From positions 372,001 through 436,000 of the forward strand of contig NZ_JACCBP010000001.1 of assembly GCF_013408655.1 (NCBI RefSeq): a stretch of 64,000 bases of DNA. The letters are read 5' to 3'. Below the pieces are notes generated by a model. It was not told the origin of the DNA. It ran no database searches and saw only the letters and a list, made by a program, of their open reading frames with translations. The stretch is from Pigmentiphaga litoralis. GTDB lineage: Bacteria; Pseudomonadota; Gammaproteobacteria; Burkholderiales; Burkholderiaceae_B. This document shows, piece by piece, positions 1 through 64,000 of this stretch. The translations under genes and the position numbers were made by a program. How positions within the stretch are numbered: position 1 is the stretch's first letter; every line of letters begins with the position of its first letter.

Positions 1-1
1 T

Positions 2-568
2 CCCGTAAACACAATGGCCGATCTTGTAAAAGTCGCTCGTGAAAATCCAGGCAAACTCAACTACGGTTCGGCAGGGGTCGGGTCAATTATTCATCTGACA
101 GGCGAGATGCTTCGCTTCAAGGCGGGAATCGACATCGTTCACGTTCCGTACAAAGGGAACGGTCAAGTCATGACCGACCTCTCTGGCGGAACTTTGCAAC
201 TGGCCTTCGTCGCTCTTGGGCACATGCTGCCCCATATGCTAGATGGTGCGATACGACCAATTGCGATTACCAGCGTCGAGCGTAATCCACTCGTGCCCGA
301 TCTGCCGACAGTAGCAGAAGCCTTTCCCGGTTTTGAGTCCATGGAGTGGTTTGGACTGGTTGCTCCCACAGGTATTCCTCCTGAAGCCTTGAACAAGTTG
401 AACCTCGCATTCCGCCACGCCAGCAAGCGTCCTGAGCTACGTCAAAGCATTGCAAAGCTGGGATATCTTGCGGTCGATGAGTCACCAGAAGAGTTCTCGC
501 AGGCTATACGTACCGAGGGTGCCAAATGGCGCGAGGTCGTAACGCAAGCCAAAGTCCACGTCGAATAA
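2..568 (+). CDS. Bug/TctC-family periplasmic receptor, C-terminal part (5' end outside window)
   Basis: The reading frame is open from base 2, so the methionine at 14 is internal and the N-terminal part, including the signal peptide, lies left of the window. The visible part has the family hallmarks NPGKLNYGSAG, an HVPYKG motif near its middle, and the usual C-terminal lobe. Bug proteins are periplasmic solute receptors for carboxylates and other small acids; most are orphans without recognisable membrane partners. The hydroxylase gene starts about 20 nt after the stop, so this is probably the first visible gene of a catabolic operon and would bind that pathway's substrate. The substrate is not deducible. 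Confidence 0.88.
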   Translation, partial: PVNTMADLVKVARENPGKLNYGSAGVGSIIHLTGEMLRFKAGIDIVHVPYKGNGQVMTDLSGGTLQLAFVALGHMLPHMLDGAIRPIAITSVERNPLVPDLPTVAEAFPGFESMEWFGLVAPTGIPPEALNKLNLAFRHASKRPELRQSIAKLGYLAVDESPEEFSQAIRTEGAKWREVVTQAKVHVE

Positions 569-588
569 ACACAAGCAGGAGACACTAC

Positions 589-2229
589 ATGTCCACCACC
601 ATCAACACCTCGGTTGCTATTGTCGGTGCCGGCCCGATAGGCTTGAGCCTTGCCATTGATCTTGCATGGCGTGGTGTCGACGTCGTGCTGCTCGAAAAAA
701 GCGATGGCAAAGTCGACCATCCACGACTTGGACTGATTGCCGTGCGAACAATGGAGTTCTTCCGGCGCTGGGGATTGACCTCCGACGTCCGCCACTGCGG
801 ATTTCCGGACGATTTTGGCCTTTCCATCGAATTCTGCACGAGCATGACGGGCCACCTCCTGGAACGCGACAATTATCCGAGCATCCGGGATATGGAAACA
901 CCTTCGTGGACGCCAGAAAAAAAGCAACGGTGTCCTCAGCATTGGCTCGACCCAATTCTGAAACGCAGGTTGGCCGACTTTTCTGAGGCACGCTTAGAGC
1001 TGAATGCGTCTGTACATGGCCTAGAAGAGTCGGCTGACGGTGTGACCGTGTCGGCAGTTAACACCGAAACAGGCGCTCCACTTACTGTGCACGCAAAGTA
1101 TGTGGTCGGTTGCGATGGTGCTACGAGTACTGTGCGCACACTGCTGGGTATTTCTATGGAGGGAAATGCCCATCTTAATTATTCGATGGGCATTTTGTTT
1201 GAAAGTCCTGATCTGCTGGAGCGCTGCGGGAAAGCGACTGCAGAGCGTTTTCTATTTATTGGTCCAGAGGGTACCTGGGGCAACTTGACGGTAATTGACG
1301 GCCGTGCTGTATGGCGCCTGACCGTGTATGGCAGTGCCGCGAAGTTCGACATGGAAAATTTCAACGCCGAAGAATGGATACGCCGCGCACTTGGCACTGA
1401 CCAGATCGATTTCACAGTGCTATCCGTATTGCCTTGGAAACGAACTGAGCTAATTGCCTCAAGCTACGGCACCAATCGCATTCTGTTAGCTGGCGATGCC
1501 GCACACACAATGTCCCCGACGGGCGGCATGGGCATGAACACGGGTTTGTGTGACGCGACAGACCTCGCATGGAAGTTAGAGGCAGTAATTAAGGGGTGGG
1601 GTGGAAACCGTCTGATTGCGTCGTACGAAGAAGAGCGCAAGCCCATCGCAACACGCAACGCCGCTTATTCAACGCACAATTTCAAAACATGGACTTCCCC
1701 AGCTCCGTGCGATTTCTTGCTTGAGGACTCCGATCGCGCGATTGAAGCAAGGCGCACCGTCGGAATGAATTTAAAGAAAGCGACCCAAGCTGAATGGCAA
1801 TCTTGGGGCCTGCAAGTGGGTTATCGGTACGAAGGCAGTTCAATTTGCGTTTTTGATGGAACGCCTCCGACACCAGATGATTATTCGACTTACGTCCCGA
1901 CAGCAAGGCCGGGATCGCGTGCACCTCATGCTTGGCTTGCTGATGGCCTATCCACGCTCGACCTGTTCGGCCGCGGTTTTGCACTGCTGGTTTTTGACCA
2001 TCGACGCAAAAAGGCAATTGACTGCCTATTGTCTGCTGCTCAGGATCGGGAAGTCCCGTTGGCGGTTACTCAAATCGACAAACCGGAAGTTGCTGAGCTG
2101 TACGGTTCACCAATGGTGCTTGTCAGACCGGACGGCCATGTGGCTTGGCGCGGCGCCGACATTACTGACGCAGGGCGCATTCTAGACATCGTCCGCGGAG
2201 CGGATCTTCATATGGCGGAAACGATATGA
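589..2229 (+). CDS. FAD-dependent aromatic-ring hydroxylase (PheA/TfdB/MhpA type)
   Basis: A 546-residue flavoprotein monooxygenase. An N-terminal Rossmann motif GAGPIG binds FAD near residue 12. A GDAAHTMSPTGGMGMN motif near residue 300 is the second FAD/ribityl contact. The C-terminal 150 residues form the thioredoxin-like domain of larger class A hydroxylases. Members hydroxylate phenolic or N-heteroaromatic rings with NAD(P)H and oxygen in the cytoplasm. I chose the ATG at 589, preceded by AGGAGAC; the frame is open to 526 but without a good ribosome site. The stop overlaps the next start (ATGA), so the genes are probably translationally coupled. The neighbours (amidase, NodB-like hydrolase) fit degradation of a nitrogen-containing ring, but that is inference. 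Confidence 0.9.
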   Translation: MSTTINTSVAIVGAGPIGLSLAIDLAWRGVDVVLLEKSDGKVDHPRLGLIAVRTMEFFRRWGLTSDVRHCGFPDDFGLSIEFCTSMTGHLLERDNYPSIRDMETPSWTPEKKQRCPQHWLDPILKRRLADFSEARLELNASVHGLEESADGVTVSAVNTETGAPLTVHAKYVVGCDGATSTVRTLLGISMEGNAHLNYSMGILFESPDLLERCGKATAERFLFIGPEGTWGNLTVIDGRAVWRLTVYGSAAKFDMENFNAEEWIRRALGTDQIDFTVLSVLPWKRTELIASSYGTNRILLAGDAAHTMSPTGGMGMNTGLCDATDLAWKLEAVIKGWGGNRLIASYEEERKPIATRNAAYSTHNFKTWTSPAPCDFLLEDSDRAIEARRTVGMNLKKATQAEWQSWGLQVGYRYEGSSICVFDGTPPTPDDYSTYVPTARPGSRAPHAWLADGLSTLDLFGRGFALLVFDHRRKKAIDCLLSAAQDREVPLAVTQIDKPEVAELYGSPMVLVRPDGHVAWRGADITDAGRILDIVRGADLHMAETI

Positions 2230-2915
2230 GTCCAAGAATCTGGGATGAGCTAGTTCCTGAAGCAGACCGCATTGCTTCCCATCGCGCAGGTTTTGGCCGC
2301 TCTTCAGGGATGGGAAGCAGGCCAGCATTACTGATCATTGATGTTCAATACCGCACAGCAGGGACTAAGCCTTTGCCGCTTGTAGAAGCAATGAAGGAAT
2401 TTCCTACTGCATGTGGCCAAGTTGCCTGGGATGCGATCGGCAACATCGAGAAACTCTTGACGGTCTTTCGCCAACAAGGCTGGCCGGTGCTATATCCGCA
2501 TGTGGCGCAAAAGTTTGCATTCGACACTGGGAGATTGACTGAAAAAGTTCCAACAATGATGGACATAGCGCCCGCAGGCTACGAGTTCGTCGAATCAATC
2601 GCACCTCGAGCAGGCGATGTATTAATACCCAAAAAGCACCCAAGCGCTTTTTTTGGCACGGCGTTGGCGAGCTATCTGATTAACAGCGGAGCTGACACGC
2701 TGATCGTCACTGGATGCGCCACGTCGGGCTGCGTACGCGGAAGTGTGGTCGACGCGTTCTCTTATAACTACCGGGTCACAGTGCCCGAGGATGCGGTTTA
2801 CGACCGAAATCATGCGTCACATGTTGTGAACCTGTACGACATGTCCGAAAAATATGCAGATGTCATGACGACCGAAGCAACACTGTGTGCGCTGGCGCAA
2901 CTCGCCGATCGATGA
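2226..2915 (+). CDS. Isochorismatase-family cysteine amidohydrolase
   Basis: 229 residues of the isochorismatase-like fold. The catalytic triad is visible: Asp in LLIIDVQ (about residue 39), Lys in PKKHPSAFFGT (about 137) and Cys in VTGCATSGCVRGS (about 164). Overall it resembles N-carbamoylsarcosine amidases and maleamate amidases, which release ammonia from a linear amide, rather than true isochorismatases. The start overlaps the hydroxylase stop by four bases. The position between a ring hydroxylase and a NodB-like hydrolase suggests a late hydrolytic step in the same pathway. The exact substrate is unknown. Confidence 0.87.
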   Translation: MSPRIWDELVPEADRIASHRAGFGRSSGMGSRPALLIIDVQYRTAGTKPLPLVEAMKEFPTACGQVAWDAIGNIEKLLTVFRQQGWPVLYPHVAQKFAFDTGRLTEKVPTMMDIAPAGYEFVESIAPRAGDVLIPKKHPSAFFGTALASYLINSGADTLIVTGCATSGCVRGSVVDAFSYNYRVTVPEDAVYDRNHASHVVNLYDMSEKYADVMTTEATLCALAQLADR

Positions 2916-2927
2916 TTTGGAGCTACG

Positions 2928-3830
2928 ATGAAAAAATTTGAGAATGGAAATGATCGGTACGATTACAGCGCGATCACTACGCGTCCGGTGTACGATTGGC
3001 CAGATGGCAAACGTTTGGCCGTCTACTTCGCACTAAATATCGAAGGTTTTGAATTCGGGCGAAATCCGGGTAACGACTTCACTTCTATGCCGTCGGCACC
3101 TTACCATCGCGGGTACGCTTACCGGGACTATGGCAACCGCGTTGGCGTCTGGCGCATTCATGCTCTGTTCGAACAATTTGGAATGCCATTGGCAGTGCTT
3201 GCTAATGGCTCAGTCTATGACGTATGCCCCGAGGTGCTCGACGCGTTTCGCAAGCGTGGAGACGAAATCGTTGGTCATGGAAGGACTAATTCCGAAAAGC
3301 AGGCGGATATGAGCGAGGAGTCCGAACGATCGATGCTTCAGGACGTTTGCGCATTGATTCAAAGATATGAAGGAAAGCCGCCGGCTGGATGGCTCGGACC
3401 GTTCATTTCGCAAAGTTCACGCACGCCCGAATTATTGAAAGCACAGGGCTTTAAATACATGTTGGATTGGTGGTTTGACGACCAGCCTATGTGGTTTAGG
3501 ACAGACAACGGTCCAATTCTAGCGGTGCCTTATCCTTCAATGGAGCTGAATGACCTGCCTGCGTATGTCAATCGAGGTGCTAGTGACGAAGAGTTTAGTC
3601 GGATGGCGATTGATGCTTTCGACGAACAACTGGCCGAATCCGAAAATTACCCACAAGTTTATTGCCTGTCCTTGCATACTTTCTTGACAGGTCAGCCTCA
3701 TCGTATTCGCCAGCTGCGCCGAATCCTGGAACACATCAGCCAGCAGCGCGATCGAATTTGGTTGACGACACCTCAAGCAATTGCGGAGCATGTCACCGCG
3801 CTTCCTCCTGGCGTGGTTCCGGGCGGCTAA
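2928..3830 (+). CDS. Polysaccharide-deacetylase-fold hydrolase (PuuE allantoinase-like)
   Basis: 300 residues with the NodB homology barrel. The segment containing GDEIVGHGRTN and the C-terminal YCLSLHTFLTGQPHRI motif match the PuuE/HpuE-like subgroup, which acts on cyclic amides such as allantoin or on N-linked small molecules rather than on chitin or peptidoglycan. There is no signal peptide, in line with a cytoplasmic enzyme. It starts 12 nt after the amidase stop with GGAG in front. Together with the hydroxylase and amidase it forms a plausible hydroxylation, ring-opening and deamination set. That pathway order is inference. Confidence 0.82.
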   Translation: MKKFENGNDRYDYSAITTRPVYDWPDGKRLAVYFALNIEGFEFGRNPGNDFTSMPSAPYHRGYAYRDYGNRVGVWRIHALFEQFGMPLAVLANGSVYDVCPEVLDAFRKRGDEIVGHGRTNSEKQADMSEESERSMLQDVCALIQRYEGKPPAGWLGPFISQSSRTPELLKAQGFKYMLDWWFDDQPMWFRTDNGPILAVPYPSMELNDLPAYVNRGASDEEFSRMAIDAFDEQLAESENYPQVYCLSLHTFLTGQPHRIRQLRRILEHISQQRDRIWLTTPQAIAEHVTALPPGVVPGG

Positions 3831-3877
3831 AGATCAGCGTAGCATCGGTCATACGCAATCTTTGACAAGGTGCTGCC

Positions 3878-4798
3878 GTGGACATACGTCAAATTCAATA
3901 TTTTGTGGCCCTATACGAAGAGGGCAGTATCACAAAAGCTGCTAAGCGCATGCATGTCGTGCAGCCTGCGATCAGCCAGCAGATCAAACGCCTGGAGGCC
4001 AATGCTGATGTCCAGTTGTTCGAGCGGGATCCGCATGGAGTAACCCCTAACGCACTGGCGCATCGGTTTTATCATCATTGCATCGGTGTGCTAACTGAAT
4101 TGGAGCAGGCAAGGGCAGTCCTCAGTCAGGGATCGAATCATCTTGGCGGAAAATTGGTTGTGGGCAGCCAAGCATCGTTCAATCAGTACGTGATGGGGCA
4201 GACGCTCGCTACCTTTCATCAGCTATGCCCCGACGTTGCCATACTCGCCCGCGATGGATATCGTAGTGATCTCATTGAATGGCTAATTCAAGGAGAATTG
4301 GATTTCGCATTATTAAGCACCACGCAGGATCTGCTAAACATGCATACAAGGATGGTTTCGCGTGAGGATCTAGTCGTGGTAGGTCATTGCGAGACACTTG
4401 CGGGGCGTGATGTGCTGAAGGGTAACGAGCTTTCAGCATTCAAGCTGATTTTGCCGTCACGTCATAAATCACTTCGAAATCTCATAGATTCGCAGTTTGG
4501 CCTTCACGGCCTCACTCTGCAACCTCGCATGGAAATCGACTCACTGCAAAGTCTGTTGCAGCTGGCACTTCGCCCTGGCTGGTTGTCCATTGTCCCTTCA
4601 ACAACGGTCTTACCTGAGTCTTTTGGAAATCGACTCAAGAGCGTGCAACTTATTCAACCACTTACACGCCGCAGTGTTGTTGCCACATGGCCAAGACATA
4701 AGGAACTTGCCCCGGCCGTACATGTTTTCATGGAAGTGCTTTTTTCCACACTCTCGGATGTTGCTGGCCTGGAAATAGTGAATGGGGACGTGCTTTGA
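3878..4798 (+). CDS. LysR-family transcriptional regulator
   Basis: 306 residues. The N-terminal winged helix-turn-helix shows IRQIQYFVALYEEGSITKAA and PAISQQIKRLE; the rest is the type 2 periplasmic-binding effector domain. The start is a GTG with AAGG eight bases upstream. Unlike most LysR genes it is co-directional with and downstream of the catabolic genes, so it may regulate its own operon in cis. Its G+C matches the island genes and not the chromosome to the right. Confidence 0.92.
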   Translation: MDIRQIQYFVALYEEGSITKAAKRMHVVQPAISQQIKRLEANADVQLFERDPHGVTPNALAHRFYHHCIGVLTELEQARAVLSQGSNHLGGKLVVGSQASFNQYVMGQTLATFHQLCPDVAILARDGYRSDLIEWLIQGELDFALLSTTQDLLNMHTRMVSREDLVVVGHCETLAGRDVLKGNELSAFKLILPSRHKSLRNLIDSQFGLHGLTLQPRMEIDSLQSLLQLALRPGWLSIVPSTTVLPESFGNRLKSVQLIQPLTRRSVVATWPRHKELAPAVHVFMEVLFSTLSDVAGLEIVNGDVL

Positions 4799-4890
4799 AA
4801 GTGCTAGTCCCAGACAGCACCGTGCCTGAGTTCAACTATTCCGGCGCGACCGTGATCCCTAGTGCTCTGGTCCGAGTGATTTATGGCTAA
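4795..4890 (+). pseudogene. Possible truncated gene start, hydroxyacid-dehydrogenase-like (31 codons)
   Basis: A TTG start overlaps the LysR stop (TTGA) and opens a 31-codon frame beginning MKVLVPDSTVPEF and ending in TAA just before the tRNA fragment. The opening resembles the first strand of D-2-hydroxyacid dehydrogenases (MKILVPD-like starts), but the homology then stops. It may be the 5' end of a sixth operon gene cut at the island junction. It is too short to be sure; chance is a real alternative. Confidence 0.3.
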
Positions 4891-4913
4891 CCTAATGTTT
4901 CGACTGGGAAACT

Positions 4914-4960
4914 GTGGATTGCAAATCCGTGTAGGTCGGTTCGACTCCGGCGCTCGCCTC
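4914..4960 (+). other. tRNA-Cys(GCA) 3' fragment, candidate attR
   Basis: From the anticodon stem onward the sequence reads as tRNA-Cys: stem GTGGA, loop TTGCAAA with anticodon GCA (4921-4923), stem TCCGT, then a T-arm GTCGG-TTCGACT-CCGGC and the acceptor strand GCTCGCC. The 5' side does not form a matching D-arm. The best 5' candidate acceptor (GGCTAAC at 4885-4891) mispairs at two positions, and the encoded CCA is changed to CTA. This is therefore a fragment or degenerate copy, as left by an integrase that recombines in the 3' half of a tRNA gene. Confidence 0.6.
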
Positions 4961-4971
4961 TAGATGCGAAG

Positions 4972-5007
4972 AAAAACGCCGCAATCGAGAGATTGCGGCG
5001 TTTTTTT
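4972..5007 (+). terminator. Rho-independent terminator after the tRNA-Cys fragment
   Basis: A stem AACGCCGCAATC / GATTGCGGCGTT with a GAGA loop is followed by seven T. It is a strong intrinsic terminator. Its position right after the tRNA-Cys fragment suggests that it was the original terminator of the chromosomal tRNA gene. Confidence 0.9.
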
Positions 5008-5215
5008 GCCCGAAGTATGGACGATTTAATTCCCCTCCACGGTCAAGCAAGACCGGTGTCCTTCGGCCGACGGTGCAGGATCTGCCGGCAATGCGTGCAT
5101 CGCCCTGCGCACGCCTCTTTACCCGACCAACCTAAGGCCACGACACATCAAGGTGATGCAGTTGCCCTGACTGATAACGGGCGCACGCGCCACGTGCACT
5201 CGAATTGCGCAAGCC
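5008..5215. other. Intergenic stretch with no recognised feature
   Basis: About 200 bases between the terminator and the 3' end of the minus-strand hydrolase gene. I see no open frame with a ribosome site, no tRNA and no clear repeat. It may be the chromosomal side of the island junction. Confidence 0.5.
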
Positions 5216-6127
5216 CTAGGGCGTCGAGCGATGAATCTGCGCATTACCCCTGGCATCACGAAATCGCACCTGAGCCAGCTCCAACAGCCGGTCAACAGCA
5301 GATCGCGTCGCTCCGTTGTCGGCGCTGAACGGTTGCAGCAGACTGAAGTGGTCGGCCGCTGCGGCTTCGTCAATGAAGCTTTCATTGCCGGCTAGGTGCC
5401 AGGCATCAGCCATGACGCTGTTCTGGGCAATAAATGCTGGCGTCTCTTCGGCCCCGACAATGAACAGGGCCGGAGGCAGGTTCTGTCGCAGGCGATGGAT
5501 GGGAGAGTTGGCTTTTGCTGTTGCTGCATCCAGTCCGAGTTTCGTGTTGATTGACGTCGACACCAGTGGGACGAGGTCGTAGATACCACTCAACGCAATG
5601 ACGCCGTCAATCGCTGGCGGTCGGGAATCCGTCGCTGATCCGAAACTCAGCGCCATTTCGACCGCCAGGTGCGCGCCGGCGGAATGTCCCGCCGTAATCA
5701 GCGGCAACCTGGGCTGACCTAGCGCGTGCGCGTGCTCGAGTACCCGCGAGATGGAAGCGTGCACGCCGGCCACCAGGTCCGTGAGCGTGACGGTGGGGCA
5801 GAGCGGATAGTTGACGAACACAACGTTCACGCCGCGGCGGGTGTACGAAGGCGCAAGAAAGCGAAACCAGAATTTGTCGCGCGCTTGCCAGTAGCCTGCA
5901 TGGTAATAAACCATCGTGGCGACCGGCGCGCCGTGTGCGACAAAAAAGTCGAAGGTGTGCCGTTCGAGCGGCCCATAACGGACGTCGATCGTGCACGCCT
6001 CGGACAGAAGAACTGCATCGCTTGCAGCCTTATAGCTGTCGAGCAACTCGGGGTAGGTCGGGCGGCCTTGACCCTCCACATATTGAAATTGCAGGTCTTC
6101 GGCGTTGCTTTTTTCGGTCGTCATCAT
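5216..6127 (-). CDS. Alpha/beta hydrolase, kynurenine-formamidase/BD-FAE-like
   Basis: About 303 residues. The nucleophile elbow reads GHSAGAH, and an oxyanion-type motif YYHAGYW stands where formamidases and feruloyl esterase-like proteins have HGGYW. A late Asp/His pair lies in the C-terminal third. There is no signal peptide, so it is probably cytoplasmic. The likely chemistry is hydrolysis of a small ester or amide. The ATG at 6127 or 6124 is preferred over an upstream in-frame TTG. The gene follows the LysR gene closely, so the two are probably co-transcribed. Confidence 0.8.
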   Translation of the reverse strand: MMTTEKSNAEDLQFQYVEGQGRPTYPELLDSYKAASDAVLLSEACTIDVRYGPLERHTFDFFVAHGAPVATMVYYHAGYWQARDKFWFRFLAPSYTRRGVNVVFVNYPLCPTVTLTDLVAGVHASISRVLEHAHALGQPRLPLITAGHSAGAHLAVEMALSFGSATDSRPPAIDGVIALSGIYDLVPLVSTSINTKLGLDAATAKANSPIHRLRQNLPPALFIVGAEETPAFIAQNSVMADAWHLAGNESFIDEAAAADHFSLLQPFSADNGATRSAVDRLLELAQVRFRDARGNAQIHRSTP

Positions 6128-6132
6128 TGATC

Positions 6133-7065
6133 TCAAACAGATTGCGTAACTGGTGGCGGTGCGTCTGACTCGCCTTGAAGCGCGAGGTAGTCGACCAGGG
6201 ACTTTGCCGCAGGCGACAGAATGGCCTCGTCGCGATAACAGATGACCAGTTGGCGAATAGCCCAGTCATCCGTCAAGGGAATCACCTTCAATCCCAACGC
6301 GGCCGCATAGGTCGCGGCAATTTCAATCGGCGCGACCGTAATGCCAAGCTTGGCGCGGACCATGCGAAGCACGGCGTCGAAGGTCGACAGCAAGGACCGG
6401 TATTGGATCTGCTTTCCGGCCGCCTCAGCTGCGCGGGCCAACAGCCGGTATCCCGCGGTTTGCGGGTGGAGACCTACCTGTTCGTAGTCCAGCGTGTCTT
6501 CGAAGCAGCAACTGCGCAGCGTGGCAAGTGGGTGCGATGGATGCGTCACGACACCAAGATGATCGCGTCGGTAGGGGCGCGTCTTTACGCCGTCAAGTTC
6601 AGCGGCATCCCAGCAGATGCCCACCGAGGCCACGCCCGCGTGCAGGTTGCGGACGATATCCCGACTCAAGGTCTCTTCGATGTCTACCTGGACACCTTGA
6701 TGGCGCTTTTCTTGCATGAAGTTCGCCACGTCCTCAGGTAGTGATTCGGCAACGGCAGAAAGCGTTGCCAGCAGCCTGATCTTGCCGCGAATGCCTGAGA
6801 CGAAAGCGTCCATGTCGCGGACTGCGCGGTCGGCATCGAACAGCATCGATCGCGCGTACTCAAGCAGGGTTTCACCTGCCGGCGTGGGAAACACGCCGGA
6901 CTTGCTGCGAACGAGCAGGTCGACGCCGGTATGGGTTTCCAACTGCTGCAGGCGCTTGCTCACCGCCGACGGCACGATGTTGAACTTCTCGCCAACGCGC
7001 GCAATGCTGCGCGCATCGCAGGTGGCCACAAAAAGCCGTAGCGACACCAGATCAAATTCTCGCAT
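6133..7065 (-). CDS. LysR-family regulator, divergent to the HMG-CoA-lyase-like operon
   Basis: 310 residues with a LysR winged helix (SLRLFVATCDARSIARVGEKF, SAVSKRLQQLE) and an effector-binding domain. The ATG at 7065 is preceded by GGAGGGGAG, an excellent ribosome site. It is divergent from the HMG-CoA-lyase-like / CoA-transferase / Bug / porin operon starting at 7221, with about 155 bases between. It is therefore the likely regulator of that operon as well as of the downstream hydrolase. Confidence 0.92.
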   Translation of the reverse strand: MREFDLVSLRLFVATCDARSIARVGEKFNIVPSAVSKRLQQLETHTGVDLLVRSKSGVFPTPAGETLLEYARSMLFDADRAVRDMDAFVSGIRGKIRLLATLSAVAESLPEDVANFMQEKRHQGVQVDIEETLSRDIVRNLHAGVASVGICWDAAELDGVKTRPYRRDHLGVVTHPSHPLATLRSCCFEDTLDYEQVGLHPQTAGYRLLARAAEAAGKQIQYRSLLSTFDAVLRMVRAKLGITVAPIEIAATYAAALGLKVIPLTDDWAIRQLVICYRDEAILSPAAKSLVDYLALQGESDAPPPVTQSV

Positions 7066-7220
7066 CGCTCCCCTCCACAAGGAAAGGTGCTTCCGAACCG
7101 GAACGACCAGGCTGCCAAACTACCGCTTTTACGGATGTTGCCGTTTGCTTACAGTACCTGGCAACGAAGCAGGGGCGAGTTGCCTTACCCGCTCCGCTAT
7201 TGGCTATCGAGGTGCTTAAC

Positions 7221-8171
7221 ATGCTCACCAACCTTCCTTCCACTGTCGTCGTTCGAGAGGCTAGCTTACGCGACGGACTTCAAAGTGTGGCGACAATCGT
7301 TCCGATCGAGAACAAGCTGGCTTGGTTGCGGGAGGCCTACGCAGCAGGCTTGCGAGAGATCGAAGTCGGATCATTCGTGCCAGCGCGTCTGCTTCCGCAG
7401 ATGGAAGGGACCGCCGACGTTGTTGCCGAGGCGCGGACCCTGCCTGACCTGTTTGTCTCAGTCCTTGTGCCGAACTTGCGGGGCGCTGAGATGGCGATGG
7501 CCAGTGGCGCACACATGATGACCCTGCCGCTCTCCGCGAGCCATGCACACAGTCTTGCCAACCTTCGCAAAGCGCCTGACGAGGTCGTGGCCGAGGTCGC
7601 GCGTATCCGTGCCGCCCGCGACGCAAGTGGATCGAAAACGTTGATCGAAGGCGGTGTTGGCACCGCATTCGGCTGCACGATCCAGGGCGCAGTGGATCCT
7701 GCCGAGGTCGTGCGGCTTGTGGGGCAACTCCTGGACGCTGGCGCCGATCGCATCAGTCTGGCCGATACCGTCGGATATGCCACGCCGGATGTGGTTCATG
7801 ACTTGTTCGATCAGGCGGTGCGACTCGCGGGCGACCAGTTCTGGTCAGCCCACTTTCACGATACGCGGGGCCTGGGCATCGCGAATGTCTTGGCCGCAAT
7901 GGACGTTGGCGCTACACGCTTCGATGCCTGCCTGGGCGGTCTGGGCGGCTGCCCGCACGCACCCGGGGCCAGCGGCAACGTCTCGACTGAAGATCTCAAC
8001 TACCTGTTTACGAGCATGGGCATCTCCACAGGCCTCTCGATGGAAAAGCTGTTGGCCTTGCGCCAGCGCATCGCCGATTGGCTGCCCCACGAGACCCTGC
8101 GCGGTGTCATCTGGCAAGCCGGTCTGCCAAAAATCTATCCGTTCGCCTCGACAACGCCTGCTCACGCCTGA
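7221..8171 (+). CDS. HMG-CoA-lyase-family (DRE-TIM) acyl-CoA lyase, first copy
   Basis: 316 residues. REASLRDGLQ near residue 14 carries the catalytic Arg-Asp. HFHDTRGLGIAN near residue 213 carries the metal-binding His pair. GGLGGCPHAPGASGN near residue 240 carries the active-site Cys. These are the three signatures of 3-hydroxy-3-methylglutaryl-CoA lyase, but many bacterial members cleave other 3-hydroxyacyl-CoAs such as citramalyl-CoA. The ATG at 7221 follows GAGG with good spacing and is preferred to a TTG at 7200. With the next gene it makes a pair: the transferase activates a hydroxy-acid to its CoA ester and this enzyme cleaves it. Confidence 0.9.
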   Translation: MLTNLPSTVVVREASLRDGLQSVATIVPIENKLAWLREAYAAGLREIEVGSFVPARLLPQMEGTADVVAEARTLPDLFVSVLVPNLRGAEMAMASGAHMMTLPLSASHAHSLANLRKAPDEVVAEVARIRAARDASGSKTLIEGGVGTAFGCTIQGAVDPAEVVRLVGQLLDAGADRISLADTVGYATPDVVHDLFDQAVRLAGDQFWSAHFHDTRGLGIANVLAAMDVGATRFDACLGGLGGCPHAPGASGNVSTEDLNYLFTSMGISTGLSMEKLLALRQRIADWLPHETLRGVIWQAGLPKIYPFASTTPAHA

Positions 8172-8186
8172 CCTGGAATTCCTTTC

Positions 8187-9332
8187 ATGACCACAACTCC
8201 GTCCTCCTCCGCGTTGCCCCTCGATGGCATTCGCGTCATCGAATTCAGCCATATGGTCATGGGGCCGACCTGCGGCATGATTCTGGCCGACCTCGGGGCC
8301 GAGGTCATCAAGATCGAGCCGCCAGGCGGCGACAAGACGCGTAAGCTGCCGGGCCTTGGCATGGGCTTTTTCCGCACCTTCAATCGAAACAAGAAGAGCG
8401 TTGTTCTTGATATCGACACACCCGAAGATCGGGAGAAGGCACTCGCCTTGATCGGTCAGTCCGACGTGATGATCGAAAATTTCAGGCCGGGCCGCATGGC
8501 CGCCTTGGGGCTGGATCACCTGTCTTTGCGTGAACGTTTTCCTGAGCTGATTTACGTCGCTCACAAAGGGTTCTTGCCTGGCCCCTATGAGAACCGTCTT
8601 GCCTTGGACGAAGTCGTGCAGATGATGGGAGGCCTTGCGTACATGACGGGCCCCGTCGGTCGCCCGCTGCGCGCGGGCAGTTCAGTCAATGACATCATGG
8701 GCGGCATGTTCGGTGCGATCGGCGTGATTGCCGCACTGTACGAGCGCAAGAAGACCTCGCGGGGGCAGGAGATCCAGAGCGCCCTGTTCGAAAACTGCGT
8801 CCTGCTGTCTGCCCAACACATGCAGCAATTCGCCATGAGCGGCGAGGCGCCCCCGCCCATTCCGTCGCGTATTGCGGCCTGGGGCGTCTATGACGTCTTC
8901 ACCTTGAAAAATGGCGAACAGCTTTTCATCGGCGCCGTCAGTGACAAGCAGTGGGTCAAGCTGTGCCAATTGCTGGATCGACCGGACCTTCTTGCGGATC
9001 CGGCGCTTCAGACCAACGCGCAACGCGTCGCGGCACGCCCGACCCTGCTCGCGCAATTGGGCGACTCGCTGCAACACCTTGAGATCGACGCGTTCTCGGC
9101 CCAGATTGAAGCCGCGGGATTGCCCTATGCCCCGATCCGCCGCCCGGACCAACTGATGGATGATCCCCACCTGAAAGCAAGCGGTGGCCTGGTTCCGATG
9201 GTCACCGATACCGGCGAAACGACCGATGTCGTGTTGCTGCCGTTCACGATGGACGGGCGCCGGCCGGGTGTGCGTCATGCATTGCCAGCCATTGGCGAAC
9301 ATACCCACGAAATTCTCGAAAGACTCCGGTAA
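8187..9332 (+). CDS. Family III CoA-transferase (CaiB/BaiF), first copy
   Basis: 381 residues. The N-terminal Rossmann-like segment reads GIRVIEFSHMVMGPTCGMILADLGAEVIKIE in two halves typical of CaiB/BaiF/formyl-CoA transferases. The catalytic Asp is in SVNDIMGG at about residue 170. It moves CoA between a donor such as succinyl-CoA and a carboxylic acid. It lies 15 nt after the lyase gene in one operon. The acid substrate is unknown; the presence of a Bug receptor next to it suggests an imported acid. Confidence 0.9.
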   Translation: MTTTPSSSALPLDGIRVIEFSHMVMGPTCGMILADLGAEVIKIEPPGGDKTRKLPGLGMGFFRTFNRNKKSVVLDIDTPEDREKALALIGQSDVMIENFRPGRMAALGLDHLSLRERFPELIYVAHKGFLPGPYENRLALDEVVQMMGGLAYMTGPVGRPLRAGSSVNDIMGGMFGAIGVIAALYERKKTSRGQEIQSALFENCVLLSAQHMQQFAMSGEAPPPIPSRIAAWGVYDVFTLKNGEQLFIGAVSDKQWVKLCQLLDRPDLLADPALQTNAQRVAARPTLLAQLGDSLQHLEIDAFSAQIEAAGLPYAPIRRPDQLMDDPHLKASGGLVPMVTDTGETTDVVLLPFTMDGRRPGVRHALPAIGEHTHEILERLR

Positions 9333-9421
9333 ACGGAGCGCGCCCTGTGCTCGGCCTGTCAGTGCCAAACACGCCTTCCTTTCTCTGCCCATCGCTTCCT
9401 TTGCCTTCAGTGAGGTCTTTC

Positions 9422-10399
9422 ATGAAAACGCCTTTCCGCCGTCGTTGCTTCCAGGCGCTTGTTGCCGCCAGTGTCCTCTCTACCTTGGCACCTGTTTACG
9501 CTCAAGACAGCGACCGCCCGCTGCGATTCATTGTGCCGCTCAGCCCCGGATCCACGGGTGACATGGTCGGACGGACCCTGGGACAGGCATTGAACAAAAC
9601 AATGAACCGGCCGGTCGTCGTTGAAAATATTCCAGGCGCGGGCGGAATGCTCGGCACGGCGCAAATGGTGCGTGCGGCAAAGGACGGATCGACCTTGGCT
9701 CTGGTGACCAGCACCCATGTCATCAATCCCAACATCTACAAAAACATGTCCTTCGACACGATCAAGGACGTCACGCCGATCAGCATCATCGGCGGCTCGC
9801 CCGGGATTCTTCTGGTCAATCCCAAGCTTCCGGTGCACAACCTGAAGGAACTTATCGCCTACGCCAAGGCGAACCCGGGACAGCTTAACTATGGGTCGTC
9901 TGGCAACGGAACGAGCCTGCATTTGCTGGCGGTCATGCTTGCTCAGGAAGCGAAGATCGAGATGATGCATGTGCCATACAAGGGCAATGCGCCTTTGCTC
10001 GCTGACCTGATCGGTGGCCAAGTGCAGCTGGCGTTTCAGTCCACAGCTGCCGCAGCGCCTTTGGTGAAAGCGGGAACGCTGCGCCCGATCGGCATCTCCA
10101 CAACCAGCCGCTCGCGCATCTTGCCGGACGTGCCTACGCTGGCAGAGCAGGGCCTGACCAATTTCAATCTGGGCAGCTGGATGGCGATACTCGGCCCCGC
10201 CGGGATGCCTGCCGATGTCGTACAGCGGGAAAATCGCCAGGTGCTTGAGGCGTTGGCGCTGCCTGAGGTGAAGGAGTGGTTTGCCGCGCAGGACTTTGAG
10301 TTGGTCGGGAATTCTCCTGCTGACGCTTCAAAGTACCTTCAATCCGAACTGGTCAAGCACACCAAGCTTGTCCAGGAATCGGGCGCAAAACTTCAGTAA
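9422..10399 (+). CDS. Bug/TctC-family periplasmic receptor
   Basis: 325 residues with a signal peptide ending near VYAQDSDRP. The Bug signatures are present: RFIVPLSPGSTGD, VVENIPGAGG, NPGQLNYGSSGNG and MHVPYKG. The in-frame region upstream of 9422 codes for no signal peptide, so the ATG at 9422 is chosen. It is third in the lyase/transferase operon and would capture the acid that these enzymes process. Confidence 0.93.
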   Translation: MKTPFRRRCFQALVAASVLSTLAPVYAQDSDRPLRFIVPLSPGSTGDMVGRTLGQALNKTMNRPVVVENIPGAGGMLGTAQMVRAAKDGSTLALVTSTHVINPNIYKNMSFDTIKDVTPISIIGGSPGILLVNPKLPVHNLKELIAYAKANPGQLNYGSSGNGTSLHLLAVMLAQEAKIEMMHVPYKGNAPLLADLIGGQVQLAFQSTAAAAPLVKAGTLRPIGISTTSRSRILPDVPTLAEQGLTNFNLGSWMAILGPAGMPADVVQRENRQVLEALALPEVKEWFAAQDFELVGNSPADASKYLQSELVKHTKLVQESGAKLQ

Positions 10400-10428
10400 C
10401 CGCACCCACTCACCTTCAGAGAACTCGA

Positions 10429-11547
10429 ATGAAAAAACGCACCCTGTCGTTGGCCGTTTTGGCAACGCTATCCGCCCCCGCTGCGTTCGCGCAAAGCAAT
10501 GTCACCCTGTACGGCCTGATCTCGGAAGGCTATGTCTACACCAACAACGTTGGCGGCAAGAGCATGTCCGAGTTGAAGGGCAACTTGCAGCAAGGATCGC
10601 GCTGGGGCATGCGCGGTACCGAAGATCTGGGCAACGGCAACAGCGCACTGTTCGTGCTGGAAAGCGGGTTTTCTCCGGACACCGGCACGTCGGCCCAGGG
10701 CAACCGCCTGTTTGGCCGCGCAGCCGTCGTCGGCTTGTCGAACAAGACCTGGGGGACGGTCACCTTCGGCCGTCAAGCCGACGCGATGTCGCAGACCCTG
10801 CAAGGCTACGAGTCCGCCATCCAGATCGCCGCCACCGGCACCCACATCGGTGACAACGACAACTTGTTCCCGACGGCTCGCATCAGCAATTCGGTCCAGT
10901 ACTCGGGTCAGTTCGGCGGTCTGGGCGTCAAGACCGTGTACGGTTCGTCCGACCGTGCGGGTGCACCCAGCGACAACCGCAGCTTCAGTATCGGTGCAAC
11001 ATGGGCGCAAGGCCCTTGGGCACTGAGCGCCGCCCTGCACGACCTGCGTCGTCCGGGCAGCAGCACCAACACTGCCGGCGCGGTGTCAGGGGACTACGGC
11101 GCGTTCTCTCCATTCATCGCCAGCCCGACCTCCGGCGCGGGGGTTGCTCGCCAGACCACCAGCGGCGCTGGCGGCTCCTATGCTCTGGCTGCGGGCACGA
11201 AGGTGTCTCTGTTGTTCACCCACACCGACTTCAAGTACATCGACAACACCGGCTTGAAGTTGTCGAACTACGAAGCGTCGGTGACTCACTTCCTGACGAC
11301 AGCGCTGCAGGTAGGGGGTGGCTATGTCTTTACCGACGGCAAGTACGACAGCAACGGCAACAAGCCGAAGTGGCACCAGCTGAACCTGGCTGCAGACTAC
11401 TTCTTTTCGAAGCGGACCGACGTGTATCTGGTGGGTCTGTATCAGAAAGCAGCTGGCGACGCGCATTTTGCTCAGCTCTTTGCGACGGGGCCCTCGGACT
11501 CGAAGTCGCAAGCTCAGTTGATTGCTGGCATCCGCCACAAGTTCTGA
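10429..11547 (+). CDS. Gram-negative general porin (OmpC/PorB-like)
   Basis: 372 residues with a cleavable signal peptide ending PAAFA, then QSNVTLYGLIS, the usual first beta strand of betaproteobacterial porins. The protein ends GIRHKF, with the terminal Phe used for outer-membrane assembly. It lies 29 nt after the Bug gene, so it probably belongs to the same operon and supplies outer-membrane entry for the substrate. Confidence 0.95.
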   Translation: MKKRTLSLAVLATLSAPAAFAQSNVTLYGLISEGYVYTNNVGGKSMSELKGNLQQGSRWGMRGTEDLGNGNSALFVLESGFSPDTGTSAQGNRLFGRAAVVGLSNKTWGTVTFGRQADAMSQTLQGYESAIQIAATGTHIGDNDNLFPTARISNSVQYSGQFGGLGVKTVYGSSDRAGAPSDNRSFSIGATWAQGPWALSAALHDLRRPGSSTNTAGAVSGDYGAFSPFIASPTSGAGVARQTTSGAGGSYALAAGTKVSLLFTHTDFKYIDNTGLKLSNYEASVTHFLTTALQVGGGYVFTDGKYDSNGNKPKWHQLNLAADYFFSKRTDVYLVGLYQKAAGDAHFAQLFATGPSDSKSQAQLIAGIRHKF

Positions 11548-11617
11548 CGGTCGGCGGCTGTCAAGGTCAGGCCTGACCGTGCAGCTCGGGCCCAAACGCA
11601 CCCATTACCTCCGCGGT

Positions 11618-12346
11618 TCAATACGCATGGCTTCTGCTGCAAGACGGGCGGTCGGCAGCGATGCCCTTCCGCTCGCTATACCGGTCGGTAAGGTAGTCGC
11701 TGCGGTCTCGAATCAGCAGAGTGAACTTCACCAACTCCTCCATGACATCGACGACGCGATCGTAGTAGGCGGAAGGCTTCATGCGGCCGTTGTCATCGAA
11801 CTCCTGGAAGGCTTTGGCAACCGACGATTGATTCGGGATCGTGACCATCCGCATCCAGCGGCCAAGCACCCGCAAGGCGTTGACGGCATTGAAGGATTGC
11901 GAGCCGCCAGACACCTGCATGACGGCCAGTGCGCGACCTTGTGTCGGCCGCACACTTCCTGTCTCCAGCGGCAGCCAGTCAATCTGGCTCTTGAAGATGC
12001 CGGTGAGGGTGCCATGCCGTTCCGGGCTGCACCACACCTGGCCTTCTGACCATAGCGACAGCGCACGCAGCTCGGCTACCTTCGGATGGTCTCCTGGCAC
12101 GCTGTCGGGTTGCGGCAGCCCGGCAGGATGGTAGATACGAACCTCGGCGCCAAGATGGATCAAGATTCTTGCGGCTTCTTCGACAAGCAATCGGCTGAAG
12201 GAGCGCTCGCGCAACGACCCATACAGCAGCAGGATGCGCGGTGCGTGTTGCGAGCCTTGTGCCAACTGCAGGTCTTGCAGCGTAGGCGCCGGAAGCAGCG
12301 CTTCTTCCAGCGCGGGAACTGTCAGGTCGGATGCGAAGTTGTTCAT
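11618..12346 (-). CDS. arsH: ArsH, NADPH-dependent FMN reductase for organoarsenicals
   Basis: About 242 residues of the flavodoxin-like NADPH:FMN reductase family. The phosphate-binding loop [10 protein letters not shown] and the motif [20 protein letters not shown] are diagnostic for ArsH. ArsH oxidises trivalent organoarsenicals to less toxic pentavalent forms. The start at 12346 (MNNFASDL) is chosen over an upstream in-frame codon. It sits downstream of arsC on the minus strand with a 186-base gap in which no gene is evident. Confidence 0.93.
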
Positions 12347-12532
12347 AGCAGGTACCAAGTTGATTTTTCAGGCTGATGTGATGGGCTGCGGCGGCAAGCC
12401 AGAACGCCAGCGTAGGCAGTGCAGCGAATGCAGCGAACGCAGCGATCGCCAGGTAGGCGGGCTCATGACTGTTGCTATGCAGCCGATAGCTTCGTCGATA
12501 AGACTGCGCCGCCCTCAATGACCAATCATGTA

Positions 12533-12958
12533 TCAGCCGATACGCTTGCCTAGCGCGTCAATGACGGGTTGCCCGTCTTCCTTGGTGAACGCCCCACGCT
12601 GCGCTGTGGGAAGGATGTCAAGAACCCTTTCTGACGGCCTGCTCAGGCACACGCCGTTAGATGTGACGACGAAAGGGCGATTGATAAGAATAGGATGCGC
12701 CAGCATGGCGTCGAGCAGCATGTCGTCGGTCAGGGCCTCATTGCCCAAGCCAAGCTCGTGGTACGGCGTTCCATTTTCGCGCAGTGCCTCTCTAACGGTA
12801 AGGCCGGCGCGTTGGATCAATGCGACCAGAGTGTGCCGATCAGGGGGCGTCTTCAGGTATTCGATCACTTCCGGCTCAATGCCGGCGTTCCGAATCAGGG
12901 CCAACGTGTTGCGCGACGTCTCGCAATTTGGGTTGTGGTAAATCGTGGTGGACGACAT
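12533..12958 (-). CDS. arsC: ArsC, glutaredoxin-dependent arsenate reductase
   Basis: 141 residues, the normal length for the plasmid R773-type reductase. The active-site sequence HNPNCETSRNT near residue 8 holds the catalytic cysteine; the conserved NRPFVV segment near residue 93 contains the arginine of the family. It reduces arsenate to arsenite using glutathione and glutaredoxin. It is transcribed divergently from arsR, and the two starts are about 45 bases apart. Confidence 0.95.
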   Translation of the reverse strand: MSSTTIYHNPNCETSRNTLALIRNAGIEPEVIEYLKTPPDRHTLVALIQRAGLTVREALRENGTPYHELGLGNEALTDDMLLDAMLAHPILINRPFVVTSNGVCLSRPSERVLDILPTAQRGAFTKEDGQPVIDALGKRIG

Positions 12959-12965
12959 GCTTCGC

Positions 12966-13002
12966 TTGCCTCATTAATCGTTTATTCGAATATACTAGAA
13001 AT
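12966..13002 (+). promoter_or_regulatory. Shared arsC/arsR control region: -10 box and 10-bp palindrome
   Basis: The short space between arsC and arsR contains a perfect palindrome TATTCGAATA (12983-12992) overlapping a TATACT -10-like box (12991-12996), with TTGCCT as a possible -35 at 12966. A palindrome over the promoter is where an ArsR repressor would be expected. The -10 lies so close to the arsR ATG (13003) that the transcript may begin at or next to the start codon. Confidence 0.55.
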
Positions 13003-13344
13003 ATGGAAATGAAAACCGCAGCGAGAGCGCTCACCGCCATCGGCAACGAGTCGCGCCTTCTGGTCTATCGCATGCTTATCGAAGCCGGTCCGGCAGGGTT
13101 GGCTGCCGGCAAGCTGGCCGAGTTGGCAGGCATGCCGCCATCGTCCCTGTCTTTTCACCTCAAAGAACTGGTTCACGCAGATCTGTTGGAGTCGCGGCAG
13201 GAAGGCCGTTTTGTCATATACGCCGCGAAGTATCAGACCATGACTGACTTGATCGGATTCCTGACTGACAACTGTTGTGGCGGCAACCCGTGCATGCCGG
13301 TTGCAGAGCAGTGTTGCAATACCCAGAGCGCTCCCCGGGCTTGA
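13003..13344 (+). CDS. arsR: ArsR, arsenite-responsive repressor
   Basis: 113 residues, winged helix-turn-helix of the ArsR/SmtB family (PPSSLSFHLKELVHADLLESRQEGRFVIYAA in two parts). The C-terminal tail has cysteines in DNCCGG and further CMPVAEQCC, as in the ArsR type that binds As(III) through C-terminal cysteines rather than through an alpha-3 CVC motif. It should repress both arsC-arsH and itself with arsB. The start may be ATG at 13003 or 13009; neither has a clear ribosome site. Confidence 0.93.
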   Translation: MEMKTAARALTAIGNESRLLVYRMLIEAGPAGLAAGKLAELAGMPPSSLSFHLKELVHADLLESRQEGRFVIYAAKYQTMTDLIGFLTDNCCGGNPCMPVAEQCCNTQSAPRA

Positions 13345-13371
13345 CCCACGGCTGAAGCGCTGTCAAACCTC

Positions 13372-14655
13372 ATGATCCTTGCCTTCGCCATCTTTGTCGC
13401 CACGCTTGTCCTGGTCATCTGGCAGCCTCGCGGCTTGGGCATCGGCTGGAGCGCACTGGGTGGGGCCATCGTTGCCCTGCTGTCCGGCGTCATTCAGCTG
13501 TCCGATATCCCTGTCGTCTGGGACATCGTCTGGAACGCCACCGCGACCTTCATTGCCGTCATCATCATCAGCCTGCTGCTTGACGAAGCCGGTTTCTTTG
13601 AATGGGCAGCCCTGCACGTGGCGCGGTGGGGGAAGGGCAGGGGACCCGCGCTGTTCGCACTGATCGTGTTATTGGGGGCCGCCGTCAGTGCCCTGTTTGC
13701 TAATGACGGCGCGGCGCTGATCCTGACACCGATCGTGATCGCCATGCTGTCAGCGCTCGGCTTCTCGGCCGCTGCCACGCTGGCCTTCGTGATGGCAGCA
13801 GGATTCATTGCCGACACAGCCAGCCTGCCGTTGGTCGTATCCAACCTGGTCAACATCGTGTCGGCCGACTTCTTTGGGATTGGGTTCAACCGGTATGCAT
13901 CGGTCATGGCGCCGGTCAACGTCGTCTCTGTTCTGGCGACATTGCTTGTGTTGTTTCTCTACTTCCGGTCGTCGATCCCGGCACGATACGACGCCACGCA
14001 ACTGGCGGCCCCTTCAAAGGCCATTCGTGATCGTGCGACCTTTCGCGCCGGCTGGGGCGTGCTGGGACTGCTGTTGGTCGGCTTCTTTGGCCTGGAGCCA
14101 TTGGGTGTGCCGGTCAGTGCGGTGGCCTCGGTCGGGGCGGCCATTCTTCTTGCCGTTGCGGCGCGTGGGCATGTGATCGATACAGCCAAGGTCCTGCGCG
14201 GTGCACCGTGGCAGATCGTGATCTTTTCGCTTGGGATGTACCTGGTCGTGTATGGCCTGCGCAATGCGGGCCTGACCGATGCGCTGGCGCAAACACTTTC
14301 CTGGCTTGCCGGACAGGGGTTGTGGATGGCAACGGTCGGTACTGGCGTCATTGCCGCAGTGCTGTCTTCGATCATGAACAACATGCCGACGGTGTTGATC
14401 GGGGCGCTGTCCATCGACGCAAGTCAGGCGAGTGGGGTGATCAAGGAAGCCATGGTCTACGCCAATGTGATTGGCAGCGATCTGGGTCCGAAAATCACGC
14501 CGATCGGCAGTCTGGCGACGCTGCTTTGGCTGCACGTGCTGGCGCGCAAGCAGATCCGCATCAGTTGGGCGTACTACTTCAGGGTGGGGGTGGTGCTGAC
14601 CGTTCCGGTTTTGCTGATGACGCTTGCGGCTCTGGCCGCGCGCCTGTCGCTGTAG
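13372..14655 (+). CDS. arsB: ArsB-type arsenite efflux permease
   Basis: 427 residues with about eleven hydrophobic segments. [14 protein letters not shown] and [16 protein letters not shown] are signature stretches of the ArsB/NhaD permease family. It exports arsenite across the inner membrane. It starts 27 bases after arsR in the same direction. No arsA ATPase is present, so export is probably driven by membrane potential alone. Confidence 0.93.
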
Positions 14656-14782
14656 TCGGTCTGGGGTCGCGCGGCCCGAGGCGATGTGGCGCCTGGCTAA
14701 CTGCCGTCAGTTCACATCTGATCACACTTCGTATACGGTTTCTTGTTGTTCCAACAACACGACCAAGGATCTGTGAGAGTTA

Positions 14783-15259
14783 GTGAACCTCCTGAAACAG
14801 GCAACCAATAAGCTTGTGCCCAAGAATGAATGGGGCGATATGCAGATCAGTTATCGAGGGTATTGGCTTGCGGTCACCGACTGCAGTCAGGTGCGGGATG
14901 GGTGGACTGCACGGGTAGAAGCCGGCCTGGATGGAGGTCTTGCGCTGTTGCAATCGGAGGCGCGCAAGACCTACGACACCGAGTTTGAGGCGTTCACGCA
15001 TTCGGTCAGAGACATGAAGCGCCAAATTTCCGCGTTGTCGGCCGGGCCTGGCAATGGTGCGCCGCGCACAACAAGTTGTTTTGCCATCAACCAGGCGCCC
15101 CGTGCGCATCCCGCTTCGGCCGGCGCGCCTGCCGCGACACTGGCCGCGCTGATGCACGCGTGTTCGCTGCGGGGCGCCCCGAGATCCGCCGTACATCGTC
15201 CCTGGGCGGAAGCCGCTGCGGCCCAGTCTGTCCACACAGGCGTCGCGTTGCCAGCGTAG
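14783..15259 (+). CDS. Hypothetical protein
   Basis: 158 residues from a GTG start. The first 90 residues (MQISYRGYWLAVTDCSQVRDG, later VRDMKRQ) look like a folded small domain; the remainder is Ala/Pro-rich and less convincing, so a frameshift or early stop in the ancestor is possible. No family recognised. It is the first of four small unrecognised genes between the ars cluster and the oxidoreductase. Confidence 0.4.
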   Translation: MNLLKQATNKLVPKNEWGDMQISYRGYWLAVTDCSQVRDGWTARVEAGLDGGLALLQSEARKTYDTEFEAFTHSVRDMKRQISALSAGPGNGAPRTTSCFAINQAPRAHPASAGAPAATLAALMHACSLRGAPRSAVHRPWAEAAAAQSVHTGVALPA

Positions 15260-15356
15260 GCGGACGTTTGAATCCGCACGTGAATACTGTATATCCATAC
15301 AGTTCCGGGTTATGCTTCAGCACTTGCTCATCACTTACCAGTCGCCCTAAGCCTCC

Positions 15357-15551
15357 ATGCGGACCCTGCACCGAAATTGCCCGATTGATGTCAGCGCATT
15401 CCCGAGCGCATCCGGGTGGACCGCGTCTGCAACGTTTGTTGGCGATGGCAAGGCATCGGTCACGGTGGTGTGCAGGAAGGAGACCGAGCTGAGTGCCAAC
15501 ATGGCGGCATTGGCCGAGGCCAGGCGCATGATCGACGGCGTCACGGAGTAG
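15357..15551 (+). CDS. Small hypothetical protein
   Basis: 64 residues. Codon use and composition are protein-like: hydrophobic and charged residues alternate in SASATFVGDGKASVTVV-like strands, and there is an amphipathic helix at the end (AALAEARRMID). No family recognised. There is no strong ribosome site. Confidence 0.4.
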   Translation: MRTLHRNCPIDVSAFPSASGWTASATFVGDGKASVTVVCRKETELSANMAALAEARRMIDGVTE

Positions 15552-15570
15552 GTTGCAGCGCTGATGCCGT

Positions 15571-15969
15571 TCAGTTCATAGGTGAGTTACGGCGGGTCGG
15601 CCGTCGGTGCCACGATCGAGCACCAACCAGTCGGGCCGTCAGACTCAGCGCATTTGCGACCACATCGTTGGATCGCTTCAGCAGCTCTCCAACGGACCGC
15701 CTTGGCTTGTCGATCACTGTGCGTCGTGCCTTCGATATTTGCAGTCCATCGGCAAATACGTCCAGCCCGTCGTTATCCGGGTCCACGTAGTGAATGTGGC
15801 CGTCACTGTCTGACAATGCCCAGGGCGGTTCGATGCCGCGCTTGTCGTCGTTGCGTGGGTACATGGACCGAACGCCCACCATCGTTCCTTCTACGGTTCC
15901 TTGCGCCAAATCGATTCGTACTTGCTGGCCGACATAGCAGGGCCATCGGTCGTATAGCCGTGTCGGCAT
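15571..15969 (-). CDS. Hypothetical protein
   Basis: 132 residues from the ATG at 15969, preceded by AAGGAGGAGAC, a near-ideal ribosome site; the longer frame to 16173 has none. The N-terminal half is rich in beta-type segments (YVGQQVRIDLAQGTVEGTMVGV) like a small barrel. The C-terminus is basic. No family recognised. It is divergent from the next gene. Confidence 0.6.
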   Translation of the reverse strand: MPTRLYDRWPCYVGQQVRIDLAQGTVEGTMVGVRSMYPRNDDKRGIEPPWALSDSDGHIHYVDPDNDGLDVFADGLQISKARRTVIDKPRRSVGELLKRSNDVVANALSLTARLVGARSWHRRPTRRNSPMN

Positions 15970-16199
15970 CACGTGTCTCCTCCTTGAAGCAACCATCCTT
16001 GCATGAGGAAACTCGACAGTAATGTTTCGGGGGGTAATCCATTTCTCAAGATCGCACGCCGGACAGCGGGCACAACGAGCTTTCGGCTCATCTTGCACTG
16101 GGAAAACAGCGTGCCGGCTATACCCAAATCGTTCCCGCCAAGCGCGTTTGATTAGTGCCGTCCAATATGCCAAGCTGCCTCTTTTCTCAGGAGAGCGCG

Positions 16200-16670
16200 A
16201 TGCATACCTTAGTGACCGAAGGCCAGGCGAAGCGGCTCGTTGAAGAGGCGCGGATCGCGAATCAGCTCCGTCTTCAGTACCCCGAGATGATCGACCGGTT
16301 CGCCAAAGAAGACTGGGTCAAGGCCCAAGCCGCATGCGGGCTGTATTACGTCAGGACGGGCGAAGGCGGCCTGGCGGCGACGGCCTTTGCCGTGTCCGCC
16401 ACGACGCGTTTCGCGGTGCGTCGCACCGACGCGGGCATCATTGGCGCGATCGTGTTCGAGGTGAAACGACCGGCAAGCGCCATGCATCGCGAGTGCCTGC
16501 ACAAGGTGCTCGAGATCCAGTACCAGGCCACGCCAAAGTTCAGGTTCATCGCCGGCGATGTTGGCGAGTTCTTCACGGTGGGCCGCGAGGGCGCCGACGT
16601 GCAACCTGACGCTTTTGCCAAGATGGTGGGCGAGCATATCCTGCTCGCCCTGAGCCGCGAAGCGTTGTAG
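16200..16670 (+). CDS. Hypothetical protein
   Basis: 156 residues. ATG at 16200 follows CAGGAGAGCG, a good ribosome site. The protein appears globular and soluble, with a helical first third (GQAKRLVEEARIANQLRLQYP) and then mixed strands. No family recognised. It is followed by a terminator, which supports it as a single-gene transcript. Confidence 0.6.
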   Translation: MHTLVTEGQAKRLVEEARIANQLRLQYPEMIDRFAKEDWVKAQAACGLYYVRTGEGGLAATAFAVSATTRFAVRRTDAGIIGAIVFEVKRPASAMHRECLHKVLEIQYQATPKFRFIAGDVGEFFTVGREGADVQPDAFAKMVGEHILLALSREAL

Positions 16671-16702
16671 GCGCTTCCGGCGCTGTGTAGCGCTGTGGTT
16701 GC

Positions 16703-16734
16703 CTCCAGCGCCGTGAAGCGCTGGAGTCTTCTTT
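16703..16734 (+). terminator. Rho-independent terminator
   Basis: Stem CTCCAGCGC / GCGCTGGAG with loop CGTGAA, followed by the T-rich tail TCTTCTTT, 33 bases after the preceding stop. Confidence 0.7.
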
Positions 16735-16760
16735 GAGGGGCGGCGTGGTTGTCCGCCCCC

Positions 16761-17735
16761 TTATGGAACAAGCGACGCATCCACCGCGATCGCAATCTTC
16801 CCTTGCAGCCCGTTGTCGGGACTTTCCAGTCGCGCATGCGCACGCGGAATGTCGGCCAGCGAATACACGGCGCCAATGTGCGGCCGCAGTTGGCCCCGCT
16901 CGACCAGTGCGCTCAACTCGTCCAGCTTGCCACGGTTCTGCCGCGTAAAGACAAAGTGGTAGCTCGCGTTCTTGCCCCAGGCCTGAATCAGGTTTTGCGG
17001 CTGGGCGGTGTCCACGATTGACACTACGCGACCCAATTGAGCCAGGGCATCGGCGCTGCGCGAGAGGGTGGTGCCGCCGATGGTGTCGAACACCACGTCC
17101 ACGCCACGGCCCCCGGTTTCCCGCATGATGACGTCCACATAATCCTCTGTCGTGTAGTCGATCACCACGTCGGCGCCAAAGCTCCGCGCGAAGTCAAAGT
17201 TGGACTCACGCACGGTGGTGAACACCCTCGCGCCCATGGCCTTGGCGACCTGGATTGCCACGTGGCCGACGCCGCCGGCGCCGCCGTGGATCAGGATGGT
17301 TTCGCCGACCCTGAGGGCTGCCCGCACCACCAAGGCTTCCCAGACCGTGCCGCCGACCAAGGTCAGGCTGGCGGCCTCAAGGTGGCTGAGCCTGGCCGGC
17401 TTCTTGGCAATGATGCTGTCGGCGGCTACGTGGTACTCCGCATAGCTGCCGGGGCCGTTGAAGATCTGCGGGGTGTACCAGACTTCGTCGCCGGGAACGA
17501 AGTTCGTGACGCCCGGGCCGACGGCTTCGACCACGCCTGACACATCGTGGCCGGTAATGGCGGGCAGGGGGACCAGGTCCGCGTAGTCGCCGCGCCGGAC
17601 CTGGTAGTCCAACGGGTTGATGGACGTCGCGTACACCCGAACCAGCACCTGTCCCGCGTGCGGCACGGGCTTGGGGACGTCATTCAGTTTGAAGGATTCC
17701 GGACCGCCAAAGGCGGTGAGTTGCATGGCTTTCAT
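16761..17735 (-). CDS. Zinc-independent MDR oxidoreductase (quinone-oxidoreductase-like)
   Basis: 324 residues of the medium-chain dehydrogenase/reductase superfamily. The GroES-like N-terminal half starts [17 protein letters not shown]; the NADPH site is [21 protein letters not shown] near residue 150. Zinc ligands of classical alcohol dehydrogenases are not evident, as in quinone oxidoreductases. It probably reduces quinones or reactive carbonyls. It lies downstream of a small ArsR-type regulator and has its own copy of the 20-bp operator candidate just upstream. Confidence 0.9.
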
Positions 17736-17762
17736 GATGATTCCTTGTATCGATAAAAAGGG

Positions 17763-17782
17763 ATATCGAAATAACTAGATAT
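17763..17782 (-). promoter_or_regulatory. Candidate operator, copy 1
   Basis: ATATCGAAATAACTAGATAT, an inverted repeat with ATATC and GATAT at its ends, lies in the 78-base gap between the regulator and the oxidoreductase gene. It matches copy 2 at 18126-18145 in 17 of 20 positions when reversed. Two such sites flanking the regulator gene suggest binding by that regulator. Confidence 0.6.
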
Positions 17783-17813
17783 AACGGGATAAAAAAACAC
17801 CGGGGGAAAAACT

Positions 17814-18116
17814 TCAGAGCTCTTTTCCGATGACTTTGGCAAGGGCGCTGATCGTGGCTTCGTTCCGCTTGTAATAGGTCCACTGACCGATACGCCGGAC
17901 TTCAACCAGGCCCACCCGTTGCAGGGTGGCCAGATAGCTGGACACGGTCGACTGCGACAGCCCGATCCCTTCCTGGATGCTGCTGACGCAGACGCCGACC
18001 GTGTGCACGTCACCTTCGTCCTGCGGGGGAAAGTTCTTGGCAGGATCTTTCAAGCCTTGCAGGATTTGAAGGCGTGTCGGGTTGGAAAGGGCTTTGAAGA
18101 TGTCGATCAGGTCCAT
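17814..18116 (-). CDS. ArsR/SmtB-family transcriptional regulator
   Basis: 100 residues with FKALSNPTRLQILQGL, a recognition helix region LSQSTVSSYLATLQRVGLVEVRRIGQ (shown in parts) and wing WTYYKRNE, typical of ArsR-family winged-helix proteins. One Cys (VGVCVSS) is present but there is no evident metal motif, so redox or electrophile sensing is possible. It precedes the oxidoreductase in the same direction and probably represses it. Confidence 0.88.
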   Translation of the reverse strand: MDLIDIFKALSNPTRLQILQGLKDPAKNFPPQDEGDVHTVGVCVSSIQEGIGLSQSTVSSYLATLQRVGLVEVRRIGQWTYYKRNEATISALAKVIGKEL

Positions 18117-18125
18117 GCAGTCATC

Positions 18126-18145
18126 ATATCTAGATTATTCGATAT
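18126..18145 (-). promoter_or_regulatory. Candidate operator, copy 2
   Basis: ATATCTAGATTATTCGATAT lies ten bases upstream of the regulator start. Its half-sites ATATCTAG and TTCGATAT are identical, in reverse orientation, to those of copy 1. This supports autoregulation by the ArsR-type protein. Confidence 0.6.
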
Positions 18146-18195
18146 GTCAATGCATTCGTTCAGGCGCCCGGCGTCAGCAGGGACCTGCAGCCTTA

Positions 18196-19268
18196 TCAGT
18201 CCTGCGCGCTGCCGTTCGAATTCCCATCCGCATATTCCGCCGCGCCTTGCACCGCCGGCTCATCGTAACTTTGCGGTCGGGGTGCATGCTCCACGAGCTT
18301 GCGCAGGGTCGATGCGGCCGCCGCCAATTCGTCCGCTTCCCGCAGCGCGTCGTGCGCCAGTGTGCTTGACGTGCCGTCGTCGGCCTCCGCCAGCCGCCGC
18401 AAGATCGACTCCTTTTCCTGCAGCGATCGCAGGCTGGTCCATAGCGCCTGATCCGTTACCTGTTCCTGCGTGTAGGCCAGCGTTCGCAGGCTGAAGGCAT
18501 GGCCGGTGTGACAGCGATAGCGGACCGGCGTTTGTCGTGCAGTTCGAACAGGACGCCGCCACAATCCGGGCAGGTGAAGGTAGACGGTGCGCCGATCGCT
18601 TTGAGTTTTTTCAAGGTAGGGGCTTCCATACCTATCGAATGCTCGTCATGGATGCGTTGCCGTACCTCTGCAAGGCCGGCTTCATCGACTGAAGGAATCG
18701 GTTGCTGGGCAAGGCGGTGCAGCAGGTCGGCCATGACTTCCAGGGGCACGATGTGGTCCACATCGACGTTGGCGATCGCGCTCTCCGGCATGCTTGGCGC
18801 ATAGGCGTCCGACGGATCCTGAACGACGGCGGTGCCGCCGAGTTGTTTGATCGCGCGCAGGCCGGAGGTGGCGTCGTCGAGCAGGCCGGTAAGGACGACG
18901 CCAATGACGCGTGGCCCGTAGACCAGGGCGGCGGAACGGAAGAGGGGGTCGATCGCTGGACGGGCATGATGTTCCTTTGCTGCCGCGGATAGCCGGATGA
19001 CGCCTTGTTCATCCAGGATCATGTGCCGGTCGGGCGGCGCGACATAAATGGTGCCAGGAAGCGGCACCATGCCGTCGACCGCAGGCAGCGCATGGTTCGT
19101 GCCCTTGGAGTTGATCAGTTGGGCCAGGCGGCTGCGGTGGGCGCCGATGTGCTGCACGCACAGGATCGGCGCCGGAAAGTCAGGCGCCAGCTGTGCCGCG
19201 ATCTTCAGAATGGCATCTACGCCGCCGGCAGACGCGCCAATTACGATGCATCGAGGGGAAGGGGTCAT
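18196..19268 (-). pseudogene. CheB-like protein-glutamate methylesterase, frameshifted
   Basis: The first part (19268 down to about 18530) encodes a stand-alone CheB methylesterase domain: GASAGGVDAI holds the catalytic Ser, VQHIGAHR the His and VLTGLLDDAT the Asp. The frame then runs into unrelated residues and stops at 18456. The expected continuation (PVRYRCHTGHAFSLRTLAYTQEQ, then a helical tail) is found in the next frame down to 18196. One C missing from a CCC run near 18525-18530 explains the shift. The TCPDCGG and YRCHTGH segments would form a zinc ribbon once the frame is restored. It could be a true mutation or a sequencing error. No receiver domain is present. Confidence 0.75.
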
Positions 19269-19504
19269 TGTCACTCGTCACTAGGTAGTACCTGACGAGG
19301 TAAGCAATTTTTGCGCCGGGCGGGCTGGACGGGTCGCGTTTTTCCGAGCCAGGCGCGTGCGAGGCGGCTGGCAGGCTCATGCGTGATGGGGTCGGAGGGT
19401 ATCGGGGCGAGGGGACTCGCGTCCTGGATTGCCGGCTGGCAAGGTAATGTTGACTCTGCTTTGGCGAAAGACCTGGCAATCGCTGCGCGACGCCGGCGCC
19501 GGAC

Positions 19505-19539
19505 GAAAAAAAAGGAAGCTGCGGACAGCTTCCTTTTTC
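19505..19539 (-). terminator. Terminator of the tRNA-Gly transcript
   Basis: Stem AAAGGAAGCTG / CAGCTTCCTTT with a short CGGA loop and poly-A on the plus strand, which is a T-run for the minus-strand transcript. It lies just downstream of the second tRNA-Gly gene. Confidence 0.85.
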
Positions 19540-19549
19540 TTACTGAATG

Positions 19550-19625
19550 TGGAGCGGGAGACGAGGCTCGAACTCGCGACCTCAACCTTGGCAAGGTTGC
19601 GCTCTACCAACTGAGCTACTCCCGC
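19550..19625 (-). tRNA. tRNA-Gly(GCC), copy nearest the terminator
   Basis: 76 nt including encoded CCA. Acceptor GCGGGAG / CTCCCGC, D-arm GCTCAGTTGGTAGAGC, anticodon GCC in loop TTGCCAA, T-arm GCGAG-TTCGAGC-CTCGT. All arms pair. It is identical in sequence to the copy at 19664-19739. Confidence 0.97.
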
Positions 19626-19663
19626 TTGGGTACTTCTGTACTGCTAGACGCTTACTGCAAAAC

Positions 19664-19739
19664 TGGAGCGGGAGACGAGGCTCGAACTCGCGACCTCAAC
19701 CTTGGCAAGGTTGCGCTCTACCAACTGAGCTACTCCCGC
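19664..19739 (-). tRNA. tRNA-Gly(GCC), promoter-proximal copy
   Basis: 76 nt with encoded CCA, identical in sequence to the neighbouring copy, 38 bases apart. The pair is transcribed as one unit from the promoter at 19869-19898. Confidence 0.97.
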
Positions 19740-20038
19740 TTGGGATACTGCAAGACTACGTACTCCATGACTACGTACTGCAAAACTACGACTGCACACT
19801 GCTTCAACGACCGCTTTCTTCCACTGCTGCTTGCGCTGCAGTTTTGTGCGCGTCGTTGCGAGAACAAGACTATAGCAAATCGAAATTATGCGTGTCAAAC
19901 GCATGACGATCATTTGCCAACACTCACTGCCTCCCACGGTCACTCTCACGTGCCGAGAAAATTGCTTGCACCTTGCGTTGGACGTGGTGGCGGGTCTCCC
20001 GGACACTGCGGAATGAACAACCATTCTCAAGGCACGGC
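19740..20038. other. Intergenic region: tRNA leader and promoter
   Basis: About 300 bases between the tRNA pair and the flavoprotein gene. It contains an imperfect direct repeat (GACTACGTACT twice, 19752-19785) in the tRNA leader and the tRNA promoter. The part right of 19900 shows no further signal except the ribosome site of the next gene. Confidence 0.5.
19869..19898 (-). promoter_or_regulatory. Sigma-70 promoter of the tRNA-Gly pair
   Basis: On the minus strand TTGACA and TATAGT are separated by 18 bases, close to the consensus. The start of transcription would be about 120 bases upstream of the first tRNA. Confidence 0.75.
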
Positions 20039-21427
20039 ATGAAACGAAGGAAAGCGGATGTGGTGGTGGTTGGCGCGGGAACGGCCGGCATGTCTGCGTT
20101 CCGCGCGGCCCGGGAAGAGGGCGCCAATGTCATTCTGGTCGAAAGCGGGCCTTACGGAACCACCTGCGCACGCGTCGGCTGCATGCCTTCCAAGCTGCTG
20201 ATTGCGGCGGCTGACGCGGCGGACGCTGCGCACCGTGCCGATGCGTTTGGCGTGCGGACAGGAAAGGTCAAGGTCGACGGCGTGGCGGTCATGAACCGGG
20301 TGCGCAAGGAACGGGACCGTTTTGTGTCGCTGGCGGTGGAAGAGGTCGACAAGATTCCGGCGTCCCGCAAGGTGCATGGACACGCGCGATTCGTGTCGCA
20401 CGACACGCTGAGCATCGATGGCCACACCGAGATCCAGGCGCGTGCCGTGGTGCTGGCTACCGGGTCGTCCTCCATCATTCCCGATGACTTCAAGGCACTG
20501 GGCGATCGCGCGGTCACCAATGACGATGTGTTCGATTGGACCGACTTGCCCGGCAGCGTGGCCGTCTTTGGCACCGGGGTGATCGGCCTGGAGCTGGGGC
20601 AGGCCCTGCACCGTCTGGGCGTGCGCGTGCGCATGTTCGGGGAGGGCGGAAAGATCGGACCGTTGACGGACGACGCCGTGATTACCGAAGCATGTTCGAT
20701 ATTCGGCCAGGCCTTTGCGCTGGACACCGATGCCAAGGTGCTGGAAAAGACCCGCAAGGGCGATTCGGTGGACATCACCTTCAAAAAGCCGAACGGCAGG
20801 AAGACGACCGAGAACTTCGACTTCGTGCTGGTGGCCATCGGGCGTTCGCAAAACGTGAAGCAACTGGGTCTGGAGATGACGTCAGCCAGGCTGGGCGACA
20901 AGGGCATCCCGTCGTACAACCGCCGCACCATGCAGGTCGGCAAGCTTCCGATATTCGTTGCGGGTGACAACGATTCGGATCCGCCGGTGCTGCACGAAGC
21001 GATTGACGAGGGCCGTATCGCCGGCGTCAATGCTGCGCGATTCCCGGCGGTAAAGCCGGGATTGCGGCGGGCGCCGCTGGCGATCGTATTCAGCGACCCG
21101 GCGCTGTTGATGGTGGGCGAGCGTTTCTCGGACGTGGATGAGAAGGCGGTCGTGATTGGCGAGATCTCGTTCAAGGACCAGGGCCGCAGCCGCGTCATGC
21201 TCAAGAATGAAGGTCTGCTGCGGGTGTATGCGGATCGCAAGACGGGACGGTTCCTGGGCGCAGAAGGCGTGTGCCCGGCGGCCGAACATGTCGCGCATCT
21301 GCTGTCGTGGGCTGTGCAGCAGAAGTTGACGGTGGCAACCATTCTGCAGATGCCGGTGTACCACCCGGTGATTGAAGAAGGCGTGCGCGATGCGTTTCGC
21401 GATGCCGAGGAAAAACTGAAGGGCTGA
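20039..21427 (+). CDS. Dihydrolipoyl-dehydrogenase-like pyridine nucleotide-disulfide oxidoreductase
   Basis: 462 residues. FAD motif GAGTAG near residue 12, redox-active disulfide CARVGCMPSK (residues about 43-48; usual form CLNVGCIPSK), NAD(P) motif GTGVIGLELG near residue 180, and C-terminal HPVIEE that keeps the His and Glu of the usual HPTLSE. It starts at ATG 20039 after AAGG. There is no 2-oxoacid dehydrogenase gene nearby, so it is a stand-alone paralogue. It may serve a different disulfide substrate or act as a general NAD(P)H-dependent reductase. Confidence 0.85.
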   Translation: MKRRKADVVVVGAGTAGMSAFRAAREEGANVILVESGPYGTTCARVGCMPSKLLIAAADAADAAHRADAFGVRTGKVKVDGVAVMNRVRKERDRFVSLAVEEVDKIPASRKVHGHARFVSHDTLSIDGHTEIQARAVVLATGSSSIIPDDFKALGDRAVTNDDVFDWTDLPGSVAVFGTGVIGLELGQALHRLGVRVRMFGEGGKIGPLTDDAVITEACSIFGQAFALDTDAKVLEKTRKGDSVDITFKKPNGRKTTENFDFVLVAIGRSQNVKQLGLEMTSARLGDKGIPSYNRRTMQVGKLPIFVAGDNDSDPPVLHEAIDEGRIAGVNAARFPAVKPGLRRAPLAIVFSDPALLMVGERFSDVDEKAVVIGEISFKDQGRSRVMLKNEGLLRVYADRKTGRFLGAEGVCPAAEHVAHLLSWAVQQKLTVATILQMPVYHPVIEEGVRDAFRDAEEKLKG

Positions 21428-21607
21428 GTCGGCTTCACCCCCGACCGTCACGGAACCGTCATCTGACCGTCTTAGACTCTGCGCCTGCTCATCAGGCCGC
21501 CGTGCTGGCGTCGTTGTCACCAACGACTGCCGCGACGCATGGCGCGCCGGGGAGCTTTCCCAAGCCGATATCTTCGCCCTTTGACTGTTCGCCTGACTGC
21601 TGCCCCA

Positions 21608-22720
21608 ATGCCCGTTCCCACTCCCACCGGCGCCGCCGTATCGATTGCCGGCCTGGTGCAGCGTTTCGCTTCCCATACCGTCCTTGACCGGGTCGATCTT
21701 GACGTGCCGGCGGGCCACGTGCTCGCCTTGCTTGGGCCGTCGGGCTGCGGCAAGACGACGCTGCTGAAACTGCTGGCGGGCCTGATGCGGCCGACCGAAG
21801 GCCGCATTGCCATCGGTGGCCAGACCGTTGTCGATGCCAACCATTTCCTGCCGCCGGAAAAACGGGGCCTGGGCATGGTGTTCCAGGACTACGCGCTGTG
21901 GCCCCATATGACGGTGGGCCGCAACGTTGCGTTCCCGCTGGAGATGCGCGGCGTGAGCCGCCGCGAAGCCACTACCCGGGTGGCCCATGCGCTGGACCTG
22001 GTCGGCCTGGGGGGCTACGACGCACGGCAACCCGGAAGCCTGTCGGGCGGTCAGCAGCAGCGGGTAGCCCTGGCCCGCGCGATCGTTGCGCGGCCGCACT
22101 TGCTGCTGTTCGACGAACCGCTGTCCAACCTGGATCGCGATCTGCGCGAGTCGTTATGCGGCGAGATCGGCGCGTTGTTGCGCGAGCTGGGCACCACTGC
22201 CGTCTATGTCACGCATGACCATGAAGAAGCGTTTACCTTGGCCGATACGGTCGCGGTGATGCGAGGGGGACGCATCCACCAGATGGCGTCGCCCGACGCC
22301 TTGATGAACGACCCGGCCTCGCTGGCCGTGGCCGAGTTCCTGAAGCTCGGCGCCGTTGCGGCGGGTGAGCGGACCCCGAACGGATGGCGGCTGGGCCATG
22401 GCATCGAATTGCTATCGCCGCCGGGCATAGGATGGCATGAACAGGCATCCCCATCCGCGCACCCAGCGCAGCACGCCCCCGGCCGCGGCCATCTCTTCAT
22501 CCCCCATTCCGCGCTGCGCCCGGCCGACGCCGCGCCGCTACGCGGCACCGTCATGTCGCAGCGCTACCGCAGTGGCCATTACGCCACCACGGTGCGCGTG
22601 GGCCCCGAAGCCGGCGGCATCGAACTCGCTTTGTTGACCCACGCCCGCTTGCCGCTGCACGCGCCCATCGGGCTGGAACTGGACTGGACGCGCCTGCGCT
22701 GGTTCCCCCTGGCCGCCTAG
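21608..22720 (+). CDS. ABC importer ATP-binding subunit (FbpC/PotA-like)
   Basis: 370 residues. Walker A GPSGCGKTT, Q-loop region VFQDYALWPHM, signature LSGGQQQR and Walker B LLLFDEP are all in order, with an extra C-terminal regulatory domain of the TOBE type. The ATG at 21608 is chosen; the frame is open to 21539. It is followed by the receptor and fused permease genes, making a complete importer. Confidence 0.92.
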   Translation: MPVPTPTGAAVSIAGLVQRFASHTVLDRVDLDVPAGHVLALLGPSGCGKTTLLKLLAGLMRPTEGRIAIGGQTVVDANHFLPPEKRGLGMVFQDYALWPHMTVGRNVAFPLEMRGVSRREATTRVAHALDLVGLGGYDARQPGSLSGGQQQRVALARAIVARPHLLLFDEPLSNLDRDLRESLCGEIGALLRELGTTAVYVTHDHEEAFTLADTVAVMRGGRIHQMASPDALMNDPASLAVAEFLKLGAVAAGERTPNGWRLGHGIELLSPPGIGWHEQASPSAHPAQHAPGRGHLFIPHSALRPADAAPLRGTVMSQRYRSGHYATTVRVGPEAGGIELALLTHARLPLHAPIGLELDWTRLRWFPLAA

Positions 22721-22770
22721 GGCCGCACCGCCTTCCCGAAATCATTAGCCCTCTTTCCTCTGGATCACCC

Positions 22771-23739
22771 ATGCAAATCCGCAACTCCGTGCTTGGCCTG
22801 TGCCTGACCCTGGGCGCCGTCGTAGCCAGCCCTGCCGCCAACGCGCTGACCGTCTATACCGCCGGCCCGGCCGGGCTCGCCAAGCAACTGGCGGATGACT
22901 TCAAGAAATCCACTGGCATTACCGTGGATGTGTTCCAGGCCGACACCGGCAAGGTCATGGCGCGGCTGGAAGCCGAGGCCGGCAACCCGCGTGCGGACAT
23001 CGTGATCTCGGCTTCGTGGGACAGCGCGCTGGACCTGGACAAGCGCGGCTGGCTGCTGCCGTACGTGAGCCCTAATGCAGCGACGGTGCCTGCCGCCTAC
23101 AAGGGACCGAGCTACGTCGCGCAGGGGCTGTCGGCGCTCGCCATTGTCTGGAACACACAAAGCGGCACGCCGCGTCCGAAAGACTGGAACGACCTGACGC
23201 AACCCGCGTTCAAGGACAAGGTCAACATGCCCGACCCGGCGCAGTCGGGCACGGCGCTGGAACTGCTGTCGGGTCTGCAGGCCGCTCAAAACGACACCGC
23301 CTGGAAACTCTTCAGTGCACTGAAGGCCAATGGCATGGCGATTGCCGGCCCGAACGCGCAGGCCATGAACCCGGTGCTGCAGGGGGCCAAGGCGGCGGTG
23401 TTTGGCGCAGTGGATTACGTGGCGCTGGGCAGCCAGGCGTCGGGTGAGGCCATTGAAGTCATCTTCCCGAGCAGCGGCACGGTGATCGCCGCCCGCCCCA
23501 TGATGATCCTGAAATCCAGCAAGGCGGCGGCCGACGCCAAACGGTTCATCGACTTCGTGCTGTCGAACGAAGGCCAGGCGCGCGTCGCCGCCACCTTCCT
23601 GGTTCCGGCCCGTACCGACGTGCCGTCGCGCCGTCCGAGCGTAAAGGACATCAAGGCATTGCCGGCTGAAAACGATGCCGATCGCGCGGGCCGCCAGGCG
23701 CTGCTCGAACGCTTTTCGACGCTCTATCAACGCAAGTAA
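22771..23739 (+). CDS. ABC importer periplasmic receptor (ferric-binding-protein-like)
   Basis: 322 residues with signal peptide cleaved near ANALTVYTAG. The fold is the type 2 periplasmic-binding protein of the FbpA/PotD group. The paired tyrosines that bind iron in FbpA are not obvious in the C-terminal half, so the ligand may be a small organic or phosphonate compound rather than Fe(III). Its stop overlaps the permease start (TAATG). Confidence 0.85.
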   Translation: MQIRNSVLGLCLTLGAVVASPAANALTVYTAGPAGLAKQLADDFKKSTGITVDVFQADTGKVMARLEAEAGNPRADIVISASWDSALDLDKRGWLLPYVSPNAATVPAAYKGPSYVAQGLSALAIVWNTQSGTPRPKDWNDLTQPAFKDKVNMPDPAQSGTALELLSGLQAAQNDTAWKLFSALKANGMAIAGPNAQAMNPVLQGAKAAVFGAVDYVALGSQASGEAIEVIFPSSGTVIAARPMMILKSSKAAADAKRFIDFVLSNEGQARVAATFLVPARTDVPSRRPSVKDIKALPAENDADRAGRQALLERFSTLYQRK

Positions 23740-25484
23740 TGGAAGCTGCCACCCGGACGACTGCAACCCGGCCCGCGGCAACCCAGCCCAAGGCAACCCG
23801 GCCCACGGCAACCCGGACCACCGCGATCCGTGCCAGCTTCGGCCTGACGGGCGCCACCATTGCAGCGCTGGCGGTGCTGGTGGCCCTGCCGCTCGCGTTC
23901 GTCTTTCTGCAGGCCATTTTTCCTGCGTTGGCGCAGGGGCGCTTTACCGAGCCCTTCGGCCATCTTGGCCGCACCCTGGGCGATCCGGCATTGCTTGAGC
24001 TGACCTTGAACACGCTCAAACTTGGCGCGTGTGTGGTGGCCTTGGCGGCGCTGATCGGCATCCCGCTCGGCACCCTGCGTGGTCTGTTCAACGTGCCGTT
24101 TGCGCGGGTGTGGGACGTGGTGCTGCTGGTGCCATTCATGATCCCGCCCTACATTGCAGCCCTTGGCTGGATCATGTTGCTGCAGCCGCGTGGCTATGTG
24201 CAGCAACTGGTGGGCGTGCACGCGGGGCCGCTGCTGTTTTCGTTTGGCGGCGTGGTGTTCGTCATGACGCTGAACGTGCTGCCCGTCGTTTATTTTGCGG
24301 TGTCGCGGGGCATGGCGGCATCGGGCTCGCGGCTGGCCGACGTGGGCAGGGTCTGCGGCGGCGGCGCGTGGCGCTGCTTCTGGCGCATCAGCCTGCCGCT
24401 GGCCACGCCGGGTATTGCGGCCAGCCTGCTGCTGGTGTTCGCGATGGCGATCGAAGAGTACGGCACGCCCGCGGCCCTGGCGGCCAATGCCGGATTCTTT
24501 GTGTTGGTCACGGGCATCGAACGGCGTTTTTCCGAATGGCCGATCGACCTGCCGGGCGCATCGACGCTGTCCTTGATCCTGGTTGCGCTGGCCATGTTGG
24601 CCTTCATGTTTCAGCGCCGCCTGATGCGTGGGCGCACGTTCGAAACCGCCACCGGCAAGCCCATCGATGTCGAACTGCGGGCCTTGGGTCCCTGGCGTCT
24701 GCCGGTGACTGCACTGTTCGCCCTCGTTGCCCTGGTCGCCACGGTCGCGCCCTTGTGCGCCATCGTCGCCACCGCCTTCAGCCGCACCTTGTCGGGGGGG
24801 CTGGCCCTGTCCAACCTGTCGTGGGTGCACTTTCGCGCCATCGCGCAGACGGGCGGCGACGCCATGCAGGCGCTCGGCACCAGCCTGGCATTGGGGCTGG
24901 GCGCGGCACTGCTGACCGGCGTGCTGGGCCTGCTGGTGGCCTATTGCGTCGTCAAGACCCGCACGCGCGGGCGCGTGTTGCTGGACGCCCTGGCCATGCT
25001 GCCAAACACCTTGCCGGGCATTGTGGTGGGCGTTGGCCTGATCCTGGCATGGAACCAGAAGTGGTGGCCGGCCACGCCGTACAACACCTGGGGCATTCTG
25101 CTGCTGGCCTATTGCTGCCTGCTGTTGCCCTACCCGGTGCGTTACGCGCAGGCCGCGCTGCAGCAGATCGGGGACAGCCTGGAAGCCGCGGCGCGCGTGC
25201 ATGGCGCGGGCGCGGTGACGGCGCTGGTCCGCATTCTGTTGCCCTTGTTGGCGCCTTCCTTGTTGGCAGCCATGTTGCTGGTGTTTGCCGTGGCGTCGCG
25301 TGAACTGGTCGCGTCCCTGCTGCTGGCGCCGACCGGCGTGCAGACCGTGTCTTTGTTCATCTGGCGGCAGTTTGAACAAGGGTCCGTGGGGCAGGGCATG
25401 GCCATGAGTGTGGTCACCGTCCTGGTGACCACGTCGCTGATGCTTACGGTCACGCTCTGGACGCAGCGGCGCGCGGCCCGATAG
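23739..25484 (+). CDS. ABC importer permease with two fused transmembrane domains (FbpB-like)
   Basis: 581 residues with about twelve membrane segments in two homologous halves. Each half has an EAA-like loop (SRLADVGRVCGGGAWRCF near residue 200; GDSLEAAARVHGAGAVTAL near residue 480). The N-terminal tail is unusual: six ATRPx-like pentapeptides encoded by a 15-bp tandem repeat precede the first membrane helix. The start overlaps the receptor stop. Confidence 0.9.
   Translation: MEAATRTTATRPAATQPKATRPTATRTTAIRASFGLTGATIAALAVLVALPLAFVFLQAIFPALAQGRFTEPFGHLGRTLGDPALLELTLNTLKLGACVVALAALIGIPLGTLRGLFNVPFARVWDVVLLVPFMIPPYIAALGWIMLLQPRGYVQQLVGVHAGPLLFSFGGVVFVMTLNVLPVVYFAVSRGMAASGSRLADVGRVCGGGAWRCFWRISLPLATPGIAASLLLVFAMAIEEYGTPAALAANAGFFVLVTGIERRFSEWPIDLPGASTLSLILVALAMLAFMFQRRLMRGRTFETATGKPIDVELRALGPWRLPVTALFALVALVATVAPLCAIVATAFSRTLSGGLALSNLSWVHFRAIAQTGGDAMQALGTSLALGLGAALLTGVLGLLVAYCVVKTRTRGRVLLDALAMLPNTLPGIVVGVGLILAWNQKWWPATPYNTWGILLLAYCCLLLPYPVRYAQAALQQIGDSLEAAARVHGAGAVTALVRILLPLLAPSLLAAMLLVFAVASRELVASLLLAPTGVQTVSLFIWRQFEQGSVGQGMAMSVVTVLVTTSLMLTVTLWTQRRAAR
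23748..23837 (+). repeat. 15-bp tandem repeat, six units, in the permease N-terminus
   Basis: Units such as GCAACCCGGCCCACG encode ATRTT, ATRPA, ATQPK, ATRPT, ATRTT and AIRAS. The repeat stays in frame, so copy changes would alter tail length without breaking the protein. Confidence 0.75.
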
Positions 25485-25514
25485 AGTGATGGGGATATCC
25501 CTTCAAGGTGCCCC

Positions 25515-25958
25515 ATGAAAGCCACACCCACCCAACGCGACGACTATGTGCATTTCCTGGAAATGGAAACCCGCTGGAGCGACAACGATGGTTATGGCCA
25601 TGTGAACAACGTCGTCTACTACTCGTTTTTTGATACGGCGGTGAACCGCCACATGCTCGACGCCGGCGTGCTCGACATTGCGTCATCCCCCGTGGTTGGC
25701 CTGGTGGTCGAGACGCAATGCCAGTATTACCGGTCCATCAGCTATCCCGACCGCGTCACCATCGGCCTGCGTGTGGCGCACCTGGGCACCAGCAGCGTGC
25801 GCTACGAACTGGGCGTGTTCCGCAATGATGAAGTCCAGGCATCGGCGCAGGGCCATTACGTTCACGTCTATGTGGAGCGAGCCACGCAGACTCCCACCGC
25901 CATTCCGACAGAAACGCGCGTGCTGCTGCAGACCTTGCAAAAGAGCACGCCTGCGTAA
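25515..25958 (+). CDS. Hotdog-fold acyl-CoA thioesterase (4HBT family)
   Basis: 147 residues. RWSDNDGYGHVNNVVYYSFFD near residue 20 is the 4-hydroxybenzoyl-CoA thioesterase/YbgC signature with the catalytic Asp. It hydrolyses acyl-CoA thioesters in the cytoplasm. It is a single gene between the ABC operon and the malonate operon; the substrate is not clear. Confidence 0.9.
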   Translation: MKATPTQRDDYVHFLEMETRWSDNDGYGHVNNVVYYSFFDTAVNRHMLDAGVLDIASSPVVGLVVETQCQYYRSISYPDRVTIGLRVAHLGTSSVRYELGVFRNDEVQASAQGHYVHVYVERATQTPTAIPTETRVLLQTLQKSTPA

Positions 25959-26022
25959 GCCGGCAAGGCACGCCCCGGCAAAGGTTCATCCAAACAGGTT
26001 ACTTTGTGTACGGCAATAAAGT

Positions 26023-26036
26023 TCTTGTATACACGA
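26023..26036 (+). promoter_or_regulatory. Candidate MatR operator
   Basis: TCTTGTATACACGA lies 47 bases upstream of the GntR-type gene. From memory this is the same sequence as the MatR site described for the Rhizobium malonate operon; I could not check this. GTATAC at its centre is palindromic. It would let the adjacent regulator control the whole malonate operon. Confidence 0.65.
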
Positions 26037-26083
26037 CCGCTTTGTGAAAATATCTGTTCACTGGATAGACGCGGTGGTGCCCC

Positions 26084-26743
26084 ATGCTGGTCGAAAAGAA
26101 TCGCGCGGCAAGTCTGCGCGAAACGATCGAGGAACTGATCGCCGTTGGTGAACTGTCGCCGGGCGATGCGCTGGACGAGACGGTGCTGGCGCAGCGCTTT
26201 GGCGTGTCGCGCACGCCGATCCGCGAAGCGCTGATCCAGCTGGCGTCGGCGGGTCTGGTCGACATGCGGCCCCGGCGCAGTGCGCTGGTCGCGCAGATCG
26301 GGCCGCACCGCCTGGTCGAGATGTTCGAGGTCATGGCGGAAATGGAAGCGATGTGCGCCCGGCTTGCCGCGCGCCGCATGAGCCCGTCTGAGCAGGCCGC
26401 GCTGCAGGCGGCGCATGAAGCCTGCAAGGCCTCGCGCGATGCGGGCGACACCGACGCTTACTACTACCTCAATGAAGCCTTCCACCGCGCCGTCTACCTG
26501 GGCAGTCACAACGATTTCCTGGCGGAAGAGGCCACCAAGCTGCACCGGCGGCTGGCCCCGTATCGGCGCCTGCAACTGCGGGTGCGCGACCGGATCGCCA
26601 CGTCGTATGACGAACACGGCGGCCTGGTCGATGCGCTGCTGTCCGGCGATGCCGAGACCAGCGCAGAACGCGCCCGCGCCCATGTCGTCGTGCAAGGCCA
26701 GCGTTTTGCCGACCTGATGGCCTCGCTGCCCCGCAGCGCATGA
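26084..26743 (+). CDS. matR: GntR-family (FCD) regulator of malonate catabolism
   Basis: 219 residues. The N-terminal GntR winged helix shows DETVLAQRFGVSRTPIREALIQLASAGLV; the C-terminal all-helical FCD domain carries the conserved His and Asp positions (NEAFHRAVY, DEHGGLVDALL). As first gene of an operon with malonyl-CoA decarboxylase and malonyl-CoA synthetase it corresponds to MatR. It probably releases DNA on binding malonate or malonyl-CoA. Confidence 0.88.
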   Translation: MLVEKNRAASLRETIEELIAVGELSPGDALDETVLAQRFGVSRTPIREALIQLASAGLVDMRPRRSALVAQIGPHRLVEMFEVMAEMEAMCARLAARRMSPSEQAALQAAHEACKASRDAGDTDAYYYLNEAFHRAVYLGSHNDFLAEEATKLHRRLAPYRRLQLRVRDRIATSYDEHGGLVDALLSGDAETSAERARAHVVVQGQRFADLMASLPRSA

Positions 26744-26786
26744 CGACGCCGCCGCCCCTTTCAACCCTTATCCGAGGAAGCCTGAC

Positions 26787-28241
26787 ATGAGTGCCAACGA
26801 ATCCCTGGACATGTCCCGCGACAGCGAGAACGTTCGCGACGCCGTGCGGGACACCACCGGCGACACCGACAGCCGTCCATCGGCCAACCTGCCGGGGCCG
26901 GATCCTTCGCCACAGTCGATCCTGGCGCGGTGGGGCAAATGGTGGGGCAAGAAGGACAGCGCGGCCAAGGCCGACGGCGCCGCCAAGGCCGAGGCCAGTG
27001 CCCCGCCCGCGGTCGCTGCGCGGCACCTGACGCGGTGGCGCAATCTGCTGCGCCCGTGTTTCCAGGCCCGATTGACCGACGTGGCGGCCAACCGGTCGGC
27101 CTTGGCATGGCAGGAGCAATACCAGGCTGCCGACGCGGTGCACCGCCGCGCCATGATCGAAGTGCTGACCGAGATCGCCAACACGCCGCCTGCCGCACCG
27201 GGCCCGACGCCGGAAGGCGCGGCGCTGGCCAAGCTGTTGAGCGAAGGCCGCACCCGCTTCTTCAAGCGCTTGAATGCCTTGCCCGACGGATTGCGTTTCC
27301 TGCTGGGCCTGCGGGCGGACCTGCTGCACTGGCGCAAGGCCTTGCCGGGCATTGCGCCGCTGGATGCCGATCTGCAGGAATTGCTGTCGCACTGGTTCGA
27401 TGTGGGCATGCTGGAACTGCAGCGCATGACGTGGGATTCGCCCGCGTCCTTGCTTGAAAAGCTGATGATCTATGAAGCGGTGCACGAGATTTCGTCGTGG
27501 ACCGACCTGCGCAACCGCCTGGATTCGGATCGGCGCTGCTACGCCTTTTTCCATCCGCAGATCCCCAACGAACCGTTGATCTTCGTCGAGGTTGCGTTCT
27601 GCGCCGAGATGGCCGACAGCGTGCAAAGCATTCTGGATGAGTCGGCGCCGCTCGAAGACCTGGACAAGGCGCGGTGGGCGATTTTCTATTCGATCTCCAA
27701 CACCCAGGCGGGACTGCGCGGCGTCAGCTTCGGCAACTTCCTGCTCAAGCGGGTGATTGACGAGCTGAACCGCGATCTGCCCAAGATCAAGAAATTTGCG
27801 ACGCTCTCGCCCATTCCGGGCTTTGCGGATTGGCTCAAGAAGCTGCCCGCACAACGCCTGACGGAGTTGGCGGAAAAACGCCGCAAGTCGTCCGACGTGC
27901 AGGAAGACCTTGGCGCGTTGACCGGACCGCAGGTGTTGACGCGGCTGCAGCAGAACGACGATGCCGACACGCAAAGCCTGGCGCTGAAGCTGGCGGCGCA
28001 CTACCTGGTGCATGGCAACCCGGGCGGGCAGCCGGTGGACCCGGTGGCGCGTTTCCACCTGGGCAACGGCGCGCGGATCGAACGGCTGGTGTGGGGCGCC
28101 GACCTGTCCAAGAAGGGCAAGGCCCAATCCTGCTCCATGATGGTCAACTACCTGTATGACCTGGACGAATTGGATGCAAACCTCAGCAAACTCGGTTACG
28201 GTAAACCGGAGATGAGCCGCGCGATCGCCCGCCTGCTGTAA
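26787..28241 (+). CDS. matA: Malonyl-CoA decarboxylase
   Basis: 484 residues. After a 60-residue low-complexity start (AKADGAAKAEASAPPAV) the protein has the helical N-domain and the GNAT-like catalytic domain of malonyl-CoA decarboxylases; HPQIPNEPLIFVEVAF and SFGNFLLKRVIDELN are family signatures. It converts malonyl-CoA to acetyl-CoA and CO2. The ATG follows GAGGAAG. It acts after MatB in the same operon. Confidence 0.93.
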   Translation: MSANESLDMSRDSENVRDAVRDTTGDTDSRPSANLPGPDPSPQSILARWGKWWGKKDSAAKADGAAKAEASAPPAVAARHLTRWRNLLRPCFQARLTDVAANRSALAWQEQYQAADAVHRRAMIEVLTEIANTPPAAPGPTPEGAALAKLLSEGRTRFFKRLNALPDGLRFLLGLRADLLHWRKALPGIAPLDADLQELLSHWFDVGMLELQRMTWDSPASLLEKLMIYEAVHEISSWTDLRNRLDSDRRCYAFFHPQIPNEPLIFVEVAFCAEMADSVQSILDESAPLEDLDKARWAIFYSISNTQAGLRGVSFGNFLLKRVIDELNRDLPKIKKFATLSPIPGFADWLKKLPAQRLTELAEKRRKSSDVQEDLGALTGPQVLTRLQQNDDADTQSLALKLAAHYLVHGNPGGQPVDPVARFHLGNGARIERLVWGADLSKKGKAQSCSMMVNYLYDLDELDANLSKLGYGKPEMSRAIARLL

Positions 28242-28385
28242 CGGCAGACGCGATGGCGCAGCCTTTCGCGGCAAGGACCCACAGAGGTGCTGCCGCGGAG
28301 CACGCATGAATCCCGCATGACCACAACAGGGAAACTGGCGGCAAAGCCAGCCCGACATCCACCCGATGACATCGAGGAGACACTC

Positions 28386-29354
28386 ATGGCACGACGCTTG
28401 ACGGTAGTTGCAGTACTGGCCGGTCTGGCCTGCGCGGGGCCGGCTTTTGCTGCCGACGCCTGGCCTTCCAAACCGGTCGTGCTGATCGTTCCTTTTCCCG
28501 CCGGTGGCGGCACCGACACGTTTGCGCGGCCGCTGGCGCAGCAGTTGTCCACGCAGCTGGGCCATACCGTCGTGGTCGACAATCGTGGCGGGGCGGGGGG
28601 CACGGTGGGCGCGGCGATTGCCGCGCGCGCGGCGCCGGATGGCTACACCTTCTTCATGGGCAGCGCGCACCATGCGATCGCGCCGTCGTTCTACAAGGGG
28701 CTGAGCTATGACATCGAAAAGGACTTCATTCCGGTCACGGTCGTTGCCCAGCCGCCGCAGGTGATCGTTGCCAGTCCGGCATCGTCATTCAAGGATCTGA
28801 AAGGCATGGTGGCCTACGCGCGCAGCAACCCGGGCAAGCTGAACTTTGGTTCGGCCGGCAATGGCACGACCCACCATCTGGCGGGCGAATTGTTCAAGCT
28901 GCAATCCAAGACCGACATGGCGCACGTGCCGTACACCGGCGCCGGCCCCATGCTGCTGGCGTTGATGGGCGATCAGGTCAACCTGGCGTTCGACGGCCTG
29001 GGATCCAGCGCGCAGCACATCCGCAGCGGCAAGATCAAGGCGATCGCGGTGGCGGCGCCCCAGCGGTCGGCCGCGTTCCCCGATGTCCCGACAGCAAGCG
29101 AAGCCGGGCTGCCCGGGTATGAAGTGTCGACCTGGTACGGCATTTTTGCGCCCAAGGGCACCCCGAAAGAAGCCGTCGACCGCATGGGCGCGGAATTGCG
29201 CAAGGCGCTTGATACGCCGGAACTGAAAAAGACGTGGCTGGCCAACGGGTCCGACACGCCGCGGTATACGCAGCCGGAATTTGCGACCTATCTGCAAAGT
29301 GAAGTGCAGCGCTGGCGCAAGGTGTCGCAAGACGCCGGCGTCAAGGCGGACTGA
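28386..29354 (+). CDS. Bug/TctC-family receptor, probably for malonate
   Basis: 322 residues with signal peptide ending PAFAADAWP. Bug motifs VLIVPFPAGGGTD, VVDNRGGAGG, NPGKLNFGSAGNG and AHVPYTG are present. The ATG at 28386 follows GAGGAGACA. In the Rhizobium operon a carrier, MatC, occupies the transport role; here a Bug receptor lies between matA and matB and is the best candidate for malonate capture. Its membrane partners are not in the window. Confidence 0.9.
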   Translation: MARRLTVVAVLAGLACAGPAFAADAWPSKPVVLIVPFPAGGGTDTFARPLAQQLSTQLGHTVVVDNRGGAGGTVGAAIAARAAPDGYTFFMGSAHHAIAPSFYKGLSYDIEKDFIPVTVVAQPPQVIVASPASSFKDLKGMVAYARSNPGKLNFGSAGNGTTHHLAGELFKLQSKTDMAHVPYTGAGPMLLALMGDQVNLAFDGLGSSAQHIRSGKIKAIAVAAPQRSAAFPDVPTASEAGLPGYEVSTWYGIFAPKGTPKEAVDRMGAELRKALDTPELKKTWLANGSDTPRYTQPEFATYLQSEVQRWRKVSQDAGVKAD

Positions 29355-29358
29355 CGGC

Positions 29359-30273
29359 ATGACGACGACCTCGTTGCAGCAGCCAGGGGAGGCGGGCGAG
29401 GCGGCGTCCGCCGCAACGGCCTTGCCTGCAGCGACGACCGAGCCTGCGGCAACGGCCCAGCCCGCAACACAAGGCCAGCCTGCCGCGCCTGCGCACGGCG
29501 ATGTGCTGCTGTCACGCGACGGGGTTGTCGCCACGATCACCTTGTCCCACCCGGGAAAATTGAACGCGCTCAATATTGAAATGTGGCTGACGTTGCGGCG
29601 CATGCTCGACGATCTGTCGGATGACGACAGCCTGCGCTGCGTGCTGCTGCAGGGCGCGGACGGCAACTTTGCCGCGGGCGCCGATATCTCGGAATTTCCC
29701 GACCAGCGCGGCGATCTGGATGGCCTGCTGCATTACCACGACGCCATCCTGGCCCCGGCATTGCAGGCCGTGGCGCAATGCAAGCATCCAACGGTGGCGG
29801 CGATCCAGGGCGTCTGCGTGGGCGGCGGGCTCGAGATTGCGGCGCACTGCGACTTGCGGATTGCCGCAAGATCATCGCGCTTCGGCGTGCCGATCAATCG
29901 CCTGGGCTTCCCGATGGCGCCCGGCGAAATGCAAGGTGTGCTCGCGTTGGTGGGCCGCGCGGTCACGCTGGAACTGCTGCTGGAAGGGCGCCTGCTGGGC
30001 GCCGATGAAGCGTATTCCAAAGGCATGCTGACTCGTGTCGTCGATGACGACGCATTGCTGGAAGAGGCCCGGCGCTGCGTGGACCGGATCAGCGCCGGCG
30101 CTCCCTTGGCCGCCCGTATCAACAAGGAAACCGTGCGGCGATTGAGCCCGGAACCCGCCCCATTGACCGAGGCCGAACGGCGCGAATGTTTTGCCTACTG
30201 GAATTCGGCCGACCATGTGGAAGGCGTGGCCGCCTTCCTGGCCGGGCGCACGCCCGTGTTTACCGGGCGATGA
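29359..30273 (+). CDS. Enoyl-CoA hydratase/isomerase family protein
   Basis: 304 residues. A 50-residue Ala/Thr/Pro-rich leader precedes the crotonase domain. The oxyanion-hole segments NFAAGADISEF and GVCVGGGLEIAAHCDLRIA are clear. It starts four bases after the Bug stop. Its role in malonate use is unclear; it may handle a 3-hydroxyacyl-CoA formed downstream or a substituted malonate. The leader is absent from ordinary family members. Confidence 0.88.
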   Translation: MTTTSLQQPGEAGEAASAATALPAATTEPAATAQPATQGQPAAPAHGDVLLSRDGVVATITLSHPGKLNALNIEMWLTLRRMLDDLSDDDSLRCVLLQGADGNFAAGADISEFPDQRGDLDGLLHYHDAILAPALQAVAQCKHPTVAAIQGVCVGGGLEIAAHCDLRIAARSSRFGVPINRLGFPMAPGEMQGVLALVGRAVTLELLLEGRLLGADEAYSKGMLTRVVDDDALLEEARRCVDRISAGAPLAARINKETVRRLSPEPAPLTEAERRECFAYWNSADHVEGVAAFLAGRTPVFTGR

Positions 30274-30403
30274 ATCGTGGGCAACGATCTGCATCGACGG
30301 ACTTTGCATCGACGAACTCTGCGCCCCCATGCGACGCATCGGCATTCGCGATTCCCCATTTTCTGATGATTCTTTCACCGACTCTTTTCATAGCGACGTC
30401 TCC

Positions 30404-31942
30404 ATGAACGGCAACCTGTACTCCCTGCTGTCCTCGGGCTTTCCCGCCGACCGACAAAGCCTGTCCATCGAAGCCCATGACGGGGTGAACTTCACGTGGC
30501 AGGACGTCGACGCCATGACGGCCCGCATCGCCAACCTGCTTGCCGCGCTCGACTTGCCCAAGGGCGCGCGCGTGGCCGCGCAGGTCGAAAAATCCCCCGA
30601 AGCGCTGATGCTCTACCTGGCCACCCTACGCGCCGGCTATGTATATCTGCCGCTCAACACGGCCTACCAGTCCAGCGAAGTGGATTACTTTTTGGGCGAT
30701 GCCGAACCGTCGGTGGTCGTGTGTAGCAGCAAGAATCTGGCATGGGTCGGCGCAGCCGCGGCCAAGGCCGGCACGGGCCACGTCTTCACGCTGGATGACG
30801 ATCACACCGGCTCGCTGCTGGACGCCGCGCAAACGCATGCCGACAGCTTCGACACCGTCGCGGTGACCGATGACGATCTGGCCGCGATCCTGTACACGTC
30901 AGGCACCACGGGCCGCAGCAAGGGCGCGATGCTGACGCATGACAACCTGGCCTCCAATGCCAAGGTGCTGCACGAATTCTGGGGCTGGCGCAGCGACGAC
31001 GTGTTGCTGCACATGCTGCCGATCTTCCATGTGCATGGCCTGTTCGTGGCCGCGCATGGCGCGTTGCTGGCGGGCGCCAAGATGATCTGGCTGCCCAAGC
31101 TGGACGTGGCGCGCACGCTGCGCGAATTGCCACGCTGCACCGTGATGATGGGCGTGCCCACCTACTACGTGCGCCTGCTGGACGAGCCTGGCTTCAACCG
31201 CGAGGTGTGCCGCAACATGCGCCTGTTCGTGTCCGGCTCGGCGCCATTGTTGATGGAGACATTCAACGATTTCCGCGAACGCAGCGGCCACACCATCCTG
31301 GAACGGTATGGCATGAGCGAAACGGCCATGCTGGTCTCGAATCCGTACGATGCGTCGCTGGGCGAACGGATCGGCGGCACGGTGGGCATGCCGCTGCCGG
31401 GCGTCTCGGTCCGTGTCGTGAACGACGCCGACCAGGAATGCGCGGCAGGCGAGATCGGCAACATCCAGGTCAAGGGTCCGAACGTGTTCAAGGGCTACTG
31501 GCGCATGCCGGAAAAAACCGCCCAGGAATTCACGGCCGACGGCTGGTTCAAGACGGGCGACGTGGGACGCTGGGGTGGTGACGGGGCAGGGGCGGTGGTG
31601 CCCGACAACTATCTGGCAATCGTCGGCCGCAGCAAGGACCTGATCATTTCAGGCGGCTTCAATGTCTACCCTAAGGAAATCGAGACGCTGATCGACGACA
31701 TGCCCGGCGTGCTGGAAAGCGCGGTGATCGGCGTGCCGCACAAGGACTTCGGCGAAGCGGTGGTTGCCGTGGTCGTGGCCAAGCCCGGCGCGGACCTGGT
31801 CGAAGCCGACATGCTGGCAGTGCTCAAGACCCGTATCGCCAACTTCAAGGTGCCCAAGCGGCTGCACGTGGTCAAGGAGCTGCCGCGCAACACCATGGGC
31901 AAGGTGCAGAAGAACGTGCTGCGCGATACCTACGGGCTTTGA
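30404..31942 (+). CDS. matB: Malonyl-CoA synthetase
   Basis: 512 residues of the acyl-adenylate-forming family. The AMP-binding motif ILYTSGTTGRSKGAMLTH lies near residue 165, the motif ERYGMSE near residue 300, TGDVGRW near 385 and the C-terminal catalytic lysine in PRNTMGKVQKNVLR near 495. It converts malonate, ATP and CoA to malonyl-CoA. The ATG at 30404 is chosen; the open frame upstream encodes no conserved residues. It is the last gene of the mat operon. Confidence 0.93.
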   Translation: MNGNLYSLLSSGFPADRQSLSIEAHDGVNFTWQDVDAMTARIANLLAALDLPKGARVAAQVEKSPEALMLYLATLRAGYVYLPLNTAYQSSEVDYFLGDAEPSVVVCSSKNLAWVGAAAAKAGTGHVFTLDDDHTGSLLDAAQTHADSFDTVAVTDDDLAAILYTSGTTGRSKGAMLTHDNLASNAKVLHEFWGWRSDDVLLHMLPIFHVHGLFVAAHGALLAGAKMIWLPKLDVARTLRELPRCTVMMGVPTYYVRLLDEPGFNREVCRNMRLFVSGSAPLLMETFNDFRERSGHTILERYGMSETAMLVSNPYDASLGERIGGTVGMPLPGVSVRVVNDADQECAAGEIGNIQVKGPNVFKGYWRMPEKTAQEFTADGWFKTGDVGRWGGDGAGAVVPDNYLAIVGRSKDLIISGGFNVYPKEIETLIDDMPGVLESAVIGVPHKDFGEAVVAVVVAKPGADLVEADMLAVLKTRIANFKVPKRLHVVKELPRNTMGKVQKNVLRDTYGL

Positions 31943-31953
31943 GCCGCCGGCGC

Positions 31954-31976
31954 GGCGCGGCGCTGGACGCCGCGCC
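31954..31976 (+). terminator. GC-rich hairpin after matB
   Basis: Perfect 9-bp stem GGCGCGGCG / CGCCGCGCC with loop CTGGA, eleven bases after the matB stop. There is no T-run, so it may only pause or protect the 3' end. Confidence 0.4.
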
Positions 31977-32000
31977 GGGCTGTGCGACAATACGCGCCGT

Positions 32001-32348
32001 GCGCCTGTGACGAAACAGGTAGACGTAGCGGACTTCCAGCAATGCGGAGTGCCCCGGGCGAAAGGCCGGGAGTAGAACTCGTCAAATTCGGTGAACCCCT
32101 GGCACGGGAACGCCGAGCCAAGCAGGTCGTTTGTTTTCGAACGGCTGGGCGTGTGTAGAGACTTGACGGCGAGGGCCTAATGTCGGGCGTGACCGATGCT
32201 TATCGGACGGGTCCGGCGATGGTCAAGACAAAGTCCAGACCCCAAACGGCGATCGCGGCAGTTCAGCGGCGCCGGCAGCGCGAGCTGTAGCAGGTAAGAA
32301 AATCCGCCGCCGCAAGGCGTACCGGTTCGACTCCGGTCAGGCGCACCA
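32001..32348 (+). tRNA. tRNA-Leu(UAA) interrupted by a group I intron
   Basis: Exon 1 is 32001-32035, exon 2 is 32299-32348 with encoded CCA; the joined tRNA is 85 nt. The acceptor GCGCCTG / CAGGCGC pairs fully, the anticodon stem is GCGGA / TCCGC, the joined loop is CTTAAAA with anticodon TAA, the long variable arm CGCC-GCAA-GGCG is typical of Leu, and the T-arm is ACCGG-TTCGACT-CCGGT. The split falls between anticodon bases U34 and A35. A weak GACAAT -10-like box lies ten bases upstream. Confidence 0.93.
32036..32298 (+). ncRNA. Self-splicing group I intron in the tRNA-Leu anticodon loop
   Basis: 263 nt. Exon ACTT pairs with GGAGT to give P1 with the expected U-G wobble at the 5' splice site. 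P2 is CCCGG / CCGGG; P3 is CTCGTCAA with TTGACGGCGAG; P4-P5 lie in TTCGGTGAACCCCTGG to AACGCCGAG; P6 is GTCGTTTG / CGAACGGC. The conserved core elements are AGAGACTTGAC (32157-32167) and AAGACAAAGTCC (32225-32236), which pair as P7. The intron ends in G32298. No homing endonuclease frame is present. Probably subgroup IC3, as for other tRNA introns. Confidence 0.9.
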
Positions 32349-32356
32349 CTTCTTCT

Positions 32357-32731
32357 TCAGCGGCGGGGTTTGGCAACCCGCTGCGATGGCATTGGCGCTT
32401 CCAGATGCGTCGTCAGCCAGTCGGCCGGCTTGCCGTCTTTCTTGGCGTGCCAATCCTTGCCCAGCTCGACAATCAACGCGTCCTTCGCGTCTTCGAAATC
32501 CGTCTTGGCCGCCGCGTCGAACATGCAGGCGTAGATGTCGCAGGCAGGAAAATCACTGGCAACGAACACGCCGACGCCACGTGAATCGATCCACAACGGC
32601 GCCGCCCGGTTGTCGACTTTTTCCTGCAGGTTGCGAAGGGCGCGTTGCACGGTCGACGCGCTTTCTTTCGACGCGGACATGATCACCAGGTAGTGGCGCA
32701 GCTCGACGGGGTCTTTGAAGGGATCATTCAT
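32357..32731 (-). CDS. Hypothetical protein
   Basis: 124 residues, soluble, with PVELRHYLVIMSASKESAST at the start and a helical C-terminal half. Its 3' end is only nine bases from the tRNA-Leu 3' end, so the two are convergent. No family recognised, and no ribosome site is especially strong. It could be a toxin-neutral housekeeping protein or accessory; nothing in the context decides. Confidence 0.55.
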   Translation of the reverse strand: MNDPFKDPVELRHYLVIMSASKESASTVQRALRNLQEKVDNRAAPLWIDSRGVGVFVASDFPACDIYACMFDAAAKTDFEDAKDALIVELGKDWHAKKDGKPADWLTTHLEAPMPSQRVAKPRR

Positions 32732-32811
32732 GATGAGCGAAAGGCATGGTGGGTCCAGAAAGCAGGGAAGGTGAGAACACCCAGCTTAGTCCATCTGCGC
32801 CCGTCGATCGT

Positions 32812-33801
32812 TCAGTTCAGGTCCAGCCTTGCCTTGTCTGCCAGGTTCCGCCATTTCTGCAGGTCTTTCGTCACGAAATCATGGACGGCCTGCGCACTGC
32901 CGGTCCCGGCGATCGACCCGCTGGCTTCCAGTGCCGGTTTCATGTCCGGTGAGGCGGCAATCTCGGTGATCCACTGATTCAGGCGCTCGATCCGGTCCAC
33001 GGGTGTGCCGGCCGGCGCGCCGACGATGTACCACTGCGACGCGTCGTACCCCTTCAAGCCGGCTTCCTGCAAGGTCGGCACGTTGGGCAGACTGTCGATC
33101 CGGTACGTGGTGGTCACCGCGTAGGCTTTGAGCTTGCCGGACTTGATCTGCTGCACGACGGGCGTGACGCCCAGCATTGCCAGCGGAATCTGGCCACCCA
33201 CCACGTCAGCCACCGCCTGCCCGCCACCCTTGTACGGGATGTGCGTCATGGCCGTGCCCGCCGCCATGTTGAAGAGTTCGCCCGCCAGGTGCTGCGACGT
33301 ACCGTTGCCGGAACTGGCGTAGCTCCATGCCTTGGGGTCCTTGCGCATGTCGGCGATCAGTTCCTGCACGGTGGACGCCGCATTCGATGCCGGGCCCACC
33401 AGCACCATCGGGCCCTGGGCCAGCGACGCGACGGCGGTCAGTTCGCGGCCCAGTTCCGGCACGCGCTGCGTGAAGAGCAGGGGCCCGGGGATGGTGATGA
33501 GCGTGTAAGCGTCGGGCGCGGCGCGCGCCGCGGCCTGCAAGGCAATCAGGCCCGATGCCCCCGGACGATTTTCGACGACCACGCTCTGGCCTGTCTTTTC
33601 AGCCAGCTTGCGCGCGGCCACGCGGGTCAGCACGTCCAGCGACCCGCCCGGCGGGAAGCCGACGATCCAGGTGATCGGCCTGGCAGCAGGCCAGGGCGCG
33701 GCGTCGGCGGCGGACGCGGCCAGCGCACCGGCTGACGGCAACGCCAGCAGCAACGCGGCGCAGGCCATGGCGGCGCGGACAACAGGCTTCGAGGCGTTCA
33801 T
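32812..33801 (-). CDS. Bug/TctC-family periplasmic receptor, paired with a sulfatase
   Basis: 329 residues from ATG 33801 (GGAG eight bases before), which gives a normal signal peptide ending near ALAASAADA. An alternative ATG at 33861 overlaps the sulfatase stop (ATGA) and would add 20 residues before the signal segment. Bug motifs ITWIVGFPPGGSLD, VVENRPGASG and THIPYKG are present. It follows the sulfatase gene and probably binds its substrate or product. Confidence 0.9.
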   Translation of the reverse strand: MNASKPVVRAAMACAALLLALPSAGALAASAADAAPWPAARPITWIVGFPPGGSLDVLTRVAARKLAEKTGQSVVVENRPGASGLIALQAAARAAPDAYTLITIPGPLLFTQRVPELGRELTAVASLAQGPMVLVGPASNAASTVQELIADMRKDPKAWSYASSGNGTSQHLAGELFNMAAGTAMTHIPYKGGGQAVADVVGGQIPLAMLGVTPVVQQIKSGKLKAYAVTTTYRIDSLPNVPTLQEAGLKGYDASQWYIVGAPAGTPVDRIERLNQWITEIAASPDMKPALEASGSIAGTGSAQAVHDFVTKDLQKWRNLADKARLDLN

Positions 33802-33857
33802 GCATGTGCTCCAGCGGTGGAAGAAGGTCGGTGCAGCGGGCGAGGACAAGGCCGTCG

Positions 33858-35183
33858 TCATGATCCATCCGCCTTGCCTGGCGGCGTGTTCGGATGCGCG
33901 GCGCAGCTCTGGTTGAAGCCCTGCATCATCCGCAGCACCGGGCCCATCACCCACGTGTTGAACACCAGCACGTCGGTCTCTTCCTTGGGGTCGCGGGTCA
34001 GGTTGAACAGGTAGGGCGACTCCAGCTTTCCCTTGCCTTCGTTGACTTCAGGTTCCCAGTAGAAGTGCAGCTTCCAGTCGCGCCATTTGGCCGCCCGCAG
34101 GTCGCCCTTGATGTAGAACAGAAAACCTTCGCGTGCCGACTTGGCCTGCCTGCCCAGCAAAAAATCCGACTGGTCGACGCCATCGATCGGGCGATCGGCC
34201 GGGAGGGTTGCGCCGGCCACCGCGGCCAGCGTCGTGAACAAATCCGTCACATGCACGATCTCGTTGCTGACAACATTGGCGGGGATCTTGCCGGGCCACC
34301 GCGCAATGAAAGGCACCCGCAGGGACCCTTCCATGGCCGTGTGATAGGTGCCGCGCCAGGGGCCCGCCGTGCCGCGATACGGCGCACGAAATTCCGGACC
34401 GTTGTCGCTGCAGAAAATGAAGAGCGTGTCATCCGCCATACCCAACCGGTCGACTTCGTCCACGATCTGGCCGACGCGGTAATCCATTTCGACCATGGCA
34501 TCGGCAAAGTCCCCGGCACCCGTCCGTCCGGCAAAGTCCCGGTGCGGCAGGGTAGGGAAGTGCAGGTGTACCAGGGGCAGATACAGGAAGAAGGGCGTGG
34601 CTGCCGCATGATGGGTCTGCATGAAGCCGATGGCGCGATCCACCAGGGTTTCGTCAATGCCGCGGCGGCTTTCCAGGTCGTACACCTGCACCTGCGTCGA
34701 CGCTTCGCCTGCGCGCCCCTGCATGATGTACGGGGTGTCGACCACACTGGGGTCGAACCCGAGGGTGGACGTGAACTGGCTTTCGTCGGTCGTGCGGGGG
34801 ATGCCGTACCACTCGTCGAACCCCCGGTCGGACGGCAGGCGGCCTTCCACGTCGCCCAGATGCCATTTTCCGAAATGCCCGGTGGCGTAGCCTGCCTGCG
34901 ACAGCACCTGCGCCAGCGTGACTTCCCACCGGGTCAGCCCCTGGGGAAGCCCGGGCGGCACGGATTGCAGGCAGCCGGTGCGGATGGGATGGCGGCCCGT
35001 CATCAGCGCGGACCGCGTCGGCACACAGTCACTTTCCACGTTGAAATTCTGCAGCAGCATGCCTTGCCGGGCCAGGGCATCGATGCGCGGCGTGGGCGCG
35101 CCCCGCAAGGCGCCGCCGCCATAGCAGCCCAGTTCGCCCCACCCCAGGTTGTCGGCAAGGATCAAAACGATATTGGGTGGCAT
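33858..35183 (-). CDS. Type I sulfatase (arylsulfatase family)
   Basis: 441 residues from ATG 35183 (GGAGCTGCCC in front). The formylglycine site reads CVPTRSALMTGR near residue 53 (pattern C-x-P-x-R), and metal-binding Asp residues occur in LILADNLGWGE and later in FIFCSDNGPEF. No signal peptide is visible, so it is either cytoplasmic or uses a longer start. It hydrolyses sulfate esters or possibly phosphonate/sulfamate analogues. The following Bug gene is translationally close. Confidence 0.9.
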   Translation of the reverse strand: MPPNIVLILADNLGWGELGCYGGGALRGAPTPRIDALARQGMLLQNFNVESDCVPTRSALMTGRHPIRTGCLQSVPPGLPQGLTRWEVTLAQVLSQAGYATGHFGKWHLGDVEGRLPSDRGFDEWYGIPRTTDESQFTSTLGFDPSVVDTPYIMQGRAGEASTQVQVYDLESRRGIDETLVDRAIGFMQTHHAAATPFFLYLPLVHLHFPTLPHRDFAGRTGAGDFADAMVEMDYRVGQIVDEVDRLGMADDTLFIFCSDNGPEFRAPYRGTAGPWRGTYHTAMEGSLRVPFIARWPGKIPANVVSNEIVHVTDLFTTLAAVAGATLPADRPIDGVDQSDFLLGRQAKSAREGFLFYIKGDLRAAKWRDWKLHFYWEPEVNEGKGKLESPYLFNLTRDPKEETDVLVFNTWVMGPVLRMMQGFNQSCAAHPNTPPGKADGS

Positions 35184-35420
35184 GGGCAGCTCCGGAAACA
35201 GGGGTGTCCAGACAAAGTAAACGATGCGGCAGGCTCCGTTCATTCCACATTACACCGATATGGATTCCCGCCCGGAATGACGTTATGGTCAGGACTGTCG
35301 CGTGCAGGGGGGCTCCGGCGCTCTGTCAGGCCAGCGATCCTGGCCGGCACGGATGCCCTGGCGTGCTTCCAGCGAACCCGTCGCGGGCCCTTCTCTGCAT
35401 TTCACTTAAAGAGCTGTCTC

Positions 35421-36431
35421 ATGGCCTTCGCCTATGCCGACCTGCTGTGCTTCCGGGCCGTGGTCGACCACGGTCACATCGGCCGCGCCGCCACCGCCCT
35501 GCAAGTGGGCCAGCCCGCCGTGTCCAAGACGATCCAGCGGCTGGAAAAAGCCGTTGGCATGCCGCTGTTTGAACGCGGCGCACATGGCGTGGTGCCGACC
35601 GCCAGCGGCCATCTGTTCCTGGATCACGTCCGCCCATTGATCGCGCAGCACGACGCCGCGCTGCGGGCGGCACGGGACATCCGTGCGCAACACAGCGGGC
35701 TGCTGCGGCTGGGGCTGACCCAGGCGACGTCCGAAGGAACGGCGCCGCGCGCGGTGGCAGACCTGCTGCGCCATCGGCCCGGACTGCGCATCCAGCTCGA
35801 GATCGCCAAGTCCGACGATCTTGAGCGCGCCTTGCAGCAGGGGCTGCTCGATCTGGCGGTCGTGCCGGCCTATCCCGGGCAGGCGAGGGCGCGGTCACCC
35901 CATGCCGCGCCGCGCGCCCTCGCTCACACCGGCGAACCTACCGAAGAATCCACCGACGAATCCACCGATGAACCCACCGTCGTCGGCGGCGACCGGCTGG
36001 TGGTCGCCGCCAGCCCCACCCATCCGCTATTCGCCGTCCGGCGCCGGCGCAATACAGACCTGGCGCTGAACGACCTGCTTCCCTACGGCTGGACGCTGCC
36101 CAGCCGCGCCAGCGCCGCGCGCACGCAGGTCGACCAGCACTATGCCGCGCAAGGGCTGGCCGCGCCCACTGTCGTCCTGGAGATCGAACACAACACCGAA
36201 GCCGCGCTGGCCATCGTGGCCCAGACCGACTTGTTGTGCTTCGTGCCCGACCTGTTTCTGCGCCGCATGGCAGACCGCCTGAAACCGTTGCCCTTCACGG
36301 CGCTTGATACGCCGCGCGACTGGATCCTGATCAGCCGGCCGCGGGCGGCATGGACGCCGCTGATGATGGCGCTGCGGGACCGTTTGCGCGACAACGCCGA
36401 CCTCATCGCGGCTGGCAACCCCGGGTCCTGA
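35421..36431 (+). CDS. LysR-family regulator, divergent to the sulfatase
   Basis: 336 residues from ATG 35421. The winged helix shows LLCFRAVVDHGHIGRAATAL and PAVSKTIQRLEKA. The effector domain is interrupted near residue 175 by an acidic Pro/Ser/Thr insert encoded by a 12-bp repeat, placing it in a surface loop. Divergent position from the sulfatase-Bug operon with about 240 bases between implies that it regulates that operon. Confidence 0.88.
   Translation: MAFAYADLLCFRAVVDHGHIGRAATALQVGQPAVSKTIQRLEKAVGMPLFERGAHGVVPTASGHLFLDHVRPLIAQHDAALRAARDIRAQHSGLLRLGLTQATSEGTAPRAVADLLRHRPGLRIQLEIAKSDDLERALQQGLLDLAVVPAYPGQARARSPHAAPRALAHTGEPTEESTDESTDEPTVVGGDRLVVAASPTHPLFAVRRRRNTDLALNDLLPYGWTLPSRASAARTQVDQHYAAQGLAAPTVVLEIEHNTEAALAIVAQTDLLCFVPDLFLRRMADRLKPLPFTALDTPRDWILISRPRAAWTPLMMALRDRLRDNADLIAAGNPGS
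35934..35981 (+). repeat. 12-bp tandem repeat, four units, inside the LysR gene
   Basis: Units GAATCCACCGAC and close variants encode EPTE ESTD ESTD EPTV. The array is in frame. Confidence 0.75.
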
Positions 36432-36637
36432 CAGGGTTGTGACCAGTCGTAGTCGGCTCATCGTTGTCAGCCAACAACGTTCAGCCTTTCGAACTCATCC
36501 TTTAATGGCGTCGATACAAGGACTTTCCCCTTGAAACGCTCTGGTGAACGTTGGGGGAAGCCTAATCCATCGGGATGAGATAAAATTATCTCGTTACCAA
36601 ATCCCCCAACTAGACCGTTTCAGCGAAAGGTGTATCG

Positions 36638-36937
36638 GTGAACTGCAAGCCTGGCGATCTGGCCGTCATCGTCTCCAGCCATCCTGGCTCGGAATGCAAT
36701 ATCGGCACATTTGTCACCGTCGTGGAGCCCCTGGGCGCCGAGAACGGACGGTGGGCGTTCGAGCGCGCCAGCCGGCCGCTCAAGATGGTGGACCGCAGCG
36801 GGCGCCTCGCGCCCAGCTGGGTGACGTCGTCATTTGACGATCCTCCGCATATCTGTGGCCTGCTGGACCGCTTCCTGCGCCCCATCCGCGGCGTATCGGA
36901 AACCATCGAAACGCCCGCGTCACTCGAAACCGTCTGA
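36638..36937 (+). CDS. Small hypothetical protein
   Basis: 99 residues from GTG 36638, preceded by AAAGG seven bases upstream. The first half (KPGDLAVIVSS, GTFVTVVEPL) is a beta-rich, SH3-like start as seen in small phage-associated and hypothetical proteins of Burkholderiales. It is a single gene between a LysR regulator and a diguanylate cyclase. Function unknown. Confidence 0.6.
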   Translation: MNCKPGDLAVIVSSHPGSECNIGTFVTVVEPLGAENGRWAFERASRPLKMVDRSGRLAPSWVTSSFDDPPHICGLLDRFLRPIRGVSETIETPASLETV

Positions 36938-36978
36938 TCCCACCCGCCTCACCCCAAGGGTCTGGCACCCCCACAAGG

Positions 36979-38883
36979 ATGTTGCCCCCCTTGCACTCCA
37001 AGCAGCAGCACCGTCAGTCCATGCGCTGGTTAGCACTGTGGGGCACCTTGTTAGCCGTGTGTTTCGCGGCGATTTCCGCGTCGGCGCTCTATGGCACGCG
37101 ACAGGATGCCGGCCAGGCCGCGCGCGACGCGTCGGCCAATCTGGCCCTGATGGTTGCGACCAACATCGAGCGCGATGTGGAACGCATCGACATTTCGCTG
37201 CAGGCCGTGATCGACAATCTGCGCCGGCCCGACATCCAGGGACTGAGTGACGAGCTGCGCCACCTGGTGCTGTTCGACCGCATCGATCACACCCGCGGCC
37301 TGGGGGCGGTGCTGGTCGTGGATGCGAAGGGCGACGTCATCTACAACTCGTCAACGCCGCGCGGCCCCAAACTCAACCTGGCGCAGCGCGACTACTTCCA
37401 GGCACTGCGCAATGCGCAATCGCACGCGCTATACATCGCGCCGCCCATCCACTCCGAATTGACGCGCCTGTGGGTGATTCCGGTCGCGCGCCGCATCACG
37501 CTGGACGACGGCAGCTTTGGCGGCCTGGTGGTCGGGTCGATGCGGGTTGCGCACATGGAACGGATGTTCGATCAGCTGGAACTGGGCAGCGCCGGGTCAC
37601 TCAAGCTGATGCGATCGGACGGCACGATCATGGCCCGCTTTCCGGAAGCGAGCAGCGAGCTTGGCGTGCGCCTGCAGAATGTGGCTTTGTTCAACCAGTA
37701 TCCCACTCGATCCACCGGCCATTTCGACGGGCCCGGGCGGCTGACGGGCGTGGCGCGCCTGTATGCCTACCATTCGGTGGGTACCTTGCCATTGGTCGTG
37801 GTGGTCGGGCTGGCGCAGTCGGACATCTATGCAGCCTGGCACGTCAAGGCGCTGATCATCGGCCTGATCATGGCGGCGTCCCTGATCGCCACCGTGGTGC
37901 TGGTCTGGCTGCTGCGCAGCGAATTGCAGCGGCGCGTGGCGGCCGAGCGCGCCGCCAGCCGCAATGAACGGCGATACCGCCTGCTGGCTGAAAATTCGGT
38001 GGACACCATCGTGATGAGCGGTGCGGATGGGCGGGTGAGCTATATCTCGCCGGCCATCGTGGACGTACTGGGATGGACGCCCGCCGACATCGAAGGCAAG
38101 CGCATCAGCGACTTCGTCCACAAGGACCACCTGATGGTGCTGGACGATCAGGATACCGACGACAGCGCACCCGCCACGCTGACCTTTCCGGCGCGGCATC
38201 GTGATGGCGAATGGATCTGGCTGGAAGCGCGCGTACGCCGGCTGTCCGGCGACATCGACGGCGCCAGCTACATCTCGAATGTGCGGGATGTGTCGGGCCG
38301 CAAGAAGGCCGAGCAGGCGCTGGAAGCAGCGAACGCCCAGCTGCAGGCCATGGCCGCGACCGATGCCTTGACCAACCTGGCCAACCGCCGGCGCTTTGAC
38401 GAAACGCTGGATCGCGAGTGGCGGCGGTCGATCCGCGATGGCACCGAGCTGGCCTTGCTGCTGATCGACGCGGACCACTTCAAGGCGCTGAACGACTATT
38501 ACGGGCACCAGCAGGGCGACGTCTATCTGAAGTCGATCGCGGGCATCATCCAGGAATGCATCCGGCGGCCGGGCGACATGGCGGCGCGATACGGCGGCGA
38601 GGAATTTGCCGTGCTGCTGCCGCGGACATCGACCGACGGCGCCCTGATCATTGCCGAAAAGATCCGCTGCGCCGTCCATGACGCGCGCATCCCCCATGTC
38701 AAGGGCACCGAAGGCGTCATGACGGTCAGCATCGGCGTGTACAGCCTGGCGCCGGCCGACGGGCAGTCCGCCGCCGATCTGGTCAAGCGCGCGGACGCGG
38801 CCCTGTATGCCGCCAAGCATGCCGGCCGCAATCGCAGCTGTCACTTCCAGGGGCAGGCACTTCCCGAGACAGCCACGCCCTGA
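36979..38883 (+). CDS. Membrane diguanylate cyclase with periplasmic sensor, PAS and GGDEF domains
   Basis: 634 residues. A first membrane helix near residues 18-36 and a second near 290-312 enclose a periplasmic double-Cache-like sensor. A PAS domain (residues about 335-440) and a GGDEF domain follow. The active site is GGEEF at about 539, preceded at the right distance by RPGD, an RxxD inhibitory site. It should make c-di-GMP in response to an external small molecule and be product-inhibited. The start is uncertain: ATG 36979 or ATG 37021. Confidence 0.92.
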   Translation: MLPPLHSKQQHRQSMRWLALWGTLLAVCFAAISASALYGTRQDAGQAARDASANLALMVATNIERDVERIDISLQAVIDNLRRPDIQGLSDELRHLVLFDRIDHTRGLGAVLVVDAKGDVIYNSSTPRGPKLNLAQRDYFQALRNAQSHALYIAPPIHSELTRLWVIPVARRITLDDGSFGGLVVGSMRVAHMERMFDQLELGSAGSLKLMRSDGTIMARFPEASSELGVRLQNVALFNQYPTRSTGHFDGPGRLTGVARLYAYHSVGTLPLVVVVGLAQSDIYAAWHVKALIIGLIMAASLIATVVLVWLLRSELQRRVAAERAASRNERRYRLLAENSVDTIVMSGADGRVSYISPAIVDVLGWTPADIEGKRISDFVHKDHLMVLDDQDTDDSAPATLTFPARHRDGEWIWLEARVRRLSGDIDGASYISNVRDVSGRKKAEQALEAANAQLQAMAATDALTNLANRRRFDETLDREWRRSIRDGTELALLLIDADHFKALNDYYGHQQGDVYLKSIAGIIQECIRRPGDMAARYGGEEFAVLLPRTSTDGALIIAEKIRCAVHDARIPHVKGTEGVMTVSIGVYSLAPADGQSAADLVKRADAALYAAKHAGRNRSCHFQGQALPETATP

Positions 38884-39000
38884 CTGGAAGGGAATCGGGA
38901 ACGGCGCCGCGGCCCGCGCGCCTTGCGTGCGCCGCAGGACCCTGCGACGGCCTTGCGTTACCATGGCGCTTTCGCCGCAACACTTCCCGCAACCGTCCTC

Positions 39001-39489
39001 ATGTCTCTCAAGGTTTTCGATTTGCAGTGCGCGCAAGGCCACGTGTTCGAGGGCTGGTTTGGCTCGCATGCAGATTACGACGCGCAGCATTCGCGGGGCC
39101 TGATCACCTGCCCGCTGTGCGGCAATGGCGTCATCGAAAAGAAGCTGTCGGCGCCGCGCCTGAATGTGTCGGGCCTGCGGGAAGGCAAGCCGCCGATGCC
39201 GTCGCCTTCGCAGGCGCATCCTGAGGCCACCTCATCGGCGCCCGCAGCCGGGGCGGCCCCGTCTGCCGCCGTGCAGGCGCAGATGCTGCAGCACCTGCGG
39301 CAGGTGATCCGCAATACCGAAAACGTCGGCACCCAGTTTGCCGATGAAGCCCGCCGCATCCATCATGGTGATGCGCCGGAACGTCCGATCCGCGGCGTCG
39401 CGACCGCCGACGAACGCCAGTCCCTGACCGACGAGGGGATTGCCGTGGCGCCCATCCCGGCGATGTTCGACGACGACCGCCTCCAATAA
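39001..39489 (+). CDS. DUF1178 family zinc-ribbon-like protein
   Basis: 162 residues. The N-terminal LKVFDLQCAQGHVFEGWF and CPLCGNGVIEKKLSAP match DUF1178, with a Cys pair and Cys/His that could bind zinc. The remainder is an Ala/Pro linker and a helical segment (HLRQVIRNTENVGTQFADEARRIHHG in part). The ATG at 39001 is chosen over the longer open frame. It is eight bases from the MaoC gene. Function unknown. Confidence 0.88.
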   Translation: MSLKVFDLQCAQGHVFEGWFGSHADYDAQHSRGLITCPLCGNGVIEKKLSAPRLNVSGLREGKPPMPSPSQAHPEATSSAPAAGAAPSAAVQAQMLQHLRQVIRNTENVGTQFADEARRIHHGDAPERPIRGVATADERQSLTDEGIAVAPIPAMFDDDRLQ

Positions 39490-39496
39490 GCGACCT

Positions 39497-39949
39497 ATGC
39501 CCCGTTTCTACTTTGAAGACTTTTCCGTCGGCCAGATCCTGCCGCTCGGCCAGGTGACCCTGGACAGCGCCGCCATCATCGAATTCGCCACCCGCTACGA
39601 CCCGCAATCCTTTCATGTCGACGAACAGGCCGCGGCGTCGTCTCCGTTCGGCGGGCTGATCGCCAGCGGCTGGCACACCTGCGCGGCCATCATGCGGCTG
39701 ATGTGCGATGCCTATCTGCTCGAAAGCGCCAGCATCGGTTCGCCCGGCGTGGAAGACATCCGCTGGAAGAAGCCCGTGCGCGCGGGCGATACCTTGACGG
39801 TGCAGGTCGAGATCCTGGAAACGCGGCCGTCGCGCAGCAAGCCGGGGCAGGGGTCGATCCTGACCAAGGTGACGGCGGTGAACCAGCACGGGGAAATGGC
39901 CATGACGATGGAGTCGTGGTGCATGCTGGCCGCTCGGGCCGCTGCCTGA
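39497..39949 (+). CDS. MaoC-like hotdog dehydratase
   Basis: 150 residues. FEDFSVGQILPLGQVTLD and the hydratase motif ATRYDPQSFHVDEQAAASSPFGGLIASGWH (catalytic Asp and His in YDPQSFH) identify an (R)-specific enoyl-CoA hydratase-like protein. It starts seven bases after the DUF1178 gene, so the two are co-transcribed. The acyl-CoA substrate is unknown. Confidence 0.9.
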   Translation: MPRFYFEDFSVGQILPLGQVTLDSAAIIEFATRYDPQSFHVDEQAAASSPFGGLIASGWHTCAAIMRLMCDAYLLESASIGSPGVEDIRWKKPVRAGDTLTVQVEILETRPSRSKPGQGSILTKVTAVNQHGEMAMTMESWCMLAARAAA

Positions 39950-40161
39950 TTCTCACAAATACTCTCGGTTTGCTCTACAGTGCCCTCAAGTCTCGGCCAT
40001 CGCTGCCGTTAGGGTACTGGACCCGACGACGCCGCCTGGCGTCGCACGGGCGCGGCCCCTGACTCGCCGCCAATCGTTTCTGCCCTGAAGCTGATATCTT
40101 GACTCGTTCCAGCCCTTCGTCCCCTCAAGGACGTTCCGACGCCCACGAACGCCCAGATACG

Positions 40162-41826
40162 ATGCTGGAAAACATCGCGGTCACCTTCCTTGACGCCATT
40201 GGCGAAGGCCTGCTTGCGGTGAACGATGCCGGGCGCATCTGTGCAGTGAACCCGGTGGCCTGCGCCTTGTTTGGGCGCGACAAGGACACCCTGGTGGCGC
40301 TGTGCCTGAACGACGTCCTGCCCGGCGCCCTGCGGCCCGTGGCAGGCGACGCGCGGCACAGTGGCGAGGCGCTGGAGCCCGCCGTCAGTGGGCGCACGCA
40401 CCCGCTGCGCGCCAAACGGACCAACGGCATCGAATTCTCAGTGCTGGCCAATATCAACCGGGTCGATGCCAGCGACTTTCGCGGCTTCGTGGTGGTCGTG
40501 ACCAATATGTCGCAACTGGCCAATGCCATGCAGCTGCTGCAGGAGCAAGCCGCCCGCGACGAACTGACCGGGCTGTCCACCGACCGCTTCTTCTTTTCCT
40601 ACCTGGATGGCCTGATCTCGCGGGGCGAAGATGCCGAGCTGGCGTTGGTCGTCATCAACCTGGCCGACTTCGCCACCATCAACGAAGCGCTGGGACATGC
40701 GTTTGGCGACCTGGTGCTGCATGAGATCGCCGGTCGCCTGCGGGCAGCGGCGGGCGAGTCCACCCGGATCGCCCGGATCGGCGGCGCCCGTTTTGCGGTC
40801 GCGCTGACTGGCGTGCGATCGGCGCGCCACGCCATGAGCCAGGCCGAAGAACTGCTGTGGGCGATCACGGGCAAGGAAGTGGTGCTGGGCGATCGCCGCA
40901 TTCTGCCGCGCGCGATGGCAGGGGTCGCGTGGGCCGCCGGTGAAATCCGCGAGGCCGAAGGGCTGATGCACGCCGCCGACCTGGCCCTGCGCCAGGCCCG
41001 TCGCGCGTCCGGGGGCGAAAGCTGGGTGGGGGTCTACAACCCCGACATGGCGCGACGCGCGCAAGATTTGCTGGTGATCGAAACGGCCCTGATGGGTGCG
41101 CTGGAACGCAACGAATTTTCGCTGGTGTACCAGCCCAAGGTGCTGCTGCCGTCGCGCCGGCCGTCGGGGGTCGAAGCCTTGCTGCGCTGGAATCCGCCGG
41201 GCCGCCCGCCCGTGCCGCCTGACCTGTTCATTCCGATGGCCGAGCAGAACGGCCTGATCGTGCCGATCGGCGCGTGGGTGATTGCCGAGACCACACGATT
41301 CGCGGCCGAACACATGCCCCCGTCCATGCGCATGAGCGTGAACGTGTCCACCGTGCAGTTCCGCGATCCGGGGCTGCTGGACGCCATCGATGCCGCCCTG
41401 CATGCGTCCAAGCTCAAGCCGTCACGGCTGGAACTGGAGATTACCGAGACGGCCGCCATGAGCGAACTGACCCTGGCGATCGAGGCGATCCGCAACATGC
41501 GCAACATTGGCGTGCGCACGGCCATCGACGACTTTGGCACCGGCTATTCGTCGCTCAGCTACCTGACGCGGCTGGAAGTCGACAAGATCAAGATCGACCA
41601 GAGCCTGCTGCCCAAAGATGGCGACGAACGGATGTGGCAGGTGCTCAATGCCATCATCGAGCTGTGCCACGCGGCCGATCGTGAAGTGCTGGCCGAAGGC
41701 ATCGAATCCGAATGGCAGGCCGAGCGCCTGGCAGAGGGCGGCTGTGACAAGGGGCAGGGCTATCTGTTTTCGCGGCCGATCCCGCCCGATGCGTTGCGGG
41801 CGTATCTGCAGCGCGAAGTGGGCTGA
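40162..41826 (+). CDS. c-di-GMP phosphodiesterase with PAS, degenerate GGDEF and EAL domains
   Basis: About 554 residues. PAS domain at the start, then a GGDEF domain whose active site has become GGARF and is probably inactive, then an intact EAL domain: EALLRW at about 338, NVSTVQF, LELEITE, DDFGTGYSS and EGIES. It most likely degrades c-di-GMP. No membrane segment is evident. A TTG at 40099 with a weak ribosome site would add 21 residues. Together with the cyclase at 36979 it gives opposing activities in one neighbourhood. Confidence 0.9.
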   Translation: MLENIAVTFLDAIGEGLLAVNDAGRICAVNPVACALFGRDKDTLVALCLNDVLPGALRPVAGDARHSGEALEPAVSGRTHPLRAKRTNGIEFSVLANINRVDASDFRGFVVVVTNMSQLANAMQLLQEQAARDELTGLSTDRFFFSYLDGLISRGEDAELALVVINLADFATINEALGHAFGDLVLHEIAGRLRAAAGESTRIARIGGARFAVALTGVRSARHAMSQAEELLWAITGKEVVLGDRRILPRAMAGVAWAAGEIREAEGLMHAADLALRQARRASGGESWVGVYNPDMARRAQDLLVIETALMGALERNEFSLVYQPKVLLPSRRPSGVEALLRWNPPGRPPVPPDLFIPMAEQNGLIVPIGAWVIAETTRFAAEHMPPSMRMSVNVSTVQFRDPGLLDAIDAALHASKLKPSRLELEITETAAMSELTLAIEAIRNMRNIGVRTAIDDFGTGYSSLSYLTRLEVDKIKIDQSLLPKDGDERMWQVLNAIIELCHAADREVLAEGIESEWQAERLAEGGCDKGQGYLFSRPIPPDALRAYLQREVG

Positions 41827-41867
41827 AGCCCACGACGGTCAACACACGCCCCGTTCCACGCAGACGA

Positions 41868-41906
41868 AAAAAAGGCCAGTGCGAACCCATCGCACTGGCC
41901 TTTTTT
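41868..41906. terminator. Bidirectional terminator between EAL gene and efp
   Basis: Sixteen-base arms AAAAAAGGCCAGTGCG / CGCACTGGCCTTTTTT around a 7-base loop. A-run on one side and T-run on the other let it end transcripts from both convergent genes. Confidence 0.93.
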
Positions 41907-41932
41907 GCTGGCGGGATGACTCCCGCCGTCGA

Positions 41933-42490
41933 TCACTTCACGCGGCTGCGGTATTCGGCAGTGCGGGTGTCGATTTCGATCTTGTCGCCGATGGCGCAGA
42001 AGAGCGGCACGGGCAGTTCGAAGCCGGTAGCGAGCTTGGCAGGCTTCATGACCTTGCCCGACGTGTCGCCACGGACAGCCGGTTCGGTATAGATGATTTC
42101 GCGAACGAGCATGTTCGGCAGGTCGACGGTGATAGCGCGGCCTTCGTAGAACACCACTTCGGCAGGCATGCCTTCTTCGAGGTAGTTCAGGGCGTCGCCC
42201 ATGCTGTCGGCTTCGATTTCGTACTGGTTGTATTCGGAGTCCATGAAGACGTACATGGGGTCACCGAAATACGAGTACGTGCATTCCTTGCGCTCGAGCA
42301 CGAGGACGTCGAATTTTTCGTCGGCCTTGAAGACGGTCTCGGACGCCGAAGCGGACAAGAGGTTCTTCAGCTTGAACTTGACGACCGAGCCGTTGCGGCC
42401 CGAGCGGCTGTATTCGGCCTTTTGCACGACCAGGGGTTCCTGGCCGACCATGATCACGTTGCCGACGCGCAGTTCCTGAGCGGTTTTCAT
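41933..42490 (-). CDS. efp: Elongation factor P, arginine-32 type
   Basis: 185 residues from ATG 42490. The tip loop reads SRSGRNGS with Arg at position 32, the residue that EarP rhamnosylates, instead of the Lys used by EpmA-type EF-P. Three beta-barrel domains end in ...[14 protein letters not shown] relieves ribosome stalling at polyproline. The many Pro/Ala-rich proteins in the window would be natural clients. The upstream in-frame codons lack conservation. Confidence 0.97.
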
Positions 42491-42712
42491 ACTTGAATCA
42501 ACCTTAGCGAGAGACTGGTTCTGACGATCTGCCCCGGGGCTCTGCGGTAAACATCGCGGTGCCGGAGGACCGGGCAGAGTGACTGCGGGGGGAGCCGTCG
42601 ACCAAGTCGAATTTGGTATCAAGCCAGCGTCGCAAGGTAGTCAGTCAAGGAGCGGCTTGGAAATCACGAAAAGCCAACAAGTATAGCCCGGAGTGACGAC
42701 TCCCCGCCAGCT

Positions 42713-43801
42713 TCACGGCCGCCGGGACAGGCACAGGCGTCGCAGCCGCGCCACCAGGTCCGGCTGGACGGCCAGGGCGTCGCTCCAGCCGCGCGCGCGC
42801 TGCACCCAGGCCGCCCACGGTTCCGGCTGCAGGGCGTAGCGCAGTTGTTCGGCAAACCCTTCCAGGGTGGTTTCGCCATTCCAGCCCAGGTGGATGTCGT
42901 GGGCGTGCGAGGGCAGGGCGCAGCGGTCCAGCCAGGCCGACAGCTTGTCGACATGCGCGGCGTCGTCCTGCGGGTAGATGTGCCAGACCATGGGCCGGCC
43001 GGCCCAGTGCGCGCGGATGAAGGAATCTTCTCCGCGCACGAAGTTCAGGTCGGCGCACCACAGCAGGCGGTCGTAGTCGGCGGGCGCAACGAAGGGCATG
43101 CGCGCAATGCGCAAGGCCCCACGCTGCCCGGCGCCCAGGTACGGGGCGACGCCGTCGGGAATGACGAGCAGGGTGGGCGTGTCGGCGTTCGCCAGTTCTT
43201 GCGCCAGGACCGAGGCAGGAGCGTCGGGATAGCAGAACAGGGTAACCAGCCGTTCGCCGGGCTGGCGCGGCGGCACACCGATACGCGCCAGGAAATCCGC
43301 CTGCGCCTGCGAGTCGGCCTGCAGGGCGTTGCGGGCGTCCAGCAGGCCGGGCTCGCGCAGCAGTCCACCGCTGGTCTCGGTAAATCCCGGAAAAAAGAAG
43401 GTCTTGACGATGCCGTTGGGCTGCGGCGACGGCAGACCATGGCAGGTGTCGATCCACGATTCCGCCGACAGGTATTCCAGGTTGATCCAGATCGGCCGCT
43501 GCACCAGGTCCTGCATCCGGTGGACAAAGCCTGGCGGGGGATCGCAGGCAAAGGCTTCGATCACGATCTCGTGAGGCACCACGTCGGGGGCGGGCAGGGT
43601 CCAGTGCAGGATGTCGACGCCATCGACCGACTGCACCGGCAGCCGGGCCGACACGCGCCGTTCCAGCCGGGCGAACGAGGCCAGGTCGTCCACCCAAAGC
43701 CGCACCGGCCAGCCTTCGGCGGTCAGTTGCCGGGCCAGCCGCCAGCAGACGCCGATATCGCCAAAATTGTCGACCACCCGACAGAACACATCCACGCGCA
43801 A
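42713..43801 (-). CDS. earP: EF-P arginine rhamnosyltransferase EarP
   Basis: 362 residues. DVFCRVVDNFGDIGVCWRLARQL at the N-terminus carries the conserved Asp residues, and FVRGEDSFIRAHWAGRP near residue 265 carries the nucleotide-sugar binding Arg and Glu. It adds rhamnose from dTDP-rhamnose to Arg32 of EF-P. Start codon TTG with GGAG eight bases upstream; GTG two codons later is the alternative. It is upstream of efp on the same strand, 222 bases away. Confidence 0.95.
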   Translation of the reverse strand: MRVDVFCRVVDNFGDIGVCWRLARQLTAEGWPVRLWVDDLASFARLERRVSARLPVQSVDGVDILHWTLPAPDVVPHEIVIEAFACDPPPGFVHRMQDLVQRPIWINLEYLSAESWIDTCHGLPSPQPNGIVKTFFFPGFTETSGGLLREPGLLDARNALQADSQAQADFLARIGVPPRQPGERLVTLFCYPDAPASVLAQELANADTPTLLVIPDGVAPYLGAGQRGALRIARMPFVAPADYDRLLWCADLNFVRGEDSFIRAHWAGRPMVWHIYPQDDAAHVDKLSAWLDRCALPSHAHDIHLGWNGETTLEGFAEQLRYALQPEPWAAWVQRARGWSDALAVQPDLVARLRRLCLSRRP

Positions 43802-43933
43802 TTGGTTTCTCCGCAGCTTTTCAGGCGATAAGGGCGACCGATAAAGAGGGCCCGACCGTACGATGACCCCCGACGCACCATCGGCCGCCAGGATAGCGCG
43901 CCGCGGAACGCCGATGACGGGGCGGGGCGCGGG

Positions 43934-44866
43934 CTAGGGGGCCTGCAGGGGCGATCCCCGCGGCCCGGCCGGCGCCATGTTCAGGCCCGGCCCGTCCAGC
44001 GCTTCACGCGCCAGTTCCAGCCACGCCCGCGCGGCGAACGACAGGTATTTGTTCTTGCGCCACGCCAGCACCATATTCCACCAGATCTGCGGCGAGTCGA
44101 TCGGCAGCACCACGAAGCGGGACCGGTTCAGCTGCATCCCGAACAGCTCGGGCAGCAGGGCGATACCGACACCCGCCTCCACCATCGAGGCGACAAAGTC
44201 CCACTGACTGCTGCGCCCGGCGATCCTGGGCGTGAAGCCGGCCCGTACGCAGGCCGCGTGCACCACTTCGTTCAGCACGAAGCCTTCGCCATAGAAAATG
44301 AACGGTTCCTGCGCCAGATCGGCCAGCCGCACGGACGTGCGGCCCGCCCAGGGCGAGTCGGCGGGTGCGATCAGCTGCAGCGGATAGCGGCAGATCGGCA
44401 GGGTGTCGAATTCGTCGTCCACGGGTAGCAGCATGGCGCCGACTTCCAGCGTGCCCGCACGCAGTTCGTCTTCTACCGTGCGCGACCCTTTTTCGAACAG
44501 CTTGAGTTCGATCCCGGGATATTTGCGATGAAAACTGGCGATCAGCGGGGCCAGCAGTCCGTTGGACAGGGGCGGAATGCCCATGACCAGTTCGCCATGG
44601 GTCAATTGGTCCAGGTCGGCCACTTCGGCCAGCATCTGCGCATGCATGGCCAGCATTTCCTGGCCGCGCTGGTAGATCACGCGGCCGGCGTCAGTCAGAG
44701 AAATCCGCCGGCCTTCCTTGACCAGAAGGGGCGCGCCCAGCTCGGCTTCCATCTGCTTGATCATTTTGCTGACGTTGGGCTGGGTCACGAACAGGGCCTC
44801 GGCGGCTGCCGTGTAGCTCTGCAGGTTGACCACTTCCAGGAAATACCGCAGTTCACGCAGGTCCAT
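43934..44866 (-). CDS. LysR-family regulator of the cidA/lrgB pair
   Basis: 310 residues. LRELRYFLEVVNLQSYTAAAEALFVTQPNVSKMIKQME is the DNA-binding part. The protein resembles CidR, which activates cid genes during overflow metabolism. It is divergent from cidA with 114 bases between, so it is the likely regulator of cidA/lrgB. Confidence 0.9.
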   Translation of the reverse strand: MDLRELRYFLEVVNLQSYTAAAEALFVTQPNVSKMIKQMEAELGAPLLVKEGRRISLTDAGRVIYQRGQEMLAMHAQMLAEVADLDQLTHGELVMGIPPLSNGLLAPLIASFHRKYPGIELKLFEKGSRTVEDELRAGTLEVGAMLLPVDDEFDTLPICRYPLQLIAPADSPWAGRTSVRLADLAQEPFIFYGEGFVLNEVVHAACVRAGFTPRIAGRSSQWDFVASMVEAGVGIALLPELFGMQLNRSRFVVLPIDSPQIWWNMVLAWRKNKYLSFAARAWLELAREALDGPGLNMAPAGPRGSPLQAP

Positions 44867-44906
44867 TCATGCCGCCATGGAATGTTTTCCATTCATATTA
44901 TTCATT

Positions 44907-44934
44907 TTGTTAATGCAAAACCAGTGTCTAGAAT
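44907..44934 (+). promoter_or_regulatory. Candidate sigma-70 promoter of cidA/lrgB
   Basis: TTGTTA and TAGAAT separated by 16 bases, 46 bases upstream of the cidA ATG. The AT-rich stretch just upstream (two ATTCAT repeats) may be the LysR-regulator site. Confidence 0.4.
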
Positions 44935-44980
44935 GACGATATTGAGGGAAAACCCTAGACCGCATTCATCGAGCAGCAGC

Positions 44981-45397
44981 ATGACCCCTACGTTTTTCAC
45001 CCGGCTAGTCCACATGGTTTTTCAGGTGGCATTGCTCATCGGCATCTGGTGGGCGTGCGACGTCGTCGTGCACCTGCTGCATCTGCCGTTGTCGGGTGGC
45101 GTGCTCGGGCTGGGCGTGGTGCTGGCGCTGCTGTTTTCAGGCGTGCTGCGCGTGGACCGCGTCAAGCTGGGCGCGCAGTTGCTGCTGACCGAAATGATCC
45201 TGTTCTTCATCCCCGCCGTGGTCGCCATCGTGCGCTACCAGGACCTGCTGCTGCAAAGCGGCGTCAAACTGATGGCGCTGATCGTGATCGGGAATGCCTG
45301 TGTGATGTTCCTGACGGCATTTGCGGTCGAGGCCATCGTGCGCCGGGGCGGGCCAGGGCGCGGCCTGCCCGCCGCGCCGCAGGAGCAGCCGGCATGA
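44981..45397 (+). CDS. cidA: CidA/LrgA-family holin-like membrane protein
   Basis: 138 residues with four predicted membrane helices (first MVFQVALLIGIWWACDVVVH; SGGVLGLGVVLALLFSGVL; MILFFIPAVVAIV; KLMALIVIGNACVMFLTAF, shown separately). These proteins form small membrane oligomers linked to cell lysis and to acetate/pyruvate handling. The stop overlaps the lrgB start (ATGATG). Confidence 0.9.
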   Translation: MTPTFFTRLVHMVFQVALLIGIWWACDVVVHLLHLPLSGGVLGLGVVLALLFSGVLRVDRVKLGAQLLLTEMILFFIPAVVAIVRYQDLLLQSGVKLMALIVIGNACVMFLTAFAVEAIVRRGGPGRGLPAAPQEQPA

Positions 45398-46074
45398 TGC
45401 TCGCAGCCTTCTGCGTGCTGCTGACGGTTGCCCTGTACTTCGCGAACAAGCAGCTGTACCGCCGCTATCCGCGTCTGCTGTTCAGCCCGGTGATCCTGAC
45501 CCCGGCCCTGATCGTGATGGCGCTGGTGGTGATCGGCATTCCGTTCGATACCTACCTGAGCGATACGCACTGGCTGCTGTGGTTCCTGGGCCCGGCTACC
45601 GTGGCGTTTGCGGTGCCGATCTACCAGCATCGCACCCTGATCCGCGATCACTGGATGGCGCTGGCGGCCGGCACGGTCATCGGCGTGACGGTGGCGGTGT
45701 CCACGTCGTGGGGGCTCGGGCAGGTGTTCGAACTGCCGCCAGATGTGGCGCACAGCCTGCTGCTGCGGTCGGTGTCCACCCCGTTCGCGCTGGAAATGGC
45801 CACGCAGATGGGCGGCCGCGCCGACATGACGGCCATGTTCGTGGTGTTTACCGGCCTGGCCGGCATCATTACCGGTGAACTGATCCTGGCGCTGCTGCCA
45901 AGAAAGTCTTCCCTTTCGCGCGGGGCCAGCTACGGCGCCACGGCGCATGCGCTGGGCACGGTCAAGGCGCGGGAACATTCCGAGCAGACCGGCGTGATGG
46001 CGAGCCTGCTCATGATCTTCAGCGGATTGCTGATGGTCGCCCTGTTGCCCGTGTTGTCGCGTTTGTTCGTCTAG
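45394..46074 (+). CDS. lrgB: LrgB/CidB-family membrane protein
   Basis: 226 residues with several membrane helices and the family motifs SVSTPFALEMATQMGG and SYGATAHALGTVKA. Partner of the preceding protein. AGGAG seven bases before the start supports 45394. Its exact function (anti-holin or carboxylate export) remains open in the family. Confidence 0.92.
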   Translation: MMLAAFCVLLTVALYFANKQLYRRYPRLLFSPVILTPALIVMALVVIGIPFDTYLSDTHWLLWFLGPATVAFAVPIYQHRTLIRDHWMALAAGTVIGVTVAVSTSWGLGQVFELPPDVAHSLLLRSVSTPFALEMATQMGGRADMTAMFVVFTGLAGIITGELILALLPRKSSLSRGASYGATAHALGTVKAREHSEQTGVMASLLMIFSGLLMVALLPVLSRLFV

Positions 46075-46113
46075 GCCTGGAACCCCGGGCCGCGTTCACA
46101 GGTCTGACGGTCC

Positions 46114-47010
46114 ATGACTCGATCCTTTCCTCTCTGGCGCAGCCTGGCCGCGCTTGGCAGCCTTCTTGCGGCCGTCACCGGTTGCTCCAGTTGGGACACG
46201 TGGCAACGCGAAAAGATATTCGCGCCAGCCCGCACCGACGGCAGCTGGTATCGCGAGCCCCTGGCGGGCACCGACCAGTTCGACCTGGCTCTTGCCAGCG
46301 GCGACAAAGTCCACGCCTGGTATTGGCAGAACCCCGACCCCAAGGCCCCCGCCGTGCTGTATCTGCATGGATCGCGGTGGAACCTGAATGGCAGCGCGTT
46401 CCGGATCGAACGCTGGGCCGACATGGGCTTTTCAGTGTTGGCGATCGACTATCGGGGGTTCGGCAAGTCCACCGAAATCCTGCCGTCCGAAACGTCGGCC
46501 TACGAAGACGCGACTGCCGCCCTGCTCGAACTGGCGCGCCGCCAGCCGGACCCGTCCAAACGGTTTGTGTATGGCCACAGCCTGGGGGGCGCCGTGGCGG
46601 TCGAACTGGCCTCGCAGGCCACGCCCGCCGCGCCGTTTGCCGGCCTGATCGTCGAATCCAGCTTTACCAGCATCGGTGAAATGGTCCAGACGACCAAGTA
46701 CGGCTGGATCCCCGGGCTGCCCATTCTGGTGACGCAGGACTTCAATTCGAAAAAGAAGATGTCGCGGGTGACGGCGCCGGTGCTGATCATCCATGGCACC
46801 AGCGACTCGGTCATTCCGCACACCATGAGCGACCAGTTGCTGGCGGCCGCCACGTCGGCGCCGCCCGATCTGCGCCGTCTGCTCAAGGTGGAAGGGGCGT
46901 CGCACTCGAACGCCAGCCGCAGCGGGCCGGCGTATGTGCAAGCGGTGCAGTCCTTCGTGCGCGACGCGTCGAAGGCGTATGCGGCGCCCGCGGCGATCGC
47001 CGGGAAGTAG
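46114..47010 (+). CDS. Alpha/beta hydrolase lipoprotein (esterase-like)
   Basis: 298 residues. The N-terminus is a lipoprotein signal with lipobox AVTGC near residue 25. The nucleophile motif GHSLGGAVAVE is near residue 155, the Asp in IHGTSDSVIP near 230 and the His in EGASHSN near 268. It is a membrane-anchored periplasmic esterase of the YfhR/BEM46-like group. Substrate unknown. Confidence 0.88.
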   Translation: MTRSFPLWRSLAALGSLLAAVTGCSSWDTWQREKIFAPARTDGSWYREPLAGTDQFDLALASGDKVHAWYWQNPDPKAPAVLYLHGSRWNLNGSAFRIERWADMGFSVLAIDYRGFGKSTEILPSETSAYEDATAALLELARRQPDPSKRFVYGHSLGGAVAVELASQATPAAPFAGLIVESSFTSIGEMVQTTKYGWIPGLPILVTQDFNSKKKMSRVTAPVLIIHGTSDSVIPHTMSDQLLAAATSAPPDLRRLLKVEGASHSNASRSGPAYVQAVQSFVRDASKAYAAPAAIAGK

Positions 47011-47079
47011 GCTCAGGCTACTGCCTGACCGGCAGTGATCCGAAACCTGCTCGTCGCGGGATCCTGCCGCCGCCGCGCG

Positions 47080-47805
47080 TTACCGCTTTTCGTACTGCTT
47101 GCTGCCGAACATGTTCTCGAATGACGTCGCATCCTGCGGCTTGCGCTGGTCGGCCAGCACCGCCACGCCGCGTTGGGCGGCCGGGCGGCTCTGGATCTCG
47201 TCGTACCAGCGCTTGACGTTCGGGAAGTCGGCCAGGTCCACGCCCTGGTTGGCGTGGGACCGGGTCCAGGGCCAGCAGGCCATGTCGGCAATCGTGTAGT
47301 TGCGCCCGGCCAGGAAGGCGTGCTGCGACAACTGCTTGTCCATCACGCCGTACAGGCGGCGCGACTCGTTGGTATAGCGGTTGATCGCATAGTCGATCTT
47401 TTCAGGGGAATACATGCGAAAGTGGTGCGCCTGGCCCAGCATCGGACCCAAGCCGCCCATCTGGAACATCAGCCACTGCAGCGTGTTGTAGCGTTCGCGG
47501 TCGGTCTTGCCCAGGAACTTGCCGGTCTTGCCTGCCAGATACAGCAGGATAGCGCCGGATTCGAACAGCGAAATCGGCTTGCCGTCCGGACCTTCCGGAT
47601 CGATGATCGCCGGGATCTTGTTGTTCGGGCTGATCGCCAGGAATTCTTCCTTGAACTGATCCCCCGCGCCGATGTTGACCGCCGTGACCGTGTACGGCAG
47701 CTTGCACTCTTCGAGCATGATGTGCACTTTGTGGCCGTTGGGCGTTGGCCAGGTATGGACCTCGATCGGTTGCTGCTGGGCCGGCTGGGCGCGGGGTGTC
47801 GTCAT
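47080..47805 (-). CDS. Glutathione S-transferase (YfcG/YghU-like)
   Basis: 241 residues. Thioredoxin-like N-domain with TPNGHKVHIMLEE, where the Thr/Asn pair replaces the usual Ser/Tyr, and NNKIPAIIDP as the cis-Pro glutathione site. The C-domain is helical (MACWPWTRSHANQG). YfcG-type members show disulfide-bond reductase activity. Single gene. Confidence 0.9.
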   Translation of the reverse strand: MTTPRAQPAQQQPIEVHTWPTPNGHKVHIMLEECKLPYTVTAVNIGAGDQFKEEFLAISPNNKIPAIIDPEGPDGKPISLFESGAILLYLAGKTGKFLGKTDRERYNTLQWLMFQMGGLGPMLGQAHHFRMYSPEKIDYAINRYTNESRRLYGVMDKQLSQHAFLAGRNYTIADMACWPWTRSHANQGVDLADFPNVKRWYDEIQSRPAAQRGVAVLADQRKPQDATSFENMFGSKQYEKR

Positions 47806-48006
47806 TCACTACTCCGTCAAGAGGCGTGCGCTAAGAGACTGCGCAGGATGTCAAACGCCGATTATCAGGGAATCGTTTGCGGTTTTGCACCAATAACCCC
47901 GGGGTTCACCGGGCTTTCTTGGTAACCACGTTTCCGGTATAGGCGTGATCGGGGGATAATACCGGGCTATCCGCCGCGTGCGCTTGTCCCGTCCCAGAAC
48001 CTTCCC

Positions 48007-49014
48007 ATGACCCGTCCCCGCTTTCTTCCCGACAACTTCACGCTCAGCCTGTTGGCGACCGTGTGTATTGCCAGTTTCCTTCCCTGTTCCGGCCAGACCG
48101 CGGTCGTGTTCGAGTGGATCACCGACATCGCCATCGGCCTGCTGTTCTTTCTGCATGGCGCCAAGCTGTCGCGCGAAGCCATCGTGGCGGGCATCACCCA
48201 CTGGCGCTTGCACATCCTGATTTTCCTGTGCACGTTCGCCATGTTCCCGGTGCTGGGCGTGGCGCTCAAGCCGCTGCTGTCGCCCATGGTCACGCCCGAG
48301 CTGTACACCGGCATCCTGTTCCTGTGCGCCTTGCCGGCCACGGTGCAGTCGGCGATTGCGCTCACGTCCATCGCGCGGGGCAATATCCCGGCCGCGATCT
48401 GCAGCGCGTCGGCGTCCAGCCTGCTGGGCATCTTCCTGACGCCGCTGCTGGTCAGCGTGATCCTGACAACCAGCGGCACGCACGCCATGTCGTTCGACGC
48501 CATCGGCAAGATCCTGCTGCAACTGCTGCTGCCCTTTGTGCTGGGCCAGATCGCGCGCCGCTGGATCGGCGGCTGGGTCACCAAGCACCGCGCCATGCTC
48601 AAGTACGTGGACCAGGGCTCGATCCTGCTGGTCGTGTACACCGCCTTCAGTGAAGCCGTGGTGGGTGGCCTGTGGAGCCAGGTGTCGGGCACGGTGCTGG
48701 CCGGTCTGCTGGCGGTGTGCGCCGTCATCCTGTTCATCGCCTTGCTGTTCACGACCTTTATCAGCCGCGCGCTGGGTTTCTCGAAAGAAGACGAGATCAC
48801 CATCGTGTTCTGCGGATCCAAGAAGAGCCTGGCCTCGGGCATCCCGATGGCGAAGGTGCTGTTTTCGAGCGGCGCCGTGGGCGCCATCGTGCTGCCCATG
48901 ATGCTGTTCCACCAGATGCAGCTGATGGTGTGCGCGGTGCTGGCGCGCCGGTACGCGTCGCGGGTGGAAGAGCCGCTGGAAGTCGAAGCGCCGAAGGTCA
49001 AGCCAGCGGCCTGA
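48007..49014 (+). CDS. SBF-like (YfeH) sodium:organic anion symporter family transporter
   Basis: 335 residues with about ten membrane helices, and family motifs GLLFFLHGAKLSREA and CGSKKSLASGIPMAKVLF. The family takes up or exports organic anions with sodium; the substrate is not clear. It is followed by a strong terminator. Confidence 0.9.
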   Translation: MTRPRFLPDNFTLSLLATVCIASFLPCSGQTAVVFEWITDIAIGLLFFLHGAKLSREAIVAGITHWRLHILIFLCTFAMFPVLGVALKPLLSPMVTPELYTGILFLCALPATVQSAIALTSIARGNIPAAICSASASSLLGIFLTPLLVSVILTTSGTHAMSFDAIGKILLQLLLPFVLGQIARRWIGGWVTKHRAMLKYVDQGSILLVVYTAFSEAVVGGLWSQVSGTVLAGLLAVCAVILFIALLFTTFISRALGFSKEDEITIVFCGSKKSLASGIPMAKVLFSSGAVGAIVLPMMLFHQMQLMVCAVLARRYASRVEEPLEVEAPKVKPAA

Positions 49015-49042
49015 CCGGTAGGCCCGGTCGGCCCGGCAATAC

Positions 49043-49080
49043 AAAAGTCCGCACGGCGTTGGCCGATGCGGACTTTTTTT
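49043..49080 (+). terminator. Rho-independent terminator after the SBF transporter
   Basis: Stem AAAAGTCCGCA / TGCGGACTTTT followed by seven T. It lies 29 bases after the transporter stop and could work in both directions because of the A-run. Confidence 0.9.
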
Positions 49081-49125
49081 ATGGCTTTGCGGGGATGGCG
49101 CGTGAGGCGCTGTGCTGCGCCCCGA

Positions 49126-50328
49126 TCAGTGGAAATGCGTCGGCGACGTATCCGCTTCTTCGGGCGGCTCGGCGTGGACCATCTCGCCCAGCGGATTCGG
49201 AAAGTAGGGCGCGCCGCAGTCTTCGCAGAATTCCAGCGGCATCAGGCCCGGCAGGCGTCGGATGTCATCCACGCCCAGTTCCTTCAGGATACTGGCGATC
49301 TGTTCAATGGTGGGCGACTCTTCGGTATCGTCGTCCCGGCCGAACACCGGCCACGTCGCGCCGTAGATCACGTCGTTACGGTTGCGGGCGGTGAAACCCA
49401 CGCGATATTCCTCGATATCCGTCTCGCCGCAGCCGGCAATCACTGCCCGCAACTGCGCGGGCGGCATGTTCAGCGCCGTTTCGATCCAGCTGACGGCTGC
49501 CTGCATCGACAAGGGGCGGACCCGGCGGTCGGCTTCACGGTTGTTGACGTAATAGGCGTCAGGCAACAGGCATTCAAAGCCGCAACCGGGCAGCAGGTCC
49601 GCAAAGATGGGCGTGGCCTGGGCGACCCAGGCGTCCAGGCATTCATCACGGCCGGTGGTGGCCGCGGCCGGGCCAGCGGCGCCCACGCCTTCCTGCCAGC
49701 GGAATACCGGCTTGCCGCGCGGCACCGCCACGGCGCCCACCACATAACGCGTGTCGGCCAACAAATTGGGTACGTCGGACGACGCCAGGGTAGATCGCGG
49801 CACGGGCAGTTCCAGGGCCCGCGCGCCCAGGCGCGTCAGCCACTGCAGCGTGGCGCTGAACGACCGGGGCATCTGGTCCACGCTGTAGAGTTCGGACGCC
49901 AGCGCCAGGCGGACGTCGGCGGCCAGGATGTGGCCATGCAGGTGCGCGCTCAGCGCGTCCAGCGATTCCTGGCGGATGCGGCCCGACGGGATGGTGAATC
50001 GCGTCCAGGCCACCACGGGCGCGACCACCAGCAGCACGTCATAGGACTCGCCATCCTTTTCCATGAAGGTGGATTCGGACAGCGTCTCGGCCTGTTCGAC
50101 CAGGATTTCGTAGCCGCCCGCATCGGTTTCCAGCAGCGCGTCCAGCGCCGCTTCGACCGCGCCGTCCTGCCCGGCGTGGAGCAGCTTGCCCAGCAGGGTT
50201 TCGATCTCGCGTTCCCAGTAACGGTCTTCCACACGGCTGCCGGAGCCATTGAGGGCTAACGACAGTGCGACGAGCCGTTCGGCGTCACGGGTGTAGCGGG
50301 CGTTGGTTTTGTTGCGGGGTCGGGCCAT
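49126..50328 (-). CDS. DUF2863 family protein
   Basis: 400 residues, soluble, acidic. The N-terminal MARPRNKTNARYTRDAERLV and the C-terminal LEFCEDCGAPYFPNPLGEMVH (with a Cys pair) are typical of DUF2863 proteins of Burkholderiales. No catalytic motif seen. It is a single gene. Function unknown. Confidence 0.88.
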   Translation of the reverse strand: MARPRNKTNARYTRDAERLVALSLALNGSGSRVEDRYWEREIETLLGKLLHAGQDGAVEAALDALLETDAGGYEILVEQAETLSESTFMEKDGESYDVLLVVAPVVAWTRFTIPSGRIRQESLDALSAHLHGHILAADVRLALASELYSVDQMPRSFSATLQWLTRLGARALELPVPRSTLASSDVPNLLADTRYVVGAVAVPRGKPVFRWQEGVGAAGPAAATTGRDECLDAWVAQATPIFADLLPGCGFECLLPDAYYVNNREADRRVRPLSMQAAVSWIETALNMPPAQLRAVIAGCGETDIEEYRVGFTARNRNDVIYGATWPVFGRDDDTEESPTIEQIASILKELGVDDIRRLPGLMPLEFCEDCGAPYFPNPLGEMVHAEPPEEADTSPTHFH

Positions 50329-50418
50329 GGAGGATCTGATTCGCTTGCGGGGGATAACAACCCGCTAGTGTATCTCCGTCCCGGACCCGGCTCCCGGCGG
50401 CTCGTCCGAATGACCGGG

Positions 50419-51393
50419 CTATTCCTGGATGTTGGCGGCTTTGACCACAGCCGCCCAACGCGTCAGCTCGCTTTGCGTGTAGGCGCCCAGCTCCTTCGGG
50501 CCCATGAAGCGGGCTTCGGCGCCCAGTTCCGCCGCCTTCTTGCGGAAGGCGTCGGTGGCCATGATCTTGCCGATTTCGCCTGCCACCTTGTCGATCACCG
50601 GTTGCGGGGTGCCGGTCGGCGCGTACATGGCGAACCACGACGACACTTCCAGGTCAGGAAAACCCGCTTCGGGCGCCGACGGCACGTCCTTCAGGCTCTC
50701 GATGCGTTTGGTGTCGGTCACGGCCAGCGCGCGCAGCTTGCCCGACTGGATGTGGCCCATCAGCGGCGGCGGGGTGGTGATGGTCAGGTCGACTGCGCCG
50801 CTCAACAGGTCGGTCAGCGCCGGACCGGTGCCCTTGTAGGGCACGTGGGTGATGTCCACGCCTGCCTGCATCTTGAGGAGTTCGGTGGCCACCTGTTGCA
50901 GCGACCCGTTGCCCGACGACGCGTAGTTCAGCTTGTTCGGATTGGCCTTGGCGTAGCTGACCAGGTCTTTCAGGGTCTTGATCGGCAAGTTGGCGTTGAC
51001 CACGATCACCTGCGGCGCGGACAGCACGTTGGCCACGGGTGCAAAGTCCTTGATCGGGTCCCAAGTCAGGTTCTTGACCACGGCGGGCGTGATGACCTGA
51101 TAGCCGGAATACTGCAGCAGCATGGTGTAGCCGTCGGGCTTGGCGCGCGCCACGGCCTGGGCGGCGATGCCACCCGATGCGCCTGGGCGGTTTTCAACGA
51201 CAACGGGCTGGCCCAGCGCTTTGGACAGCGGTTCGGCAATCAGGCGGGCCGCCAGATCGGTCGTGCCGCCGGCCGCCGCCGAGGCGATCAGGGTGATCGG
51301 GCGTTGCGGGAAGGCGGCGTCGGCGGCGTGGGCCGTGGGGGCCAGCACGGCGAAGGAAACGGCAAGCGCGAGCGGGGTCAGGGTACGTAGCAT
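50419..51393 (-). CDS. Bug/TctC-family periplasmic receptor, second catabolic module
   Basis: 324 residues from ATG 51393 with GGAG eight bases before and a signal peptide ending PTAHAADAAFP. Bug motifs ITLIASAAAGGTTD, VVENRPGASG, NPNKLNYASSGNG and THVPYKG are present. It is the third gene of a CoA-transferase / lyase / Bug operon, the same set as at 7.2-10.4 kb. Confidence 0.93.
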   Translation of the reverse strand: MLRTLTPLALAVSFAVLAPTAHAADAAFPQRPITLIASAAAGGTTDLAARLIAEPLSKALGQPVVVENRPGASGGIAAQAVARAKPDGYTMLLQYSGYQVITPAVVKNLTWDPIKDFAPVANVLSAPQVIVVNANLPIKTLKDLVSYAKANPNKLNYASSGNGSLQQVATELLKMQAGVDITHVPYKGTGPALTDLLSGAVDLTITTPPPLMGHIQSGKLRALAVTDTKRIESLKDVPSAPEAGFPDLEVSSWFAMYAPTGTPQPVIDKVAGEIGKIMATDAFRKKAAELGAEARFMGPKELGAYTQSELTRWAAVVKAANIQE

Positions 51394-51553
51394 GGAGAGT
51401 CTCCGATATTGTTGTGGGTGATGCGTGGCGCGGCGAAAGTGCTCTGCGAAGTGGCGTGCCGCGGCCGGGTCAGTGGTCAGGGGGGTCAACGGTCGAGGTC
51501 AGCGGTCGTGGTCAGCGTTCGTGGTCAGCGGTCAAAAACAGGGCTAAGCGGGA

Positions 51554-52504
51554 TCACGCCGCGCCAAAGTGGTCCGCCAGCCAGGCCGGCGCGGGGTGCG
51601 TGCGCAGGCGCGGTCCGGCCGACAGCAACTGGTTGGACAAAGGCCGTTCCACCAGTTGCGGCAGGCCGGCCACGACGTCAAGCAAGGGCGTGAGCGTGAC
51701 GCCGGTGTCGACGCCCATGGTCTCGAACATGTGCACGAGTTCTTCGGTGTTGACGTTGCCACTGGCGCCGGGCGCGTACGGACAGCCGCCCAGGCCACCC
51801 GCTGCCGCGTCGAAACGCATGACGCCGACCTGCCAGGCGGCAAGTGCGTTGGCCAGGGCCATGCCGCGCGTGTTGTGCAGGTGGGCCGTGATGGCCACGT
51901 GGGGCAGGGCGCGCGACACCTCGTCGCAGATCGCCGCCACCTGGGTCGGGAAAGCCATGCCGGTGGTGTCGCACAAGGTGATGCCGGCCGCGCCGGCGTC
52001 GGCGAAGGTCCGGGCCAGGCGCAGCACTTCGGCAGGGTCGACGTCACCTTCAAACGGGCAGCCGAAGGTGCATGACAGGGACACCGTGCAGGCCACGCCC
52101 GCCTTGCTGGCCTCGGCCAGCATGGCCAGCAACTGTGCGGTCGACTGGTCGCGCGTCATGCGCAGATTGGCGCGATTGTGGGTTTCGCTGACCGACATCA
52201 CCAGATTCAGTTCGTCGGCGCGGCTGGACAGCGCCCGCTCCAGCCCGCGCAGGTTCGGCACCAGGCAGGTGTAGATCGTGCCAGGGCGGCGGGTGATGCG
52301 CTGCATGACCGCCTCGGCATCGGCCAGCGCCGGGATGGCCTTGGCCGACGTGAAACTGGTCACTTCGATGCGCTTGAAGCCGCAGGCCGACAGGGCGTCG
52401 ATAAAGGCGATCTTCTCGTCGGTCGGCACCTGGCGTTTTTCGATCTGCAGCCCGTCGCGCGGCGCCACCTCGTTCATTTCGATGCGGGTCGGTCCTTGGC
52501 TCAT
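51554..52504 (-). CDS. HMG-CoA-lyase-family acyl-CoA lyase, second copy
   Basis: 316 residues, the same length as the copy at 7221. Catalytic signatures NEVAPRDGLQ, ITAHLHNTRGMALAN and AAGGLGGCPYAPGASGN are present. The start overlaps the CoA-transferase stop by four bases. It presumably cleaves the CoA ester made by the transferase. The two copies differ in most positions, so they are old paralogues with different substrates. Confidence 0.92.
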   Translation of the reverse strand: MSQGPTRIEMNEVAPRDGLQIEKRQVPTDEKIAFIDALSACGFKRIEVTSFTSAKAIPALADAEAVMQRITRRPGTIYTCLVPNLRGLERALSSRADELNLVMSVSETHNRANLRMTRDQSTAQLLAMLAEASKAGVACTVSLSCTFGCPFEGDVDPAEVLRLARTFADAGAAGITLCDTTGMAFPTQVAAICDEVSRALPHVAITAHLHNTRGMALANALAAWQVGVMRFDAAAGGLGGCPYAPGASGNVNTEELVHMFETMGVDTGVTLTPLLDVVAGLPQLVERPLSNQLLSAGPRLRTHPAPAWLADHFGAA

Positions 52505-53697
52505 GCAATCACTCCCTTGCTGCGCAGCAGCGCGATCTGGTCGTTCGACAGGCCCGCTTCGTGCAGGATCTGGTCAGTATGTTCCCCCAGCGTGGGGGCG
52601 CGATGGCGAATGGCGCCCGGATGGGCCGACAGCCTTGGCACGATGCCGGGCATTTCCACCTCGATGCCGCTGGCTGCCGTGATCTTGGCGATCATGTCGC
52701 GCGCCCGATAGTGCGGATCTTCGGCAATATCGCGCGCGGTATAAATGCGGCCCGACGGCACCTGCGCTTCTCGCAAGGCTTCCAGGATGGCGCCACTGTC
52801 ATGCTGGGTGGTCCAGGCTTCGATCGCGGTATCCAGTTCCACCGAGCGCAATGCGCGTCCGTCATTGCGGGCCAGGTCAGGATCGTCGGCCAGGTCGGGG
52901 CGGCCCATCTTGCGCATCAGGCGGATAAAGATGCCATCGCCATTCGCGGCGATCAGGATGTACTCGCCATCGCCGCAGCGGTAGGCGTTCGACGGCGCAA
53001 TGCCGGGCAGCGCGCCGCCCGCAGGCTGACGCACCGCGCCAAACACCGAATATTCCGGCAGCAGACTCTCGCTCAGGTTGAACAGGCCTTCGTATAGGGC
53101 CGCGTCGATCACCTGGCCTTCGCCGCCGCGTGCGTCGCGTTCGTACAGGGCCAGCAGCAAGCCCAGCGCGCCGTGCAGGCCGGCAATCGTGTCACCCAGC
53201 GACAGGCCGGCACGCACCGGCGGGCGGCCGGGTTCACCTGTCAGATAGCGCAGGCCCGCCATGGCTTCGCCGATCGCGGCAAACCCGGGTTCGTCACGCT
53301 TGGGCCCGGTCTGGCCGTAGCCCGACACGCGCAGCATGATCAGACGCGGATTGATCGCATGCAGGGCTTCCCACGACATGCCCCACTTTTCCATCGTGCC
53401 CGGACGAAAGTTCTCGATCAGGATATCCGCGCTGGCGGCCAGCGTGCGCACCAGTTCCTGGCCGTCTTCCTGGCGCAGGTCGATACACACGGACTGCTTG
53501 CTGCGCGATTGCGCTTCCCACCAGACCGACGTGCCTTCATGCAGCAGACGCCACTTGCGCAGGGGGTCGCCCTGGCCAGGCGGTTCGATCTTGATGACCT
53601 GCGCGCCGAAATCGGCAAGGGTCTTGGCGGCGAAGGGTCCGGCAATCAGCTGGCCTAATTCGATGATCTTGATGCCATCAAGGATTTGGCGGGTCAT
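52501..53697 (-). CDS. Family III CoA-transferase (CaiB/BaiF), second copy
   Basis: 398 residues from ATG 53697 (GGAACACACC in front). GIKIIELGQLIAGPFAAKTLADFG and the catalytic Asp in LSLGDTIAGLHG are visible. It is first in the operon with lyase and Bug receptor. The order transferase-lyase differs from the first module, where the lyase comes first. Confidence 0.92.
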   Translation of the reverse strand: MTRQILDGIKIIELGQLIAGPFAAKTLADFGAQVIKIEPPGQGDPLRKWRLLHEGTSVWWEAQSRSKQSVCIDLRQEDGQELVRTLAASADILIENFRPGTMEKWGMSWEALHAINPRLIMLRVSGYGQTGPKRDEPGFAAIGEAMAGLRYLTGEPGRPPVRAGLSLGDTIAGLHGALGLLLALYERDARGGEGQVIDAALYEGLFNLSESLLPEYSVFGAVRQPAGGALPGIAPSNAYRCGDGEYILIAANGDGIFIRLMRKMGRPDLADDPDLARNDGRALRSVELDTAIEAWTTQHDSGAILEALREAQVPSGRIYTARDIAEDPHYRARDMIAKITAASGIEVEMPGIVPRLSAHPGAIRHRAPTLGEHTDQILHEAGLSNDQIALLRSKGVIA

Positions 53698-53926
53698 GGT
53701 GTGTTCCGTTATCGGGCAGGCTTGCAGTGTGCCCGACAGCCGGTGATGCCCGGAAGCGCCGATTCGGCAAACGGGCTTTCCCGATTCGCGAAGACAGGGA
53801 TTTACCCGAGCCACAGTTTCCAACATGACCGCACTAGTGGTTTGCACGAATCCCGGCTAGGCTGTTGGCTGAACCGCAGGCGACGGCGCGCGCCGGCCTG
53901 CCGCCCCGCCTGTTGGAGACTTCCCC

Positions 53927-55120
53927 ATGATGTCCGTTTTCCTGTCCGCCCGGCCCGCCGCGGCGTTCGCCCTGGCTGCGTGCGGCGCCGTGCTGCTGGC
54001 CAGTATTCCCACCGCCGCCGCCGCGGCTGCCGAAACGGCGCAGCGCGTGGCGCCGCCGGCAACGAGCGCTGAGGCCGCGTCGGGTACCCGACCCGCTGGC
54101 ACGTCGTCCGCCATGCGGTCCGTCGCCTTATCCACGCCAAGCGCGCCAAGCGCGCCAAGCGCTCCAAGCGCCGCGCCGTCCGATCCTGACCCAGCTGACA
54201 GATTTGCCGTCTTTACGTCGGCCAGCGCCGCCGCGGCCATTGCCAGACCGGGCCCGTCCCGCCAGGCCATCTACACCGCGGCGCCGACCAGCGACCGCAT
54301 CGTCAAATCGCGCGCCATGGGGGAGTACCGGATCCGCGTGGCAGTGCCGACGACGCCGCCGCCCGCCGAAGGCTATCCGGTTGTCTACGTACTGGACGGC
54401 GACGATTACTTCAATCCGGGCGTGAAGCTGGCCGACCACCTGATTCGTACGTCAAACGGCGCGATGACGCCCGGCATCATCGTCGGCGTGGGTTACCCCG
54501 GCGATTCGCGCCGGTCTTATGACTACCTGCCCGCCTCGCCCGTGTCGCCCGATGTCGAACGCCGGCCCGATGGCCGCCCGATTATCGACGACGTCTACGG
54601 TGGCGCCGACCATTTCCTGGACTTCCTGGAAAAAGAACTGAAGCCGCAGATCCAGGCAAGCTACCGGATCGATGCGCAGCGGCAGGCGCTGTACGGGCAT
54701 TCGTATGGCGGCCTGCTGGCAGTCCACGCGATGTTCACCCGGCCAGACATGTTCCAGACCTACCTGCTGTCCAGCCCGTCGCTGGGCTGGAACGGGCGCT
54801 ACGTATTGACCGAAGAACCCGGCTTCAATGCCAAGGTAAAGAGCGGGACGCATCGCATTTCAACCGTCGTGACCGTGGGGGAGTTCGAACAGGCGCTGTC
54901 TCCCGAACAGTTGCGTGCCCCCGACGCCGCGGAACGCGCCGCCCGCGCCGCCCGCCGCCGATCCGTGGACAGCGATCGCGACCTGTCGGCGCGGCTGGAC
55001 GCGCTGGCGCCCGATCGCCTGCGCAGCAAGTTCCGGGTGTTTCCAGGAGAGGTGCACGGCACCGTGGCGCTACCTGCGTTTGCCTATGGATTGCCGACCG
55101 CATTTGCCGCGCAGCACTGA
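53927..55120 (+). CDS. Secreted alpha/beta hydrolase (enterobactin-esterase/EstD-like)
   Basis: 397 residues. A signal peptide (MMSVFLSARPAAAFALAACG, cleavage near residue 30) is followed by a 60-residue Ala/Pro/Ser linker with three APS repeats. The catalytic domain has GHSYGGLLAVH as nucleophile elbow and a late HGT. It belongs to the Fes/BesA-like putative esterase family; a siderophore or other ester substrate is possible. The divergent position to the CoA-transferase operon may be chance. Confidence 0.85.
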   Translation: MMSVFLSARPAAAFALAACGAVLLASIPTAAAAAAETAQRVAPPATSAEAASGTRPAGTSSAMRSVALSTPSAPSAPSAPSAAPSDPDPADRFAVFTSASAAAAIARPGPSRQAIYTAAPTSDRIVKSRAMGEYRIRVAVPTTPPPAEGYPVVYVLDGDDYFNPGVKLADHLIRTSNGAMTPGIIVGVGYPGDSRRSYDYLPASPVSPDVERRPDGRPIIDDVYGGADHFLDFLEKELKPQIQASYRIDAQRQALYGHSYGGLLAVHAMFTRPDMFQTYLLSSPSLGWNGRYVLTEEPGFNAKVKSGTHRISTVVTVGEFEQALSPEQLRAPDAAERAARAARRRSVDSDRDLSARLDALAPDRLRSKFRVFPGEVHGTVALPAFAYGLPTAFAAQH

Positions 55121-55265
55121 CCTGCGGTGTTGCCGTACGACATCCAGCCAAGGCAATATCGTGCGACATCAGGCTGCGGCATCCACCTGCGGCATCCCTC
55201 TGCCGTAGTTGGTTGCGGCATTGAGCCGCGGCATATTGCTACTGCATTGACGTGCCCACACCCAC

Positions 55266-55595
55266 TCAGCGCGGCTCGATCCGTTCCGCCTCGGGCACGT
55301 CGATCACCAAAGGCGACTGCGCCACGGCCACGCAGGGCAGCAGATAGCCTTCTTCCTTCTCGCTGGAACTCAGGCCCGGCCACTCCACCCGATACCGGAT
55401 CGACCCTTCCACCAGCACGCTGATGCACGCGCGGCAGGTGCCGTTGCGGCACGAGGTTGGCAGCCGGATGCCGGCCCGCCGCGCGGCCTCGAACAGGGAC
55501 TCATCGGACCTGGCATCAAAGTGCCAATCCATCGGCTCGACGCGCACCGCAAAGGTCTCGTCGGCCGGAAGGGAGTCAGTTGGCGGTTGGGACAT
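55266..55595 (-). CDS. Plant-type [2Fe-2S] ferredoxin
   Basis: 109 residues. The cluster site is C-x4-C-x2-C in SCRNGTCRAC with the fourth Cys in LPC near residue 87. It carries single electrons for an oxygenase or other enzyme that is not in the window. The start at 55595 lies inside the end of the preceding gene (20-base overlap), and no good ribosome site is seen, so it is probably translated by coupling. Confidence 0.88.
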   Translation of the reverse strand: MSQPPTDSLPADETFAVRVEPMDWHFDARSDESLFEAARRAGIRLPTSCRNGTCRACISVLVEGSIRYRVEWPGLSSSEKEEGYLLPCVAVAQSPLVIDVPEAERIEPR

Positions 55596-56688
55596 CGGGG
55601 CCAGGGGCGGCACCAGGGGCGACGGGGTCGGCGACAGGCGCGGAGGGTTGGGCAGCGGGGGCAGCGGGTATCGAGGCAGGGGTGGAGGCGGGTGCCGAGG
55701 GCAGGGCATCGGGAGACGATCCCGGCGCGCTCGCAGGAACATCTGACTTCGACTCCGCAGCCTTCGATTCCACAGCCTTCGACTCCGCCGCCTTCGGCTC
55801 CGCAGCTTTCGACTCCGCCGCCTTCGGCTCCGCAGCTTTCGACTCCACAGCTTTCGACTCCACAGCTTTCGACTCCGCAGCCTTCGATTCCGCAGCCGTC
55901 GATTCCGCCGCCTTTGATTCCGCAGCCTTGAATTCCGCCGCCTTCGCCGCCGCGGCGGCCGGTTCCACCGGCTTCAACTCGACGGGTCGAGCATCCGTCG
56001 CCTGGGGCGCAGCCGCTTTCGGCGCCGCTGTCTGCACCCCCGGTGTGGCGCTGGCGGGGATCGCTCCTGCCGGTTGCGGGACCGGCGCCTGCGCACGAGC
56101 CGCCGCGGCCGAGGCAGCCGCCGCCGCTTCCGCCGCTTGCGCTGCGGCGCGGCCCTGCATCGGCGCCAGATACTGCTCCAGCAAGCCGAAAAAACCGTTG
56201 TAGAAGCGGGGCGCGGCGATCGTCTCGCTGCCCACCTTCACCATCGAATCATCGCTGGTACCGAAAGGCATCGACACCGAACCCAGAATGCTTACACCCA
56301 AACTGGCCGAGCTTGCCGTCTTCTTGAGCGTATACCGGTCCTGCACGGCATTCACGAACACGCTCGACGACGTCCCATCCGCGCTGTCGGGCGCGCAGAC
56401 GATATGGAATTCGATCTCGACATGCGCCTCGGCCGTTTGCTGGAAGCTCTTGCGGCCGTCCACCACGTCGGTCGACGCCTTATTGATCAAATATCCCTGG
56501 CTCAACAGTGCACGGCGCGCGGACTCGCATGCTTTCACAGCAGGCGCTGCATACGACCGCGAGTAGGTCGACGATTCATCGAAGTCCTCGTGGTCGTACA
56601 TCGACGTCTTGCGGCTGGCGCAACCGGCCAGCGCGCCGCCAAGCAGCACGACCAAGACGAAGGCAAATAAGGGGGACGTCCCACGCAT
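55576..56688 (-). CDS. DUF2242 lipoprotein with long Lys-Ala-Glu-Ser repeat tail
   Basis: 370 residues. Signal peptide with lipobox LAGC near residue 22, then a DUF2242 domain to about residue 180, then an Ala/Pro region and about 14 KAAES-type pentapeptides, ending in Pro/Ala. The globular part is conserved in Burkholderiales; the tail may span the periplasm or bind peptidoglycan. The tail is encoded by a 15-bp tandem array. Function unknown. Confidence 0.88.
   Translation of the reverse strand: MRGTSPLFAFVLVVLLGGALAGCASRKTSMYDHEDFDESSTYSRSYAAPAVKACESARRALLSQGYLINKASTDVVDGRKSFQQTAEAHVEIEFHIVCAPDSADGTSSSVFVNAVQDRYTLKKTASSASLGVSILGSVSMPFGTSDDSMVKVGSETIAAPRFYNGFFGLLEQYLAPMQGRAAAQAAEAAAAASAAAARAQAPVPQPAGAIPASATPGVQTAAPKAAAPQATDARPVELKPVEPAAAAAKAAEFKAAESKAAESTAAESKAAESKAVESKAVESKAAEPKAAESKAAEPKAAESKAVESKAAESKSDVPASAPGSSPDALPSAPASTPASIPAAPAAQPSAPVADPVAPGAAPGPDVPTAN
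55740..55945 (-). repeat. 15-bp tandem repeat array in the DUF2242 gene
   Basis: About 13-14 units close to TCCGCAGCCTTCGAC on the plus strand, encoding KAAES, KAVES and KAAEP on the minus strand. All reading frames stay open through it, which creates several long false frames on the other strand. Confidence 0.9.
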
Positions 56689-56966
56689 GACTACGGATTC
56701 CTGAAAGAGTGGGCATTGCGCTTCACACGGCGCGGACCACTACGGATGGACGACAGCCGAACACGGACGACAGCCCTGCATAGACCACAGCCCTGCACGG
56801 ACAACCGCCAGCACAGGCAACCGCCTTGGACGGACGCCTGGCGCCGATGTCCAGCGAGTGTAGCGAACTTGTTTGAGACAAATATGGAGGACACGATGCA
56901 AACGTTGCCCGACGTAAGCGCAAGCTGACCGCCACCTTGAAGCGCCCCCGATGCAGCCAGAGCCTT
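56689..56966. other. Intergenic region with degenerate repeats
   Basis: Bases about 56747-56836 contain several degenerate 16-17-bp units of the type CGGACGACAGCCCTGCA. No gene or strong promoter is visible. The ribosome site of the DUF2242 gene lies at its left edge on the minus strand. Confidence 0.5.
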
Positions 56967-57860
56967 TCAAGATGCCTCCAGATGCCCCAGCAGCAGGCGC
57001 GCCGACACCGTCAATGCGTCCGGGTCTCGCACGCCCAGCAACAGGCTGCGGCGTGCCCAGGTGTCTTCCAGCGGCACCAGCTTCAACCGCATCGACCGGA
57101 CGTGCGGTTCGACCGCCAGTCGCGGCAAGATGCCCACCCCCATGCCGGCCGCCACCATCCGGCACACCGCATCGAAGCTGCGCACCTGGATCCGCAGGCG
57201 CAGCGGTTTTTCGATCCGGCTGCTTTCTTCCAGCAGGCGATTGGCCAGTGACGTGGCCTCGGGCAGGCTCACAAAATCGCTGTCCAGCGTCTCGACAAAC
57301 CGCACCGACGTCTTGCGCGCCATGGCGTGGCCGCGCGGCACGATCAGCACCAGTTCGTCATCGCGATAGGGTAGGGTGACCAGGCCCTGCGCCTGCGTCC
57401 GGTCGGCAAAGATGCCGATGTCCGCGCGATTCTCCAGCACGGCTTCCACGATCGTGCTGCTGTTCTGCTCTTCCAGCTCGATGCGGATGGCCGGGTGCGC
57501 CACCATGAAAGACGACAGGTCATCCGGCAGGAACTGCGTGATCGACGACGTGTTCGCCCAGATCCGCACCGTGCCCCGCGCGCCCGATGAATAGTCCGAC
57601 ATCATCCCGGCCATCTGCTCCACATCTTTCAGAATGCGCAGCGCATGGGTCAGGCAGGCCTGTCCGGGCTCGGTCAACTCGATCCCAGACGCGCGCCGGT
57701 ACAGCAGCGGCGCGTTGACGGCCGCTTCCAGGTCGGCAATTCGCCGGCTGGCGGCGCCCACCGCCAGATGCACCTGCCGCGCGCCCGCCGAGATGCTGCC
57801 GTGACGGGCGACGGCGACGAACAAGGCGAGCGTCACGAGGTCGAAGCGCGAAACATTCAT
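56967..57860 (-). CDS. LysR-family transcriptional regulator
   Basis: 297 residues from ATG 57860 (AGGA in front). The DNA-binding part (LVTLALFVAVARHGSISAGARQVHLAVGAASRRIADLE) has the common LysR layout. It lies downstream of acnA on the same strand with 185 bases between. Whether it regulates TCA genes is not known. Confidence 0.9.
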   Translation of the reverse strand: MNVSRFDLVTLALFVAVARHGSISAGARQVHLAVGAASRRIADLEAAVNAPLLYRRASGIELTEPGQACLTHALRILKDVEQMAGMMSDYSSGARGTVRIWANTSSITQFLPDDLSSFMVAHPAIRIELEEQNSSTIVEAVLENRADIGIFADRTQAQGLVTLPYRDDELVLIVPRGHAMARKTSVRFVETLDSDFVSLPEATSLANRLLEESSRIEKPLRLRIQVRSFDAVCRMVAAGMGVGILPRLAVEPHVRSMRLKLVPLEDTWARRSLLLGVRDPDALTVSARLLLGHLEAS

Positions 57861-58045
57861 GTGAATTCCTGAAAACCCCGACTCGCCATAACGACACCGC
57901 CGCCCGGCCCGGCACCTTGAAGGCACCAGAGCGGGCGGCGGGGAAGATCGGACTTGCTGCAGGTCGGACCCTGCTGCCGGTCCGGCCCTGCGTTGACGTT
58001 CAAAGCATGCTCGACGTGGTCACGATCATGCAGTGATCAGTGCCC

Positions 58046-60745
58046 TTACGCAGCCATCAACTGACGCAGCACGAACGGCAGGATGCCGCCGTGATTGTAG
58101 TAGTCGACTTCGATCGGCGTGTCGATACGCAAGAGCAGCGGCACGTCGCGCGTGCGGCCATCGGCCCAGCGCACGGTCAGCGTCACATCCATTTGCGGAC
58201 GGATGCCGTTTTCCAGGCCCGAAATGTCGTACGTCTCTTCGCCGGTGATACCCAGCGACTGCACCGAGTCCTCGCCCTTGAACTGCAGCGGCAGCACACC
58301 CATGCCCACCAGGTTGCTGCGGTGGATACGTTCAAAGCTGCGCACGATCACCGCCTTGACGCCCAGCAGCTGCGTGCCCTTGGCCGCCCAGTCGCGCGAC
58401 GATCCGGTGCCGTATTCCTCGCCACCAAAGATCACGGTCTGCGTGCCTTCCGAGATGTACTTCATGGCGGCGTCATAGATCGACAGTTCTTCGCCGCCCG
58501 GCTGGAAGCGCGTGATGCCGCCTTCGACCCGGCTGCCGTCGGCGTTCGGCGGGATCATCAGGTTCTTGATCCGCACGTTCGCAAAGGTGCCGCGCATCAT
58601 GACTTCATGGTTGCCGCGGCGGGCGCCGTAGCTGTTGAAGTCGGGCTTGAGCACGCCGTTGGCGATCAGGTACTTGCCCGCGGGGGATGTGTCCTTGATC
58701 GAACCGGCAGGCGAGATGTGGTCGGTCGTGATCGAGTCGCCGAACACGCCCAGCGCGCGGGCGTTTTTCACGCCCGGCATCGGGGCGGGTTCCATCTCGA
58801 AGTTGTCGAAGAAGGGGGGTTCGGCAATGTAGGTCGAATCCGGCCATTCGTAGACGTCGCCTTCGCCGCCCTTGATCTTCTCCCACAGCTTGCCCGGGTT
58901 CTCCTTGACCTGCGCGTAATTGGCGCGGAACACGGCCGGGTCCATGGCGTACTTCATCACTTCGTTGATTTCGTCCGACGTAGGCCAGATATCGCCCAGC
59001 CACACATCACCGTCCTTGCCCTTGCCCACGGGTTCGGTCATCAGGTCGCGCTTCATCGTGCCGGCCAGGGCGTAGGCCAGCACCAGGGGAGGAGACGCCA
59101 GGAAGTTGGCCTTGATGTTTGGATGGATCCGCGCTTCAAAGTTCCGGTTGCCCGACAGCACGGCCGCGCACACCAGGTTGTTCAGGTAGATCAGTTCGTT
59201 GAATTCCGGCGCGATGTCACCGGCGTTGCCGATACACGTCGTGCAGCCATACGCCGCCACGCTGAAGCCCAGTTTTTCCAGGTAGGGCAGCAGGCCGGCC
59301 CGTTCCAGGTATTCGGTCACCACGCGCGATCCTGGCGCCAGCGACGTCTTGATGTGCTTGCGCACCTTCATGCCACGTTCCACCGCCTTCTTGGCCAGCA
59401 GGCCGGCGGCCAGCATCACGCTGGGGTTGGACGTGTTGGTGCACGACGTGATGGCGGCAATCAGGATGTCGCCGTTCTGCAGTTCGACGCCATTGTCGGC
59501 CTTGAAGACCTGGTCGAGCTTTTCGGGCGGCTGCGAAAACCCGTTTTCGGCGGCCGACTTGCTGAACAGATCCGAAAACGTGTTCTTGACGTTGCCCAGC
59601 TCGATCCGGTCTTGCGGGCGCTTCGGGCCGGCCAGCGACGGGGTCACGGTCGACAGGTCCAGCGTGATCAGCTTGGTGAAATCAATGTCGGCAGCCGCTG
59701 GCACGCCGTACATGTTCTGCGCGCGGAAATAGGCCTCCAGCGCCTCGACTTCGTCCTTCGTGCGGCCGGTGCCCTTGAAGAATTCGATGGTGCGATCGTC
59801 CACCGGGAAGAAGCCCATGGTCGCGCCATATTCCGGCGCCATGTTGCCGATGGTGGCGCGGTCGGTCACGCTCAGGCTGGTCGTGCCTTCCCCACAGAAT
59901 TCCACGAACTTGCCGACCACTTTTTCCTTGCGCAGCAGTTCGGTAATGGTCAGCACCAGGTCGGTCGCGGTCACGCCTTCACGCAGCTGGCCCTTCAGTT
60001 CCACACCCACCACGTCGGGGGTCAGGATGTAGACCGGCTGGCCCAGCATGCCGGCTTCGGCTTCGATACCGCCCACGCCCCAGCCCACGACGCCAATGCC
60101 GTTGATCATGGTGGTGTGGCTGTCGGTGCCGACCAGCGAATCGGGGTAGTACACCTTGTCGCGCTTGAACACGCCGCGCGCCAGGTATTCCAGGTTGACC
60201 TGGTGGACGATGCCAAAGCCCGGGGGCACCACACCGAAGGTGTCGAATGCCTGCATGCCCCACTTCAGGAACTTGTAGCGTTCCTGGTTGCGGGTGAATT
60301 CGATCTTCATGTTCAGGTCCAGCGCCTTGGGCTTGCCGAACTCGTCGATCATGACCGAGTGGTCGACCACCAGGTCCACTGGCACCAGCGGTTCGATCGA
60401 CTTGGCGTTCTTGCCCTGCTTGGCGGCCACGGTGCGCATCGCGGCCAGGTCGGCCAGCAGCGGCACGCCGGTAAAGTCCTGCAGCACGACGCGGGCGACC
60501 ACGAACGGGATTTCTTCTTCGCGCGGGGCGTTGGGCTTCCAGGCAGCCAGTTCACGGATATGGTCTTCCGTCACTTTCTTGCCATCACAGTTGCGAAGCA
60601 CGGCTTCAAGCACGATCCGGATCGACACCGGCAGGCGTTCTACGGCAATGCCGAGCGCCTGGCCAAGCGCGGGCAGCGAATAGTACTGACCGGTTTTCTT
60701 GCCGATCTTGAAGTCTTTGAGCGTATCGAATGTGTTGTGCGGCAT
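58046..60745 (-). CDS. acnA: Aconitate hydratase A
   Basis: 899 residues, the normal AcnA length. Cluster cysteines are in [13 protein letters not shown] and [24 protein letters not shown] and [21 protein letters not shown] are family signatures; the C-terminal swivelling domain has [16 protein letters not shown]. It interconverts citrate and isocitrate. The ATG at 60745 follows GGAGGCATTC. It is third in the order mdh - citE-like - acnA and probably shares their transcript. Confidence 0.97.
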
Positions 60746-60850
60746 GAATGCCTCCATGGAAAGACCGTAACCCCAGTTGAAAGAAACCTGTTGCTTGCGT
60801 CTATTGGAACATGGCCCGCGCGCGCCCTGGATCACCGCACGCGTCGGGGC

Positions 60851-61849
60851 TCAGGAAAAGAAACGTTGCGTGGCCGCGGGCGACAGGTTCGCCCCGGTCG
60901 CATGGGCGCGCCGAAGCACGTCCCAGTAATAGCGATAGCTGGCCCGATCGTGCAGCCGGCCCTTGCCCGATCCGTCGTCGTCGCGGATCGGCCCCCAGTC
61001 GGCGTCCTGCGCGGCCATGAGGATGCGTTCGGCATTCCGGATGTCGTCGGCGCTGGGCGACAGCGCCGCCACGATAGGGTTGATCTGCGCGGGGTGGATG
61101 CTCCACATCCGCGTATAGGCAAATTCGCGGCTGGCCCGGGTCGCGGCGCGCGACAGCACGTCGGGCGAATCGAGTTCGGTCACGACATTATGCGACGGCA
61201 CCTTGCCATACGCATGACAGGCCGCGCTGATTTCCAGCTTGGCGCGCGCGATCAGGGGATGGTCGAACTGGCCTTGCGCCGTCAGCGCGTCGGCCGGAAT
61301 CGCGCCGCGATGCGACGACACGAAATCCATCAGTCCGAACGAAATGCACTCGATCCGCGGGTGCGCGGCGATACGGAACACTTCGCGCAGCGCGCCATGG
61401 GTTTCGATCAGCACATGCACGGACAGCGGCCGTGTCAGGCCCGCTTCGTTCGAAATGCGTTCGATAGCCTCGACGGCGTTGGCGGCGTCGTGGGCGGAAT
61501 TGAGTTTGGGTACGGTAATGTAGGCCAGCTTGTGGCCTGCGATCCCGATCAAGGTTTCGAGATCGTTGATGAATGCCTTGTGATGCACGTCGTGGACGCG
61601 GGCGCCGACACGGCCGTGCCGGTTCGCGTCGCTGGCGGCAAGCCGGGCAGCCATTTCGGCATGCTCGGCTTCCCGTCCGACGGCAGCCCCATCCTCACAG
61701 TCGAGGGTGACATCGAAGACCGGTCCGGCCTCGGCTTGCAGCGCGAGGCTTTTGGTCATCAGTTTTTCGGAGCCTGCATAGTGATCGCAGACCGGCAGCA
61801 CGACAGGCTGCCGGCCGGATTCATGCAGCACCTGTGAGGGATGCGTCAT
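60851..61849 (-). CDS. HpcH/HpaI-family (CitE-like) acyl-CoA lyase
   Basis: 332 residues of the TIM-barrel CitE/malyl-CoA lyase family. The metal-binding Glu/Asp residues are in VTLDCEDGAAVG and LIETHGALREVF; SIHPAQINPIVAAL is the C-terminal signature. It may cleave or form malyl-CoA or citramalyl-CoA-like esters. It lies between mdh and acnA, 16 bases after mdh, so it belongs to the TCA operon. Confidence 0.92.
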   Translation of the reverse strand: MTHPSQVLHESGRQPVVLPVCDHYAGSEKLMTKSLALQAEAGPVFDVTLDCEDGAAVGREAEHAEMAARLAASDANRHGRVGARVHDVHHKAFINDLETLIGIAGHKLAYITVPKLNSAHDAANAVEAIERISNEAGLTRPLSVHVLIETHGALREVFRIAAHPRIECISFGLMDFVSSHRGAIPADALTAQGQFDHPLIARAKLEISAACHAYGKVPSHNVVTELDSPDVLSRAATRASREFAYTRMWSIHPAQINPIVAALSPSADDIRNAERILMAAQDADWGPIRDDDGSGKGRLHDRASYRYYWDVLRRAHATGANLSPAATQRFFS

Positions 61850-61865
61850 GGGGCTGGTGTCCTGA

Positions 61866-62855
61866 TTAGCCGAGCAGATGCTTGACGCCGTCGCGCTCTT
61901 CCATCAGTTCCTTCAGCGTGAACTCAATGCGTTCGCGCGAGAAGGCGTCGATTTCCAGGTCTTTCACGACCGAGTATTCGCCGTTCTTGGTGATGACCGG
62001 CACGCCGAAGATCACGCCTTCCGGCACACCATACGAGCCGTCCGACGGAACACCCATCGTGACCCACTTGCCGTTGCTGCCCAGAACCCAGTCACGCACG
62101 TGGTCGATGGCGGCGTTGGCGGCCGAGGCTGCCGACGACAGGCCGCGCGCGTCGATGATCGCCGCGCCGCGCTTGCCGACGGTCGGGATGAAGGTGTCGC
62201 GGTTCCATGCGTCATCGTTCAGCACCGACAGGGCGGGCTTGCCGGCCAGGGTGGCGAAACGGTAGTCGGGGTACATCGTGGGCGAGTGGTTGCCCCAGAC
62301 GATCAGCTTTTCGATGTCGCCGACGGCCACGTTGGTACGGGCAGCCAGTTGCGACAGGGCGCGGTTGTGATCCAGGCGCAGCATCGCGGTGAAGTTGCGC
62401 GCAGGCAGGTCCGGCGCCGACTTCATGGCGATGTAGGCGTTGGTGTTCGCGGGATTGCCCACGACCAGCACCTTCACGTTGCGGCTGGCGACGGCATTCA
62501 GTGCCTTGCCTTGCGCCGTGAAGATCTGCGCGTTCACGGTCAGCAGGTCCTTGCGTTCCATTCCCGGGCCACGCGGGCGGGCGCCCACCAGCAGTGCGAC
62601 GTCGGCGTCCTTGAACGCGGTCATCGGATCGCTGTGCGCCGTCACGCCTTCGAGCAGCGGGAACGCGCAATCTTCGAGTTCCATGATGACGCCCTTCAGC
62701 GCCTTCTGTGCTTTTTCGTCAGGGATCTCGAGCAATTGCAGGATAACGGGCTGGTCCTTGCCGAGCATTTCGCCGGAAGCGATGCGGAACAGGAGGGCGT
62801 AGCCGATTTGTCCGGCAGCGCCGGTCACGGCAACGCGCATTGCGGGCTTAGTCAT
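61866..62855 (-). CDS. mdh: Malate dehydrogenase
   Basis: 329 residues. NAD site [19 protein letters not shown], catalytic loop with [15 protein letters not shown], and the His/Asp relay region [14 protein letters not shown]. It oxidises malate to oxaloacetate in the TCA cycle. The ATG at 62855 follows GGAGACATAC. The gene is divergent from the GntR regulator with a 28-bp palindrome between. Confidence 0.97.
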
Positions 62856-63049
62856 GTATGTCTCCGAAGCGGAAGATAAGTGGGAATGACGCGGCGCCAA
62901 GTGTAACTCCGCATCAAGGGCGCCGGAACGTCTGGGTCGATACCAACGGTAGCAAGCAGGATGCCGGCCGGGTCCGTTCCCTGGGTGGACATCGAAAAGC
63001 GATGGCGGGCATCGAGTTTACGGACTCGAATGTGTGCCAGCAATAAAAT

Positions 63050-63077
63050 ATCTTATGTTTTATATAAGACATAAGAT
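63050..63077. promoter_or_regulatory. 28-bp near-perfect palindrome between mdh and the GntR gene
   Basis: Left arm ATCTTATGTTTTAT and right arm ATAAGACATAAGAT are complementary at 13 of 14 positions. Each arm contains two TCTTAT-like words. It is a strong candidate operator for the GntR regulator. It lies 55 bases before the GntR start and about 195 bases before mdh. Confidence 0.7.
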
Positions 63078-63132
63078 GTAAATCCGTATTCCGGTTGGAC
63101 ACTCCACCCGGCGCCATGACACAATTCGTCCC

Positions 63133-63957
63133 ATGTCGATAACCCCTGCCACGCCTGCTGCGCGCCCGGCCTCCGAGCCTGCGACCGCGGCGCCGCCTGC
63201 CGCGTCCGTCGCGGCATCCGCCGCCGGCACGCCCGCCCCCGGCGCGGCGTTCAGCCCGCTCTACCGGCAGATCAAGGGTCTTATCGTGCAAAGCCTGGAC
63301 CGCGGCGAATGGAAGCCGGGCGAAGCCATTCCGAGCGAACTCGACCTGGCGTCGCGCTTCAAGGTCAGCCAGGGCACGGTGCGCAAGGCCATCGACGAGC
63401 TGGCAGCCGAAAACCTGCTGCTGCGCCGCCAGGGCAAGGGCACCTTCGTCGCCACCCATCATGAAGACCGTGTGCGCTTCCGCTTCCTGCGGATGACGCC
63501 CGACGATGGTGAACCCGTCCAGTCCGACAGCCGTTTCCTTGAATGCCGCCGCATGCGTGCGCCGTCCGAAGTCGCGCGTACGCTCGACCTGCGAGGCGGC
63601 GACAGCGTCGTCCAGATCCGCCGCGTGCTGTCGTTCGACAGCGTGCCGGCCGTGATCGAAGAAATCTTTTTGCCAGGCGCGCAATTTCGCGGGCTGACCG
63701 CTGAACGTCTGGCTGAGTACACGGGTCCCATGTATGGCCTGTTTGAAACCGAATTCGGCGTGCGCATGATTCGCGCCGATGAAAAGATCCGCGCGGTGGC
63801 TGCCGCGGACAGCGACGCCGCGCTGTTGAAAGTCGCGGCCGGCGCGCCGTTGCTGCAAATCGAACGGGTGTCGTTTACCTACGAAGACCGGCCTGTCGAG
63901 ATGCGTCGCGGCCTGTATCTGACGACGCATTACCACTACAGAAACAGCCTAAGTTGA
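63133..63957 (+). CDS. GntR/HutC-family (UTRA) regulator, probable TCA regulator
   Basis: 274 residues. A 35-residue Ala/Pro-rich start is followed by a GntR winged helix (PLYRQIKGLI, IPSELDLASRFKVSQGTVRKAIDEL) and a UTRA ligand domain. In related Burkholderiales a gene like this stands between mdh and the sdh genes; sdh would be right of the window. It likely controls mdh and its own operon in response to a TCA metabolite. Confidence 0.9.
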   Translation: MSITPATPAARPASEPATAAPPAASVAASAAGTPAPGAAFSPLYRQIKGLIVQSLDRGEWKPGEAIPSELDLASRFKVSQGTVRKAIDELAAENLLLRRQGKGTFVATHHEDRVRFRFLRMTPDDGEPVQSDSRFLECRRMRAPSEVARTLDLRGGDSVVQIRRVLSFDSVPAVIEEIFLPGAQFRGLTAERLAEYTGPMYGLFETEFGVRMIRADEKIRAVAAADSDAALLKVAAGAPLLQIERVSFTYEDRPVEMRRGLYLTTHYHYRNSLS

Positions 63958-64000
63958 ACCCCTTATCGACCTGATTTGATACGACCCCCCGGAAAGTGGG

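Follow-up and report, generated by a model that had tools for sequence, protein, structure and literature searches.

We are highly confident that positions 32001-32348 of the DNA analysed here, a 64,000-nucleotide stretch of the Pigmentiphaga litoralis genome (hereafter called the window), hold the sole known tRNA-Leu(UAA) gene of this bacterium, and that the gene is split between U34 and A35 of its anticodon by a small group I ribozyme inherited within the genus. This kind of intron is already known, and the window intron is a new member of it. After transcription, the intron would fold on the precursor and bind guanosine at its P7 helix; the precursor would then be cut behind U34, whose free end would attack after the terminal G of the intron, joining the two parts of the anticodon. 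We infer from the sequence that splicing does take place in these two steps and that the cell needs it to read UUA.

Boundaries of the gene and its intron

ARAGORN run in its intron mode reported tRNA-Leu(taa) at 32001-32348 with a 263-nt intron placed after position 35, and joining the exons gave an 85-nt cloverleaf whose anticodon is UAA and whose terminal CCA is encoded in the gene. An earlier note on this DNA had proposed that a tRNA-Leu cloverleaf forms upon removal of 32036-32298 and that the intron is inserted between U34 and A35; the program agreed with the former to the base and also bore out the insertion site. The gene and its neighbours are as follows.

30191..31942, + strand: ORF for an AMP-binding acyl-CoA ligase, directly upstream, start codon unsettled (Pfam PF00501)
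32001..32035, + strand: 5' exon of tRNA-Leu(UAA), last base U34 (ARAGORN intron mode and spliced cloverleaf)
32036..32298, + strand: group I intron, 263 nt, final base G32298 (ARAGORN, RF00028 match, and core covariation)
32299..32348, + strand: 3' exon of tRNA-Leu(UAA), first base A35, CCA encoded (ARAGORN intron mode)
32357..32731, - strand: downstream ORF of 124 amino acids, no Pfam family, matched by tblastn in just one of the loci compared, that of the nearest relative (L047)

As read from the sequence, U32035 lies opposite G32047 in P1 and the terminal intron base is G32298, so that the U-G pair at the 5' splice site and the final G described in the earlier note are both there. The window intron encodes no homing endonuclease; its 263 nt correspond to 87 codons at most, with no internal ORF of at least 100 amino acids, and this length leaves no space for an endonuclease or a maturase.

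Default ARAGORN found nothing at 32001-32348 and only two tRNA-Gly genes across the window, and Rfam at gathering thresholds gave the same result on both points. With relaxed limits, the covariance model that the earlier note had named as a check (RF00028, Intron_gpI) matched 32026-32251 in a search of 551 bases with 25.9 bits and an E-value of 1.5e-4. This score is under the RF00028 gathering threshold of 50 bits, which is a curated cut-off rather than a structural feature, and two further introns of the same type likewise fell under it (31.2 and 33.9 bits). Because both default ARAGORN and the Rfam threshold miss the gene, genomes of this kind can seem to lack a tRNA that reads UUA.

Fold and covariation of the intron core

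The core was analysed on an alignment of 14 sequences, 11 from the genus (the window's own among them) and three more distant, on which P3, P4, P5, P6a, P8, and the P7 pseudoknot were entered by hand. The elements of the fold, all on the + strand, are listed below with their pairing in the 14 cores where it was counted.

32032..32050: P1, in which ACUU 32032-32035 of the exon faces GAGU 32047-32050 of the internal guide (read from sequence only)
32053..32070: P2-like hairpin, GAAA loop 32060-32063, mismatch in the window's stem (single-sequence fold)
32078..32083: P3 5' strand, partner 32168-32173 (100% of cells paired, 2 of 6 pairs covary)
32089..32115: P4 (32089-32093 / 32111-32115) and P5 (32096-32098 / 32106-32108) (96.4% paired, 1 of 8 covaries)
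32126..32145: P6a stem, 32126-32133 / 32138-32145 (88.5% paired over 6 counted pairs, 5 covary)
32160..32165: P7 5' strand, partner 32229-32235 with bulged A32230 (100% paired, 3 of 6 covary)
within 32174..32224: P8 outer stem, 32174-32177 / 32221-32224 (100% paired, 2 of 4 covary)
within the same interval: P8 inner stems, 32182-32188 / 32211-32217 and 32193-32197 / 32202-32206 (three inner pairs counted, 83.3% paired; remainder single-sequence)
within 32239..32298: P9.0-like pairing of the 3' domain, 32239-32241 / 32293-32295 (single-sequence fold)
32247..32274: extra hairpin of the 3' domain (single-sequence fold)
32275..32288: P9-like hairpin of the 3' domain, 32275-32279 / 32284-32288, GCGA loop (single-sequence fold)

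The P3-P8 structure with the P3/P7 pseudoknot formed standard pairs in 95.6% of 456 cells, and 15 of the 33 core pairs covaried, i.e., changed on both sides. In shuffled alignments 86.7% of the cells were paired, and the observed covariation score was reached by none of 500 shuffles. Sliding one strand by 1-3 columns brought pairing down to 28-44%, a control in which the structure is favoured because it was partly read off the window sequence; the changes on both sides are the stronger point. The core structure of these 14 homologous introns is beyond chance.

The P7 core singled out in the earlier note thus proved to be paired in every sequence, with three pair types at one position, and its bulged A is replaced with G in L076 and L077. 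By likeness to known group I introns, P7 would be the guanosine-binding helix. Pairs of P4/P5 and P6a are broken in some rows of the alignment, and the P2-like stem is variable among relatives. Covariation covers the P3-P8 core, while P1, P2, and the 3' domain were drawn from the window sequence. The single-sequence fold places GAAA and GCGA loops at the P2-like and P9-like positions; subgroup IC3 (Azoarcus-like) is told apart by tetraloops and a core sequence of its own.

A single gene for the decoding of UUA

The genome has 45 tRNA matches outside the window gene, among which ARAGORN read the leucine anticodons tag, caa, cag (twice), and gag, and none was UAA. When the gene was used as a DNA query against the genome, it was found in one place only, with no second copy, in an assembly of 99.57% completeness. 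A pattern search allowing one mismatch found no intact tRNA-Leu(UAA) in the 11 genomes of the genus; the pattern for an uninterrupted gene returned tRNA-Leu(CAA) only in nine of them and had zero matches in the other two, missing even the CAA gene there. A second tRNA-Leu(UAA) gene could have escaped ARAGORN, the exact-pattern search, and the assembly alike, and tRNA-Ile(GAT) and tRNA-Ala(TGC) are also absent from the tRNA list of the genome.

UUA is rare and in use. It accounted for 33 of 9846 leucine codons in a sample of 464 kb, made up of the 64-kb window and 20 stretches of 20 kb from the same genome, and occurred in 26 of 255 ORFs that came from a rough ORF caller and were picked by a crude composition rule; one of these 26 looks hemC-like by eye. 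Under standard wobble rules UUA is read by the anticodon UAA only, and splicing of the intron is therefore probably essential for the cell. As the intron occurs throughout the genus and no intact back-up was found, splicing by the ribozyme is likely an essential step there as well. The earlier note had made essentiality depend on this being the sole tRNA-Leu(UAA) gene and had suggested a search for others; the outcome of that search and the use of UUA in the sampled ORFs have strengthened its argument.

Inheritance within the genus

The intron is present in 11 of 11 genus genomes; its homologues in the ten relatives measure 244-300 nt and likewise sit at U34/A35. The acyl-CoA ligase gene adjoins the intron gene in nine of these ten. 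L056, the locus of genome G010, has no ligase neighbour within the stretch compared, and its intron, 300 nt long, contains additional sequence around P6. Near-identical copies of the two downstream genes compared were seen in L047, the nearest relative, alone. In a midpoint-rooted tree of 99 cores and 132 columns, in which the bootstrap was unsettled, the genus introns formed one branch (support 100/98), and most other introns of the same family fell in a separate large branch of 51 (99/97). The AU test did not reject a clade of the genus and nine other introns of the family (p-AU 0.188), so that a common origin within the family may still hold.

The intron thus appears to be a fixed part of the gene that has been passed on by descent in this genus. 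Of the two origins offered in the earlier note, vertical inheritance or ancient transfer, the vertical one is supported within the genus, given the presence of the intron in all 11 genomes and the conserved ligase neighbour. The lack of an endonuclease, to which the note also appealed, does not in itself imply immobility: some members of the wider family are carried by integrative elements.

Distribution of the intron family

In the order, 59 of 399 genomes contained a match to a model of the core at E <= 0.001, and in the class 43 of 370 did, many of the class matches being weak (E above 1e-6); the genome of the window is counted in both totals. tRNA-Leu(UAA) split at U34/A35 made up 23 of the 28 typed loci in the order survey, 18 of 29 in the class survey, and 79 of 120 among the matches listed in a pattern scan of named genomes, which yielded at least 120 loci; these shares lean towards Leu(UAA) because the model and the pattern were built from Leu(UAA) introns, and one organism may occur in more than one collection. 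The other typed loci were tRNA-Leu(CAA), genes with a CAU anticodon, tRNA-Ser(UGA), and a few others, and 9 and 3 loci stayed uncalled. The view given in the earlier note, that betaproteobacterial tRNA introns are best known in tRNA-Ile, is to be qualified by the order survey, in which Leu(UAA) introns were unexceptional and only four typed loci had a CAU anticodon, by a model that favours the former.

Introns of the same type occur in further genes and replicons. A tRNA-Leu(CAA) gene carries one, mostly between C34 and A35, in 24 of 120 among the matches listed (L110-L229), with hosts that include beta- and gammaproteobacteria. tRNA-Ser(UGA) genes in L237/L108 and L238 have one between U34 and G35, near an intact tRNA-Leu(UAA), and two further Ser(UGA) cases are among the class-survey loci. 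Plasmid records gave nine matches, all from Mycetohabitans. Two tRNA-Leu(UAA) introns (L152 and L178) lie on 61-67 kb plasmids of Candidatus Vallotia and branch near the Mycetohabitans intron with modest support. The single match among phage records was to the 3' part of a tRNA only.

Putative integrative elements with an intron-bearing tRNA-Leu(UAA)

In 24 of 148 among the loci listed (L082-L229; loci rather than species, with some organisms possibly present twice), a host tRNA-Leu(UAA) broken in the anticodon loop precedes the intron-bearing gene at a short distance. Four of 28 half calls (L076, L114, L117, and L223) had been excluded, as each was the intron gene's own 5' exon. The broken gene sits 328-382 bases upstream of the P7 of the intron; its 5' half differs between hosts and ends in GACTTAAAATC or a one-base variant (L190 and L193). 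It is followed by a common left-end motif with TTTGTCAA or a close variant, and the DNA beyond this motif is common to distant hosts, Lysobacter and Ottowia being 93% identical over 5 kb; the shared part in Ottowia encodes TrbI, VirB8-like, TrbL, and TraG-type ATPase proteins. The 165-nt left end, scanned at two loci, had no Rfam family at E 1.

Six records were searched for the matching 3' half of the host tRNA. Three of them (loci L150, L133, and L186) have it at the far side, with contig and strand unchanged, and the exact pattern had no match to a second native half in the other three (L125, L141, and G349). The three units thus delimited are as follows.

G429:C1:3008374-3054297: putative element of Ottowia beijingensis, halves 45.9 kb apart
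G796:C21:186967-228048: putative element of Lysobacter concretionis, halves 41.1 kb apart
G798:C1:721804-773148: putative element of Eoetvoesiella caeni, halves 51.3 kb apart

The right ends of all three consist of CATGCTCTGG followed by CTTAAAATC. In Lysobacter and Eoetvoesiella, the right end adjoins a frame of 411-412 residues with Phage_integrase (E 1.1e-19 and 2.6e-18) and arm-binding domains; the split integrase frame of Ottowia gave an arm-binding hit and a catalytic-domain hit below the curated cut-off. We regard these 41-51 kb units as putative integrative elements, and the Trb genes of Ottowia, the one host checked for them, suggest that they may be conjugative.

At two loci, L125 (about 3074-7808) and L182 (about 322-3894, minus strand), the same left end and replacement tRNA are followed by a GajA/GajB pair, assigned by PADLOC models to the Gabija anti-phage system (best E 8.7e-235 and 2.3e-205 in L182). 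The GajA-like gene of L125 is in two parts, with a DDE transposase ORF between them.

From this arrangement, the element would enter the anticodon loop of the host tRNA-Leu(UAA) and break the gene, and its left end would supply a complete intron-bearing tRNA-Leu(UAA) as a replacement. Because the intron lies within the CTT/AAAATC core, the replacement tRNA should be no target for the integrase. We tentatively join these points into one reading, which we hold to be possible and on the whole doubtful: the U34/A35 intron would cut the 9-base CTTAAAATC core of the anticodon loop that serves as the attachment site of an ICE family, the intron-bearing tRNA-Leu(UAA) of the element would restore decoding and escape its own integrase, and the fixed intron would make the sole gene of the genus immune. 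If true, splicing would let a cell hide an attachment site and yet still make the tRNA, and the window gene would likewise be protected against elements of this sort. Titles and abstract openings on introns in integrative elements, a partial coverage of the literature, did not report an intron-bearing tRNA on such an element. These relatives suggest a testable route for the spread of endonuclease-free tRNA introns between beta- and gammaproteobacteria.

Alternative explanations

The frequency of broken host halves just upstream of related genes raises the question of whether the intron gene came to the ancestor of the genus on such an element, the remaining parts of which have since been lost. 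Most other introns of the family fall in the large branch with the element-borne ones, and the AU test does not reject the genus and nine others as a single clade. However, neither the broken tRNA half nor the left-end motif was found in the window or in the ten genus loci, no exon copy or second tRNA half marks an integration within the window, and the pattern detected no Leu(UAA)-type half in the genome of the window. The exons are also unlike the element-borne type, with 76-78% identity in the rows seen as against 80-85% to several intact genes of other families and its own (chosen intact genes only), and in the tree the genus stands on a branch of its own. We thus consider arrival on an element quite improbable; from its exons and the lack of a half and motif, the window gene is best seen as carrying a settled, vertically inherited intron.

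Other explanations concern the way the intron leaves the RNA. It might be a group I relic that no longer self-splices and needs a host protein, as chloroplast introns in general do according to PMC9275481. The score under the Rfam threshold, the P4/P5 and P6a pairs broken in relatives, and the mismatch in the P2 of the window would fit such decay, but P3, P7, and outer P8 are paired in 14 of 14 sequences with compensatory changes and both the U-G pair and the terminal G are there, which makes a relic unlikely. A dead gene that is never spliced, with UUA read in some other way, would accord with the great rarity of UUA among the leucine codons sampled; it is very improbable in view of the retention of both exons and the intron core, with compensatory changes, in 11 of 11 genus genomes, and of the lack of any other UAA gene by pattern in those genomes. 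An intron removed by proteins, as in archaea or eukaryotes, would share the position in the anticodon loop, but the host is a bacterium and the group I core covaries together with its pseudoknot, so that we give this explanation almost no weight.

Comparison with known systems

The trnL intron of cyanobacteria and plastids interrupts the same gene, tRNA-Leu(UAA), and like the window intron it is inserted inside the UAA anticodon, at a shared position that we take to be U34/A35. The window host differs in being a betaproteobacterium, and the likeness is one of published description. Two papers state that the cyanobacterial and plastid introns occupy one shared anticodon position (PMC5733544, PMC4033280). 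In Beggiatoaceae (Thiomargarita and BOGUAY), which are gammaproteobacterial unlike the window host, tRNA-Leu-TAA is interrupted by a putative group I intron, and the authors state that they left the structure and type of the tRNA introns undetermined (PMC4853749). Acidovorax and Burkholderia have group I introns in tRNA-Ile2, a different tRNA from that of the window, according to passages that make no mention of tRNA-Leu (PMC8450103). In the literature covered, which is partial and may leave out further cases, proteobacterial tRNA-Leu introns appear in print for Beggiatoaceae only.

The intron of the Azoarcus sp. BH72 pre-tRNA-Ile(CAU) is small, endonuclease-free, and betaproteobacterial, like that of the window, and its core and tetraloops are presumably closely alike as well. 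It resides in a different tRNA and is inserted after the anticodon rather than within it. The tRNA-Leu(UAA) intron of Mycetohabitans (NC_014718, L079) shares the site and the length of 263 nt with the window intron, at 68.9% identity over 87% of the query, whereas it lies on an 822-kb replicon with other annotated neighbours and belongs to another branch of the tree.
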